From positions 1-41,266 of the forward strand of contig CACWQH010000019.1 of the NCBI GenBank assembly GCA_902762955.1: 41,266 bases of DNA, written 5' to 3'. The notes under the pieces are model-generated. The model did not search any database and was not told the DNA's origin. It saw only the letters and a program-made list of their open reading frames with translations. Position 1 is the first letter of the stretch. Every line of letters begins with the position of its first letter. The DNA comes from an uncultured Lachnospiraceae bacterium. Lineage in GTDB: Bacteria; Bacillota; Clostridia; Lachnospirales; Lachnospiraceae. Positions 1-41,266 of the stretch are shown piece by piece. The position numbers and the translations under genes are program-made.

Positions 1-71
1 ATACTATCACAAAAAGCCATGCATATCAATTAATAAATTATAACTTAAAAATTTCTTAAAACAATTACGGA

Positions 72-164
72 TCACAGTATTGCCAAATACTCAAAAACAA
101 TACCGGCTCACAATATTGCCGGGTGATCTTAAGAAATTCTAGCTCACAATATTACCAAGTACTC
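72..164. repeat. 36-bp-period degenerate tandem repeat at the 3' end of a gene
   Basis: Three copies of a ~21-bp unit (TCACAATATTGCC-like) begin at 72, 108 and 144, exactly 36 bp apart. The last copy is the final codons and stop codon of the membrane-protein gene on the minus strand; the other two lie just downstream of its stop. Because 36 is a multiple of 3, all copies stay in the same frame, and the downstream ones would still encode G-N-I-V-S or G-N-T-V-I. The 15 bp between the units are not conserved. Confidence 0.75.
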
Positions 165-639
165 CGTAGGATACTATATCCATAATAATCGCCGCCATAA
201 GTATACCTAAAAATATTGCAATCGATGCCTTTTTAATATCCTTTTCAAGAAGCGATGCTATAAGTGAACCGGTCCATCCGCCCGTTCCCGGAAGCGGAAT
301 CCCGACAAAGAGTAAAAGGAATATAAATTCTCCCTTTTCGGCACCCTCTGATTTTTTCATAGCTCTTTGCTCAAGCTTTTCAACAAATTCCTTAAATATA
401 TTGTGCTTTTTCATAAATTCAAATACCTGTCTGATAAAAAGCAAAATAAAAGGTATCGGAATAATATTTCCGATTATACAAATGATATTGGCTTTTATAA
501 GTGGAATCTTTAGCAGTGAAGCAACCACAAGACCGCCTCTTAATTCTATAAGCGGAAGCATGGAAACCAAAAAAACGAAAACCTCTTTGGGCATAAAATT
601 ACCAAGAGAACCATTATACCAATCTACCAAACTCTGCAT
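139..639 (-). CDS. Small multi-drug export family membrane protein
   Basis: A 166-residue hydrophobic protein resembling the Sm_multidrug_ex family (PF06695, COG2426). Family hallmarks visible are the early segment LPLIELRGGL (about residues 29-38) and the conserved loop GIPLPGTGGWTGSLIASLL (about 113-131), plus three to four predicted membrane segments. The family name rests on weak drug-export evidence, so the transported substrate is unknown. The gene follows the c-di-GMP protein on the same strand with about 14 bp between them and is probably co-transcribed with it. Oddly, the codons for its last residues are repeated twice downstream of the stop with 36-bp spacing. Family assignment is confident, function is not. 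Confidence 0.85.
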   Translation of the reverse strand: MQSLVDWYNGSLGNFMPKEVFVFLVSMLPLIELRGGLVVASLLKIPLIKANIICIIGNIIPIPFILLFIRQVFEFMKKHNIFKEFVEKLEQRAMKKSEGAEKGEFIFLLLFVGIPLPGTGGWTGSLIASLLEKDIKKASIAIFLGILMAAIIMDIVSYGVLGNIVS

Positions 640-653
640 AAATCTATAACTCC

Positions 654-2516
654 TTAAGCATTAACTTCACTAGCATTTTCATTATCGTTATCAATCTTAT
701 AGCCGCCACTCAAAAGACGTGCTTCAAATTCTTTCATTGGCAAAGGCTTGTCAAAGTAAAAGCCCTGAACATAAAAGCATCCGAGTTCCTTAAGGAAAGC
801 CAGCTGACTGTCAGTCTCAACGCCCTCTGTGATTACATTAAGGTCAAGACTCTTTGCCATATTAACGATACTACCGACAATAACACGGTCTCTGTTTGCA
901 AATTCTGCACGGTTTACAAAGGAACGGTCAATCTTAATTTCATTTACCGAAAAGTCCCTCAAAACTCCAAGAGAAGAATAACCTGTACCAAAGTCATCTA
1001 TGGAAGTCTTAATATTGTAAATCTGCATCCTGTTAAGGAAGTTTGTCATAAGCTCCTTTTCATCATAGTCCGCAGTTTCTGTAATCTCACATACTATCTT
1101 ATCTCTATCTATACCGTAATGGCTTATAATCTGATTGATTCTGTCAGCAAGGAAATCATCATCAAGATGCTTTCTTGAAAAGTTTACGGATATAGGCACA
1201 GTCTCGTAACCCTTTTTTTGCCAATCTGCAAGTATCTTACAGGTTTCCTCAAATATGTAAAAATCAAGAACGGTAATATTGCCATTGCCCTCAAGTACAG
1301 GGATAAACTCTGCCGGACTAACCAGCTTACCGTCTCTTATCCATCTTGAAAGTGCTTCGGCACCGACAAGCTTTCCTGTTCTTATATCAACCTTAGGCTG
1401 AAAATAAGGGACAAATTCACCGTTTTCAATAGCCTTTTCAAATCTTTCTTCAATCTTCTTTCTCTGAAGAAGTCTTTCTCTCATCTCTTCATCAAGTACA
1501 ACAATTTCCTGCTTTGTAGCTCTGGCAAAGCCAAAAGCAAGCGATGCTTCGGATATAACATCATTTGCCCTTGTACCCTTAACATTTAAAGGTGCAACAC
1601 CCATACAGGCAGCAAATTTAATCGGTCTTTTGACATCCGACTTATAACCGTAGCCCTCATAATTCATGATATATTCTATGAAATCTTCTATTCTTGAACG
1701 CTTAATCAAGGCAACGAAATTGTCTCCGCCAAGATGACCTACAACCTCGTCCTCTTCTCTGAAATGATCAAGATCCTGTGCATATCTTTTGATAATATTA
1801 TCACCCTCGACAGGTCCGAATACATTGTTGGCAAGACCAAAGCCCTTTATGTTAAAATAACAGCTGTCATACTGGTTTATATCTCCCTTATGTGCAATCT
1901 CCATACATTTCATAATGTATCCCTTAGGGTTATAGAGTCCTGTCATATGATTATTGGTGGTTGCTTTTGTCAGAGAATACATGATTTTATACTGACCATA
2001 ATAAAAATGGAACAACTGAGCTATAACTTTGATATCACTCTTTTGCTCTTCGGAAAACTCACCAGCCTCTTTGGTAGGATAAACACTGGAAATAATCCTT
2101 CCGCATTTTCCAAACTCCATCTCAACGTCAAACTTACCCTCCAATGAATAATTATCAGTGTCAAGAAGCAACGTTTCTGACTTTTCCTTATCAAAAGGAA
2201 GCATCTTAACATCAATATAAACAACCGAATATATCCTTCCTATAGGATAACGCTTTGCAACATATTTTAATGCCTCCCTGTTAATCTCCATTGACTCCGG
2301 ATGCTCTTTGATCATCTCGGAAACCTTAAGTAAAAGCTCATTATTAACCATTCTTTCTGTCAACCCCCATGTGCATTTAATATTTTTATCTGAAAAATGA
2401 ACCGTAAACGATGGTTCATATACGTAAATATCAATATAAGCGTTCATATTATACACTATTTTATGGAAAAAGTCACTAAATACCTTAAAAAATCGTGGTA
2501 AATTTTTTTCTTTCAC
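654..2516 (-). CDS. c-di-GMP phosphodiesterase-type protein with degenerate GGDEF and intact EAL domains
   Basis: 620 residues if started at GTG 2516. Residues 1-180 are an unrecognised cytosolic sensory region; a GGDEF-like domain (about 180-345) and an EAL domain (about 355-605) follow. The cyclase signature reads GGDNF at 263-267, with Asn replacing the Glu of GG(D/E)EF, so cyclase activity is doubtful. The EAL domain keeps its landmarks: EAL at 387-389, VNFSRKHL, EITET, DDFGTGYSSL near 507, KID and TEGVET, so c-di-GMP hydrolysis is likely. No membrane segment is visible. The start is uncertain: GTG 2516 has no clear ribosome site, and ATG 2447 (MNAYIDIY) is an alternative. It is divergent from the FIST-MCP operon, which suggests linked motility or surface signalling. 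Confidence 0.88.
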   Translation of the reverse strand: MKEKNLPRFFKVFSDFFHKIVYNMNAYIDIYVYEPSFTVHFSDKNIKCTWGLTERMVNNELLLKVSEMIKEHPESMEINREALKYVAKRYPIGRIYSVVYIDVKMLPFDKEKSETLLLDTDNYSLEGKFDVEMEFGKCGRIISSVYPTKEAGEFSEEQKSDIKVIAQLFHFYYGQYKIMYSLTKATTNNHMTGLYNPKGYIMKCMEIAHKGDINQYDSCYFNIKGFGLANNVFGPVEGDNIIKRYAQDLDHFREEDEVVGHLGGDNFVALIKRSRIEDFIEYIMNYEGYGYKSDVKRPIKFAACMGVAPLNVKGTRANDVISEASLAFGFARATKQEIVVLDEEMRERLLQRKKIEERFEKAIENGEFVPYFQPKVDIRTGKLVGAEALSRWIRDGKLVSPAEFIPVLEGNGNITVLDFYIFEETCKILADWQKKGYETVPISVNFSRKHLDDDFLADRINQIISHYGIDRDKIVCEITETADYDEKELMTNFLNRMQIYNIKTSIDDFGTGYSSLGVLRDFSVNEIKIDRSFVNRAEFANRDRVIVGSIVNMAKSLDLNVITEGVETDSQLAFLKELGCFYVQGFYFDKPLPMKEFEARLLSGGYKIDNDNENASEVNA

Positions 2517-2554
2517 TTTTTATATATTTTTTTGTTTTCAGATAAGTTTTTTAA

Positions 2555-2583
2555 TAGACTTTTAGCTCAATTAATGATACAAT
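2555..2583 (+). promoter_or_regulatory. Predicted sigma-A promoter of the FIST-MCP operon
   Basis: A TAGACT -35 (2555-2560), 17-bp spacer and TACAAT -10 (2578-2583) precede the FIST gene. The -10 lies inside an inverted repeat ATGATA-N6-TATCAT (2574-2591), a possible operator. Seen by inspection only. Confidence 0.5.
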
Positions 2584-2630
2584 CTTATCATGTTTTTAAC
2601 TGGGGAGCATACATAAGGAGGTATGACATA

Positions 2631-3683
2631 ATGAGACAAATTTACGGACAAAGTGCAAGCGGAAATCTACGCGACGCTGCTTCGTCAATCAACAATCCGG
2701 ACGCTTTGATACTTATGACAAGCGCTGACAATTTCGAACGACATGTCAACGAACTTAATGAGATGTATAAGGGTGTTCCGAGTATCGGAGGAATAGGCAT
2801 AAGCTATGCAGGAACATCAGCTACCGAAGGCGGTGTAACACTTATCGGCTTATATGAGGTTGCTGCCTGTGCAGGTGCACTTGAAGAGCTTTCAACCATG
2901 CCGGTAAAATATATCAAGCGATTAACAGATGCGATATCTGCTGTCGGTGCAGGTGCAGGAAACTCCGCCTGTTTTGATTTTACAACAGGCTGCGACGGCA
3001 AGCTTGTTACGACACTTAACACAGAGCTTGACAAGAGAAATATCCCTCTTATCGGAGGAACCGTTGACGGACCGACCATTTCAGTAAACGGATACATATA
3101 CAAGGATGCCTGTGCATTTCTTATGCTTCGCAATAAGACAGGCAAGATACGTGCTTATAAAGAGAATATTTATCTTCCGACAGGTCAGAGATTCGTAGCA
3201 ACCAAGACCGTTCCGGAAAATATGACTTTAGTAGAGGTCGACGGACATCCGGCAGCAAGATTTTATCAGGATGTTTTGGGAATATCCGATGATGCGGTTG
3301 CAACCCAGACATTTAAGAATCCGTTCGGACGTGTCTACGGTCAGGAGACTTATCTTATCTCAATCAAGGAAATTGCGGGCACTGCCCTTAACTGCTACAA
3401 GCAGGTCAATGATATGGATATCCTTACTCTTATGGAGCTTAGAGACTATAAGCAGATAGTAAAGGATACTCTTGATAAAATGCAGCAGGATTTAGGCAAG
3501 GTTTCGGGAATCATTTCAGTCAACTGTCTGTTCCGCTACCTTTTATTCCAGCAGGAAGGCTACTTAAATGATTACTTTAAAGAGATGAACCGTTACAACA
3601 GCCACGCCGGACTTGTAGGTGTCGGTGAGCATTATTGTAAGCAGCATATCAATCAGACCATGTGCTGTATAGCATTTGATTAG
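2631..3683 (+). CDS. FIST-domain sensory protein
   Basis: 350 residues with the FIST_N/FIST_C layout (PF08495, PF10442), a domain proposed to bind small molecules such as amino acids in signal-transduction proteins. Visible features are an N-terminal alpha/beta region with Gly-rich turns ([39 protein letters not shown]) and a C-terminal half ending [24 protein letters not shown]. No signal peptide or membrane helix is seen. I chose ATG 2631 because AAGGAGGT lies 8 bp upstream; the longer frame from 2532 has no ribosome site. The stop codon overlaps the ribosome site of the MCP gene, so the two are a tight operon and the FIST protein may be the ligand-sensing partner of that soluble receptor. 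Confidence 0.85.
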
Positions 3684-3694
3684 GAGGTGGCAAA

Positions 3695-4654
3695 ATGGGT
3701 TTATTCAGTAAAAAGAATTCCGAACAAATGACAGATAACCAGCAGTTTATCCCTGTTGTAAATAACAGATCAAACAACAACGAGGTTATGCTTTCAACAG
3801 TTAAATTTTTAAAGGATACAAATGATGAGCTGGTTAAGCAGAATCTTAAAACAGTACGTGGTATAGATGGTATATATCAGACTATGGAGCATATGGCAGA
3901 CGAAAACCAGACTCTCCTTTCAGAATGTAGCAATATGCAGGGCAACTTTGACAACATTATCTTAGTTGCCAATAATTTCAGCGATGTAAAAAACGGTATA
4001 GAAACTTCAGTTGCCACAGCACAGGAGCAGGTTGAAATTCTTCGTGACAGTTCCAACGTTGTTACAGAGCGTTTCAGTGACATGGATTCAATTTTCCAGC
4101 AGCTACTTGAAGCAGTTGAGCATATCAAAGCTTCTACCGAAGGCATCACAGCCATAGCAAACCAGACCAATCTTCTGGCCCTTAACGCATCCATCGAAGC
4201 TGCCAGAGCCGGCGAGCAGGGACGCGGCTTTGCAATTGTTGCCGATGAGGTACGTAAGCTTGCCGATGAAATCAAAACATTAATAAGTGACGTCAACAAG
4301 AGCATAGAGGATGTAGGCAGCACCACCGCTGACCTCAACAAATCTCTTGAAGAATCCAAATCAGCACTTAACACCAGTATCGAAAATGTAGCCGGTACTC
4401 ATGAAATCTTCAACAATATAAGCAAGAATGTTGAAAACATAGAAAGAGTCAGCTCTTCCATAACCGATGCAGTTTCCGAAAGCAAGCAAAGTGTTGACAA
4501 CATCACAATGTACGTCGACAAAACGGCTAAGAACTTTGATGCATCCATCCAGCAGATTAATGACATCAAGATGTCCGATACCGAAAAGGGTACTCTCTTC
4601 GAGGACTTCAACAACATGATCGGACAGCTGCCTTATCTTATCAAAGATAACTAA
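3695..4654 (+). CDS. Soluble methyl-accepting chemotaxis-type signalling protein
   Basis: 319 residues, long coiled coil, no membrane segment. The MCP hairpin-tip signature that contacts CheA/CheW is clear at about residues 151-193: [20 protein letters not shown], then [17 protein letters not shown]. The N-terminal ~90 residues have no recognisable sensory domain, which fits the idea that the upstream FIST protein provides ligand recognition. The ribosome site GGAGGTGG overlaps the FIST stop codon (ATG 3695). No che or flagellar genes lie in the window, so the output could be a chemosensory array elsewhere or a non-motility pathway. The stop codon TAA (4652-4654) is the first three bases of the outer inverted repeat of the large non-coding locus. 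Confidence 0.9.
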
Positions 4655-4675
4655 ATTACGGTTTATCGGGTGAGG
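4652..4675 (+). repeat. Outer inverted repeat, left copy (contains MCP stop codon)
   Basis: Begins TAAATTACGG and continues TTTATCGGG. Its partner is 5737-5760 on the opposite strand (TAAATTCCGT then TTTATCGGG), with 20 of 24 positions identical. The first three bases of each copy are the stop codon of the adjacent gene. Confidence 0.8.
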
Positions 4676-4971
4676 TCGTCAGGATTAAAGGGTGTAACTG
4701 CCGGAGTAAGTTTCCTTAGGGTGCTTATCATATATAAGGTCTTCGAAGGACACGCTCTCGAGAGGGTTTAGACGCAAGCTCACTAACCTCAATATAATTT
4801 CAGAAAAAGGGATTAAAATCATTTTTGCATAAATGCAAAAGTTTTTAATCCCTTTTTCTTCATTATATTTCGCTAAGTGAACGCGTCTCTAAACGGTCCT
4901 TCTAAAGACCTATATATGATTTCGCACCCATTTAGTTTATGAATCGGCAGTTACACCCATATCCTGCCGAC
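4675..4971. repeat. Arm A: ~300-bp imperfect palindrome
   Basis: Successive blocks pair inward. 4675-4685 pairs with 4961-4971 (10/11). 4690-4703 pairs perfectly with 4945-4958 (GGGTGTAACTGCCG). 4719-4751 pairs with 4896-4929 with a few mismatches. 4766-4775 pairs with 4883-4894. The core 4803-4818 pairs perfectly with 4843-4858 (GAAAAAGGGATTAAAA), and its loop holds a further hairpin TTTTGCAT-AA-ATGCAAAA (4823-4840). The core could act as a bidirectional terminator for the convergent genes, but the outer blocks are far longer than a terminator needs. Confidence 0.85.
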
Positions 4972-4987
4972 ACGCTACGCGAGATGA
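4968..4987 (+). repeat. Inner inverted repeat, left copy
   Basis: CGACACGCTACGCGAGATGA matches the reverse complement of 5414-5433 at 18 of 20 positions. It starts where arm A ends and closes the lobe that carries the tandem arrays. Confidence 0.7.
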
Positions 4988-5040
4988 AAATGTGTTTATA
5001 AAGTGTGGCCTTTTCTTGTGATCTGCCAGCCGCCGCTTTA

Positions 5041-5227
5041 AGCAGGTAACAAAACTTGCTTTTTTGCCGCTTTTGTTACCAGTTTGGCTTCTCTTGATGC
5101 TTTGGTTTTCTTTAAGCAGGTAACAAACTCTCCTTTTTTGCCGCTTTTGTTACCAGTTTGGCTTCTTTTGATGCTTTGGTTTTCTTTAAGCAGGTAACAA
5201 AACCTCCTTTTTTGCCACTTTTGTTAC
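5041..5227. repeat. 74-bp tandem repeat, 2.5 copies, each with a hairpin
   Basis: Units starting AGCAGGTAACAAA begin at 5041, 5115 and 5189, exactly 74 bp apart. Each contains GTAACAAA ... TTTGTTAC, a stem of 8-10 bp around a variable pyrimidine-rich loop. The third unit stops after its hairpin. The segment 4988-5040 before it holds nothing recognisable. Confidence 0.85.
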
Positions 5228-5305
5228 TTTGATATAATCTTATGTAAACCAAGTATTCTGACTGACATTAACGATAGAATAAGTATAAAAAAGGTCAACT
5301 TTAAA

Positions 5306-5408
5306 TAATAGTTAAATATTAAATAATAGTAAATATCATATAATAGTAAATATCATATAATAGTAATTATCATATAATAGTAATTATTAAATAATAGTTA
5401 ATTATCAA
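5306..5408. repeat. 17-bp AT-rich iteron-like tandem array
   Basis: The hexamer TAATAG recurs at 5306, 5324, 5341, 5358, 5375 and 5392, giving six units spaced 18, 17, 17, 17 and 17 bp. The unit is roughly ATAATAGTAAATATCAT. The array is almost pure A/T and directly precedes the inner inverted repeat. Regular spacing suggests either replication slippage or a row of protein-binding sites. Confidence 0.85.
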
Positions 5409-5413
5409 GTATA

Positions 5414-5433
5414 TCATCACGCGAAGCGTGTCG
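5414..5433 (-). repeat. Inner inverted repeat, right copy
   Basis: Partner of 4968-4987. On its own it also forms a small perfect hairpin CACGC-GAA-GCGTG (5418-5430). Arm C begins directly after it. Confidence 0.7.
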
Positions 5434-5729
5434 ATTATAGAGTGGTATGTACGAGGCCGGCTATTAGCAAGGTGCTAAGCATAGCCGTTTGAAACCTGTG
5501 AGCACTTAGCAAATAAATGTCTATTCTTCTTACGAAGCAAGAAAAATAAGGATACAAGGTGATACTTGGATTTATGCAAAAGTATCACCTTGTATCCTTA
5601 TTTTATACTTGGTTTGCTTTATAATAATATACATTTATGAGCTTAGTACTCCCACAGGTTTCAAAGAGTGCGAACGTGCTATGCGTGTACCTTTGATTAT
5701 AGCCGGCCTCGTGCATACCGCTCTATAAT
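5434..5729. repeat. Arm C: ~300-bp imperfect palindrome
   Basis: 5434-5464 pairs with 5699-5729 over 31 positions with only two differences, both of which would be G-U pairs in RNA. 5488-5500 pairs perfectly with 5653-5665 (TTTGAAACCTGTG). 5498-5520 pairs with 5631-5653 at 18 of 23. 5535-5540 pairs with 5614-5619. The core 5543-5566 pairs perfectly with 5581-5604 over 24 bp around a 14-base loop. The loop end ATGCAAAAGT is identical to that of arm A (4833-4842), so the two arms look related. Confidence 0.87.
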
Positions 5730-5736
5730 TAACTCC

Positions 5737-5760
5737 CCTTGCCCGATAAAACGGAATTTA
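5737..5760 (-). repeat. Outer inverted repeat, right copy (contains sulfhydrylase stop codon)
   Basis: Read on the minus strand it begins TAAATTCCGT and continues TTTATCGGG, matching 4652-4675. Its first three bases are the stop codon of the O-acetylhomoserine sulfhydrylase gene. Confidence 0.8.
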
Positions 5761-7035
5761 CTCAAGTGCCTGGGCAAGATCTGCGATGAGGTCTGCTTTG
5801 TCTTCGAGACCGCAGGAGATACGAATTAAACCTGCAGGTACTCCAGCTGCTTCAAGCTGCTCATCATTCATCTGACGATGGGTTGAGGTTGCAGGATTAA
5901 GGCAGCAGGTTCTGGCATCTGCTACGTGAGTTTCGATAGCTGCTATTTTAAGCTTTTTCATAAAGGCTTCGGCAGCAGGTCTGCCACCCTTTATGCCAAA
6001 GGATACGACTCCACATCCGCCGTTTGGCATATATTTCTTTGCTATCTCATAGTATTTGTTGCTCTTTAAGCCCGGATAATTTACATATTCTACGTTTGGA
6101 TGCTGCTCTAAAAATTCTGCAACAGCCTGTCCGTTTTCAACATGTCTCGGCATACGTACATGAAGTGACTCAAGACCGAGGTTAAGCAAAAATGCATTTT
6201 GAGGTGACTGAATTGAACCAAGGTCACGCATAAGCTGTGAGGTACATTTTGTTATAAATGCACCCTCCTTACCGAATTTTTCAGCATAGGTTATACCATG
6301 ATACGATTCATCAGGAGTTGTAAGTCCCGGGAACTTATCCTTGTAAGCCATCCAGTCAAACTTTCCTGCATCAACTATGGCGCCACCTACTGCTGCACCG
6401 TGGCCATCCATGTATTTTGTGGTTGAATGTGTAACTATATCAGCACCCCACTCTATAGGTCTGCAGTTTACAGGAGTAGGGAATGTGTTATCAACTATAA
6501 GAGGTACACCGTGTGCATGTGCGGCCTTGGCAAACTTTTCTATATCAAAAACAGTAAGCGCAGGATTTGCAATTGTTTCACCAAATACAAGCTTGGTATT
6601 GTCCTTAAATGCCGCATTAAGCTCCTCTTCCGTGCAGTCAGGAGAAACAAAGGTTGTCTCAATTCCCATCTTTCTCATGGTTACATCAAGGAGATTAAAG
6701 GTTCCTCCGTAAATGGATGACGAAGCAACTATATGTGAACCCGCCTCACAGATATTAAAGAACGCAAAGAATGATGCAGCCTGTCCTGAAGATGTAAGCA
6801 TGGCTGCGGTTCCTCCCTCAAGCTCTGCTATCTTTGCAGCCACATAGTCATTGGTTGGATTCTGGAGTCTGGTGTAAAAATAACCCGAAGCTTCAAGGTC
6901 AAAAAGCTTACCCATATCTTCACTTGTGTCATACTTAAATGTAGTTGACTGAATTATCGGTATCTGTCTTGGCTCGCCGTTTCCCGGATGATAGCCTCCC
7001 TGTACACATTTTGTATTAATTGAAAAATCACTCAT
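5758..7035 (-). CDS. metY: O-acetylhomoserine sulfhydrylase (aminocarboxypropyltransferase)
   Basis: About 425 residues of the Cys/Met-metabolism PLP enzyme family, normal length for O-acetylhomoserine sulfhydrylase (EC 2.5.1.49), which makes homocysteine from O-acetylhomoserine and sulfide in the cytosol. Visible are the N-terminal TRLQNPTND, the PLP-phosphate region TSSGQAA, the cofactor-contacting DNTF, the Schiff-base lysine in HSTTKYMDGHG, and the late LNPATSTHRQM block. I chose ATG 7035 because GAGG lies about 9 bp upstream; GTG 7050 is in frame but is itself part of that ribosome site. No SAM or T-box leader is visible in 7036-7190. It converges on the MCP gene across the large repeat locus. 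Confidence 0.92.
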   Translation of the reverse strand: MSDFSINTKCVQGGYHPGNGEPRQIPIIQSTTFKYDTSEDMGKLFDLEASGYFYTRLQNPTNDYVAAKIAELEGGTAAMLTSSGQAASFFAFFNICEAGSHIVASSSIYGGTFNLLDVTMRKMGIETTFVSPDCTEEELNAAFKDNTKLVFGETIANPALTVFDIEKFAKAAHAHGVPLIVDNTFPTPVNCRPIEWGADIVTHSTTKYMDGHGAAVGGAIVDAGKFDWMAYKDKFPGLTTPDESYHGITYAEKFGKEGAFITKCTSQLMRDLGSIQSPQNAFLLNLGLESLHVRMPRHVENGQAVAEFLEQHPNVEYVNYPGLKSNKYYEIAKKYMPNGGCGVVSFGIKGGRPAAEAFMKKLKIAAIETHVADARTCCLNPATSTHRQMNDEQLEAAGVPAGLIRISCGLEDKADLIADLAQALE

Positions 7036-7190
7036 TTTTTTTATCCTCACTTTTTATAGTTTTATTGTATTCTTTTTATTATCATTTCCCCTTAAATATG
7101 ATTCATAAATCTGATTAATCCGTTTTATATCATTCTATAGAAAATATCAACTTCATTACCGACAGCAATTAACAATAAAAAATATATCGT

Positions 7191-7493
7191 CTATAATTCA
7201 TAATCAATACATACTCTAGACTTTGTAAACGGTCTAACCTTTGTATCCGCTACATTTACATGAGCAGGATGAACGGCATAGCCTTTTAATGCTTCTTCGC
7301 TTTCCAATGTAGAGTCAAGCATGACATCTGCATTTGAGGATTCAAGCTTTTCAGTCTGAACATGAATTTCCAAAAGTCCCGGAACAACTCCCTTAAGACC
7401 CTCAAGGCCTTCCTTAATACCAGCCATAACATCCTTCTTTTCTTCCTCTGACAATTCATCTTTTAACTGCCATAAAATAATATGTTTAACCAT
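7191..7493 (-). CDS. Dabb-family (stress-responsive alpha/beta barrel) protein
   Basis: 100 residues from ATG 7493, preceded by GGAGGAG. The start VKHIILWQLKDELSEEEK and the later HPAHVNVADTKVRPF are typical of the Dabb domain (PF07876), a small dimeric ferredoxin-like barrel of mostly unknown function. It lies about 155 bp upstream of metY on the same strand and may be co-transcribed, but no functional link to methionine synthesis is evident. Cytosolic. Confidence 0.82.
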   Translation of the reverse strand: MVKHIILWQLKDELSEEEKKDVMAGIKEGLEGLKGVVPGLLEIHVQTEKLESSNADVMLDSTLESEEALKGYAVHPAHVNVADTKVRPFTKSRVCIDYEL

Positions 7494-7681
7494 ATTCTTC
7501 TCCTCCGCAAATAAAATACTATACATATCATACCTTTTCAGGAGGAATTATTCAAGTAAAATAAGATTTTATTGTATAGAAAAATAAGAAGATACTATAT
7601 TTAAAAGAATTAACATAAAAACATAATTATCCCTATAAATATTTATCACTGTAAAGTGTTAAATTTTTCTATTAAAAAGTA

Positions 7682-7711
7682 TTGCAACATTGTATTATTT
7701 CGGGTTATAAT
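7682..7711 (+). promoter_or_regulatory. Predicted promoter of phenylacetate-CoA ligase gene
   Basis: TTGCAA (7682-7687), 18-bp spacer, TATAAT (7706-7711), about 90 bp before the start codon. The rest of the divergent spacer (7494-7681) is AT-rich with nothing else recognised. Confidence 0.55.
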
Positions 7712-7802
7712 GTAGAAGTTACAATTAAAAAAGACAGCTTAATTAAGAAGACATAATAATTTGATATGCTGTTAAATTTTGAAAATCATAAGGAGACGAA
7801 AC

Positions 7803-9128
7803 ATGGGAAATTATTTTAATCCTGAAATTGAAACAATGCCTGTTGAAGAGATTAAAAAGCTTCAGAGCGAGCGCCTCGTAAAGCAGGTAAGACACGTATA
7901 TGACAGTGTTAAATTTTATCATGACCGTATGGACGAAGCAGGCATCAGCCCTGATGATATCCACGGAGTTGAAGACTTACATAAGCTTCCTTTTATTACA
8001 AAGGACGATTTAAGAGACCAGTATCCTTACGGATTACTCGGAGTTCCTCTCTCAGAATGTGTTCGTATTCAATCAACCAGTGGAACAACCGGAAGAAGAG
8101 TTGTTTCATTTTACACACAGGATGATATAGACATATGGGATACCTGCTGTGCACGTGCAATAGTTGCAGCAGGCGGAACCAAGGATGATGTTGTACATGT
8201 CTGCTACGGCTACGGACTTTTCACAGGTGGTCCCGGACTTAACGGCGGTTCACACAAGGTCGGTTCACTGACACTTCCTATGTCATCAGGTAACACTGAC
8301 AGACAGATACAGTTTATGACAGACCTTGGTTCAACAATTCTTTGCTGTACACCTTCATACGCTGCATATCTCGGTGAGAGTATCGCTGAACGTGGTGTAA
8401 AGGATCAGATAAAGTTAAAAGCCGGTATATTTGGTGCTGAAGCATGGACAGAAGAAATGCGTCATAACATAGAGGAATCACTTGGTATTAAGGCTTATGA
8501 TATTTACGGACTTACCGAGATAAGCGGTCCTGGCGTATCATTTGAATGTGAAGAACAGCGTGGAATGCATGTCAACGAAGATCACTTTATCCCTGAAATA
8601 ATCAACCCACAGACAGGAGAAGTTCTTCCGGAGGGTGAAAAGGGTGAGCTTGTATTCTCATGTATTACCAAGCAGGGCTTCCCACTCCTTCGTTATCGTA
8701 CAAGGGATATCTGTGTTCTTTCACGCGAGAAATGTTCTTGTGGACGTACTCATATCCGTATGAGCAAACCGCTTGGAAGAAGTGATGATATGATGGTTGT
8801 TAAAGGTGTAAATGTATTCCCGTCACAGATAGAAACAGTTCTTCTTAACAATGGTTATGAGGCAAATTACCAGCTTGTTGTCGACCGTGTCGGAAACAGT
8901 GATACAATTGCATGTGATGTAGAATGGCTTCCAAGCAATCCACCTTCTGACGATGCTGAAAAAGCCTACAGAGAAAAGAAACTTGTTGCCGCACTTAAGT
9001 CAATGCTTGGTATAGTCGTTGAGGTTCATCTCGTTGCACCTAAGAGCATTCCAAGAAGTGAAGGAAAGGCTGTACGTATAGTAGATAACCGTAAGCTCTT
9101 TGAAGAAAGCCGGTTTTTAAAGAAATAA
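7803..9128 (+). CDS. paaK: Phenylacetate-CoA ligase (PaaK family)
   Basis: 441 residues from ATG 7803 (AAGGAG about 9 bp upstream). It is an ANL-superfamily adenylating enzyme with the short PaaK architecture. Visible are the P-loop STSGTTGRR, GAEAWTEEMR, YGLTEISGPG, the hinge region YRTRDIC and the C-terminal catalytic-lysine block ending IPRSEGKAVRIVD. It activates phenylacetate or a related aryl acid to its CoA thioester using ATP. The Cys pair in CSCGRTH is usual for anaerobe members. No paa degradation genes are nearby. In gut Firmicutes such ligases are often paired with indolepyruvate oxidoreductases, not seen here, so the physiological substrate is open. A strong terminator follows. 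Confidence 0.9.
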   Translation: MGNYFNPEIETMPVEEIKKLQSERLVKQVRHVYDSVKFYHDRMDEAGISPDDIHGVEDLHKLPFITKDDLRDQYPYGLLGVPLSECVRIQSTSGTTGRRVVSFYTQDDIDIWDTCCARAIVAAGGTKDDVVHVCYGYGLFTGGPGLNGGSHKVGSLTLPMSSGNTDRQIQFMTDLGSTILCCTPSYAAYLGESIAERGVKDQIKLKAGIFGAEAWTEEMRHNIEESLGIKAYDIYGLTEISGPGVSFECEEQRGMHVNEDHFIPEIINPQTGEVLPEGEKGELVFSCITKQGFPLLRYRTRDICVLSREKCSCGRTHIRMSKPLGRSDDMMVVKGVNVFPSQIETVLLNNGYEANYQLVVDRVGNSDTIACDVEWLPSNPPSDDAEKAYREKKLVAALKSMLGIVVEVHLVAPKSIPRSEGKAVRIVDNRKLFEESRFLKK

Positions 9129-9210
9129 TCAGAAAAAACAAGTTACTTAATTATCCGGTTAATTAAAAAATAAGATTTTTTTATTGCAGAGTATTATTTA
9201 AAACGACGTA

Positions 9211-9266
9211 TAAAAAATGGTGTCCTGTATTGCATGAAGCAGCAAAATACAAGGCACCATTTTTTA
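9211..9266 (+). terminator. Rho-independent terminator after paaK
   Basis: Hairpin AAAAAATGGTGTCCTGTATT with AATACAAGGCACCATTTTTT around a ~14-base loop, ending in a T-run. The A-rich 5' side makes it potentially bidirectional. Confidence 0.8.
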
Positions 9267-9290
9267 GATTAAACTATTTAGATTAAACTA
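9263..9290. repeat. Perfect 14-bp tandem duplication
   Basis: TTTAGATTAAACTA occurs twice back to back, starting inside the T-run of the paaK terminator. Confidence 0.8.
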
Positions 9291-9312
9291 ATTTTTATTA
9301 TAATTAATTACA

Positions 9313-9390
9313 TGATTTTAATTTTATATGATTTTAATTTTGCCTGATTTTAGTTTTATATGATTTTAATTTTATATGATTTTAATTTTA
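9313..9390. repeat. 16-bp tandem repeat, five copies, running into a stop codon
   Basis: Units of about TGATTTTAATTTTATA start at 9313, 9329, 9345, 9361 and 9377, exactly 16 bp apart. The fifth carries the stop codon of the lipid-kinase gene (9388-9390, minus strand), so the array extends downstream from that stop. Confidence 0.85.
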
Positions 9391-10404
9391 CTTCTTTATC
9401 TTTAACATTTTTTCAAGACAGGTTATTTCGATTTTTCTCTCATCACCGATATACTCTCCATCCGCATGAAGAACAGCAGGCTCTTTTGTTCTTACAACAA
9501 GCTTTTTTGCATCAAAAAGCTTAAAACCCTTTATCTTATCCTGCTTTGCCATAACAAGTAAAGGAAGCTTAGCAAATGCACTTATTTTAGATATATCGGA
9601 CGCTATACACACAGAAAGCTTTCCATCATCATACTTAGCATCCGGTGTCATAGGTACACCACCGCCTTCTGCCCTTACATTCATAAAAGCAGCAAATATC
9701 ATTTTCTTCATACTTATTACTTCTTTTAAAACCGAAGCAGTTCCCTCAATCTCTTTTTCTTCATCATACACCTCAATTTCGGCATCTATATAATCCATAG
9801 TAAATAAGCTGATAACCGTAAGTATGATATATGTTAGTGAGCCAAGGTTTAACTTATTAAGAAATTTTTTTATTCTTGAATCAAGTGCCTTTTTGCAGAC
9901 TATGGCATCAAGACCTATACCACTGCTGATTCCAAATAATCTTCTATTGATTATTGTTTCAGCCGAATTTTCAATTGTTTTATTTTCACTGTGATTATCT
10001 TTTTTTCTGTCAAAGGAGGTTACACACCCTATATCTATCCTTTGACTTTCCTTTGATGTATCAAGTATTCGTAAAAGTGCTGTTACAGGATTTTTTGATA
10101 TACCAAGTCCTCTTGCAAAATCATTTGCCGAGCCGGACGGAATCACAGAAAATGTTATCCTGTCAAAATCCTTAATGCCATTTAAAACTTCATTTATCGT
10201 TCCGTCTCCACCAACCACAACCATATGTATGTCATCGTCCGGCAGCACTGATATTTTACCTGCAAGCTCTCCTGCATGCTCAGGGCTTTGGGTACGAAAT
10301 GCCCTGTATTTTACATTTTTTCTTTTTAATTCATCTCTTATAAGACTCCATGTCTTTTTTGCCTTGCCGCTTCCACCACTTGCATTTACTATAAAATAAT
10401 ACAT
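9388..10404 (-). CDS. Diacylglycerol kinase family lipid kinase
   Basis: 338 residues from ATG 10404, preceded by AGGGGA at 7 bp. The DAGK catalytic domain is at the N-terminus: IVNASGGSGKA, then VVVGGDGTINEVLNG with the catalytic GGDGT, and the SGSANDFARGLG block. The C-terminal beta-domain includes the ISSGIGLDA and LHADGEYIG regions. It belongs to the soluble YegS/DgkB group that phosphorylates diacylglycerol or a related lipid with ATP. It follows the Mbeg1-like hydrolase on the same strand (gap about 90 bp) and may share its transcript, suggesting a lipid-turnover pair. Its stop codon lies in a 16-bp tandem array. The exact lipid substrate cannot be read from sequence. Confidence 0.88.
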   Translation of the reverse strand: MYYFIVNASGGSGKAKKTWSLIRDELKRKNVKYRAFRTQSPEHAGELAGKISVLPDDDIHMVVVGGDGTINEVLNGIKDFDRITFSVIPSGSANDFARGLGISKNPVTALLRILDTSKESQRIDIGCVTSFDRKKDNHSENKTIENSAETIINRRLFGISSGIGLDAIVCKKALDSRIKKFLNKLNLGSLTYIILTVISLFTMDYIDAEIEVYDEEKEIEGTASVLKEVISMKKMIFAAFMNVRAEGGGVPMTPDAKYDDGKLSVCIASDISKISAFAKLPLLVMAKQDKIKGFKLFDAKKLVVRTKEPAVLHADGEYIGDERKIEITCLEKMLKIKK

Positions 10405-10495
10405 TTTGACATCCCCTGTTTTACAGATATTTATTTTTATCCAAACTAAATGATTTTTTACAATCACTTTCTATTATCTAATCCATTTTTTATAA

Positions 10496-11614
10496 TCACT
10501 TACTTCCGTCAAAATCAAATGCCGATTTTGCTTCATTCCATATAACATCCTTGCTTGAGCTCGCAAGTCTTTTTACAACCATAATAAGATTATCTCTCGT
10601 GCCCTTATCCATATCCTTTGCAGCCTTAAGCATAGCATTAAACGCAGCCCATTTATTATCCGAAAGCTCGGAAAGTGTGGTTGCACCTGAAGCATCAAGT
10701 ATATCAAACAAAGCATTTACAAAGCTTTTCAGCTCATCCTCACCAAGTGAAGCAAGCCAGTTATTTAACGCATCATCAGCCATAAGACTTGCAGTATTTT
10801 GCTTTGGTGCAATTAAAAAGCCTGTGCCTAAAACCTGCCAACTGTAAGGGCTATGCTGCATAGTACCTGTGGCATCACTTTTAACTATCAGCTTTTCTTT
10901 TTTATTGGACATAAGTATTCCTACAAGCGAAGCCTCCGGTATAATCATCTCCACCTTATCCAGCACCTCATTATATTCTTTTGTTTTTACTATTTCTCGA
11001 TTAAATCCGGGACCGTCGTTGGAATATATCCTTATTATCTTATCCTTATAGATATCCTCGCAAAATGTACCTGCATATACAGCAAGATTTCCGCCCTTTG
11101 AGTGTCCGCCTAAAATAATTTTACCATTAAAATCCTTTGCCACATCATTAACATAGGAAACCGCCTCCATCTGTCCGGGCACTTCACGCATATAGCTTAT
11201 ATTAAAATCCTCACGCCAGCCTTCTATCGTACCGTCTGTACCCCGAAAAGCTATATAAATTAAATCCTTCTCCAGATAAAAGCTTACTGCTGCAAACTGA
11301 ATGTGACTGTCTGTATCAAAAACATTTAAATAATCCTTAAGCTTTACATTTTTAAATCTTTCACTATGTGCTGCTTTTTCAAGCAATGGTGCAGGATCAT
11401 AGATAAGGTTTGATTGGTCACATGAAAGATATACATAATCCTTCCATACATTATATAAAGAAATATATCCCTTATCAGTGCTATGAACAGGCACTATGTC
11501 CTCCAGCATAAGATAAACAAGCTCAGAAAATATTAAATTATCAACCTGATTAAACGAAGAAGCCGAAAAGCTAAGGTCCCCTCTCCAATCAAGGTAATCC
11601 ATGATATTTGCCAT
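10496..11614 (-). CDS. Mbeg1-like (DUF2974) alpha/beta-hydrolase
   Basis: 372 residues matching the Mbeg1-like family (PF11187): an N-terminal MDYLDWRGDLSF block, then YIAFRGTDGTIEGWREDFN and the nucleophile elbow GGHSKGGNLAVYA (Ser of G-H-S-K-G). A lipase-like serine hydrolase is expected, but the substrate is unknown. No signal peptide is visible, so it is probably cytosolic. It lies directly upstream of the lipid kinase on the same strand. The C-terminal ~120 residues are helical and not assigned. Confidence 0.85.
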   Translation of the reverse strand: MANIMDYLDWRGDLSFSASSFNQVDNLIFSELVYLMLEDIVPVHSTDKGYISLYNVWKDYVYLSCDQSNLIYDPAPLLEKAAHSERFKNVKLKDYLNVFDTDSHIQFAAVSFYLEKDLIYIAFRGTDGTIEGWREDFNISYMREVPGQMEAVSYVNDVAKDFNGKIILGGHSKGGNLAVYAGTFCEDIYKDKIIRIYSNDGPGFNREIVKTKEYNEVLDKVEMIIPEASLVGILMSNKKEKLIVKSDATGTMQHSPYSWQVLGTGFLIAPKQNTASLMADDALNNWLASLGEDELKSFVNALFDILDASGATTLSELSDNKWAAFNAMLKAAKDMDKGTRDNLIMVVKRLASSSKDVIWNEAKSAFDFDGSK

Positions 11615-11755
11615 AAAATCATACTCCTAAATTATTTAACCCTATTATACAACCAATAAACTAAAAATTCCACTACCGCAACATATAATACGTGGCATAA
11701 GCCTTGATACATGCAGATTACTAATTATAAGCACTCGTAAACTGTTAGAAATAAA

Positions 11756-11822
11756 AAGCCGGTTAGAGAGCATTTGAACACTTTGATTTAACAAGCAGAT
11801 GTTGACTCTCCAACCGGTTATT
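11756..11822 (-). terminator. Terminator after trpB
   Basis: On the minus strand, TAACCGGTTGGAGAG pairs with CTCTCTAACCGGCT around a ~37-base loop, followed by CTTTTTATTT. It lies directly downstream of trpB. The rest of 11615-11847 shows nothing recognised. Confidence 0.75.
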
Positions 11823-11847
11823 TATTTTTTAAAGCTTTAAACTAATT

Positions 11848-13218
11848 TTATTCAACTACCGGAAGCTTTGCAAGGGATGCTGCAAGCTCCTCATCTGTTG
11901 GAACATAATCATCCATCTTTCCGTCATGGAACTTCTCGTATGCAACAAGGTCAAAATAACCTGTACCTGTGAGACCAAATACGATAGTTTTTTCCTCACC
12001 GGTTTCTTTACACTTAAGTGCTTCGTCGATGGCAACCTTAATTGCATGTGAGCTCTCCGGTGCAGGAAGAATACCTTCAACTCTCGCGAACTGCTCTGCT
12101 GCCTCAAATACCTCTGTCTGAGGAACCGATACAGCTTCCATAAGACCATCATCATAAAGCTGTGATAAGGTTGAACTCATACCATGATAACGAAGACCGC
12201 CCGCATGGTTTGGAGCAGGTATAAAGTCGCTGCCAAGAGTGTACATTTTAGCAAGAGGACAAACCATTCCGGTGTCACAGAAGTCGTATGCATACTTACC
12301 TCTTGTAAAGCTTGGACATGATGCAGGCTCAACTGCAACTATACGATAGTTAGCGCCATTTTTAATCTTCTCACCCATAAATGGAGCGATAAGTCCACCA
12401 AGATTGGAACCACCACCTGCACAACCTATGATAATGTCCGGAGTAATGCCGTATTTGTCAAGCGCAGCCTTAGTTTCAAGACCGATAACAGACTGATGCA
12501 AAAGAACCTGATTAAGTACGCTTCCAAGTACATATCTGTATCCTTCTGTTGAGGTTGCAACTTCAACTGCTTCAGATATAGCACAGCCAAGACTTCCAGT
12601 TGTACCCGGATGCTCGGCAAGAATCTTCTTACCAATTTCAGTTGTGGTTGATGGTGAAGGAGTTACTGTTGCTCCGTAGGTTCTCATAACCTCACGGCGG
12701 AAAGGCTTCTGCTCATAGGAAACCTTAACCATATAGACCTTGCAGTCAAGATCAAAATATGAACAAGCCATAGAAAGTGCAGTTCCCCACTGACCTGCTC
12801 CGGTCTCTGTGGTAACCCCCTTTAAGCCCTGCTTCTTAGCATAATATGCCTGGGCAATTGCAGAATTAAGCTTGTGGCTTCCGCTTGTATTGTTACCCTC
12901 GAACTTATAATAAATTTTTGCCGGAGTACCAAGTTTCTTCTCAAGACAATAAGCTCGAACCAATGGAGATGGTCTGAACATCTTATAAAAATCAAGTATC
13001 TCCTGAGGGATATCAAAATAAGGAGTTGTATCATCAAGCTCCTGCTTTACAAGCTCCTCGCAAAATACAGGAGCAAGTTCTTCAGCCGTCATAGGCTTGT
13101 GTGTCCCCGGATTAAGAAGAGGTGCCAGTTTATTGACCATATCAGCTCTAAGATTGTACCACTGCTTTGGCATTTCCGATTCATTAAGATAAATCTTGTA
13201 AGGGATTTCATTTGTCAT
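11848..13218 (-). CDS. trpB: Tryptophan synthase beta chain, TrpB2 type
   Basis: 456 residues from ATG 13218 (AAGGAAGG upstream), longer than the ~400 of TrpB1, as expected for TrpB2. The PLP lysine lies in NTSGSHKLNSAIAQA, followed by ETGAGQWGTALS; the cofactor-phosphate loop is GCAGGGSNLGG; the C-terminus has GLTGTGYFDL. It condenses indole with serine to tryptophan. No trpA or other trp genes are adjacent, so it may salvage free indole, a role often proposed for TrpB2. Expression is governed by the tryptophan T-box upstream. The open frame extends to 13416 but that part is the leader RNA. Confidence 0.92.
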   Translation of the reverse strand: MTNEIPYKIYLNESEMPKQWYNLRADMVNKLAPLLNPGTHKPMTAEELAPVFCEELVKQELDDTTPYFDIPQEILDFYKMFRPSPLVRAYCLEKKLGTPAKIYYKFEGNNTSGSHKLNSAIAQAYYAKKQGLKGVTTETGAGQWGTALSMACSYFDLDCKVYMVKVSYEQKPFRREVMRTYGATVTPSPSTTTEIGKKILAEHPGTTGSLGCAISEAVEVATSTEGYRYVLGSVLNQVLLHQSVIGLETKAALDKYGITPDIIIGCAGGGSNLGGLIAPFMGEKIKNGANYRIVAVEPASCPSFTRGKYAYDFCDTGMVCPLAKMYTLGSDFIPAPNHAGGLRYHGMSSTLSQLYDDGLMEAVSVPQTEVFEAAEQFARVEGILPAPESSHAIKVAIDEALKCKETGEEKTIVFGLTGTGYFDLVAYEKFHDGKMDDYVPTDEELAASLAKLPVVE

Positions 13219-13308
13219 AGTTTTGTACCTTCCTTTCAAATATAATATAAATTGTTTGTTTAGTATGCATTTTGTAAGCAAATTATTTATCTGCCTGAAG
13301 GGCTTATC

Positions 13309-13590
13309 ACACAAAAAAGTCCCAACAAAGAAATCTTTGCTGGGACAGGATAATCTCATTTCCTGCGGTGCCACCCGGCTTGGTGTAATTAACACCCGCT
13401 TTACGCATACTGTCATATGCTGACATTTTTAACGAGGCGTCGTCCCCGGCTTGCATACTTTGAAAGATCATTTCAGCTCACCCTCAGAAGTCCATTCGGG
13501 ATTACATTTCCTACTGTGATTCCACCATCCACAGCTCTCTGTGAGAAAAGCGGTAAAACCTACTTACTCTTCTTCAACGGTTTAGAAAAA
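13309..13590 (-). promoter_or_regulatory. T-box riboswitch with tryptophan specifier
   Basis: Read on the minus strand: a stem I region with AGAGAGCTG and GGTGGAA, then a specifier context GAATGGACTTC containing TGG (Trp) at 13494-13492 followed by a purine. The T-box core GGGTGGCACCGCAGG is at 13376-13362 and a terminator follows. Uncharged tRNA-Trp is expected to pair with the specifier and the T-box and so favour trpB transcription. The exact stem boundaries are approximate. Confidence 0.92.
13311..13346 (-). terminator. T-box attenuator terminator
   Basis: GTCCCAGCAAAG pairs with CTTTGTTGGGAC and is followed by a run of six T. It competes with the antiterminator formed by the T-box core just upstream. 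Confidence 0.9.
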
Positions 13591-13617
13591 AATATCATAA
13601 TATCTTACAGTTGTCAA
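13589..13617 (-). promoter_or_regulatory. Predicted promoter of the T-box/trpB transcript
   Basis: Consensus TTGACA (13617-13612), 17-bp spacer and TATTTT (13594-13589) directly upstream of the leader. It sits a few bases downstream of the VanZ gene stop. Confidence 0.6.
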
Positions 13618-13621
13618 GCAA

Positions 13622-14104
13622 TTATTTTACTGTGTCAGAAGACACAAGCCCTTTTCTTCTTTTAGTCAGGCTTATAAAAGCTAATATCAATAGAATCCCA
13701 ATCAAAGCACCCAGGCTGTCAATCATCACATCCGTAGGCTGCCCGCTTCTCCCGGGAACAAACAATTGATGAACCTCATCTGTAACAGAATAAACTACAC
13801 TCACCAAAAAAGCTATTAAATAATATTTTTTAACAGGATAAAATACCCCGATTAAAAGCATACCGAGTATGGCATACTCTGTTGCATGTGCCATCTTGCG
13901 AATCGGATGGTCAACCTTCTTAGCAAACTCCATCTGCTTTTCTTCACTTTGTTTTTCAAAGTCATGAACAATAACTTTTCCGACTGTAAGTCCAACCTTG
14001 TAGCTATCCTTTTCCGACTCATCCGCATCACGTGCTGAAAAACAAAATATAACCGTCATCCATATGCATGATAAAATTATAAAAATGATTCTTCTTACAT
14101 TCAT
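13622..14104 (-). CDS. VanZ-like family membrane protein
   Basis: 160 residues with about four membrane helices and the VanZ-like family core (PF04892): RKMAHATEYAILGML, YSVTDEVHQLFVPGRSGQPTDVMIDSLGALIG. VanZ confers low-level teicoplanin resistance in enterococci; most chromosomal relatives have no proven role. It overlaps the transcription unit of the CobW-like GTPase, with about 5 bp between them, and is preceded by AAAGG. No van regulatory or ligase genes are present, so resistance should not be inferred. Confidence 0.87.
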   Translation of the reverse strand: MNVRRIIFIILSCIWMTVIFCFSARDADESEKDSYKVGLTVGKVIVHDFEKQSEEKQMEFAKKVDHPIRKMAHATEYAILGMLLIGVFYPVKKYYLIAFLVSVVYSVTDEVHQLFVPGRSGQPTDVMIDSLGALIGILLILAFISLTKRRKGLVSSDTVK

Positions 14105-14109
14105 AACCT

Positions 14110-15111
14110 TTAACTCGTCTTAATCGTTGAGAATCTCGCCGAAAAGCATCTGTCTATTTCTTTTTTATCAAGATTTTCTCCAATTACTATAATTACATCC
14201 TGTCCGTTTGATATACTATTTACAGAAAGCTCCTTTTCAGTGGCATTGATCTCGTACCAGATGTTTTCATCCTTTGTAAAGCCTTTAACACGGCTGATTT
14301 TTCCGACAGTTTTATCCATAAAGAGTTTTTTTATCGAGTCTTTAATTTCTTCAAGTTTCATATCAAGATTCATAAAAAACAGAGCATCAAAGCTGTTATC
14401 ATCCATGGATATTTTCTTTTCATACGGATACGTTTTATATCCGCAATTTCCTATCAGTTCATAATCATCTTTTGTTAAGTCGTTCCAGTCTTTTGCGAGC
14501 AAATCCTGCTTGATTATTTCATTTGATTCATTTAAATTCACGTTGCTCGCAAGTATGTATTTCCTGTCGCATTTCACTTTTTTTAAAGCATCATTTATAT
14601 GCTCTGTTGTGTTTTTAAGCTGTCCCTGCGATACCTCCTGCACCCGGCTTAGTAAAACCATCCCAGCCTCTGCGAGCTGGCTTGCGAGCATACAATCCGC
14701 TTCGGCAGACATATCATTTTCAAGATCTGCCTTTACAATCGCTATAACATTTCCTATCTCATAAAGTCTGTCCAAAGGCTCTTCGTGGAGGATATCGAAA
14801 AACTCATCCACATCAAATATACCCGACGGTTCAATTATCACTCTGTTATAGCCAAGCATAGCCATAGTTATAAGTTTAGTCTTGAATCTCCTCCTGTGGC
14901 AGTCATAGTCGCAGCCGCCCGCCACCATCTCAAGCCCGCAGCCCTTTTCCTCCAAATCCGCAAGAAGCATCATATCTACATTGATTGCGCCGTAGTCATT
15001 TTCAAGTATGCAGACATTTTCTTTCTTATCAAGCAGATACTCCGCATATTTTCTTATAAAAGTAGTCTTACCGGAGCCTAGAAATCCGGTTATCAAATCC
15101 ACCTTGGTCAT
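14110..15111 (-). CDS. CobW/P47K-family GTPase, putative metallochaperone
   Basis: 333 residues from ATG 15111 (TGGAGG 6 bp upstream). The P-loop GFLGSGKTT is at residues 9-17, the ENDYGAINVD switch at about 38-47, and IIEPSGIFD follows. Where typical members carry a CxCC metal motif, this protein has GGCDYDCHRRR, i.e. C67-x3-C71. COG0523 proteins use GTP to load metals such as zinc or cobalt, but this variant motif leaves the metal open. The C-terminal CobW_C-like region (about 230-333) is divergent. It heads a two-gene unit with VanZ, behind a promoter embedded in an inverted repeat. Confidence 0.82.
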   Translation of the reverse strand: MTKVDLITGFLGSGKTTFIRKYAEYLLDKKENVCILENDYGAINVDMMLLADLEEKGCGLEMVAGGCDYDCHRRRFKTKLITMAMLGYNRVIIEPSGIFDVDEFFDILHEEPLDRLYEIGNVIAIVKADLENDMSAEADCMLASQLAEAGMVLLSRVQEVSQGQLKNTTEHINDALKKVKCDRKYILASNVNLNESNEIIKQDLLAKDWNDLTKDDYELIGNCGYKTYPYEKKISMDDNSFDALFFMNLDMKLEEIKDSIKKLFMDKTVGKISRVKGFTKDENIWYEINATEKELSVNSISNGQDVIIVIGENLDKKEIDRCFSARFSTIKTS

Positions 15112-15154
15112 GTCAACCTCCATTTGCAACATAAAAGATGAACAGTTCACCTCA

Positions 15155-15194
15155 AAAAATGTTAACGCGTCGCAAAGGGCATGTCAACATTTTT
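15155..15194 (-). promoter_or_regulatory. Promoter of cobW-vanZ unit inside an inverted repeat
   Basis: TTGACA (15187-15182), 17-bp spacer, TAACAT (15164-15159). The repeat AAAAATGTT (15155-15163) and AACATTTTT (15186-15194) overlaps both promoter boxes symmetrically, as an operator would. The regulator is unknown. Confidence 0.6.
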
Positions 15195-15251
15195 CGTAAC
15201 AAAAAAACTTGAATTTTGTGCCAAGGCTCACCCCATGTCACCAAATTTATC

Positions 15252-15286
15252 GCAATAAAAACAGGCAGGCACACTACGTGCCTGCC
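15252..15286 (-). terminator. Rho-independent terminator
   Basis: GGCAGGCAC-GTAGT-GTGCCTGCC followed by TGTTTTTATT on the minus strand, 50 bp downstream of the surface-protein remnant. It is a strong terminator that has outlived its gene. Confidence 0.85.
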
Positions 15287-15338
15287 CTAGTCTAATGTGA
15301 CGGATGGGGATTATGTATACCGCCACATTTTTTGCTTA

Positions 15339-15991
15339 TTATTTCACTCCGTACCAGCCTACGCCTTCATATCTCCAACCAAGATCTACAAGCCAGTCGT
15401 TCTCGCTCTTTCCTTATCTGTATCAATAGCTGAATCTGTATACGCTACTGCATAAGTCGATAATCTGTCTGTTTCAAAGGAAATAGTTCCGTCTGCATTT
15501 AAAGTTGCCGAAAGTACTGTAATAGTACCATCATGCAATCTTAATACAATATATGTTCTTGTATATCCTTCCGCAACCGCAGGAAAGCTCTTCGGTGCTG
15601 CTATGGTAAGTTTAAACGGTGTATCGAGATTATGAATGGATATTGCACCCTGTGACTGTCCGCTTATGGTTATTTCTTTGAATAAGGATATATCAAAGTA
15701 TTCAATATTATCTGTATTAGCTACAGCCGTCTTAATCTTATCCTTATCGGAAGCACTGATTGTGTCGCTTATATCCTTTATCTCAAGATATACATCTACA
15801 TCAACACTTTTACCATGGTCAACTGCATCATCCACCAATGCTTTTTCTTCATCTGACAGTGTAGACTCTGCAAAATCTTCTGTAAGATTTGTGGCTTTTA
15901 CTTCCGGTGACTTTTTTTTATAAAAAATGATACTATTCGTGTCGTTTTGCTTTTTTCTCTTGTATTTTTTAATTTTATAGTCTATTATTTA
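15339..15991 (-). pseudogene. Remnant of a secreted surface protein with a GW-type C-terminal tail
   Basis: One frame from about 15991 to 15386 encodes a beta-rich piece (IKDISDTISASDKDKI ... GYTRTYIVLRLHDG ... LSTYAVAYTD), typical of extracellular Lachnospiraceae proteins, but it has no start codon or signal peptide. After a stop at 15386, another frame continues the same strand as KSENDWLVDLGWRYEGVGWY, ending in TAA at 15341-15339. That block is the usual last motif of the DUF5648-like tail found on such proteins. A frameshift and internal deletion near 15400-15412 thus separate the body from its tail. The 5' end is lost into AT-rich sequence. A former cell-surface protein is likely; the full ancestor is not identifiable. 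Confidence 0.65.
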
Positions 15992-16154
15992 TATGTGCAG
16001 CAAAAAATCATTATATTTCTATTGGTCTGGATTTTATTTTGATTTTGCTTTTATTTTCCTGTGTAAAAATATTATCATGATTATTTATCAAATTATTAAG
16101 TAATATAAAAATGTCTTCGACTCATTTATATTTATATTATTTAACATATTTATG

Positions 16155-16183
16155 TTGCACACTATCAAAAAATATAATAAAAT
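16155..16183 (+). promoter_or_regulatory. Predicted promoter of transposase-like remnant
   Basis: TTGCAC (16155-16160), 17-bp spacer, TAAAAT (16178-16183), then AAGGAGCAGAAGCTT before ATG 16202. The AT-rich 15992-16154 segment shows nothing else. Confidence 0.4.
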
Positions 16184-16201
16184 TATAAGGAGCAGAAGCT
16201 T

Positions 16202-16776
16202 ATGGAAAAAGAAAAAATTACAGATAAGGTAAAAAGCAACGCTAATCATTCCAATACATATGATGATGTTTTTCAATCTTTAAAAGCCAATCATACAAAG
16301 CTTTTTATACCTTTAATTAATTTCAAATTCAACAAGGATTATTCGTTGGACGAGGCATTTGAACTATTGCCGACAGATGAGTATATCACCAATACTACTC
16401 AATCAAACGAGCAAGTAAAGAGGAATTGGAAGAAGTTGAGAATGATTTATACTACTTCTATTCTTTCTTGCAGAATTCACTTCATGAATCATTAATCAAT
16501 CAGTATGATCATGATAATCTGCTTGTTTATACCAACATGATTATACGACATGTAACTAATGGCAACAACAATGAAAAGGAGTTGAAAATCAATATGGGTG
16601 GAAAAGTAATTGTAACTCAATTTGATATATTGTACAAAGCTCTTGCTGAAAAGGATGAGGCTCTCGCTGAAAAGGATGAGGCTCTTGCCGAAAAGGATGA
16701 GACCATCGCTGAAAAGGATGCTGAAATTGCAAGATTAACTAAACTTCTTGAAGAAAAAAATGATTTGAAATCATAG
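16202..16776 (+). pseudogene. PD-(D/E)XK nuclease family transposase-like remnant
   Basis: The N-terminal frame from ATG 16202 encodes NTYDDVFQSLKANHTKLFIPLINFKFN, matching the opening of Rpn-like PD-(D/E)XK transposases abundant in Lachnospiraceae. After about 70 residues the frame shifts near 16415, and a second frame continues to 16776 (EELEEVENDLYYFYSFLQNS ... NMGGKVIV), resembling the C-terminal part. The central catalytic segment is absent, so an internal deletion plus a frameshift made it a pseudogene. The tail carries 21-bp repeats encoding ALAEKDE heptads. A translated coiled-coil peptide from ATG 16426 cannot be excluded. Moderately sure of the family. Confidence 0.6.
16639..16722 (+). 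repeat. 21-bp coding tandem repeat, four copies
   Basis: Units starting GCTCTTGCTGAAAAGGATGA begin at 16639, 16660, 16681 and 16702. Each encodes one heptad (ALAEKDE, the last diverged to TIAEKDA), so the array lengthens a coiled coil in whole heptads. Confidence 0.9.
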
Positions 16777-16787
16777 TCCTATATGTA

Positions 16788-16832
16788 CAAAAGTAACCGG
16801 TTCCGGTCATTTATGATCGGCATCGGTTACTT
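16788..16832. terminator. Bidirectional terminator between convergent units
   Basis: AAAAGTAACCG pairs with CGGTTACTTTT, with an inner CCGG...CGG stem. T-runs flank both sides, serving the transposase remnant on plus and the response-regulator gene on minus. Confidence 0.75.
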
Positions 16833-16843
16833 TTATTCAATCT

Positions 16844-17614
16844 TTAAAGTTCCGCCCAAGGATACTGTTCCATATATGAAGCCCTCTCCTCATCGGTTAT
16901 ATCTTTATTTCCATCAATATAATCAAAGTAATCACAGCTTATCTTTTCCTTGTTTATACAATAAAAGGATTTATTGTTATTTATAATTACATCATCCACT
17001 CCGCAGCTTTTAAATGCTAATCTTATATCACTTATAATATTTCGTATATAGCGTTTTTTCTTTTCTGAATCTTCTTCCTCGGACCACAGCAGAAATCGCA
17101 GCTCATCCTCGGATACAAGCGCGCCTTTTTTATCTACCAGATATGCAACTATCTCCTTACACTGTGTACGTTTAAAATCAACAGGTGTATCTCCGAAGAA
17201 GATTTCAAAGTGACCGAAGCATTTTATCGACAGAGTCGGTATCGGATATCTAAGGTTTTTGATTGCCTTTTTCATGCTCTTTTCATTTATAGGCTTCATG
17301 ATAAAACCGCTCACATACATTTCCAGCACATCAAGCGCATACTTACCGTGTCCCGTAACAAATATTATATTGGTTTTCGGACTTATTTCTTGAATCTTTT
17401 TTGCAACCTCAAGTCCGCTTATAAATGGCATCTCTATATCAAGAAATGCTATCTGTATCCCGGTTCCGGATTCCTTTTCTTTCTCAATTATCCCGAGCGC
17501 TTCATCAGAATTTTCCGCCAGAAAATATTCCGTATTCTCTCCAAGGACCTTCTTTGCTGTTCTGTGGATATCCTTCAATATAAGCGGTTCATCATCTGCT
17601 ATCAAACACTTCAT
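16844..17614 (-). CDS. Response regulator with SARP/OmpR-like winged-helix output domain
   Basis: 256 residues. The receiver domain (about 1-125) has the acidic pair ADDE, the phospho-acceptor Asp in AFLDIEMP, the FVTGH Thr and the KP of IMKPI. The C-terminal part (about 130-225) begins LSIKCFGHFEIFFGDTPVDF and continues IVAYLVDKKGALVSEDELRFLLW, a winged-helix DNA-binding domain of the kind seen in SARP-like activators, not a LytTR domain. It lies 76 bp downstream of the LytS-type kinase on the same strand and is its probable partner. Targets are unknown. Confidence 0.85.
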   Translation of the reverse strand: MKCLIADDEPLILKDIHRTAKKVLGENTEYFLAENSDEALGIIEKEKESGTGIQIAFLDIEMPFISGLEVAKKIQEISPKTNIIFVTGHGKYALDVLEMYVSGFIMKPINEKSMKKAIKNLRYPIPTLSIKCFGHFEIFFGDTPVDFKRTQCKEIVAYLVDKKGALVSEDELRFLLWSEEEDSEKKKRYIRNIISDIRLAFKSCGVDDVIINNNKSFYCINKEKISCDYFDYIDGNKDITDEERASYMEQYPWAEL

Positions 17615-17690
17615 ATATTTCTGCCTCCAATCCTGATATCTTAACGAGTACTTTGTTCATTAACACTCTTTATCTGCTATATCTCTCCTG

Positions 17691-18971
17691 CTATATTTCT
17701 TTCCTTACGTTTTCTTTCGGTATGTAAAATGTAACGGTGGTGCCGTATCCGACTTCACTTTCCACCTTGATTTTTCCGTTGAGTATCCTTTTTAATCTAT
17801 TGGCTACATTTTTAATTCCGACATGATTTATCCCGTCAAATTCTACGCTGTCTACATCAAACCCTTTGCCGTTATCTTCAATTTTTACAATGATATTATT
17901 GTCCTTTGCAAGTGTCGATATACGGACAGTTCCTTTTTTTCCGGTCATGCTTATACCGTGTCTTATCGCATTTTCCACGATTGTCTGAACCGAAAGAGGC
18001 GGAACAAAAAAATCATTAACCCTTATGTCCTTAATGACCTCTATTTTATCAGGAAATCTTTGCATTTCAAGATAAACAAAGTTATCTACCGATTCCATCT
18101 CTCTTTCAAAGGATACGAGCTGCATATCGTCTATCTGCTGTATATTTTCCCGCAGATATCCCGAAAAATGATCCAACATCTCAACTGCCTTTTCCGGCTC
18201 CTCATAGCAAAGACTTCTTATAACCGCAAGATTGCTGTTTATGAAATGCGGTTTTATCTGAGCCAGCAAAAGATTATTTCTGTTTCTTTCAAGCGCAAGC
18301 TCACTCTCCACAAGTGCATCCTTATTTTCATTGTACTGGATAGCCGCAATATAAAAATAATATACTAAAATCTCGATAGCAATTATCGTCGGAAGATATA
18401 TGGAAGGCATATCAAAATTGGTAAGAAACTGTGCAAATATAATTGTCACCATACAAAATGCCATTATAATACCCTTGGATTTATTTTTCCCATTTAATAT
18501 TCTTACAGAATAGACACCTATTAAAACAACATAGAATATTTCTACAGCAAAAGGCAGAAAATTAAGCGGTCCACCCTCATATCCATGATCCTCATAGTAA
18601 TAATAAATAAGCCTTGTGCCAAATAAATCAAGAACATTAATAATTATATTTATAAGCTGCGGGATAAATATAAGAAACTTATGCTTTACATCAGATGTAA
18701 AATAATAAAAAAGCAGAGCTACCATAGGATAGAGACTGTAAATAAGCATAGCCTTATAAAATAAAAGCCGATAGTTTAAATTATGTTCATCTATCCATAT
18801 CTCCGCAAACTCAAGCAAAGACAGAGCAAATGTAAGTAACACCATGATGTATATACGCCCTGTCTTCTCAAATATCCCACTACGTTTAGTTAATTCCACC
18901 ATAACTATTATGGTCAAAAGAACCATAACAGTCGGATAGCAATTTCTTAAATATTCTACGACAATATTCAT
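17691..18971 (-). CDS. LytS/YesM-type membrane sensor histidine kinase
   Basis: 426 residues: six to seven hydrophobic helices in 1-215, then a kinase domain of the His_kinase family (PF06580). The phospho-acceptor His is in QIKPHFINSNLAVI. The ATPase has VENAIRHGI (N box), DNGKGFD (G1) and the GIKNVANRL motif, with the final GYGTTVTFYIP. The sensory ligand is unknown. The ATG lies about 3 bp after the ohrR stop, with GGAAGAAG inside ohrR as ribosome site, so it is probably translated from the oxidative-stress operon transcript. The partner regulator follows. Confidence 0.87.
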   Translation of the reverse strand: MNIVVEYLRNCYPTVMVLLTIIVMVELTKRSGIFEKTGRIYIMVLLTFALSLLEFAEIWIDEHNLNYRLLFYKAMLIYSLYPMVALLFYYFTSDVKHKFLIFIPQLINIIINVLDLFGTRLIYYYYEDHGYEGGPLNFLPFAVEIFYVVLIGVYSVRILNGKNKSKGIIMAFCMVTIIFAQFLTNFDMPSIYLPTIIAIEILVYYFYIAAIQYNENKDALVESELALERNRNNLLLAQIKPHFINSNLAVIRSLCYEEPEKAVEMLDHFSGYLRENIQQIDDMQLVSFEREMESVDNFVYLEMQRFPDKIEVIKDIRVNDFFVPPLSVQTIVENAIRHGISMTGKKGTVRISTLAKDNNIIVKIEDNGKGFDVDSVEFDGINHVGIKNVANRLKRILNGKIKVESEVGYGTTVTFYIPKENVRKEI

Positions 18972-18974
18972 TTC

Positions 18975-19415
18975 TTATTCTTCTTCCAATTCCCCAAGAA
19001 GCTTGTATAAAAGTTTATATAACGTCTCAGCTTCCTCCGGCTCAAGTCTTATGCATGAACCAATCTGGAGCGGTACGTCGACTGCCTTTTTCTTTAGTTC
19101 CTCCCCGGCTTTTGTTATCGTTACATTTAGTACTCTTTCATCCTCGGAATCTCTTTCCCTTGTAACATATCCCATATGCTCAAGCTTTTTTAATACCGGA
19201 GTTAAAGTACCCGAATCAAGATATAAAAAGCCTCCTAAATCCTTGACATTAATCTTTTTTTGTTCCCACATAACCATCATCGTTATGTACTGGGTATAGG
19301 TAAGACCTATATTATCCAAAAATGGTTTGTATCTTTTTACTATACCCTTACCGCACGCATACAGCGGAAAACACAATTGATTTTTTAATTTCAGAGCCTC
19401 ATACTTATCTGCCAT
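18975..19415 (-). CDS. ohrR: OhrR-type MarR-family peroxide sensor repressor
   Basis: 146 residues, a winged-helix MarR fold. The single N-terminal Cys15 in KNQLCFPLYA is at the exact position of the sensing cysteine of OhrR, which is oxidised by organic hydroperoxides and then releases DNA. The DNA-binding wing region reads GTLTPVLKKLEHMGYVTRERD followed by DERVLNVTIT. It is the fifth gene of a thiol-peroxide defence operon whose promoter has two inverted repeats of the GATTGT-N2-ACAATC type, so autoregulation is likely. No ohr peroxiredoxin lies next to it; the glutathione peroxidases take that place. Confidence 0.92.
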   Translation of the reverse strand: MADKYEALKLKNQLCFPLYACGKGIVKRYKPFLDNIGLTYTQYITMMVMWEQKKINVKDLGGFLYLDSGTLTPVLKKLEHMGYVTRERDSEDERVLNVTITKAGEELKKKAVDVPLQIGSCIRLEPEEAETLYKLLYKLLGELEEE

Positions 19416-19433
19416 TATTCTCCCCTCGCTTTT

Positions 19434-19742
19434 TTATTTACTGCTGTTAATAACCTCAACAAGTTTATCCTTTGGTGCGAATCCAATCTGTGAATTTACA
19501 ACCTCACCCTTCTTCAATACAAGAATTGCAGGAATGTTAGTTATATTGTACTCTCTTGCAATCTCCATATTTTTGTCAACATCTATATTGAAGAAATTGA
19601 CATCAGCAAGCTCCTCGGAAACCTCTTCAAGAACAGGTGCAACCATCTTACAAGGTCCACACCATACTGCTGAAAAATCCACTACAGCCAAGTCGCTGTT
19701 TTTTACCTCATCAAATTCATCCTGATTAATTACCTTTACCAT
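19434..19742 (-). CDS. trxA: Thioredoxin
   Basis: 102 residues, canonical thioredoxin with FSAVWCGPCKMVAPVLEE (WCGPC at 28-32 approximately), cis-Pro in TNIPAILVL and Gly in QIGFAPKDKL. It is a cytosolic thiol donor. Placed between the reductase-like flavoprotein and OhrR, it probably passes electrons from the reductase to the two peroxidases encoded upstream. Confidence 0.95.
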   Translation of the reverse strand: MVKVINQDEFDEVKNSDLAVVDFSAVWCGPCKMVAPVLEEVSEELADVNFFNIDVDKNMEIAREYNITNIPAILVLKKGEVVNSQIGFAPKDKLVEVINSSK

Positions 19743-19855
19743 ATACCCATCCTCCTTATGTTTTTATAGTCTATATTTCATTATATTAGCTTAGTTTTTT
19801 CATATAACTGATATAACCTTCCGAATACATCAGATACATTTTTCAAAATATAATT

Positions 19856-20734
19856 TTACATCTTACGCTTTTTTTCGTCAAGATATGCAACTGCAGAAAG
19901 TGCTGCTACATTTCCTTCACCGGCTGCCTTTATATACTGATAAGGCGTTCCGGTTATGTCACCGCAGGCAAAGCATCCCGGGATGCTGGTTTCAAGCTTA
20001 CGGTTTACTTTTACATGGTTATCCTCTGTCTCAAGTCCCGGCACAAGCTGGCTAGGTGCAACGCTTTCCCTTAAGATAAATACACCGTCAACACTAACCT
20101 CACCGCTATCGGTAACAAGGGTATTTACAGTCATCTCACCCTTTATCTCCTTTGGCTTATCCATGCATATTTCTATATTATCTTTGCTTAATTCAACCGG
20201 CTCCTTATACTGTGGGAAATAGTAAACCTTCTCGCATACCTCTCCCAAAAATGCTGCCTCTGCTTCCTCCTTCGGACTGAAGCCCAAAACCGCTGCAGTC
20301 TTGCCACGATAAAGCGGTGCATCACAGGTTGCGCAGTAGCTTACACCCTTTCCGAGATATTCATTTTCACCCGGATACGGTTTGCCAAGTACTACACCTG
20401 TCGCAAGTATAACTGTCTCAGCCTCATACATAACATCCGCGCCCTGTAAGGCAAAATAGTCACCCATAGCATAAACAGAGCTTATCTTGTCTTCGGTTAT
20501 CTCTATCTCCATATCAGCAAGATGCTTTTTGAACCTTACAGTCAGATCTTCACCTGCCGCGTCCGGTATACCAAGATAATTTTTTATCGTATGTGCCTTT
20601 TCAACCTTAAGGCTTAGATTTTTATTGCCGATAAGAAGAATATTTTTATTTCTTATCTTTGCTGTTATGGCAGCCTCCAGTCCTCCGGGACCGGTACCTA
20701 TAATTGCTATATCATATCTTTCCATCTTCTTCAT
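19856..20734 (-). CDS. Thioredoxin reductase-like flavoprotein lacking the NADPH motif (FFTR-like)
   Basis: 292 residues with the TrxB fold. The FAD site GTGPGGLEAA is at about 13-22, the redox pair CATC at 134-137, and the second FAD motif FACGDITGTPYQYIKAAGEG near the C-terminus. In the pyridine-nucleotide domain the usual GGGxSAxEEA reads VLGFSPKEEAEAA, and the NADPH phosphate-binding HRRxxxRA is replaced by YYFPQYKEPV. Loss of these points to the ferredoxin-dependent flavin thioredoxin reductases known from Clostridium, not an NADPH enzyme. Start could be ATG 20734 or 20725. It sits between gpx and trxA in one operon. Confidence 0.85.
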   Translation of the reverse strand: MKKMERYDIAIIGTGPGGLEAAITAKIRNKNILLIGNKNLSLKVEKAHTIKNYLGIPDAAGEDLTVRFKKHLADMEIEITEDKISSVYAMGDYFALQGADVMYEAETVILATGVVLGKPYPGENEYLGKGVSYCATCDAPLYRGKTAAVLGFSPKEEAEAAFLGEVCEKVYYFPQYKEPVELSKDNIEICMDKPKEIKGEMTVNTLVTDSGEVSVDGVFILRESVAPSQLVPGLETEDNHVKVNRKLETSIPGCFACGDITGTPYQYIKAAGEGNVAALSAVAYLDEKKRKM

Positions 20735-20810
20735 CCCTGCCTTTCATGTGACATAACAACTCGCCACTTTGTGCCATGCGTACAAACACCTTATCACATT
20801 TTTTCTAACT

Positions 20811-21281
20811 TTACAGAAGCTTCTTTACATCATCCTCGATTTTCTCCGGAGTCTTGGTTGATCCAAATCTTTCAACTACATTTCCATCCTTGTCGATAAG
20901 GAACTTCTCAAAATTCCACTTGATATTTTTCATAAGTCCATGCTTTTCTTCCTTAAGGAATTTATAAAGCGGATGTGCGTCATCTCCGTTTACATCAATC
21001 TTTTCAAACATCGTAAATGTAACACCGTAATTGAGTGAACAAAACTCGCTTATCTCCTTATTATCTCCCGGATCCTGATTTGCAAACTGGTTGCAAGGAA
21101 AACCAAGTATCTCAAGTCCCTGCTCATGATACTTATCATATAACTCCTGAAGTCCCTTAAGCTGTGGAGTAAAGCCGCACTTGCTGGCTGTATTGACTAC
21201 AAGCACTACCTTACCCTTATATTCTTCCATAGAAACCTCTTGTCCATTCATTTTTACTGCCTTATAATCATAAAATCCCAT
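20811..21281 (-). CDS. Glutathione peroxidase family thiol peroxidase (first copy)
   Basis: 156 residues. The peroxidatic Cys is in [11 protein letters not shown], with the catalytic Gln/Trp/Asn context [10 protein letters not shown] and [12 protein letters not shown] further Cys in [11 protein letters not shown] is at the resolving position of 2-Cys, thioredoxin-dependent members, so thioredoxin from the same operon is the likely reductant and not glutathione. Cysteine, not selenocysteine, is used. It lies 65 bp after the second copy on the same strand. Confidence 0.92.
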
Positions 21282-21345
21282 AATTTTTCCTCACTTTCTA
21301 TTATACTATATATAATTGTTATACTTCGTCAATATCTTTTATATG

Positions 21346-21891
21346 TTATAATAATTCCTCAATCGCATCCTCGATGTCACCCATCGGTGCTGTCGGCTCA
21401 AATCTCTTAACAATATTTCCATCTCTGTCCACCAAAAACTTTGTAAAGTTCCACTTGATAGATGGATCGTTTTTATAATCCGGATCTGCACTTTTAAGCA
21501 TGTTATCAAGCATTTCAGAAGCAGGATTATCTGCATCAAATCCCTTAAAGCCCTGTGCCTCGGTGAGCATCTTAAAGAGTGGAATTGCATTTTCGCCGTT
21601 TACATCCACCTTGGAATATCTGGAAAATGTAAGACCAAATCTTGCATCACAAAATGTTGCTATCTCCTCATTCGAACCCGGTGCCTGATGTCCGAACTGG
21701 TCACATGGGAATTCCAAAACCGCAAGACCTCTGTCAGCATATCTCTCATATAAGTCCTGTATCTCATCATACTGCGGTGTAAATCCACACTGTGTAGCAG
21801 AGTTAAAAATCATCATTACCTTTCCTTCAAACTCTGTCAGATCAACCTCGTCACCATACAAATTAATTACCTTCTGTTCATAAATACTCAT
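21346..21891 (-). CDS. Glutathione peroxidase family thiol peroxidase (second copy)
   Basis: 181 residues from ATG 21891 (AGGAGG 8 bp upstream). It has the peroxidatic NSATQCGFTPQ, EFPCDQFGHQ and IKWNFTKFLVD, and a candidate resolving Cys in IATFCDARFG. Compared with the neighbouring paralogue it carries an insertion of about 25 residues (FKGFDADNPASEMLDNML) before the Trp motif, as in the longer bacterial members. It is the first gene of the operon, directly behind the OhrR-type promoter. Confidence 0.92.
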   Translation of the reverse strand: MSIYEQKVINLYGDEVDLTEFEGKVMMIFNSATQCGFTPQYDEIQDLYERYADRGLAVLEFPCDQFGHQAPGSNEEIATFCDARFGLTFSRYSKVDVNGENAIPLFKMLTEAQGFKGFDADNPASEMLDNMLKSADPDYKNDPSIKWNFTKFLVDRDGNIVKRFEPTAPMGDIEDAIEELL

Positions 21892-21975
21892 ATCTCTTAC
21901 CTCCTGATTTATATTTTTTGATTGAAACAATCTCATATATACGACAGCTGTAAATATAATAGTTTAGTAAAAATT

Positions 21976-21991
21976 AGATTGTGCACAATCT
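21976..21991. promoter_or_regulatory. OhrR/MarR-type operator, distal site
   Basis: A perfect 16-bp palindrome AGATTGTGCACAATCT downstream of the promoter, between it and gpx. It shares the half-site GATTGT with the site overlapping the -10 box, 26-27 bp away. Confidence 0.75.
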
Positions 21992-22002
21992 TTATTTAAA
22001 AT

Positions 22003-22032
22003 GATTGTACACAATCTAATTGTATTTGTCAA
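22003..22032 (-). promoter_or_regulatory. Peroxide-operon promoter with operator over the -10 box
   Basis: TTGACA (22032-22027), 17-bp spacer, TACAAT (22009-22004). The palindromic half-sites GATTGT-N2-ACAATC (22003-22016) cover the -10, so a bound repressor would block polymerase. Confidence 0.8.
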
Positions 22033-22049
22033 TATATTTTTTTATCATT

Positions 22050-23084
22050 TTAACTTACCGACAGATTTTCCGATTGTATAAAGCTAACAATATCTCCAAT
22101 GTTTGTATTTTGATATGCCATTTCGTCCTTTATTTTTTTCAGTAATAATTCATTTGAAATATTATTAAATGTAGATTTTATTATATCAATAATCTTTTTA
22201 TCATCTTCAGTAAGATTATTATATTCTGTCAAGCCGGAAGAAATCAGCTTATATCCGATGCCTTCTCCTATTTCTACCTCCTCATAGTTTATTCCATCCA
22301 AATCAATCAAATATTCATAGGAAACAGGTAAAATTCCATTTGGTCGTGCTTGATATACAAGGCCTGTAATCGCGTGACCTCTTTTTTTAAATGATAATGT
22401 ATCAATGTACCATAACAATTTTAGCATTTTATTCATAAAAACATTTTCTTTATTATCATTTACTGTATAATTAATCACATCAACCACCGTTTCAAAAGAA
22501 AGCTTTCTGTTACCACTATAGTAAGGTTTATAAAAATACGCCGCATAATTAGAAATAATTGCTTTCTTAAGATAACTTTCACGTTCTTTTTCCAAAACCA
22601 ATGCAGCATTATCTCTGTATTTGTAATAATAATCCTCTGATATCACATCCTTGGATTTATCTAAAAGCGTCAGAAACCATTCTGCATCATCCCTTATCTT
22701 TCTTAAAATAGAATCATGTGCCATATCCTGAACTTGATGTCCTTCATATCTTGTTATTGTTTTACCACCCCAGCCCAATAATATGCACAAATCCGTTTGA
22801 CTGATATTATATTTTTCTCTTATTGAAATAATCTCTCCTGATGTTAATAATCCAACCTTCTTACGATACTCATTTTTCATAGATAAATCATTTTCCGAAA
22901 GTTGATTTTCATCATTATAATATTCATCTGCATCTTCACAATAATAATAATTTGCCGGATATTTTATATCGACTCCTTTATAAATATTATCATCCATTAT
23001 TCTAACAATTTTCACTTCATGCTCTTTCATACAACACATGCATAGTTTTTTTTCTTTACTTATTATTTTACTCATATCAAACAT
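22050..23084 (-). CDS. Panacea (DUF4065) antitoxin with MqsA-like zinc and HTH domains
   Basis: About 344 residues; the start may be ATG 23084 or 23075 (AAAGGAGG just upstream). Domains in order: a Cys-rich zinc-ribbon-like start (CMCCMKEHE ... YYYCEDADEYY); a helix-turn-helix of the MqsA/HigA type at about 78-130 (LLTSGEIISIREKYNISQTD, LLGWGGKTITRYE); and a C-terminal Panacea domain from about 225 (MLKLLWYIDTLSF, HAITGLVYQARPNG). Panacea proteins are antitoxins that neutralise many unrelated toxins. The ORF upstream, in the toxin position, is only 31 codons, so this antitoxin may now be orphaned. The gene ends 18 bp before the peroxide promoter. Confidence 0.85.
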   Translation of the reverse strand: MFDMSKIISKEKKLCMCCMKEHEVKIVRIMDDNIYKGVDIKYPANYYYCEDADEYYNDENQLSENDLSMKNEYRKKVGLLTSGEIISIREKYNISQTDLCILLGWGGKTITRYEGHQVQDMAHDSILRKIRDDAEWFLTLLDKSKDVISEDYYYKYRDNAALVLEKERESYLKKAIISNYAAYFYKPYYSGNRKLSFETVVDVINYTVNDNKENVFMNKMLKLLWYIDTLSFKKRGHAITGLVYQARPNGILPVSYEYLIDLDGINYEEVEIGEGIGYKLISSGLTEYNNLTEDDKKIIDIIKSTFNNISNELLLKKIKDEMAYQNTNIGDIVSFIQSENLSVS

Positions 23085-23098
23085 CAACCTCCTTTTAT

Positions 23099-23194
23099 CT
23101 AAATAATTCTATTTTTCCTATATACATATTTTAAATTCTGTAAATACGATTGTACTTCTAATTTACTCTCTATCCTTGTATTTGAATCAGACAT
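23099..23194 (-). pseudogene. 31-codon ORF, probable truncated toxin gene
   Basis: ATG 23194 is preceded by AAAGGAG and stands directly behind a consensus promoter and operator. It encodes MSDSNTRIESKLEVQSYL followed by 13 more residues and a TAG, just before the antitoxin ribosome site. Position and promoter are those of a toxin gene in a toxin-antitoxin operon, and the sequence reads like the first helix of a longer protein. I infer a deletion of the remainder. It could instead be a functional small peptide. Confidence 0.5.
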
Positions 23195-23210
23195 ATTCAG
23201 CAGGCTCCTT

Positions 23211-23256
23211 TGGTATCATTTGATACCATTATATTCTTATTTATTGTATGTGTCAA
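23211..23256 (-). promoter_or_regulatory. Consensus promoter plus operator of the toxin-antitoxin unit
   Basis: A perfect TTGACA (23256-23251), exactly 17 bp, then a perfect TATAAT (23233-23228). Immediately downstream is TGGTATCA-TT-TGATACCA (23211-23228), an inverted repeat with 8-bp arms touching the -10. The HTH antitoxin is the likely binder, giving autoregulation. Confidence 0.85.
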
Positions 23257-23285
23257 TATTATTCATTGATATAAAAAACACTGTA

Positions 23286-23328
23286 AATATAATAATAAAA
23301 CAGGAAGCAGTCAATACAAACTGCTTCC
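23286..23328 (-). terminator. Rho-independent terminator after the small unknown gene
   Basis: GGAAGCAGT and ACTGCTTCC pair around an 8-base loop, followed by TGTTTTATTATTAT on the minus strand. Confidence 0.8.
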
Positions 23329-23408
23329 GACCTATCACATTTTTTCTATGAAATCATCATCCTTATTCATTAAAAAACATCAATAAACCAATGTCACTCT
23401 TGAACATT

Positions 23409-23666
23409 TTACCCTGATTCTCCAACAATATCCATCATCAATATCGCCAGTTCTTCCTTAGTCAGTCTTTTTATTTTATACTGTTCATCAACTTTTTTAA
23501 TCGGTATCCACACAAATGTTTCTACTTCATCATGCTTATAAAAGTCCTTATCATTTGTATAGAAATCCTTGTAGCAATCATCTTTATCCATGTCATCCCA
23601 GTTTATATCCCGCGCCTTATATGTAGCTACCGGATTACCAAAGAAATACATCTTTGAATACTTCAC
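23409..23666 (-). CDS. Small hypothetical protein, start uncertain
   Basis: 85 residues if begun at GTG 23666, which has no good ribosome site. Acidic and aromatic (NWDDMDKDDCYKDFYTNDKDFY), with no family recognised and no membrane segment. The same frame stays open upstream to the stop codon of the preceding gene (23744-23742) and that stretch also looks coding (RSNPTWNRWYN), but contains no standard start. It may therefore be the C-terminal piece of a longer gene cut by the TAA at 23744, or a gene that lost its start. Confidence 0.45.
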   Translation of the reverse strand: MKYSKMYFFGNPVATYKARDINWDDMDKDDCYKDFYTNDKDFYKHDEVETFVWIPIKKVDEQYKIKRLTKEELAILMMDIVGESG

Positions 23667-23741
23667 TTCTTTATTGTACCATCTGTTCCATGTCGGATTA
23701 CTTCTCTTACATCCTTTTCCATGATATTGACCAACAAGGAA

Positions 23742-24101
23742 TTAATCATCAGCATATCTTAAAAATCTCAATTTTATTTTAAGTTCATCAAATTCCAGCT
23801 TTGTTTCGAATCCGTAAATATTTTCTAACACAATTTCTTTATTTTTATATGTATAATCTAACTTTGAAATAATCTTTGAATCTGCCTTTTGAACTATATT
23901 CAGGTCAGCAATGTCCGAATACCAATCTGAAATTATTTCACCAAACTTTGACCTGTAATATTTTTCTACAGTCGAAACATCATGTTCGCATTGTAATGGC
24001 AACCACTTTTCTTCAAACGCACTTAAGTCCTCAACAAACCAAAAAGCAGTTCCATCACATATTGGACTTAAATTATGATCATACAATGTAATTTTGTACA
24101 T
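23742..24101 (-). CDS. Hypothetical protein
   Basis: 119 residues from ATG 24101 with AAGGAG about 8 bp upstream. It begins MYKITLYDHNLSPICDGTAF and continues with an acidic, aromatic alpha/beta-looking sequence (EKYYRSKFGEIISDWYSD). Not recognised as a named family. The next small ORF is in the same frame after its stop. Given the nearby antitoxin this may be accessory-region cargo, but nothing in the sequence shows a function. Confidence 0.65.
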   Translation of the reverse strand: MYKITLYDHNLSPICDGTAFWFVEDLSAFEEKWLPLQCEHDVSTVEKYYRSKFGEIISDWYSDIADLNIVQKADSKIISKLDYTYKNKEIVLENIYGFETKLEFDELKIKLRFLRYADD

Positions 24102-24128
24102 AGTTACACTCCTTATCATTTCACAACA

Positions 24129-24198
24129 TCTCGCCTAACGGCTCAATGTGGTTTTCGCTTTATACCGATGTCCGCAAGCGTTCATCGGCGCAAAGCTC
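24129..24198 (-). mobile_element. 70-bp palindromic mini-element, copy 1, with 9-bp flanking repeats
   Basis: Read on the minus strand it starts GAGCTTTGCG, contains CCGATG...CATCGG around ACGCTTGCG, and ends CCGTTAGGCGAGA. Flanks are TGTTGTAAT (24207-24199) and TGTTGTGAA (24128-24120), identical at 7 of 9 positions, as expected for an aged target-site duplication. The left flank contains the stop codon of the histidine-kinase gene, so insertion was immediately after it. It shares length, ends and stem layout with copy 2. Confidence 0.7.
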
Positions 24199-24199
24199 A

Positions 24200-25441
24200 T
24201 TACAACACAATCCTTATCCTCGTTCCGAGCTCGGTTCTGGAAAGTATTTCAAAATGTCCCTTATGTCTGTCAACTATCCATTTGGATATAGAAAGTCCAA
24301 GTCCTGTTCCCTGTGTTTTTCTTACCTCATCAGAACGGTAGAAGCGTTCAAACATATGCTGTACATCTGCTTCCGCCATACCAATTCCACTGTCCTGCAC
24401 CTGTAGGTACGGTCTTCCCTCTTCGTTACGTCCGACGGAAAGCTTTATCTCATCACCCTTTTCGGTGTATTTGGCTGCATTATCAACGAGGATTCTTACC
24501 GCCTGTTTTAACATGGAGGCATCTCCGTTAATATGGATATTTTCTTCCGGCTCCGCAAATCTGTAAGGATGTGCCTCATCAATCATAAGAGACTCCTCAT
24601 AGATTTCACGCATAGTATCATTGAGGGACATATCGGCAAATTTCATAACATTTTTTCCGCTGTCACCTCGTGCAAGGAACAATAGCTGTTCAACCAGATA
24701 TTTCATATGTGCGGACTCATTTTTTATAGCCGCTATGGACTCATCAAGTACTGCCTCATCCTCCTTGCCCCAACGGTCAAGCATATTGGCATAGCCCTCG
24801 ATAACCGCAATAGGTGTACGAAGCTCATGGGAGGCATCATTTACAAAACGCGCCTGCTGGTTATAGGTATCGTGCATTCTTTTTATCAGATTGTTCATCG
24901 CCTGTTCGATTCCCATAAGATCCTCGTCACCGAGCGAAAGTGCCTTCTCATCCTCGGGACTCATATGTGTAATCGCATCCTCAATACGATGAAACTTCTG
25001 CTCATCAAAGGTGAGACGGCTTATCTCATCCGCCTTTAAAGCAAGGTCATCAAGCGGCTTAAGTGTCTTTCTTATCTTTCTGTAATCTCCGTAATGCGAC
25101 AGAATAAGATTCATCATCTGAAAGAAAAATGCGATGCTCACCATAATTAAACTGAATATAAGCACGCCATATGCATTTATACTGACAAGCATTTCTCCCC
25201 TATCAGAAAAATTATAGGTAAGTGAGGTAATTCCATCAGGCATTGAAAGCCATCTTTCCCTGTTCCATTCAAAGAAATCGAGTCTGTCAATCTCAACAAA
25301 AAGCATCCAGCCAAAGGTCAGCGCAAAAAACAAAAACAAATCACTCGAAAAATATAATCCCCATTTTTTCGCCATATGCTGACGGTTAAGCTTTTTAGCA
25401 ATGGATGTGGTTTTTTTACTTTCCTGTTTTCTCTCCGCCAT
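24200..25441 (-). CDS. OmpR-system sensor histidine kinase (ArlS/CiaH-like)
   Basis: 413 residues with two membrane helices (about 27-50 and 88-112) around a short extracytoplasmic loop, then a HAMP-like linker and the HisKA domain with FVNDASHELRTPIAVIEGY (phospho-His). The ATPase has VDNAAKYTEKGD (N box), QDSGIGMAEAD (G1), MFERFYRSDEVR (F box) and GTGLGLSISKWIV (G2). The signal is unknown. It follows its response regulator (gap 84 bp, containing a hairpin) and a DUF4342 protein on the same strand, an arrangement suggesting envelope stress sensing. The stop codon lies in the direct repeat flanking the 70-bp element. Confidence 0.92.
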   Translation of the reverse strand: MAERKQESKKTTSIAKKLNRQHMAKKWGLYFSSDLFLFFALTFGWMLFVEIDRLDFFEWNRERWLSMPDGITSLTYNFSDRGEMLVSINAYGVLIFSLIMVSIAFFFQMMNLILSHYGDYRKIRKTLKPLDDLALKADEISRLTFDEQKFHRIEDAITHMSPEDEKALSLGDEDLMGIEQAMNNLIKRMHDTYNQQARFVNDASHELRTPIAVIEGYANMLDRWGKEDEAVLDESIAAIKNESAHMKYLVEQLLFLARGDSGKNVMKFADMSLNDTMREIYEESLMIDEAHPYRFAEPEENIHINGDASMLKQAVRILVDNAAKYTEKGDEIKLSVGRNEEGRPYLQVQDSGIGMAEADVQHMFERFYRSDEVRKTQGTGLGLSISKWIVDRHKGHFEILSRTELGTRIRIVL

Positions 25442-25465
25442 AGTATATATACCTTTCTATAACAT

Positions 25466-25501
25466 ATGCCTGCCTTTTAAATTAAAAAAGCAGGCATTTT
25501 T
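25466..25501 (+). terminator. Hairpin between regulator and kinase genes
   Basis: ATGCCTGC pairs with GCAGGCAT around a 16-base A/T loop, with TTTTTATTT following on the plus strand. No T-run follows on the minus strand, so for the two-component transcript it may instead be a processing or expression-tuning hairpin. Confidence 0.45.
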
Positions 25502-25525
25502 ATTTATCATAATATTTATTATCTT

Positions 25526-26284
25526 TTACTCCGACTTGATAACATATCCTACCCCGCGAATTGTCTGTATCAGCTTGATATCATACTTCTCATCTATCTT
25601 GGTTCGCAGGTATCTTATATATACATCAACAACATTTGTCTCTCCCACATAGTCATAACCGCACACCTTTTCAAGAAGGGTGTCACGCGACAGTACTATA
25701 TCTATATTTTCAAGCAGGGTTTTTAACATCAAAAACTCCCTGTTTGTAAGCTCGATTTCCTCGCCTCTGTAGGTAACTCTGTGCTTTGGTACATCGAGCA
25801 CAAGATCCTTTATCATAAATATTTCACTTTGTCCACTTTCCTTATTGACAGAAATATTAAGATTATCAAGGCCATCATTTAATTCCGGATAATCCTTCAA
25901 AGCAGCATGCTGATTATTGTTGCAATGTGTCTTAAGTGCAACTCTTATTCTCGCCAGAAGCTCCTCTATGGCAAATGGCTTTGTAATATAATCAATAGCT
26001 CCGGCATCCAGTCCCGATACCTTATCCATAACGGCATCTCTTGCCGTAAGAAGGATAACCGGAGTCGGCTTTTCATTTTGGAGTCTTCTTAAAACCTCCA
26101 ATCCGTTCAAGCCCGGGAGCATAATATCAAGCAGTATCAGTGTGTAGTCACCTGCAAGAGCCATATCAAGTGCAACTCTTCCATCGTGAGCCTTCTCGAC
26201 CTCATATCCCTCATGCTTTAATTCAAGCTCAATAAATCTTGCAAGCTTTTCTTCATCCTCAACCACAAGTATTTTTACTCCCAT
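25526..26284 (-). CDS. OmpR/PhoB-family response regulator
   Basis: 252 residues. The receiver domain has VVEDEEKLARF, the phospho-Asp in LILLDIMLPG, LLTARD and ITKPF. The C-terminal winged-helix Trans_reg_C domain runs from about 155 to 250 (DLVLDVPKHRVTYRGEEIEL, LLEKVCGYDY, TNVVDVYIRYLRTKID, IRGVGYVI). The linker is longer than usual (about 30 residues, polar, NNNQH...). Partner of the downstream kinase. Ribosome site GAGGGGAAG precedes ATG 26284. Confidence 0.93.
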   Translation of the reverse strand: MGVKILVVEDEEKLARFIELELKHEGYEVEKAHDGRVALDMALAGDYTLILLDIMLPGLNGLEVLRRLQNEKPTPVILLTARDAVMDKVSGLDAGAIDYITKPFAIEELLARIRVALKTHCNNNQHAALKDYPELNDGLDNLNISVNKESGQSEIFMIKDLVLDVPKHRVTYRGEEIELTNREFLMLKTLLENIDIVLSRDTLLEKVCGYDYVGETNVVDVYIRYLRTKIDEKYDIKLIQTIRGVGYVIKSE

Positions 26285-26385
26285 AATTCTTCCCCTCTTA
26301 TTATTATTTTTTCCTGCTATCCTTAGTCATCTCTAACAGGTATTTCATTTCATAAATTTATATTTAAATATCATGAAAAAACTTT

Positions 26386-26916
26386 TTAGTTATTCTTGAA
26401 CTCATCCTTTACCTGTCCGGTAAACTCTGAAGCCTTTTCCATAACCTTATTAACCTCATCATTGTTTCCTGTTCCTACTATTGTGTATCTGTAATCACAG
26501 AAGAGTGAAACAATTATAAGTATTACAAGTATCCACCATGCTGCAAGAAGTGCTATAAGTGCTACCCACAAAGGTATATCAAGAATTGTCTTATCCTTGT
26601 GCTCAACCTTAAGATGATTATCATTAAGGTATCTTGCTGCCTTCTTAAGCATCTTACCTAACTTTTTACCAACGCTTTCCTCGTTGCTTCTTTCCTCGCC
26701 CTCTTTTACTATGGCAGGAACATCTGCATATTTCGGCTGTTCTGAAGCATCTGTTGAGTATGAAGTCTGTTCAGGGGATTTTACCTTTCCCTGCTTCTCA
26801 AGATAAACCATTGCATCAAGCAAATCTCCGTTTGAATTTTCAAGTGCCTCCTTAGCTTCCTCGTAAGAAACATTTGCACGCTCTCTTAACTTTTCAACCT
26901 TTTCTAATTCATCCAT
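26386..26916 (-). CDS. UBA-like plus DUF4342 membrane-associated protein
   Basis: 176 residues. The first ~42 form a UBA/TS-N-like helical bundle (KVEKLRERANVSYEEAKEAL, NGDLLDAMVYLEKQGK) as seen in EF-Ts and NAC. A polar linker follows, then a DUF4342 domain (LKVEHKDKTILDIPLWVALIALLAAWWILVILIIV) with one strong membrane helix at about 118-140. DUF4342 genes often neighbour envelope-stress regulators, and here the gene is the first of a three-gene unit with the OmpR-type pair. Function unknown; a role in sensing or buffering membrane stress is inference from context. Confidence 0.8.
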   Translation of the reverse strand: MDELEKVEKLRERANVSYEEAKEALENSNGDLLDAMVYLEKQGKVKSPEQTSYSTDASEQPKYADVPAIVKEGEERSNEESVGKKLGKMLKKAARYLNDNHLKVEHKDKTILDIPLWVALIALLAAWWILVILIIVSLFCDYRYTIVGTGNNDEVNKVMEKASEFTGQVKDEFKNN

Positions 26917-27166
26917 ATCTTTATCCTCTCTTTCTTAAAACTCATTTATGGTTTTTATTCGCTTGTCAGGATTTTTATTTTCTGAATTTTATTTTTTATG
27001 TCCTCCTGACAGTACCTAATATATACCATAATTATTAGAGAGTCCTTTAAGTAAAATTAAAATTAGATTAAAATTTAAATTAATTTTTTAATTTAATCTT
27101 TAAAAAACAAATTATCTATTTCATAATTATACTGCAAAAGATATATCTACTTCAAAATATAAATCT

Positions 27167-28153
27167 TTACCCTATATATTTTCTAAAGAACCTGCACTCA
27201 TCATCATTACACACTGCCGCCATATCAAGTTTCATATTGCAATGAAACACATGTCCGAGCGGATTATCTCCATCTGAATAAAAATGATATTCAAAGGATA
27301 CACCTAAATCTTCAAGCCTGTTACACAGCTTTCCTGCCTCTTTCATAAGAAAATCACCTGTAGCAGTCATGATATATGCCGGTGGAAATTTTTTATTGAT
27401 ATGAGTTATAACATCAATCATATCAAATTCACCATTACACCCATCATTTTCAAATAAATATCCCGCCATATCCTTTAGACCGCGTTTTTCTTTTGGGGAA
27501 TCAAAGCTATATTTACCGCAGTTAAAAGCTGCTGCCTTTATCCTAATATCCTGCTGTGGTTTGAATACCATTTCTTTGAAAGTTTTCGCGTCACCTAATT
27601 CATCCGTATTTTCTTTAATATAATTATTTATCTTTTCAACATAGCTTTTATCGTTCATTAAGTTAATGTATATTCCAAGCAGATTTGCTCCTGCGGAATC
27701 TCCTACCGCATATACATTTTCAGTATCAAATCCATACTCCGATGCATGTGCATATATCCATGTAAAAACCGCATCCGTATCAAATACCGAAGCTGGAAAT
27801 TTATCCTCGGGTGCAAGTCTGTAAGTATAATTTACCACCGCGAAACCCCTCTCGGCAAGACTCATACAATAATACTGATACACATCCTTATCACCGTAAA
27901 CCCAGCCTCCGCCATGGCAGCTTACTATAACAGGAAGCCTTGTAATATCAGAGTTCTCCGAACTATGAATATTTCTTGCAGCCTCTAAACCATTTTTATT
28001 CTTTGGTCTATATACATCAAGCAAATTCCACTTTCCATGTTCCCCGTAGCTTATATTGTCAAATCTTTCAATATCTTCCGGAGTTTTAAGACCTTCATCT
28101 CTTTCTTTATCAGATGTTCCAAACATCCGTCTTGTTACTTCAACAAGTGACAT
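27167..28153 (-). CDS. Alpha/beta-hydrolase esterase (HSL-like)
   Basis: 328 residues from ATG 28153 (GGAGG 7 bp upstream). It has the oxyanion-hole motif SCHGGGWVYGD, the nucleophile elbow VGDSAGAN, and probable acid and histidine in TATGDFL and PLGHVFHC. This fits the hormone-sensitive-lipase group of cytosolic carboxylesterases (BD-FAE/lipase-like); no secretion signal is present. The substrate is unknown. It is about 40 bp downstream of an unknown membrane-protein gene on the same strand. The 27000-27166 stretch downstream is very AT-rich with a weak hairpin and no gene. Confidence 0.85.
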   Translation of the reverse strand: MSLVEVTRRMFGTSDKERDEGLKTPEDIERFDNISYGEHGKWNLLDVYRPKNKNGLEAARNIHSSENSDITRLPVIVSCHGGGWVYGDKDVYQYYCMSLAERGFAVVNYTYRLAPEDKFPASVFDTDAVFTWIYAHASEYGFDTENVYAVGDSAGANLLGIYINLMNDKSYVEKINNYIKENTDELGDAKTFKEMVFKPQQDIRIKAAAFNCGKYSFDSPKEKRGLKDMAGYLFENDGCNGEFDMIDVITHINKKFPPAYIMTATGDFLMKEAGKLCNRLEDLGVSFEYHFYSDGDNPLGHVFHCNMKLDMAAVCNDDECRFFRKYIG

Positions 28154-28192
28154 TTCTTTCCTCCAAACCACAATATCTGATAATACAAATAT

Positions 28193-29104
28193 CTATTCAC
28201 TTTTTAGCTTAAATCCCTTACCGGATGTATTCTTTTTTTGATCAGTTTTTTTCTCTTTTTCACTATTTTGAAGATTTTTATCAATAACAGTCTCTTTTAC
28301 TTTACTATTATCATAAGTTATATCCGCATCTGTTTCATCTTTATTATCCTGTAAGCTGCTTTTCATTACCGTTATATTCTTAAAAACATCATCGCCTGCA
28401 ACTAAAACCTTTTTGCCGCTACCGACATATGTTACTCCATTCAATATATCTCTGATAAAAGTGATTATCAAAACAATTCCTATAAATATGACCACTATAC
28501 CCAAAAATTTCTTCAAACTGTTTGCCGCAGATATAATAACCTTTATAGATTGTTCCAAAACACTGTCCATGGATTTTCCGGATACATTGTAATCGACATT
28601 TATCACAATGTCACTCACATCCATTCTGACATATCTTCGTTCCGGCATAAATTTATTTACACCGGAGCCCAAAGTCGTCTTATAATCGCCCTCATCTAAA
28701 TCCGGAATTTTGTCAATTTTACCATCAAGATACAAGATTTCAGGCTTAGCTCCTTTATTGAAAAAATAATAATCCTTACAGCTACGTGCATATTCTGATA
28801 CTTTAGCATCAACTTTGCTTCCTTTGGAAGTCTTTATTACAATAAATCTTCCATCATTTATTTGCGCCAGATAATAACATTCCGTATCATACATTATACC
28901 TGCAAGATTCTCTTTTTCTAAAAATACATCACCAACGTCGATAATATATAGCCCAACCTCTGTTCCATAAGTAGGTATATTGGAATTTTGATAATTATTA
29001 AGATTTTTGGACATATCTTCCATATTCAGACCGCTTCCAAATAAGAGAAAAAAACCAACCTCCATCAGAAAAACAGCCATAATCAAATTTAAAATAGTCT
29101 TCAT
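28193..29104 (-). CDS. Hypothetical two-helix membrane protein
   Basis: 303 residues, not recognised. Helix one at about 5-24 (LIMAVFLMEVGFFLLFGSG) and helix two at about 200-218 (FLGIVVIFIGIVLIITFI) flank an extracytoplasmic domain of ~170 residues (VGLYIIDVGDVFLEKENLAG, YVRMDVSDIVINVDYNV). The C-terminal ~80 residues are polar and Lys/Asp-rich and presumably cytoplasmic. The topology resembles E3-ligase-like or Mother-of-FtsZ-type membrane sensors only in outline. It precedes the esterase gene in one probable unit. Confidence 0.7.
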   Translation of the reverse strand: MKTILNLIMAVFLMEVGFFLLFGSGLNMEDMSKNLNNYQNSNIPTYGTEVGLYIIDVGDVFLEKENLAGIMYDTECYYLAQINDGRFIVIKTSKGSKVDAKVSEYARSCKDYYFFNKGAKPEILYLDGKIDKIPDLDEGDYKTTLGSGVNKFMPERRYVRMDVSDIVINVDYNVSGKSMDSVLEQSIKVIISAANSLKKFLGIVVIFIGIVLIITFIRDILNGVTYVGSGKKVLVAGDDVFKNITVMKSSLQDNKDETDADITYDNSKVKETVIDKNLQNSEKEKKTDQKKNTSGKGFKLKSE

Positions 29105-29288
29105 ATCAAATCAATCTCATCCATAAATTATTCAATAAACAGAATAACTGTCTTTTATCATAACAACATAATATTTATTCAAAAGCATAACAAATATGGT
29201 TATACAAATCTCTGTTAATTATAACTCATATAAACCATTTAAACAATTTTAATTTTCGTCTTTATAATAAATAAAAGTGTGATATAAT

Positions 29289-29358
29289 GAGCAAAGCGAC
29301 GATCACGCTTGCGTGAACCGGCATTTTGCGAACTTCTTCATCGAACCGATAGGTGAGA
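29289..29358 (+). mobile_element. 70-bp palindromic mini-element, copy 2, with perfect 9-bp target duplication
   Basis: Starts GAGCAAAGCG, contains CACGCTTGCGTG and ends CCGATAGGTGAGA. It is bounded by perfect direct repeats TGATATAAT at 29280-29288 and 29359-29367. The same length (70 bp), ends and central ACGCTTGCG as copy 1. The remainder of 29105-29418 holds no gene; it is AT-rich upstream sequence for the TraX-family gene. Confidence 0.75.
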
Positions 29359-29418
29359 TGATATAATTATTTCTTGTTAAACAAAAATCGGATTTGAATT
29401 AATAAAAAGGAAAGAAAA

Positions 29419-30186
29419 ATGTCAACTTTTATTTTAAAGCTAATTGCAATTATATCAATGACCATAGATCATGTAGGTGCCGCAATAGGAACAACCTGCA
29501 AGGACGGAAACCTATACTTGAGTGGACTTATACCACTTAACATATATAATCTGTTAAGGTGTATCGGCCGGATCGCATTTCCTATATACTGCTATCTTAT
29601 CGTGGAAGGCTTTTACCACACAAGAAATGTCAAAAAATATGCTTTAAGATTATTTATATTTTCTATAATATCACAGGTGCCGTTTTCACTGGCATTTTTA
29701 AAATCCGCAACGGATTTCAGTGATTTAAATGTTTACTTTACACTTTTGTTTGGTCTTATCTGCGTCTTACTTGCGGACGAGGCAAAAAAGCATTACAAGG
29801 AATGTAAAGAAACCGGAGCATCTGCTGTTTTATATACTGTGGGATATCCTCTGGCAATAATTCTGATTATGATAGTTTCTGTCATAATCCATACTGATTA
29901 TTCAGCCTTTGGAATTATGCTCATTCTTTTATTTTACTTTTTTAGAACAGATAAAGAAAAGCCTCTTTTTGAAAAGCAAAACGCAAAGAGATTCATGGGA
30001 CTTTTTATCTCAATTGCAATTTGTACATTCGTTTTTTCCAATACGGTTGAGCTGCTTGGATTACTTGCCATGCTTCCTATAGGCTTTCACAACAATAAAA
30101 AGGGACCGTCTATGAAATACGTATTTTACGCATACTATCCGGTCCATCTTCTTATACTTTATGGGATTTTCACTATGCTTTCCTAA
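29419..30186 (+). CDS. TraX family membrane protein
   Basis: 255 residues, eight or so hydrophobic helices. It has the TraX signature (PF05857): KLIAIISMTIDHVGAAI near the start, then LLRCIGRIAFPIYCYLIVEG and NVKKYALRLFIFSIISQVPF, ending YAYYPVHLLILYGIF. TraX of the F plasmid acetylates pilin, and the family belongs to the wider membrane acyltransferases, but chromosomal copies in Firmicutes have no known target. AAAGGAAAG precedes ATG 29419. It converges on lrgB with only 3 bp between stop codons and no visible terminator. Confidence 0.88.
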   Translation: MSTFILKLIAIISMTIDHVGAAIGTTCKDGNLYLSGLIPLNIYNLLRCIGRIAFPIYCYLIVEGFYHTRNVKKYALRLFIFSIISQVPFSLAFLKSATDFSDLNVYFTLLFGLICVLLADEAKKHYKECKETGASAVLYTVGYPLAIILIMIVSVIIHTDYSAFGIMLILLFYFFRTDKEKPLFEKQNAKRFMGLFISIAICTFVFSNTVELLGLLAMLPIGFHNNKKGPSMKYVFYAYYPVHLLILYGIFTMLS

Positions 30187-30189
30187 ACT

Positions 30190-30891
30190 CTACATAAAAT
30201 TTGCAAAAACAACAGCACCGAATACTGTTATGACTCCGGCAACTACTATGGAGAGGCTGCTCATAGCCCCCTCTACCTCACCAAGCTCCATAGCTTTGGC
30301 TGTGCCGATTGCATGGCTTGCCGTTCCACAGGCTATGCCTCTGGCTATCGGTTCTTCTATATGAAATATCTTAAATACCAGCTCTGCTATTATGTTCCCA
30401 CAGACTCCGGTAAGAATTATGACTATGACAGTTATGGATACGTAGCCACCAAGCTCCTCCGATACTCCCATGCCTATAGCTGTGGTTATTGATTTGGGAA
30501 GCAGTGAAACATATTCTTCATGAGTCATATCAAAGCTTAATGCAAGGGCAAGTACACCGAGCATGCTTGCTATAACTCCGGAGGCAATGCCAAGTATTAC
30601 AGCCTTCCAATTGTTTTTTAATTCACGTAGCTGTTCGTATAAAGGAACTGCCAGACAAACGGTGACCGGCGTAAGCAGATAGCTTAGATACTGTGCACCG
30701 GCACTATACTTTTGATAGTCTATATGTCCAAGCTTTAAAACCGCTATAACGATTATGATGGATATAAGCAGTGGATTAAATATTCCGGATTTAAATTTCT
30801 TTTTTAAAAATATTCCTGTCTCATATGCCGCAAGACTTAAAAGCAGTCCAAAGAAGGCTGATTCTTCAAGTGTTTTTGATATTTCACTCAT
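30190..30891 (-). CDS. lrgB: LrgB/CidB family membrane protein
   Basis: 233 residues, highly hydrophobic, with the LrgB signature SITTAIGMGVSEELGG followed by ITGVCGN-like segment ILTGVCGNIIAELV and GTASHAIGTAKAMELGEVEGAMSSL. It is linked to holin/antiholin-like control of murein hydrolases and to pyruvate or glycolate transport in relatives. Its ATG overlaps the end of lrgA by 8 bp, indicating translational coupling, with AAGGAGG inside lrgA. Confidence 0.92.
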   Translation of the reverse strand: MSEISKTLEESAFFGLLLSLAAYETGIFLKKKFKSGIFNPLLISIIIVIAVLKLGHIDYQKYSAGAQYLSYLLTPVTVCLAVPLYEQLRELKNNWKAVILGIASGVIASMLGVLALALSFDMTHEEYVSLLPKSITTAIGMGVSEELGGYVSITVIVIILTGVCGNIIAELVFKIFHIEEPIARGIACGTASHAIGTAKAMELGEVEGAMSSLSIVVAGVITVFGAVVFANFM

Positions 30892-31369
30892 TTTTTGAAT
30901 CCTCCTTTTTCATGTTGTTATCTGCTATATTCATATCAACAGCTTCAGTTATAATTTTCTTATCAGTTCGGACTGTTTTATTATTTTCTCTCTCATAGCT
31001 CTTTAAATTATCAGTGCTATGTTTTTTCTCATACCTTATGGCAAACTGTGTCATAAGTCCTGATACTGCCATAACGAGAACAGTTGTTGCTATAATTACT
31101 GTCACATACATATACCATTTTGTACTTATAAGTCCCCAGGAATTGATAAGTCCGACTGCTGCCGGTATAAAAACCAGTGGCATAATTTCGATTAAGAATC
31201 CGGATACCTCTTTTACATGCTCAACCTTGATGATACCGGTAAAAAGGCACACAAACATAATCACTATACCGTATATACTTGCCGGAACCGGAAGTGGAAT
31301 ATAGTGATTAAGCAATTCTCCTATAAAAGAAATAAATAGTATTATTAAAAACTGTCTGATGTATTTCAT
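30884..31369 (-). CDS. lrgA: LrgA/CidA family holin-like protein
   Basis: 161 residues with four membrane helices and the LrgA signature (IPLPVPASIYGIVIMFVCL; IMPLVFIPAAVGLI). It is longer than the typical ~120-140 residues because of a polar C-terminal tail of about 45 residues (KKHSTDNLKSYE...KKEDSKNE). AGGAGAA precedes the ATG. Partner of lrgB. No LytSR pair lies adjacent: the LytS-type kinase at 17691 is 12 kb away and its regulator lacks a LytTR domain. Confidence 0.9.
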   Translation of the reverse strand: MKYIRQFLIILFISFIGELLNHYIPLPVPASIYGIVIMFVCLFTGIIKVEHVKEVSGFLIEIMPLVFIPAAVGLINSWGLISTKWYMYVTVIIATTVLVMAVSGLMTQFAIRYEKKHSTDNLKSYERENNKTVRTDKKIITEAVDMNIADNNMKKEDSKNE

Positions 31370-31430
31370 GTCTGTTCTCCTGCCGATAATCTATCAGGAT
31401 TGATTCAGCTTTTGCCAGTAAAATGTATAG

Positions 31431-33215
31431 CTATGCCTGTTCTCTTACAACCTCTTTATAATACGTCTCAAGCTTTTCTCTTGATGCGAGAAAATATTTA
31501 TTTAATCTTTCATCAAACTGAGTCCCCATGCCTTCTTCAATTATATTAAACGCCTGCTCAAAGGACATACTATCCTTATAGCATCTTTTACTTACAAGTG
31601 CATCATATACGTCTGCTATCGCCATGATACGTGCCTCAAGCGGAATCGTTTCTCCCTTTATGTGCTCCGGATAACCTGAGCCGTCCCATCTTTCATGATG
31701 ATAATGTGCCACATTTTCAGCTATGATTTGGAAACGTGGTTCTTCAATATCTGCCAACACCTTGTGAACTATTTCGGCACCCTTGGCGGCATGCTTTTTC
31801 ATTTCTTCAAATTCCTCAGGAGTAAATCTTCCCGGCTTCCTGAGTACCGCATCATCAACCGCAATCTTTCCAAGGTCATGCATAGGTGCAGCCTTGATAA
31901 CATATTTGCAAAATTCATCATCAAGTCCTTCCATGTTATCCTTTCTCATCTCATCAATAAGTATTCTTACAACCTCGCTCGTTCTCTTGATATGTCCGCC
32001 GGTATTTGCATCGCGATTTTCAACCATATCTGCTATTCCAAGCACCATCTTGTCCTGAATTTCCTGTATATGCTCTGTTTTTTGAGCAACCTCATGTTCC
32101 AACCTCTGATTATACTGTTGCAAAAGTTTGGTATATTTTCTTTCCTTTGTTTCATCAATTATGGAAATCTGATAACCCTTAATCTTCTTTTGATACATGA
32201 GATGCTCGACAACTATCCTGTAGATTTTGCCGTCTCTTTCAAGGATATGCTCGTCCTCATGATGTTCATGCTTATGTTTATAGGGATTGTCATGCACATC
32301 CTCGTAATCATGTTCATCTCCGCCGTGGTCGACACATTTGCCCTTAAAATCATCTATGAAGCCATGAAGTATGGAAATGATTGAATATTCATTTTCCATA
32401 TCTATAAATTTTTTATCAACTCTGAGTCTGGCAAGCTCAGGGAAAAGTTTCTTTGCTGTATTGTTACTGCCTATATAATTGTTCTTGGTACTTACGGATA
32501 AAAAAACATTTTCACCCTTATCTATAAGGGATGAGGCCTGCACACGGCTTATATTGTAGAGAGAGGTGTCTTCTATAATTATAAGCATGATAATCTGAAA
32601 CATTATATCCTCCGCCGGCATAAAGCTCAGGTTACTGCCTATTGCTTTTCCAATCAGATAAGAAGAAAGGGACAGTACCTCAATCGCCGAAAAGAAAATA
32701 AGAGATTTATATGATACCCCCTTATTTCCTCTAAAGCAAAATATTATAACTCCTATACCTATAACCGCATGAAGTATGATAATTACATAAAATGCAGCAT
32801 GCATAGGGCCATAGGCTTTTTCTAAAATCGAAACACCATTTTCTATTTTGAAAACTGCTTCTTTATAATAGATATCTGAACGACCGATAGTAAATGTAAA
32901 GCCGTATATCAAAAAGCTGAGGGTAAACATCACAATAGTAAATATCTTTGAAACATTTCCCTCATACATGGATACTATACTCAGCATTATAAAAAGCGAC
33001 AGAAAATTACCGCCTAGTATTGTTATATTATTTGCTATCAATGCCTCCTCAAGATTTTTTGATACGGAAAGCATATAAAAGCCCATATTGGTTATAGGTA
33101 TAAGAATGAAAAGCAAGGTAAAATATATATTGGTATCACTTTTCCACCGCCATACAAATATAAGCGTTCCAACAACTGATAAAACAAATGTCGCTAAATA
33201 ATATGCTTCAATCAA
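31431..33215 (-). CDS. Membrane HD-GYP c-di-GMP phosphodiesterase with His-rich insert
   Basis: About 594 residues. I chose TTG 33215 because GGAGG lies 8 bp before it; GTG 33230 is part of that ribosome site. Order: seven membrane helices (about 1-220, HisKA_7TM-like), a PAS-like domain (about 225-360), a coiled coil, and an HD-GYP domain (about 390-585) with HDLGKIAVDD and HHERWDGSGYPE, the HD and GYP signatures of c-di-GMP hydrolysis. The PAS-like domain contains an unusual His/Asp/Glu-rich insert at about 297-323 (8 His in 27 residues, plus a nearby Cys), which could bind zinc, nickel or copper. No paired cyclase is adjacent. Confidence 0.9.
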   Translation of the reverse strand: MIEAYYLATFVLSVVGTLIFVWRWKSDTNIYFTLLFILIPITNMGFYMLSVSKNLEEALIANNITILGGNFLSLFIMLSIVSMYEGNVSKIFTIVMFTLSFLIYGFTFTIGRSDIYYKEAVFKIENGVSILEKAYGPMHAAFYVIIILHAVIGIGVIIFCFRGNKGVSYKSLIFFSAIEVLSLSSYLIGKAIGSNLSFMPAEDIMFQIIMLIIIEDTSLYNISRVQASSLIDKGENVFLSVSTKNNYIGSNNTAKKLFPELARLRVDKKFIDMENEYSIISILHGFIDDFKGKCVDHGGDEHDYEDVHDNPYKHKHEHHEDEHILERDGKIYRIVVEHLMYQKKIKGYQISIIDETKERKYTKLLQQYNQRLEHEVAQKTEHIQEIQDKMVLGIADMVENRDANTGGHIKRTSEVVRILIDEMRKDNMEGLDDEFCKYVIKAAPMHDLGKIAVDDAVLRKPGRFTPEEFEEMKKHAAKGAEIVHKVLADIEEPRFQIIAENVAHYHHERWDGSGYPEHIKGETIPLEARIMAIADVYDALVSKRCYKDSMSFEQAFNIIEEGMGTQFDERLNKYFLASREKLETYYKEVVREQA

Positions 33216-33261
33216 ATTTATTTCCTCCACAATTATTAAGTATACTCTAAGGTACTATATA

Positions 33262-33942
33262 TTAAACATTCTCCGTATATCTGCAATTCGGATAACCCGA
33301 GCATCCGTAAAACTCGCCATATATACCATTACGTAATTTTAACACACTCCCGCATTTAGGGCAAAGTTTTTGTGATTTTTTATTATTTTTAAAGCTTTCC
33401 ATCTCAATTTTTAAGCACTCAAAAACCTTTTGTGTCATATAACAATCCGCAAGTGCCCTGTGTGCCCCTTCTGTAGATATCCCATAATGCACCGCAAGAT
33501 CCGTCATCCTGTGATGTGCCATCTGTGGCAGACATTCTCTTGCTATATGAAGTGTATCTATATAATCATTGTCCGGAATTTTTCTAAAAAATGCCAGGCT
33601 GTCCCTATATATGAAATTCATATCAAAGGAATGTATATTATGTCCAACCAATGGCAGTTCTTCTATAAAATCTATAAAAAGCGGGAGCACCTTATCAAAG
33701 GTCGGTGCATCCTTAACCATATCATCCGTTATATTATTTATCTGACTTGCTCCGTAGGGTATACTGCATAAAGGATCAACAAGAAAGCTAAACTCATCTG
33801 CAACCTCTCCATCCCTTACCTTAACAGCAGATATTTCTATAACCTTATCCTTTTTGGGAGCTATGCCGGTTGTCTCAAGGTCAAACACTACATAGTCCGG
33901 CACATATTTATCTAACCTCTTGCCTCTCTTATCATTAAGCAT
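33262..33942 (-). CDS. DEDDh exonuclease (DNA pol III epsilon-like) with C-terminal zinc ribbon
   Basis: 226 residues from ATG 33942 (AAAAGGA 9 bp upstream; GTG 33978 or ATG 33960 are possible). The 3'-5' exonuclease core has VVFDLETTG (ExoI, D-x-E), LVGHNIHSFDMNF (ExoII) and HRALADCYMT (ExoIII, DEDDh). It ends with a topoisomerase-type C4 zinc ribbon, CPKCGSVLKLRNG then GCSGYPNCRY. This fusion suggests a nuclease guided to single-stranded or damaged DNA. It is not the replicative DnaQ, given the short length. It stands alone between c-di-GMP genes. Confidence 0.88.
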   Translation of the reverse strand: MLNDKRGKRLDKYVPDYVVFDLETTGIAPKKDKVIEISAVKVRDGEVADEFSFLVDPLCSIPYGASQINNITDDMVKDAPTFDKVLPLFIDFIEELPLVGHNIHSFDMNFIYRDSLAFFRKIPDNDYIDTLHIARECLPQMAHHRMTDLAVHYGISTEGAHRALADCYMTQKVFECLKIEMESFKNNKKSQKLCPKCGSVLKLRNGIYGEFYGCSGYPNCRYTENV

Positions 33943-34009
33943 ATCTTTTATCCTTTTCATGTACAAAGATTTATTCACATTAAAATTTACTTATAAAACT
34001 ATATAATCA

Positions 34010-34038
34010 ATTATATGAAAAAATAATCCTATTATCAA
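34010..34038 (-). promoter_or_regulatory. Predicted promoter of the exonuclease gene
   Basis: TTGATA (34038-34033), 17-bp spacer, TATAAT (34015-34010), just downstream of the strong terminator of the preceding gene. Confidence 0.65.
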
Positions 34039-34046
34039 GTTTATTA

Positions 34047-34129
34047 GTGAAAAAGCGTACAATAAAAAGACCTTTTAGAGCATTAGTGCCAACTAGCTCT
34101 AAAAGGTCTTTTTATTGTGCGCTTTTCAC
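34047..34129. terminator. Very long (about 34-bp) terminator hairpin
   Basis: 34047-34081 pairs with 34096-34129 (core AAAAAGACCTTTTAGAGC with GCTCTAAAAGGTCTTTTT) around a 14-base loop, with a single G-U-type difference and one bulge. It follows the stop of the PAS-EAL gene by 17 bp and is A-rich on one side and T-rich on the other, so it could terminate in both directions. Confidence 0.85.
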
Positions 34130-34145
34130 GTATTTCAAAATATTT

Positions 34146-35804
34146 TTATCCTGCCACGAAATCCATAGCCAAAAACTCGTCTGACGGTACAGGCTTTGAA
34201 TAATAATATCCCTGTAAAGAGCTTACCTTATACTGCTTAAGAAAATCTTTCATCTCGGCGGTTTCAACACCCTCGACACATACCTCTGCTGAAAAAGCAT
34301 CTGCAAGATCCGATATAAATCTAACGGTGTTCTGGTCAGCCATACTCTTTTCAACATCCTTTACATATTCGCGGTCAATCTTTACAGTATCAACCGGAAG
34401 CTCACGAAGTATTCCAAGTGAAGCATAGCCTGTTCCAAAATCATCAAGGGCAATCTTTATTCCGTAATCACGGAATATATTGACCATATCCTTTAAAAGC
34501 TCCATATCGAGCAAACGACATCTTTCCGTTATCTCAAGACACAGATTTTCAGGTGGAAACTCTGTTTCTTTAAGAAGCTCCAATACCTCTTCTATAAATC
34601 CGTCCTTTTCAAGCTGTGCATAGGAAAGATTGACATTCATAATCATATCCGGATATTTTTCAAGAAATTTTTTACCGTCTGTCATGGCCTGTTTTAAAAT
34701 CCATTTACCAAGCTTAGGGAAAAGAGAATCCTGTTCCAGCACAGGTATAAACTGATTTGGAGGAACAGTTCCGTAGGTATCGCTCTTCCATCTTACAAGT
34801 GCTTCCATACCCTTTAAGCCCTCTGATGAAGCATGCATTATAGGCTGATAGCAAAGGTAAAAGCCGCTGCAATCCTCGGATACGTTATTGCGGATAACAT
34901 TTATTTTTTCAATAGCCTTACGGTTATCATGAGAAATCATATCATGGAAGATAACCAGATCCCCCATCTTGCGGTTCTTTGACTCACTGTATGCATACTT
35001 AAGACAGGAATAAACTGTCTTGTCACTTATCTCGAAATTATCAACTATAACAAGTCCGCCGTTTAACGAAAGACTTATAAGCTCATCATCAACATAAAAA
35101 TCATGACTCACTTCGTCCTTAATATCATTATAGATATCTGCAACCTGACCGGAGTTAAGTGTGTGACTCACAACCACCATTTTGGTTCCGTCCATACGAT
35201 AGCATGCGCCGGTATTGGCAAATTTCTTTTGAAGAAGTCTTCCCAACTGCTGTAAGATTCTATTGCCAAAAGTGTATCCATATACATCATTCAGATTTGA
35301 AAAGCCCGATATACCTATCTGGAGAATAACCGCATCATCACGCTTCCAAAACATAGCTCTTAAATCTTCAAAGAATCCGTATAGGGTACGAAGACCTGTT
35401 ACATTATCTATATAGCTTTTAAGTCCGTGATTCTTTATGGCTCCGGCAAAATAATGTGGTCTGCCCTCCGGATCACGGATTACAACCCCTCTGCAGGTGC
35501 ATACTACATAATTGCCGTCACGGGTTCTGGCACGATACTGCATATCATGTCCGCTATCCTCACCTGAAAAAATCATATCTATACTGTGATGATAATCCTC
35601 TCTGTCTTCAGGATGAATATGATCCTCCCATATCGCTCCGGCATTTTCCATATATTCATTTGGCAATCCAAAATAATTAACCGCACTCTTTGACCATCTT
35701 GAAACATCAACAGTCATATCACAAAGATACACATAGGTACCTTCCGCGACTACCGAAAATGCCTCAAAAAGCTCATCAAGCTTTATCTTTCTTTCATTAT
35801 CCAT
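34146..35804 (-). CDS. PAS - degenerate GGDEF - EAL c-di-GMP phosphodiesterase
   Basis: 552 residues from ATG 35804 (GAGAGG 8 bp upstream). A PAS/PAC fold (about 10-125; MQYRARTRDGNYVVCTCRGVV) precedes a GGDEF-like domain whose active site reads MDGTK at about 204-208, so it cannot make c-di-GMP. The EAL domain (about 310-545) is intact: MEALVRW, VNLSYAQL, EITERC, DDFGTGYASL, KIDREYV, VEGVET and LQGYYYSKPV. Phosphodiesterase output sensed through PAS is expected. Cytosolic. It resembles the EAL protein at 654-2516 in pairing an inactive cyclase-like domain with an active-looking EAL. Confidence 0.9.
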   Translation of the reverse strand: MDNERKIKLDELFEAFSVVAEGTYVYLCDMTVDVSRWSKSAVNYFGLPNEYMENAGAIWEDHIHPEDREDYHHSIDMIFSGEDSGHDMQYRARTRDGNYVVCTCRGVVIRDPEGRPHYFAGAIKNHGLKSYIDNVTGLRTLYGFFEDLRAMFWKRDDAVILQIGISGFSNLNDVYGYTFGNRILQQLGRLLQKKFANTGACYRMDGTKMVVVSHTLNSGQVADIYNDIKDEVSHDFYVDDELISLSLNGGLVIVDNFEISDKTVYSCLKYAYSESKNRKMGDLVIFHDMISHDNRKAIEKINVIRNNVSEDCSGFYLCYQPIMHASSEGLKGMEALVRWKSDTYGTVPPNQFIPVLEQDSLFPKLGKWILKQAMTDGKKFLEKYPDMIMNVNLSYAQLEKDGFIEEVLELLKETEFPPENLCLEITERCRLLDMELLKDMVNIFRDYGIKIALDDFGTGYASLGILRELPVDTVKIDREYVKDVEKSMADQNTVRFISDLADAFSAEVCVEGVETAEMKDFLKQYKVSSLQGYYYSKPVPSDEFLAMDFVAG

Positions 35805-35963
35805 CGCACAGCCTCTCAATCCCCAAAATTCTTTTCAAAAATATATAATAAACAAAATATAATCACGCTGTTTTCATTAAAATAAAAAACACTAAAAACC
35901 TATTATTTATTATAAACGAAAAGTGAGATAATTAAAAGGTTTTTTTGATATAATATAATGCAA

Positions 35964-36189
35964 TCAAAAATGCGAGCACATCATACCCCACTTGGTTCCG
36001 TATATAAAAATCGGATCAAAAATGATATTAACGACCGCACCGATAACAGTTGATACCATCGCAAATTTAGGACTTCCATCAGAACGTATAACAGGATTCA
36101 TCGCCTGACCAAACACATAAAAAGGAATTCCAAGAGTTATCTTTAATCTCGTCCTCTGCTATTTCGTTTTCTTTAATTACTTCTTCCAT
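35964..36189 (-). pseudogene. MATE-family efflux transporter remnant
   Basis: ATG 36189 with a strong GGAGGAAG site begins MEEVIKENEIAEDEIKDN. About 50 bp on, a different frame carries the conserved MATE segment IPFYVFGQAMNPVIRSDGSP and VVNIIFDPIFIYGTKWGMM, then runs out at a TGA (35966-35964). The first ~130 residues between these pieces and everything after the seventh-helix region are missing. It is therefore a twice-deleted Na+/drug antiporter gene. The rest of 35820-35963 and 36190-36339 holds no other gene. Confidence 0.75.
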
Positions 36190-36339
36190 GATACTTCCTC
36201 CCTTATTATCAGGCCCTAAAAAAAGGCATAAAAAAAGCACAACGGAGATATCTTCCAATGGAGTTATAAGTCTTCCAACCGGTGAAACATCTCAATCATG
36301 CTGTTCACGTCATATATATTTATTTTTCAAACCTCGTGT

Positions 36340-36369
36340 ATTCTACAATAAAAAAAGCAAAAAAGTCAA
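36340..36369 (-). promoter_or_regulatory. Promoter left upstream of the MATE remnant
   Basis: TTGACT (36369-36364), 18-bp spacer, TAGAAT (36345-36340). The -35 overlaps the stop codon of the upstream membrane-protein gene. Confidence 0.5.
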
Positions 36370-37106
36370 GAAAAAAAATGTTTTTTATATTGGCAGGTTT
36401 TATCCTTGCAGTTGGCGCATTTCAGGTTTTGGTTTGAGCCCTCCCAAAATCTCTCCGGATGCTTTGTATATGTAATTTCCCATTTTATAAGAACTACCAC
36501 TGCAGTAAAGAACAGACTCCAGCAAAAGAAGTTTTTAATAAAAAGCATCGGAGTAAACATCATAAAATGTCCCCAGTCATAGATTCTGCAATTTACACAG
36601 CACTTATTTTTCATGATACTGGACTGGAACGGGCAATAAAAAAGTATGCATATATAATCGCTCAAAAAATAAAATGCGGAAAGCAAAAAGAGCTCTGATT
36701 CTTCAATTATATCATTCAGATAAAGAAAAGCCCATAATGCATTAAATATTAACCATACCAGCATAACAGTCCATGCCTTTTTGTTCTGCTCCTGAACAAA
36801 TCTTAAAAGCTCAAGCTCATCATAGTTTTCTACCGGCTCATAGTTTTCTTCCTTCATCTTAAGCCATGCCATGGTTCTTGCCTGTGTCTTGGCAGGGAGC
36901 AGATGAAAGAGCATAATGCACATAAATATTCCCCATACGATATGAAGCGGAGTAACTCCAAAAAAGCCAAACGGTTTGTTCAAAAATTCCGTTATCCATT
37001 TTCTGTCTATGATATAAAGAATAAGGACACTTCCGAAGATAAGTATCCTGCACAGAAACTTCAAGGTATATTTAATTAGCTTGGGAGTGAATTCAATTTT
37101 ATTCAT
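36366..37106 (-). CDS. Unknown membrane protein with cysteine pairs
   Basis: 246 residues with about five membrane helices (15-35, 52-70, 108-130, 137-160, 185-208). Cytosolic cysteine clusters CCVNC (mid-protein, before RIYDWGHFMMF) and CANCKDKTCQYKK at the C-terminus could form a metal or Fe-S site. I do not recognise the family. The protein may be a membrane-bound redox or metal sensor, but this is only suggested by the cysteines. AAGGAAATT precedes ATG 37106. Confidence 0.7.
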   Translation of the reverse strand: MNKIEFTPKLIKYTLKFLCRILIFGSVLILYIIDRKWITEFLNKPFGFFGVTPLHIVWGIFMCIMLFHLLPAKTQARTMAWLKMKEENYEPVENYDELELLRFVQEQNKKAWTVMLVWLIFNALWAFLYLNDIIEESELFLLSAFYFLSDYICILFYCPFQSSIMKNKCCVNCRIYDWGHFMMFTPMLFIKNFFCWSLFFTAVVVLIKWEITYTKHPERFWEGSNQNLKCANCKDKTCQYKKHFFS

Positions 37107-37150
37107 TAATGAATTTCCTTGTTTATTTATAATATAATGCCACCTTAAAT

Positions 37151-37179
37151 GTTTTATAACTTTTCAAATTTTTTGTCAA
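37151..37179 (-). promoter_or_regulatory. Predicted promoter of the unknown membrane protein
   Basis: TTGACA (37179-37174), 17-bp spacer, TAAAAC (37156-37151), 50 bp before the start codon. Confidence 0.5.
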
Positions 37180-37189
37180 TTGTACATTT

Positions 37190-37303
37190 TCATTTTACTG
37201 TATCTGACTGCTTTTTCTTCATCGTCTGCCAGTTTATAAATCCATACAAATCATTTACAAGGAATCCACATATATCAAGGATATATAAAAATTCACATAT
37301 AAG
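37190..37303 (-). pseudogene. C-terminal remnant of a PnuC-like nicotinamide riboside transporter
   Basis: A 37-codon open stretch with no start ends FLVNDLYGFINWQTMKKKQ. That is the characteristic last helix and tail of PnuC transporters (ND-YG-xxNW). Everything upstream is missing, and stop codons block the frame. Recognition rests on this single motif. Confidence 0.5.
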
Positions 37304-37325
37304 TTATAATCTCGCTAATCATATA

Positions 37326-37808
37326 TTATTCATCTACAATTACATCCTCTAAAGTATAAGGAAATGCTTTTCCCATATCAGCCGGTGACAGTTCCACCTG
37401 ATATCCAACCTTTCCCGCACTGAAAAATATCGTTTCAAAATCCATCGCGGTTTTATGTACAAATGTCTTGAACTGCTTTTTCATACCTATAGGTGAGCAG
37501 CCTCCGTGTATATATCCGGTAAGCGGAAGAAGCTCCTTTTGCTTAATCATCTCTATAGATTTTTCTCCTGCTGCCTTTGCAGCTTTTTTTAAGTCAAGCT
37601 CCTTTGCAACCGGAACCACAAATACATAATACTGCCCTGTCTTACCTCTCGTAACCAGAGTCTTAAAGACACAATCCGGATTCTCCCCAAGTATCTTGGC
37701 AATTTCCTCACCACTTGTAGAAGCATCCTGTGTATAGGTGTGACTCTTATATTGAATTTTCTTTTGCTCAAGCACACGCATTACATTTGTTTTTTCCTGT
37801 TTATTCAT
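37326..37808 (-). CDS. ybaK: Cys-tRNA(Pro) deacylase, YbaK/EbsC family
   Basis: 160 residues of the YbaK/EbsC trans-editing family, which hydrolyses mischarged aminoacyl-tRNA. Visible are TNVMRVLEQKKIQYKSHTY at the start, VFKTLVTRG, the catalytic-site lysine region KTLV, and GYIHGGCSPIGMKKQF, then SAGKVGYQVELSP. The start at ATG 37808 is 23 nt from the good ribosome site AGGAGG. The 16-nt perfect hairpin between them could shorten the gap to 7 nt. ATG 37781 is a weaker alternative. Confidence 0.9.
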   Translation of the reverse strand: MNKQEKTNVMRVLEQKKIQYKSHTYTQDASTSGEEIAKILGENPDCVFKTLVTRGKTGQYYVFVVPVAKELDLKKAAKAAGEKSIEMIKQKELLPLTGYIHGGCSPIGMKKQFKTFVHKTAMDFETIFFSAGKVGYQVELSPADMGKAFPYTLEDVIVDE

Positions 37809-37812
37809 ACAT

Positions 37813-37841
37813 CTATACTTTAGTATAGTTATTCACCTCCT
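37813..37841 (-). promoter_or_regulatory. Hairpin between Shine-Dalgarno and start codon of ybaK
   Basis: AGGAGG (ending about 37836) is separated from ATG 37808 by 23 nt. The last 16 of these before one nucleotide group form CTATACT-AA-AGTATAG (37813-37828). Folding it leaves about 7 nt of effective spacing. Confidence 0.6.
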
Positions 37842-37855
37842 CGCAATCAAAAGTA

Positions 37856-37890
37856 TACCTCAAACTTTTCAAAAAAACAAATTTGAGGTA
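37856..37890 (-). other. Leader hairpin upstream of ybaK
   Basis: TACCTCAAA (37856-37864) pairs perfectly with TTTGAGGTA (37882-37890) around a 17-base loop. A second hairpin, TCCTGCGC...GCGCAGGA (37975-38008), lies further upstream. Together they suggest a structured leader or the terminator of the upstream AAA gene, but no T-run follows on the minus strand. Confidence 0.45.
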
Positions 37891-38042
37891 TCAATAACAC
37901 AAACTGTGAAAAATTTTGTTTTTCTTTCGCACATACAAAGAGAAATCCTCCCTATCTTTACAAAGGTTTCTCCTTCCTGCGCTGTGTCAGAGTAAAAAAA
38001 GCGCAGGATTAAATTTCCCACGCTTTTATACTTTCAGCTAAT

Positions 38043-38068
38043 ATACGATTAAATCTTATTTTAGTCGA
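38043..38068. repeat. 26-bp direct repeat, left copy, flanking AAA ATPase gene
   Basis: Contains ATCTTATTTTAG; 24 of 26 positions match 39318-39343. It sits 3 bp after the stop codon of the ATPase gene (minus strand). Confidence 0.7.
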
Positions 38069-38071
38069 TAA

Positions 38072-39298
38072 TCAGATCATCCATATTGGAACAATCAACG
38101 TGCTTCTGTCAATGGCCGATAGTTCTTCCCTCAAGCTCAGAATGGCACCCGTTCCTCTTGGAACAGCTCCTTTATCAAGTACCTTAAACGCAGATGCCAG
38201 TTCGATACCCGGATTTGTGCTTTTTTTAATCTCCAGCGGATGGAGTTCGCCATCTACCTCAATCACCAAATCAATCTCGTTGGTGTCTTTGTCACGGTAA
38301 TAATGAAACATGCATTCCTTTGCACTGTTCAGCCAGGTCTTTCTGATTTCCGCTACCGTGTAATTTTCCAGAATAGCTCCGTTGATGGCTCCGTTCATAA
38401 GGATTTCCGGACTGGAGTATTTTGTCATGTAGGTCACAAGCCCGGTATCAAAGAAATACATCTTGGGTGTCTTGACTGTTCTCTTTAGTAGATTATTTGA
38501 ATAAGGTCTCAAATAAAAAATAACTTCCGACTTTTCCAGAACCTGAAGCCATCTCTTTGCCGTGTCATCAGAAACACCCACATCCTGTGCAATATCATGT
38601 GTATTTAGCATCTGACCCACACGGCAGGCAGCCGCCCGGATAAAATCCGCAAAGAGCAGTTTATCTATCCCCGGAACCATGTCCGAAACATCGCGGTTGA
38701 TATACGTCTGAATATAGGAGCTATAGAAAACATCTCTGTCCTTATACTTTCCGCTTCTGTGACCCGGCATCCCGCCATTCCATATCCTTTCGAACATTTC
38801 CGAGGAATTACAGCCGGTAAGATGTTCTTTTCGTTTGTTCAGTTTTTCCGGCGTCAGGGACAAAGGCTCAGTTGTTCCATCTCCATACATTTCTGATTGT
38901 GACAGTGCTGACATATGAATAATTGCAGTCCGTCCTGCTAATGATTCCTGTGCCAGTTCCATCAGCTGAAAAGCCTGAGAGCCCGTAAGCCAATAAGAAC
39001 CGGGAGCCGAACCATTGTCAATGCTGATTTTAATATAAGAAAACAATTGTGGAGCATACTGAACTTCATCAATCAAGACAGGTGCCGGATGCATTTCAAG
39101 GAAAAGCGCCGGATCAGACTGTGCAAGCCTTCTGTTTTCTGTATCATCCAATGTTACCTTCTGCCGCTTAGAACCTTCCATCAAGTGTTCCAGCATAGTT
39201 GTCTTTCCCACCTGTCGCGGTCCGATCAACAGCAAGCAACTGTAATCTTTGCTAATATCAGTAATCTTTTGTTCCAATGTCCGATGAATGTATGCCAT
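38072..39298 (-). CDS. AAA_14/DUF4143 ATPase
   Basis: 408 residues from ATG 39298 (GGAGG 8 bp upstream). The N-terminal AAA_14 domain has Walker A IGPRQVGKTTM and Walker B VLIDEVQYAP, with the sensor-like TGSQAFQLM. The C-terminal DUF4143 region has the winged-helix and restriction-like nuclease-type motif HYYRDKDTNEIDLVIE. Such proteins are widespread in bacteria and archaea with no fixed function, and often lie in mobile or defence regions. The coding sequence is bounded by 26-bp direct repeats. Base composition looks higher in GC than nearby spacers. Confidence 0.88.
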   Translation of the reverse strand: MAYIHRTLEQKITDISKDYSCLLLIGPRQVGKTTMLEHLMEGSKRQKVTLDDTENRRLAQSDPALFLEMHPAPVLIDEVQYAPQLFSYIKISIDNGSAPGSYWLTGSQAFQLMELAQESLAGRTAIIHMSALSQSEMYGDGTTEPLSLTPEKLNKRKEHLTGCNSSEMFERIWNGGMPGHRSGKYKDRDVFYSSYIQTYINRDVSDMVPGIDKLLFADFIRAAACRVGQMLNTHDIAQDVGVSDDTAKRWLQVLEKSEVIFYLRPYSNNLLKRTVKTPKMYFFDTGLVTYMTKYSSPEILMNGAINGAILENYTVAEIRKTWLNSAKECMFHYYRDKDTNEIDLVIEVDGELHPLEIKKSTNPGIELASAFKVLDKGAVPRGTGAILSLREELSAIDRSTLIVPIWMI

Positions 39299-39317
39299 AG
39301 GATTACCTCCGTCCAAA

Positions 39318-39343
39318 ATACGATTTAATCTTATTTTAGCCGA
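39318..39343. repeat. 26-bp direct repeat, right copy
   Basis: Partner of 38043-38068. It lies between the ATPase ribosome site and a promoter, and contains the -10 box TAAAAT. Confidence 0.7.
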
Positions 39344-39361
39344 ATTTTACTGTAATTGCAA
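39333..39361 (-). promoter_or_regulatory. Predicted promoter of the AAA_14/DUF4143 gene
   Basis: TTGCAA (39361-39356), 17-bp spacer, TAAAAT (39338-39333). The -10 lies in the right direct repeat, so the repeat may also be an operator. Confidence 0.55.
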
Positions 39362-39364
39362 GTT

Positions 39365-39430
39365 TTATTTTCTCCCTGGAGCAATGATGTCAAGTTCAAT
39401 CGTTTGTTTGCCAACTAAAATAAGAAACAT
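39365..39430 (-). CDS. Possible 21-residue small protein
   Basis: ATG 39430 is preceded by AAAGGAGGTG at ideal distance. The peptide reads MFLILVGKQTIELDIIAPGR plus Lys. It may be a gene remnant or leader peptide between the two ATPase genes. Supported only by the ribosome site. Confidence 0.3.
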   Translation of the reverse strand: MFLILVGKQTIELDIIAPGRK

Positions 39431-39454
39431 AGCACCTCCTTTTGCGGTAAAGAA

Positions 39455-39483
39455 GACCGGCTATCCAGATTGAATAGCCGGTC
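39455..39483 (-). terminator. Hairpin after the DUF234-type ATPase gene
   Basis: GACCGGCTAT pairs with ATAGCCGGTC around a 9-base loop, 27 bp after the stop codon. The T-tract is weak (TCTTCTTTA). Confidence 0.55.
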
Positions 39484-39509
39484 CGGTTTGAATGATATGG
39501 GTTTTGCCG

Positions 39510-40964
39510 TTACTTTTTGCCTACAATATCAGAAAGGGAATACAGTAATATGCGGTCGTTTTCCGCAGCCTCCGCTTGGATTTTTTTATCAAAACCCGAT
39601 TCTGAAAAGAGAGCATAGTAGAAAGCCGCCTTTTCCTTCTGCGGGGCAAGTTTGCAAGCTATATCCAAGTATTCGCCATAGTTGAATGGCTTTCCTTTGA
39701 ATTTGCACTCACCGACCAGGTAGTCCTTTAAGCCGCGAGATACAGCAACAATATCGATCTCTGTTTCCGCAACCCTCGTCCCGCCCGGCATGTCAGCATC
39801 CCGCACGGTTGTTTTACCCGTCCATCTTCCCATTTTGGCATAACGGAATGGCAACGCATTTTCCTTTTGGAGCTCCTGAACAAATTGACGGCAAATGTCC
39901 TCAAAGGTGAACGCCGCATACTCGTGAAGCATTGGCTCGATTGCATAAGCATATACGCCATCAACATCACCTGCTTCCAAATCAGAATAGTTTGTAAAGG
40001 CAAAGGCATACCAAAAGCGGAAAAAGTTATCTGTCAGTTTGTAGGTGCCTCTGTTTGCGTTTGCCCGCTCCTTGGTTCCTGCTTCAACCGAAAATTCCCG
40101 CTCTATGATACCGAGCTCAATCAGGTTGCGAAGATAAGTGCTTGTCTTTGCGGTATCGTCCACAAGAGATTTTTGGCTGATGTCGTTCAGCCTCGTATTT
40201 CCGAGAGCTACCGCTTCAATCAGCGAATTGTAGATCGGTGTTTCCCGAAGCTCCTGCCTAAGCAAAAAATCCACTTCGCTATATAAAGCGCAGCCTTTCG
40301 TCAAAATATTCTGTTTGATATTATCCGTGAGCGAGAGCTTGGGGCTAAACTGACGCAGATAGTGCGGGATACCGCCAAGGACTGCATAAGCAAGCACCTT
40401 GTCCCGATCTGAATAGCCAGGGAAGAACTTCACGGCATCATAGAAGCCCATTTCAGTCATCTTGTAAATGCCGGTGGCTCTGCCATACAGAGGGTTTTTC
40501 TCCGCAAGCAGTTCCTTTTCAATGAAGCTCATAGCGCTGCCGCAGAGGACGATCATAATATTCTCGTCTTTTAAGACTTCATCCCAAAGGTTTTGAAGAA
40601 TAGACGGTATGCTCGCATTGTTTTTGCACATGTACGGAAACTCGTCAATGACGAGCAGCTTTTTAGCCTCGCCATAGGGGAGTTCCAAAATAGAACGAAG
40701 CGCCTGATCCCAATCGGCAAACTCACTGACATACTTTTTGGCAGGAATATCTTCCTTTAGCAGCTTTTCCGAAAAGTTTTTCAGTTGCAACTTGTCTGTG
40801 CACTCACGACAGGCAAAAAACACATGGGGTTTATTTTTGCAAAATTGCTTCAGCGTTTCGGTTTTGCCCACACGCCGCCGGCCGTAAAGTACAACGAGCT
40901 GACCGCCCTCTGCCTGATACCGACTCTCTAAAAATGCAAGTTCTGCTTCGCGTCCGATAAACAT
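39510..40964 (-). CDS. Archaeal-ATPase-type AAA protein with DUF234 domain
   Basis: 484 residues from ATG 40964 (GGAGG 8 bp upstream). It belongs to the ATPase_2/DUF234 family (PF01637 + PF03008): FIGREAELAFLESRY at the start, Walker A LYGRRRVGKTETLKQF, Walker B LLVIDEFPYM, and LCGSAMSFIEKELL. A winged-helix middle region (about 250-320) precedes the C-terminal DUF234 with ETEIDIVAVSRG and VGECKFKGKP, a nuclease-like core. Common in archaea and gut anaerobes, sometimes mobile; function unknown. It has its own consensus promoter with tandem operators. Confidence 0.9.
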   Translation of the reverse strand: MFIGREAELAFLESRYQAEGGQLVVLYGRRRVGKTETLKQFCKNKPHVFFACRECTDKLQLKNFSEKLLKEDIPAKKYVSEFADWDQALRSILELPYGEAKKLLVIDEFPYMCKNNASIPSILQNLWDEVLKDENIMIVLCGSAMSFIEKELLAEKNPLYGRATGIYKMTEMGFYDAVKFFPGYSDRDKVLAYAVLGGIPHYLRQFSPKLSLTDNIKQNILTKGCALYSEVDFLLRQELRETPIYNSLIEAVALGNTRLNDISQKSLVDDTAKTSTYLRNLIELGIIEREFSVEAGTKERANANRGTYKLTDNFFRFWYAFAFTNYSDLEAGDVDGVYAYAIEPMLHEYAAFTFEDICRQFVQELQKENALPFRYAKMGRWTGKTTVRDADMPGGTRVAETEIDIVAVSRGLKDYLVGECKFKGKPFNYGEYLDIACKLAPQKEKAAFYYALFSESGFDKKIQAEAAENDRILLYSLSDIVGKK

Positions 40965-40984
40965 TGTATCGCCTCCAATAAACA

Positions 40985-41048
40985 CTAAATCGTGATTTGC
41001 TAAATCCTGATTTAGTATTATTATACTCATGAGCAAGCCCGCTGTCAA
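40985..41048 (-). promoter_or_regulatory. Consensus promoter with two tandem operators
   Basis: Perfect TTGACA (41048-41043), 17-bp spacer, perfect TATAAT (41025-41020). Downstream lie two palindromes 15 bp apart: CTAAATC-CT-GATTTAG (41000-41015) and CTAAATC-GT-GATTTG (40985-40999). They cover the expected transcription start. Confidence 0.8.
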
Positions 41049-41100
41049 CTGTTTCGCGGAAAGTTACAAATCCTCCGTTTTTTCGCCATTTTGAATATTA

Positions 41101-41180
41101 TCACGCTTTGGAGCACCCCTTCTCACGCTTGAGAGCACCCTATAGTAGGTGTATTCTCATGCTTGATATCACCTGCTAGA
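41101..41180. repeat. Short degenerate repeats at the window end
   Basis: TCACGCTT recurs at 41101 and 41123, and TCATGCTT at 41157, each followed by GAGCACCC-like sequence. The third overlaps an inverted repeat CTATAGTAGGTG ... CACCTGCTAGATATAG. No gene is recognised in 41049-41266; a neighbouring unit may begin or end past the edge. Confidence 0.5.
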
Positions 41181-41244
41181 TATAGTGGCAAATAATCAAA
41201 TATTGATTGTAAACGCTCTATAGCGAGTACCCTTTGAATGATAT

Positions 41245-41262
41245 GCCGCCGTTTCCGGCGGC
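41245..41262. terminator. GC-rich hairpin at window edge
   Basis: GCCGCCG-TTTC-CGGCGGC, a 7-bp stem and 4-base loop. It is probably a terminator or part of one; the flanking T-run is cut by the window end. Confidence 0.5.
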
Positions 41263-41266
41263 TGTT

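Follow-up and report, generated by a model that had tools for sequence, protein, structure and literature searches.

The segment at 4652-5760 of the window, the window being the whole stretch of 41,266 nucleotides analysed here, follows a modular plan that recurs elsewhere in its own genome and in related species, and is neither an accidental stack of palindromes, nor a fixed unit, nor unique. It is quite probable, in our judgement, that the segment belongs, as one copy, to a dispersed family of modular palindromic repeats, lacking long open reading frames and resembling the BOX elements in type, and this reading, including a part in transcription termination and a manner of spreading that we infer from sequence comparison, gives the best explanation of the observations described below.

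Layout of the composite and its family

The composite fills the gap between two convergent genes. On the left, a gene with an MCP signalling domain (3695-4654, plus strand; PF00015, E = 5.7e-33) ends with TAA at 4652-4654, and on the right, a gene for a PLP enzyme of Cys/Met metabolism (5758-7050, minus strand; PF01053, E = 1.2e-122) ends with TAA at 5760-5758. Both stop codons lie within the outer arms of the element, i.e., the left terminal repeat (4652-4675, plus strand), the motif of which recurs elsewhere, and the right terminal repeat (5737-5760, minus strand), which pair with each other over 24 nt at 83% complementarity; this placing of the stops was absent from the preliminary description. 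The left repeat is followed by a hairpin arm of type A (4675-4971, plus strand), an imperfect palindrome of about 300 bp with covariation (see below) and with stems including 4690-4703/4945-4958, 4727-4751/4896-4920 and 4802-4824/4837-4859; its apical stem (4802-4859, no strand assigned) is preceded by an A-run and followed by a T-run on both strands, as in a terminator. The inverted-repeat listing then gives a pair of inner repeats (4968-4987 and 5414-5433, both entered on the plus strand; 20 nt, 90% complementary), between which lie two tandem arrays. The first consists of three 74-nt repeats (5036-5257, plus strand), each with a GGTAACAAA...TTTGTTAC hairpin, the third being 69% alike to the first with a diverged second half, and the second is an A+T-rich array of 17-nt period (5296-5419, plus strand) taken from the repeat listing. 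The hairpin arm of type C (5434-5729, plus strand) was recognised from the inverted-repeat listing and from BLAST matches elsewhere in the genome, with stems at 5416-5485/5678-5747 and 5543-5567/5580-5604, and its apical stem (5543-5604, no strand assigned) is a perfect one of 25 bp. No open reading frame of at least 80 amino acids is listed between the two flanking genes.

The nested inverted repeats and the two enclosed arrays of the preliminary description were thus all recovered. Folding of 4652-5760 with RNA parameters gave the same nested plan, 20/24, 87/148, 18/20 and 114/134 bases being joined to the expected partner, and DNA parameters gave an identical plan with 22/24, 92/148, 18/20 and 117/134. 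The minimum free energy was -419.8, compared with -245.4 +/- 8.2 for 30 dinucleotide shuffles (z = -21). The single four-way junction proposed for this segment holds for the window copy and not for other copies, which carry other arms or one arm only.

The plan of the family may be written as terminal repeat (AAAYTYCGGTTTRTCG), hairpin arm of about 300 bp (type A, C or D), inner repeat, arrays of small hairpins, inner repeat, arm and terminal repeat. Within the own genome (81 contigs), BLAST gave 47 matches for the first arm and 29 for the second, counting fragments and palindromic self-matches, and the pattern AAAYTYCGGTTTRTCGRGC with at most 3 mismatches was matched 38 times, compared with 3 for the reversed pattern. 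A search for TAAAYTYCNGTTTRTCGSR with at most 1 mismatch among 37 genomes of the genus gave matches in 13, i.e., 32 in the own genome (G000), 26 each in G024 and G023, 20 in G019, 9 in G015, 6 in G022, 2 in G013, and 1-2 in six more; 24 genomes had none, and the reversed control gave 0-2 per genome. The family is, judged from these counts, concentrated in a group of related species within one genus. The exact 18-base motif of arm A was also found in the Lachnospiraceae MAG records RGIG4472 (roe deer) and RUG13380, while other organisms gave single matches, at loci where the motif scan yielded no arm-bearing end, and the viral contig collection gave no match to this motif.

Recurrence of the modules in order was seen at other loci. 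L073 and L074 both carry arm A, inner repeat, 74-nt array and inner repeat, followed in L073 by the start of C and in L074 by the start of an inverted A, each cut by the contig end. In L102, arm A and the inner repeat are followed by a different array, of GGCTATAAAT...GTTAGCC hairpins, and then by a D-like arm; arrays of this type stand also in L096, between A plus inner repeat and an A-outer end with terminal repeat, and in L108, between C plus inner repeat and D. L297 has A-outer, inner repeat, a third type of array (TTTACCTATAA...TTATAGGTAAA hairpins) and a C-like end. The second complete composite of the own genome, L042 (1275 bp), differs from the composite of the window in its left half, consisting of a D-like arm and the third array, and agrees with it in the right half, with 74-nt array, A+T stretch, inner repeat and a short C. 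The family thus has two end modules (arms A, C, D) that enclose an internal tandem module, variable in copy number (three hairpin-array types). As a minor observation, the 17-nt array of the window (5296-5419) adjoins the inner repeat, and a shorter similar stretch occupies the same place in L042.

Complete copies were collected from 30 listed pairs of terminal repeats, of which 13 were judged to belong to the family and to be correctly paired at both ends; L297 was added to make 14. At least four rows (L048, L058, L246, L315) combine a family end with a wrong partner, and the remaining rows were left out as chance by eye. The accepted copies range from 43 bp (L304, two ends only) to 1275 bp, and no open reading frame of at least 100 amino acids was found, the longest being 89 amino acids among the 13 of 14 copies listed in the terminal-repeat pair scan. 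The 43-bp copy (L304 934-976; G024:C98) consists of two terminal repeats that occupy all of the space separating two convergent stop codons. Among L246, L248, L256 and L271, L251, L247, further arm types were noticed in G015 and G022, and in G004 and G013 hairpins whose core is A-like and whose outer part differs, so that the superfamily looks wider than the three named arm types.

Position of the element at stop codons

The relation of the element to genes was analysed for 62 ends with recognisable terminal repeat and arm. The motif scan gave 60 of these, L167 having been dropped as a repeat of L097 (a single RUG13380 locus, mislabelled G024), and the two ends of the window composite, which the arm filter of the scan had missed, were added. 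Orthologous sites were counted separately for each genome, so that these ends are not all independent. An open reading frame of at least 60 codons ending within -12 to +2 of the element adjoins 41 of them, and 38 of these 41 are fused to the stop codon (34 with TAA at offset 0 and 4 at offset -1; the remaining 3 lie at -5 or -8). The other 21 ends have no such frame, though in 4 of them a frame of 63-78 codons enters the element. The family usually sits flush against the stops of ordinary genes, and sometimes against those of two convergent genes. Since the first base at these 21 ends is mixed (T 9, C 6, A 6), the element itself seems to start with AAAYTYCGG, the T being supplied by the stop codon of the gene. 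Ends with another terminal sequence also abut stop codons, at the PLP gene in G024 and at a gene in G015 that we take to be a relative of Jag.

Differing arms at the same sites in related species, and their possible exchange

For comparison of the same gene ends between relatives, 8 genes were read in 8 genomes, giving 58 gene ends (60 rows, with two duplicate G004 contigs). By our reading, an element with terminal repeat adjoins the stop in 33 (in one, the LKK gene of G023, this repeat is degenerate), a related hairpin lacking the repeat was seen in 4, and the remaining 21 show either a plain terminator-like hairpin or no obvious structure; the same gene ends thus show, in some relatives, a simple hairpin resembling an intrinsic terminator. 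The stop codon is TAA in all 33 element-bearing ends, and TAA, TAG and TGA in 20, 3 and 2, respectively, of the other 25. The C-terminus of the protein is equal in length in 57 of the 58 (one residue longer in one), and the genes are therefore not truncated. The arm itself changes from species to species: the site of one gene has arm A in G000 and G024, C in G019 and D in G023. At the gene ending in MPAGAMIS (L255, L262, L264), the tip stem in G019, ACAGGGCTATAAA, resembles by eye the plain hairpin ACAGGCTTATAC of G015 and G022; arm tips were perhaps captured from local terminators.

At the window site, the gap in G013 measures about 60 bp and holds a simple hairpin that looks like a two-way terminator; in G023, the MCP gene adjoins a D hairpin and the PLP gene a small one; and G019 has a D arm, array and terminal repeat at the PLP gene, its contig ending before the MCP gene. 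In G024, terminal repeat, A-outer and inner repeat are left as a remnant of the left half beside the MCP gene, and a remnant of C-outer stands beside the PLP gene, the two being separated by other genes; this arrangement argues that the window composite is not a product of assembly. The genes between these remnants (L212 2887-4281, L303 1-880; G024:C47) look TetR-like and esterase-like, as named by eye.

This comparison bears on whether the composite is a chance stack of unrelated palindromes. Relatives with a single arm at the site, or arms occurring independently at many loci without the outer and inner repeats, had been named beforehand as signs of such a stack. Half of this was observed, the site being occupied in relatives by a single arm (G023), by no arm (G013) or by different parts (G019, G024), whereas elsewhere the arms mostly come with outer or inner repeats. 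The order of arm, inner repeat and array recurs in L073, L074, L096, L102, L108, L297 and L042, and G024 keeps the left and the C-outer remnants each at its own gene. A chance stack is contradicted by this recurrence, and we regard it as exceedingly improbable.

Possible exchange was examined with hand-picked ends bearing arm A, 9 of them in G000 and 10 in G024, three sites being shared. At the three shared sites the genes are 95-96% identical over 300 nt, and the first 95 nt of the element are 78%, 89% and 89% identical; the same 95 nt at different sites are on average 82% identical within G000 (36 pairs), 91% within G024 (45 pairs) and 84% over all 90 pairs between the genomes. On these three sites, a shared position therefore adds hardly anything to the likeness of two elements, compared with sites taken at random. 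In a bolder reading, stop codons would be fixed docking sites, where the T of the gene and the initial AA of the element make up TAA, and a dedicated recombination system would swap whole arms between sites, the genome overwriting its own 3' boundaries; we consider this unlikely.

Pairing, possible termination and likeness to known repeats

Pairing was analysed with an alignment of 17 of the 19 arms of type A, the short L071 and L097 being left out. Double compensatory changes were found in 27 of 84 pairs, compared with 9.2 +/- 1.9 in shuffles, none of 500 reaching 27, and controls with slid pairing gave 4-9 such pairs. As many as 96.9% of the cells pair, and cells changed on both sides number 63, compared with 15.7 after shuffling. 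The two terminal repeats of one element are identical at 16.9 of 19 positions, compared with 14.5 for shuffled partners (14 elements, the relatedness of the copies being uncontrolled). A strand bias of G-U pairs, which would point to selection at the RNA level, was not seen: such pairs are few, numbering 53 and 70 for the two strands over the 19 arms, with no clear bias.

The covariation of the arm could be produced by selection on the hairpin or by hairpin-templated correction, and either process would keep the palindromes symmetric. If the symmetry arose from DNA-level processes alone, such as hairpin-templated mutation or gene conversion of palindrome halves, the covariation would say nothing on function. 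This is a possibility to be reckoned with, though we do not favour it: it agrees with the excess of cells changed on both sides and with the rarity of G-U on both strands, whereas internal loops and mismatches, judged by eye, hold the same places in the alignment of arm A, and blind correction should erase them.

Among the candidates of the preliminary description was a giant structured RNA, and a non-coding RNA spanning the cloverleaf would indeed go well with the very stable fold (z = -21), with the strong covariation and with the 9 promoter-like sites found within 4600-5800 compared with 4.2 +/- 1.8 expected, this region being rich in A+T. Its paired positions are, however, nearly all Watson-Crick, with few G-U and no clear strand excess, the members are fused to the stops of unrelated genes, and the arms differ at one and the same site. 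The Rfam models, including GOLLD, ROOL and OLE where present in the model set, gave 0 matches in the window at the gathering score, and a permissive search (E up to 5) gave 34 weaker matches, mostly to microRNA and snoRNA hairpin models and each under the gathering score. We therefore find this candidate very hard to maintain.

Returning to the family of dispersed repeats, the tips of the A arms are rich in T: 16 of 19 arms have at least 6 T within some 8-nt stretch past the inner part of the stem on both strands, and 19 of 19 have this on one strand, the count being taken in an A+T-rich region and with no shuffled control. These tips, together with the plain hairpins at element-free sites, suggest a two-way terminator. 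The symmetric tips of A-run, stem and T-run would end transcription from either side, an element with such tips could replace an ancestral terminator without harm, and each family member would be the shared 3' boundary of its neighbour genes. Since an element lies beside a native terminator-like hairpin in L298, the replacement of a terminator is not obligatory. A scan for consensus terminators with loops of 3-8 gave 1 site within 4600-5800, with 1.0 expected, and this site is not at an arm tip, so that the scan lends the terminator role no support.

As to mobility, the copies may spread in the manner of MITEs, their parts then being shuffled by recombination between many copies; alternatively, a transposase might drive both spread and shuffling. 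The terminal inverted repeats and the lack of a long open reading frame are traits of MITEs. Transposases were searched in the draft genomes for the families Y1, DDE_3 and DDE_Tnp_1: none of the three was found in G000, G019, G023, G024 and G015, the five genomes richest in the element, while G013 has no Y1 and one DDE_Tnp_1 match at a contig end, and G022 has one Y1 match. Target duplication was not readable at the single-sided insertions, and sites without the element do occur. The family could well be a selfish MITE without function, with its cognate transposase missed or lost and its place at stop codons due to insertion preference or survival, and we give this a substantial chance, if short of an even one. 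Dispersed copies of 43 to 1275 bp, with terminal repeats at both ends and none with a frame of 100 amino acids, speak for it, and against it count the lack of these transposases in the five genomes, the lack of a readable target duplication, the occupation of the same sites in several species and the conservation of pairing far past the ends. The earlier suggestion of a composite of small palindromic mobile elements thus came close to what was observed.

The nearest known system that we found is BOX of S. pneumoniae. It consists of boxA and boxC flanking tandem boxB units that vary in number, has paired terminal repeats, is over-represented between convergent genes and encodes the stop codon in 36 cases with no strong evidence of truncation, and the BOX of S. 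suis has alternative end modules (PMC3049150, in the parts available). The family agrees with BOX, as far as these parts describe it, in its composite nature, paired terminal repeats, variable array and supplied stop, a likeness of plan and not of compared sequence. It differs in belonging to another group of organisms, in having hairpins of about 300 bp as end modules, in stop fusion being the rule (38/41) and in the change of arm type at orthologous sites of sister species. SPRITE, a pneumococcal repeat enriched between convergent genes, has an 18-bp duplex with a U-rich tract and is, like the family, similar to a Rho-independent terminator; as far as the same parts of PMC3049150 go, it is without the arm-array-arm plan. 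REP/BIME with RAYT, according to the available parts of PMC3733652, are palindromic units of 20-40 bp, mostly downstream of genes, and a TAG stop is often supplied by the ends of GTAG REPs; the G-T pairing noted there is rare in the present family, and no Y1 was found in G000, G019, G023, G024, G015 and G013. QMITE2, a MITE of Coxiella burnetii, lies mostly 3' of open reading frames, in one case with the stop directly before the element (PMC5896051; also PMC10969869, both in the parts available), and no arm-array-arm plan is described in those of PMC5896051. In the open-licence literature searched, no paper was recognised as describing the family. Within that literature the type is already known, and what is new is how large the arms are, how regularly the element is fused to a stop codon, and that one arm type gives way to another at orthologous positions.

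With this family, composite repeats of BOX type would extend to rumen Lachnospiraceae and to a far larger size. The same gene 3' ends carrying a plain hairpin, one arm, two arms or two ends only in sister species make a natural experiment, bearing on how repeats come to lie at stop codons and on whether they terminate. The element-rich genomes are drafts of 50-260 contigs, many of which end within repeats. Repeats lie at many contig ends of the present draft genome, 31 of its 162 contig ends (e.g. L073-L076, L198-L206) being within about 910 bases of an element end, and the repeats therefore probably break the assembly.
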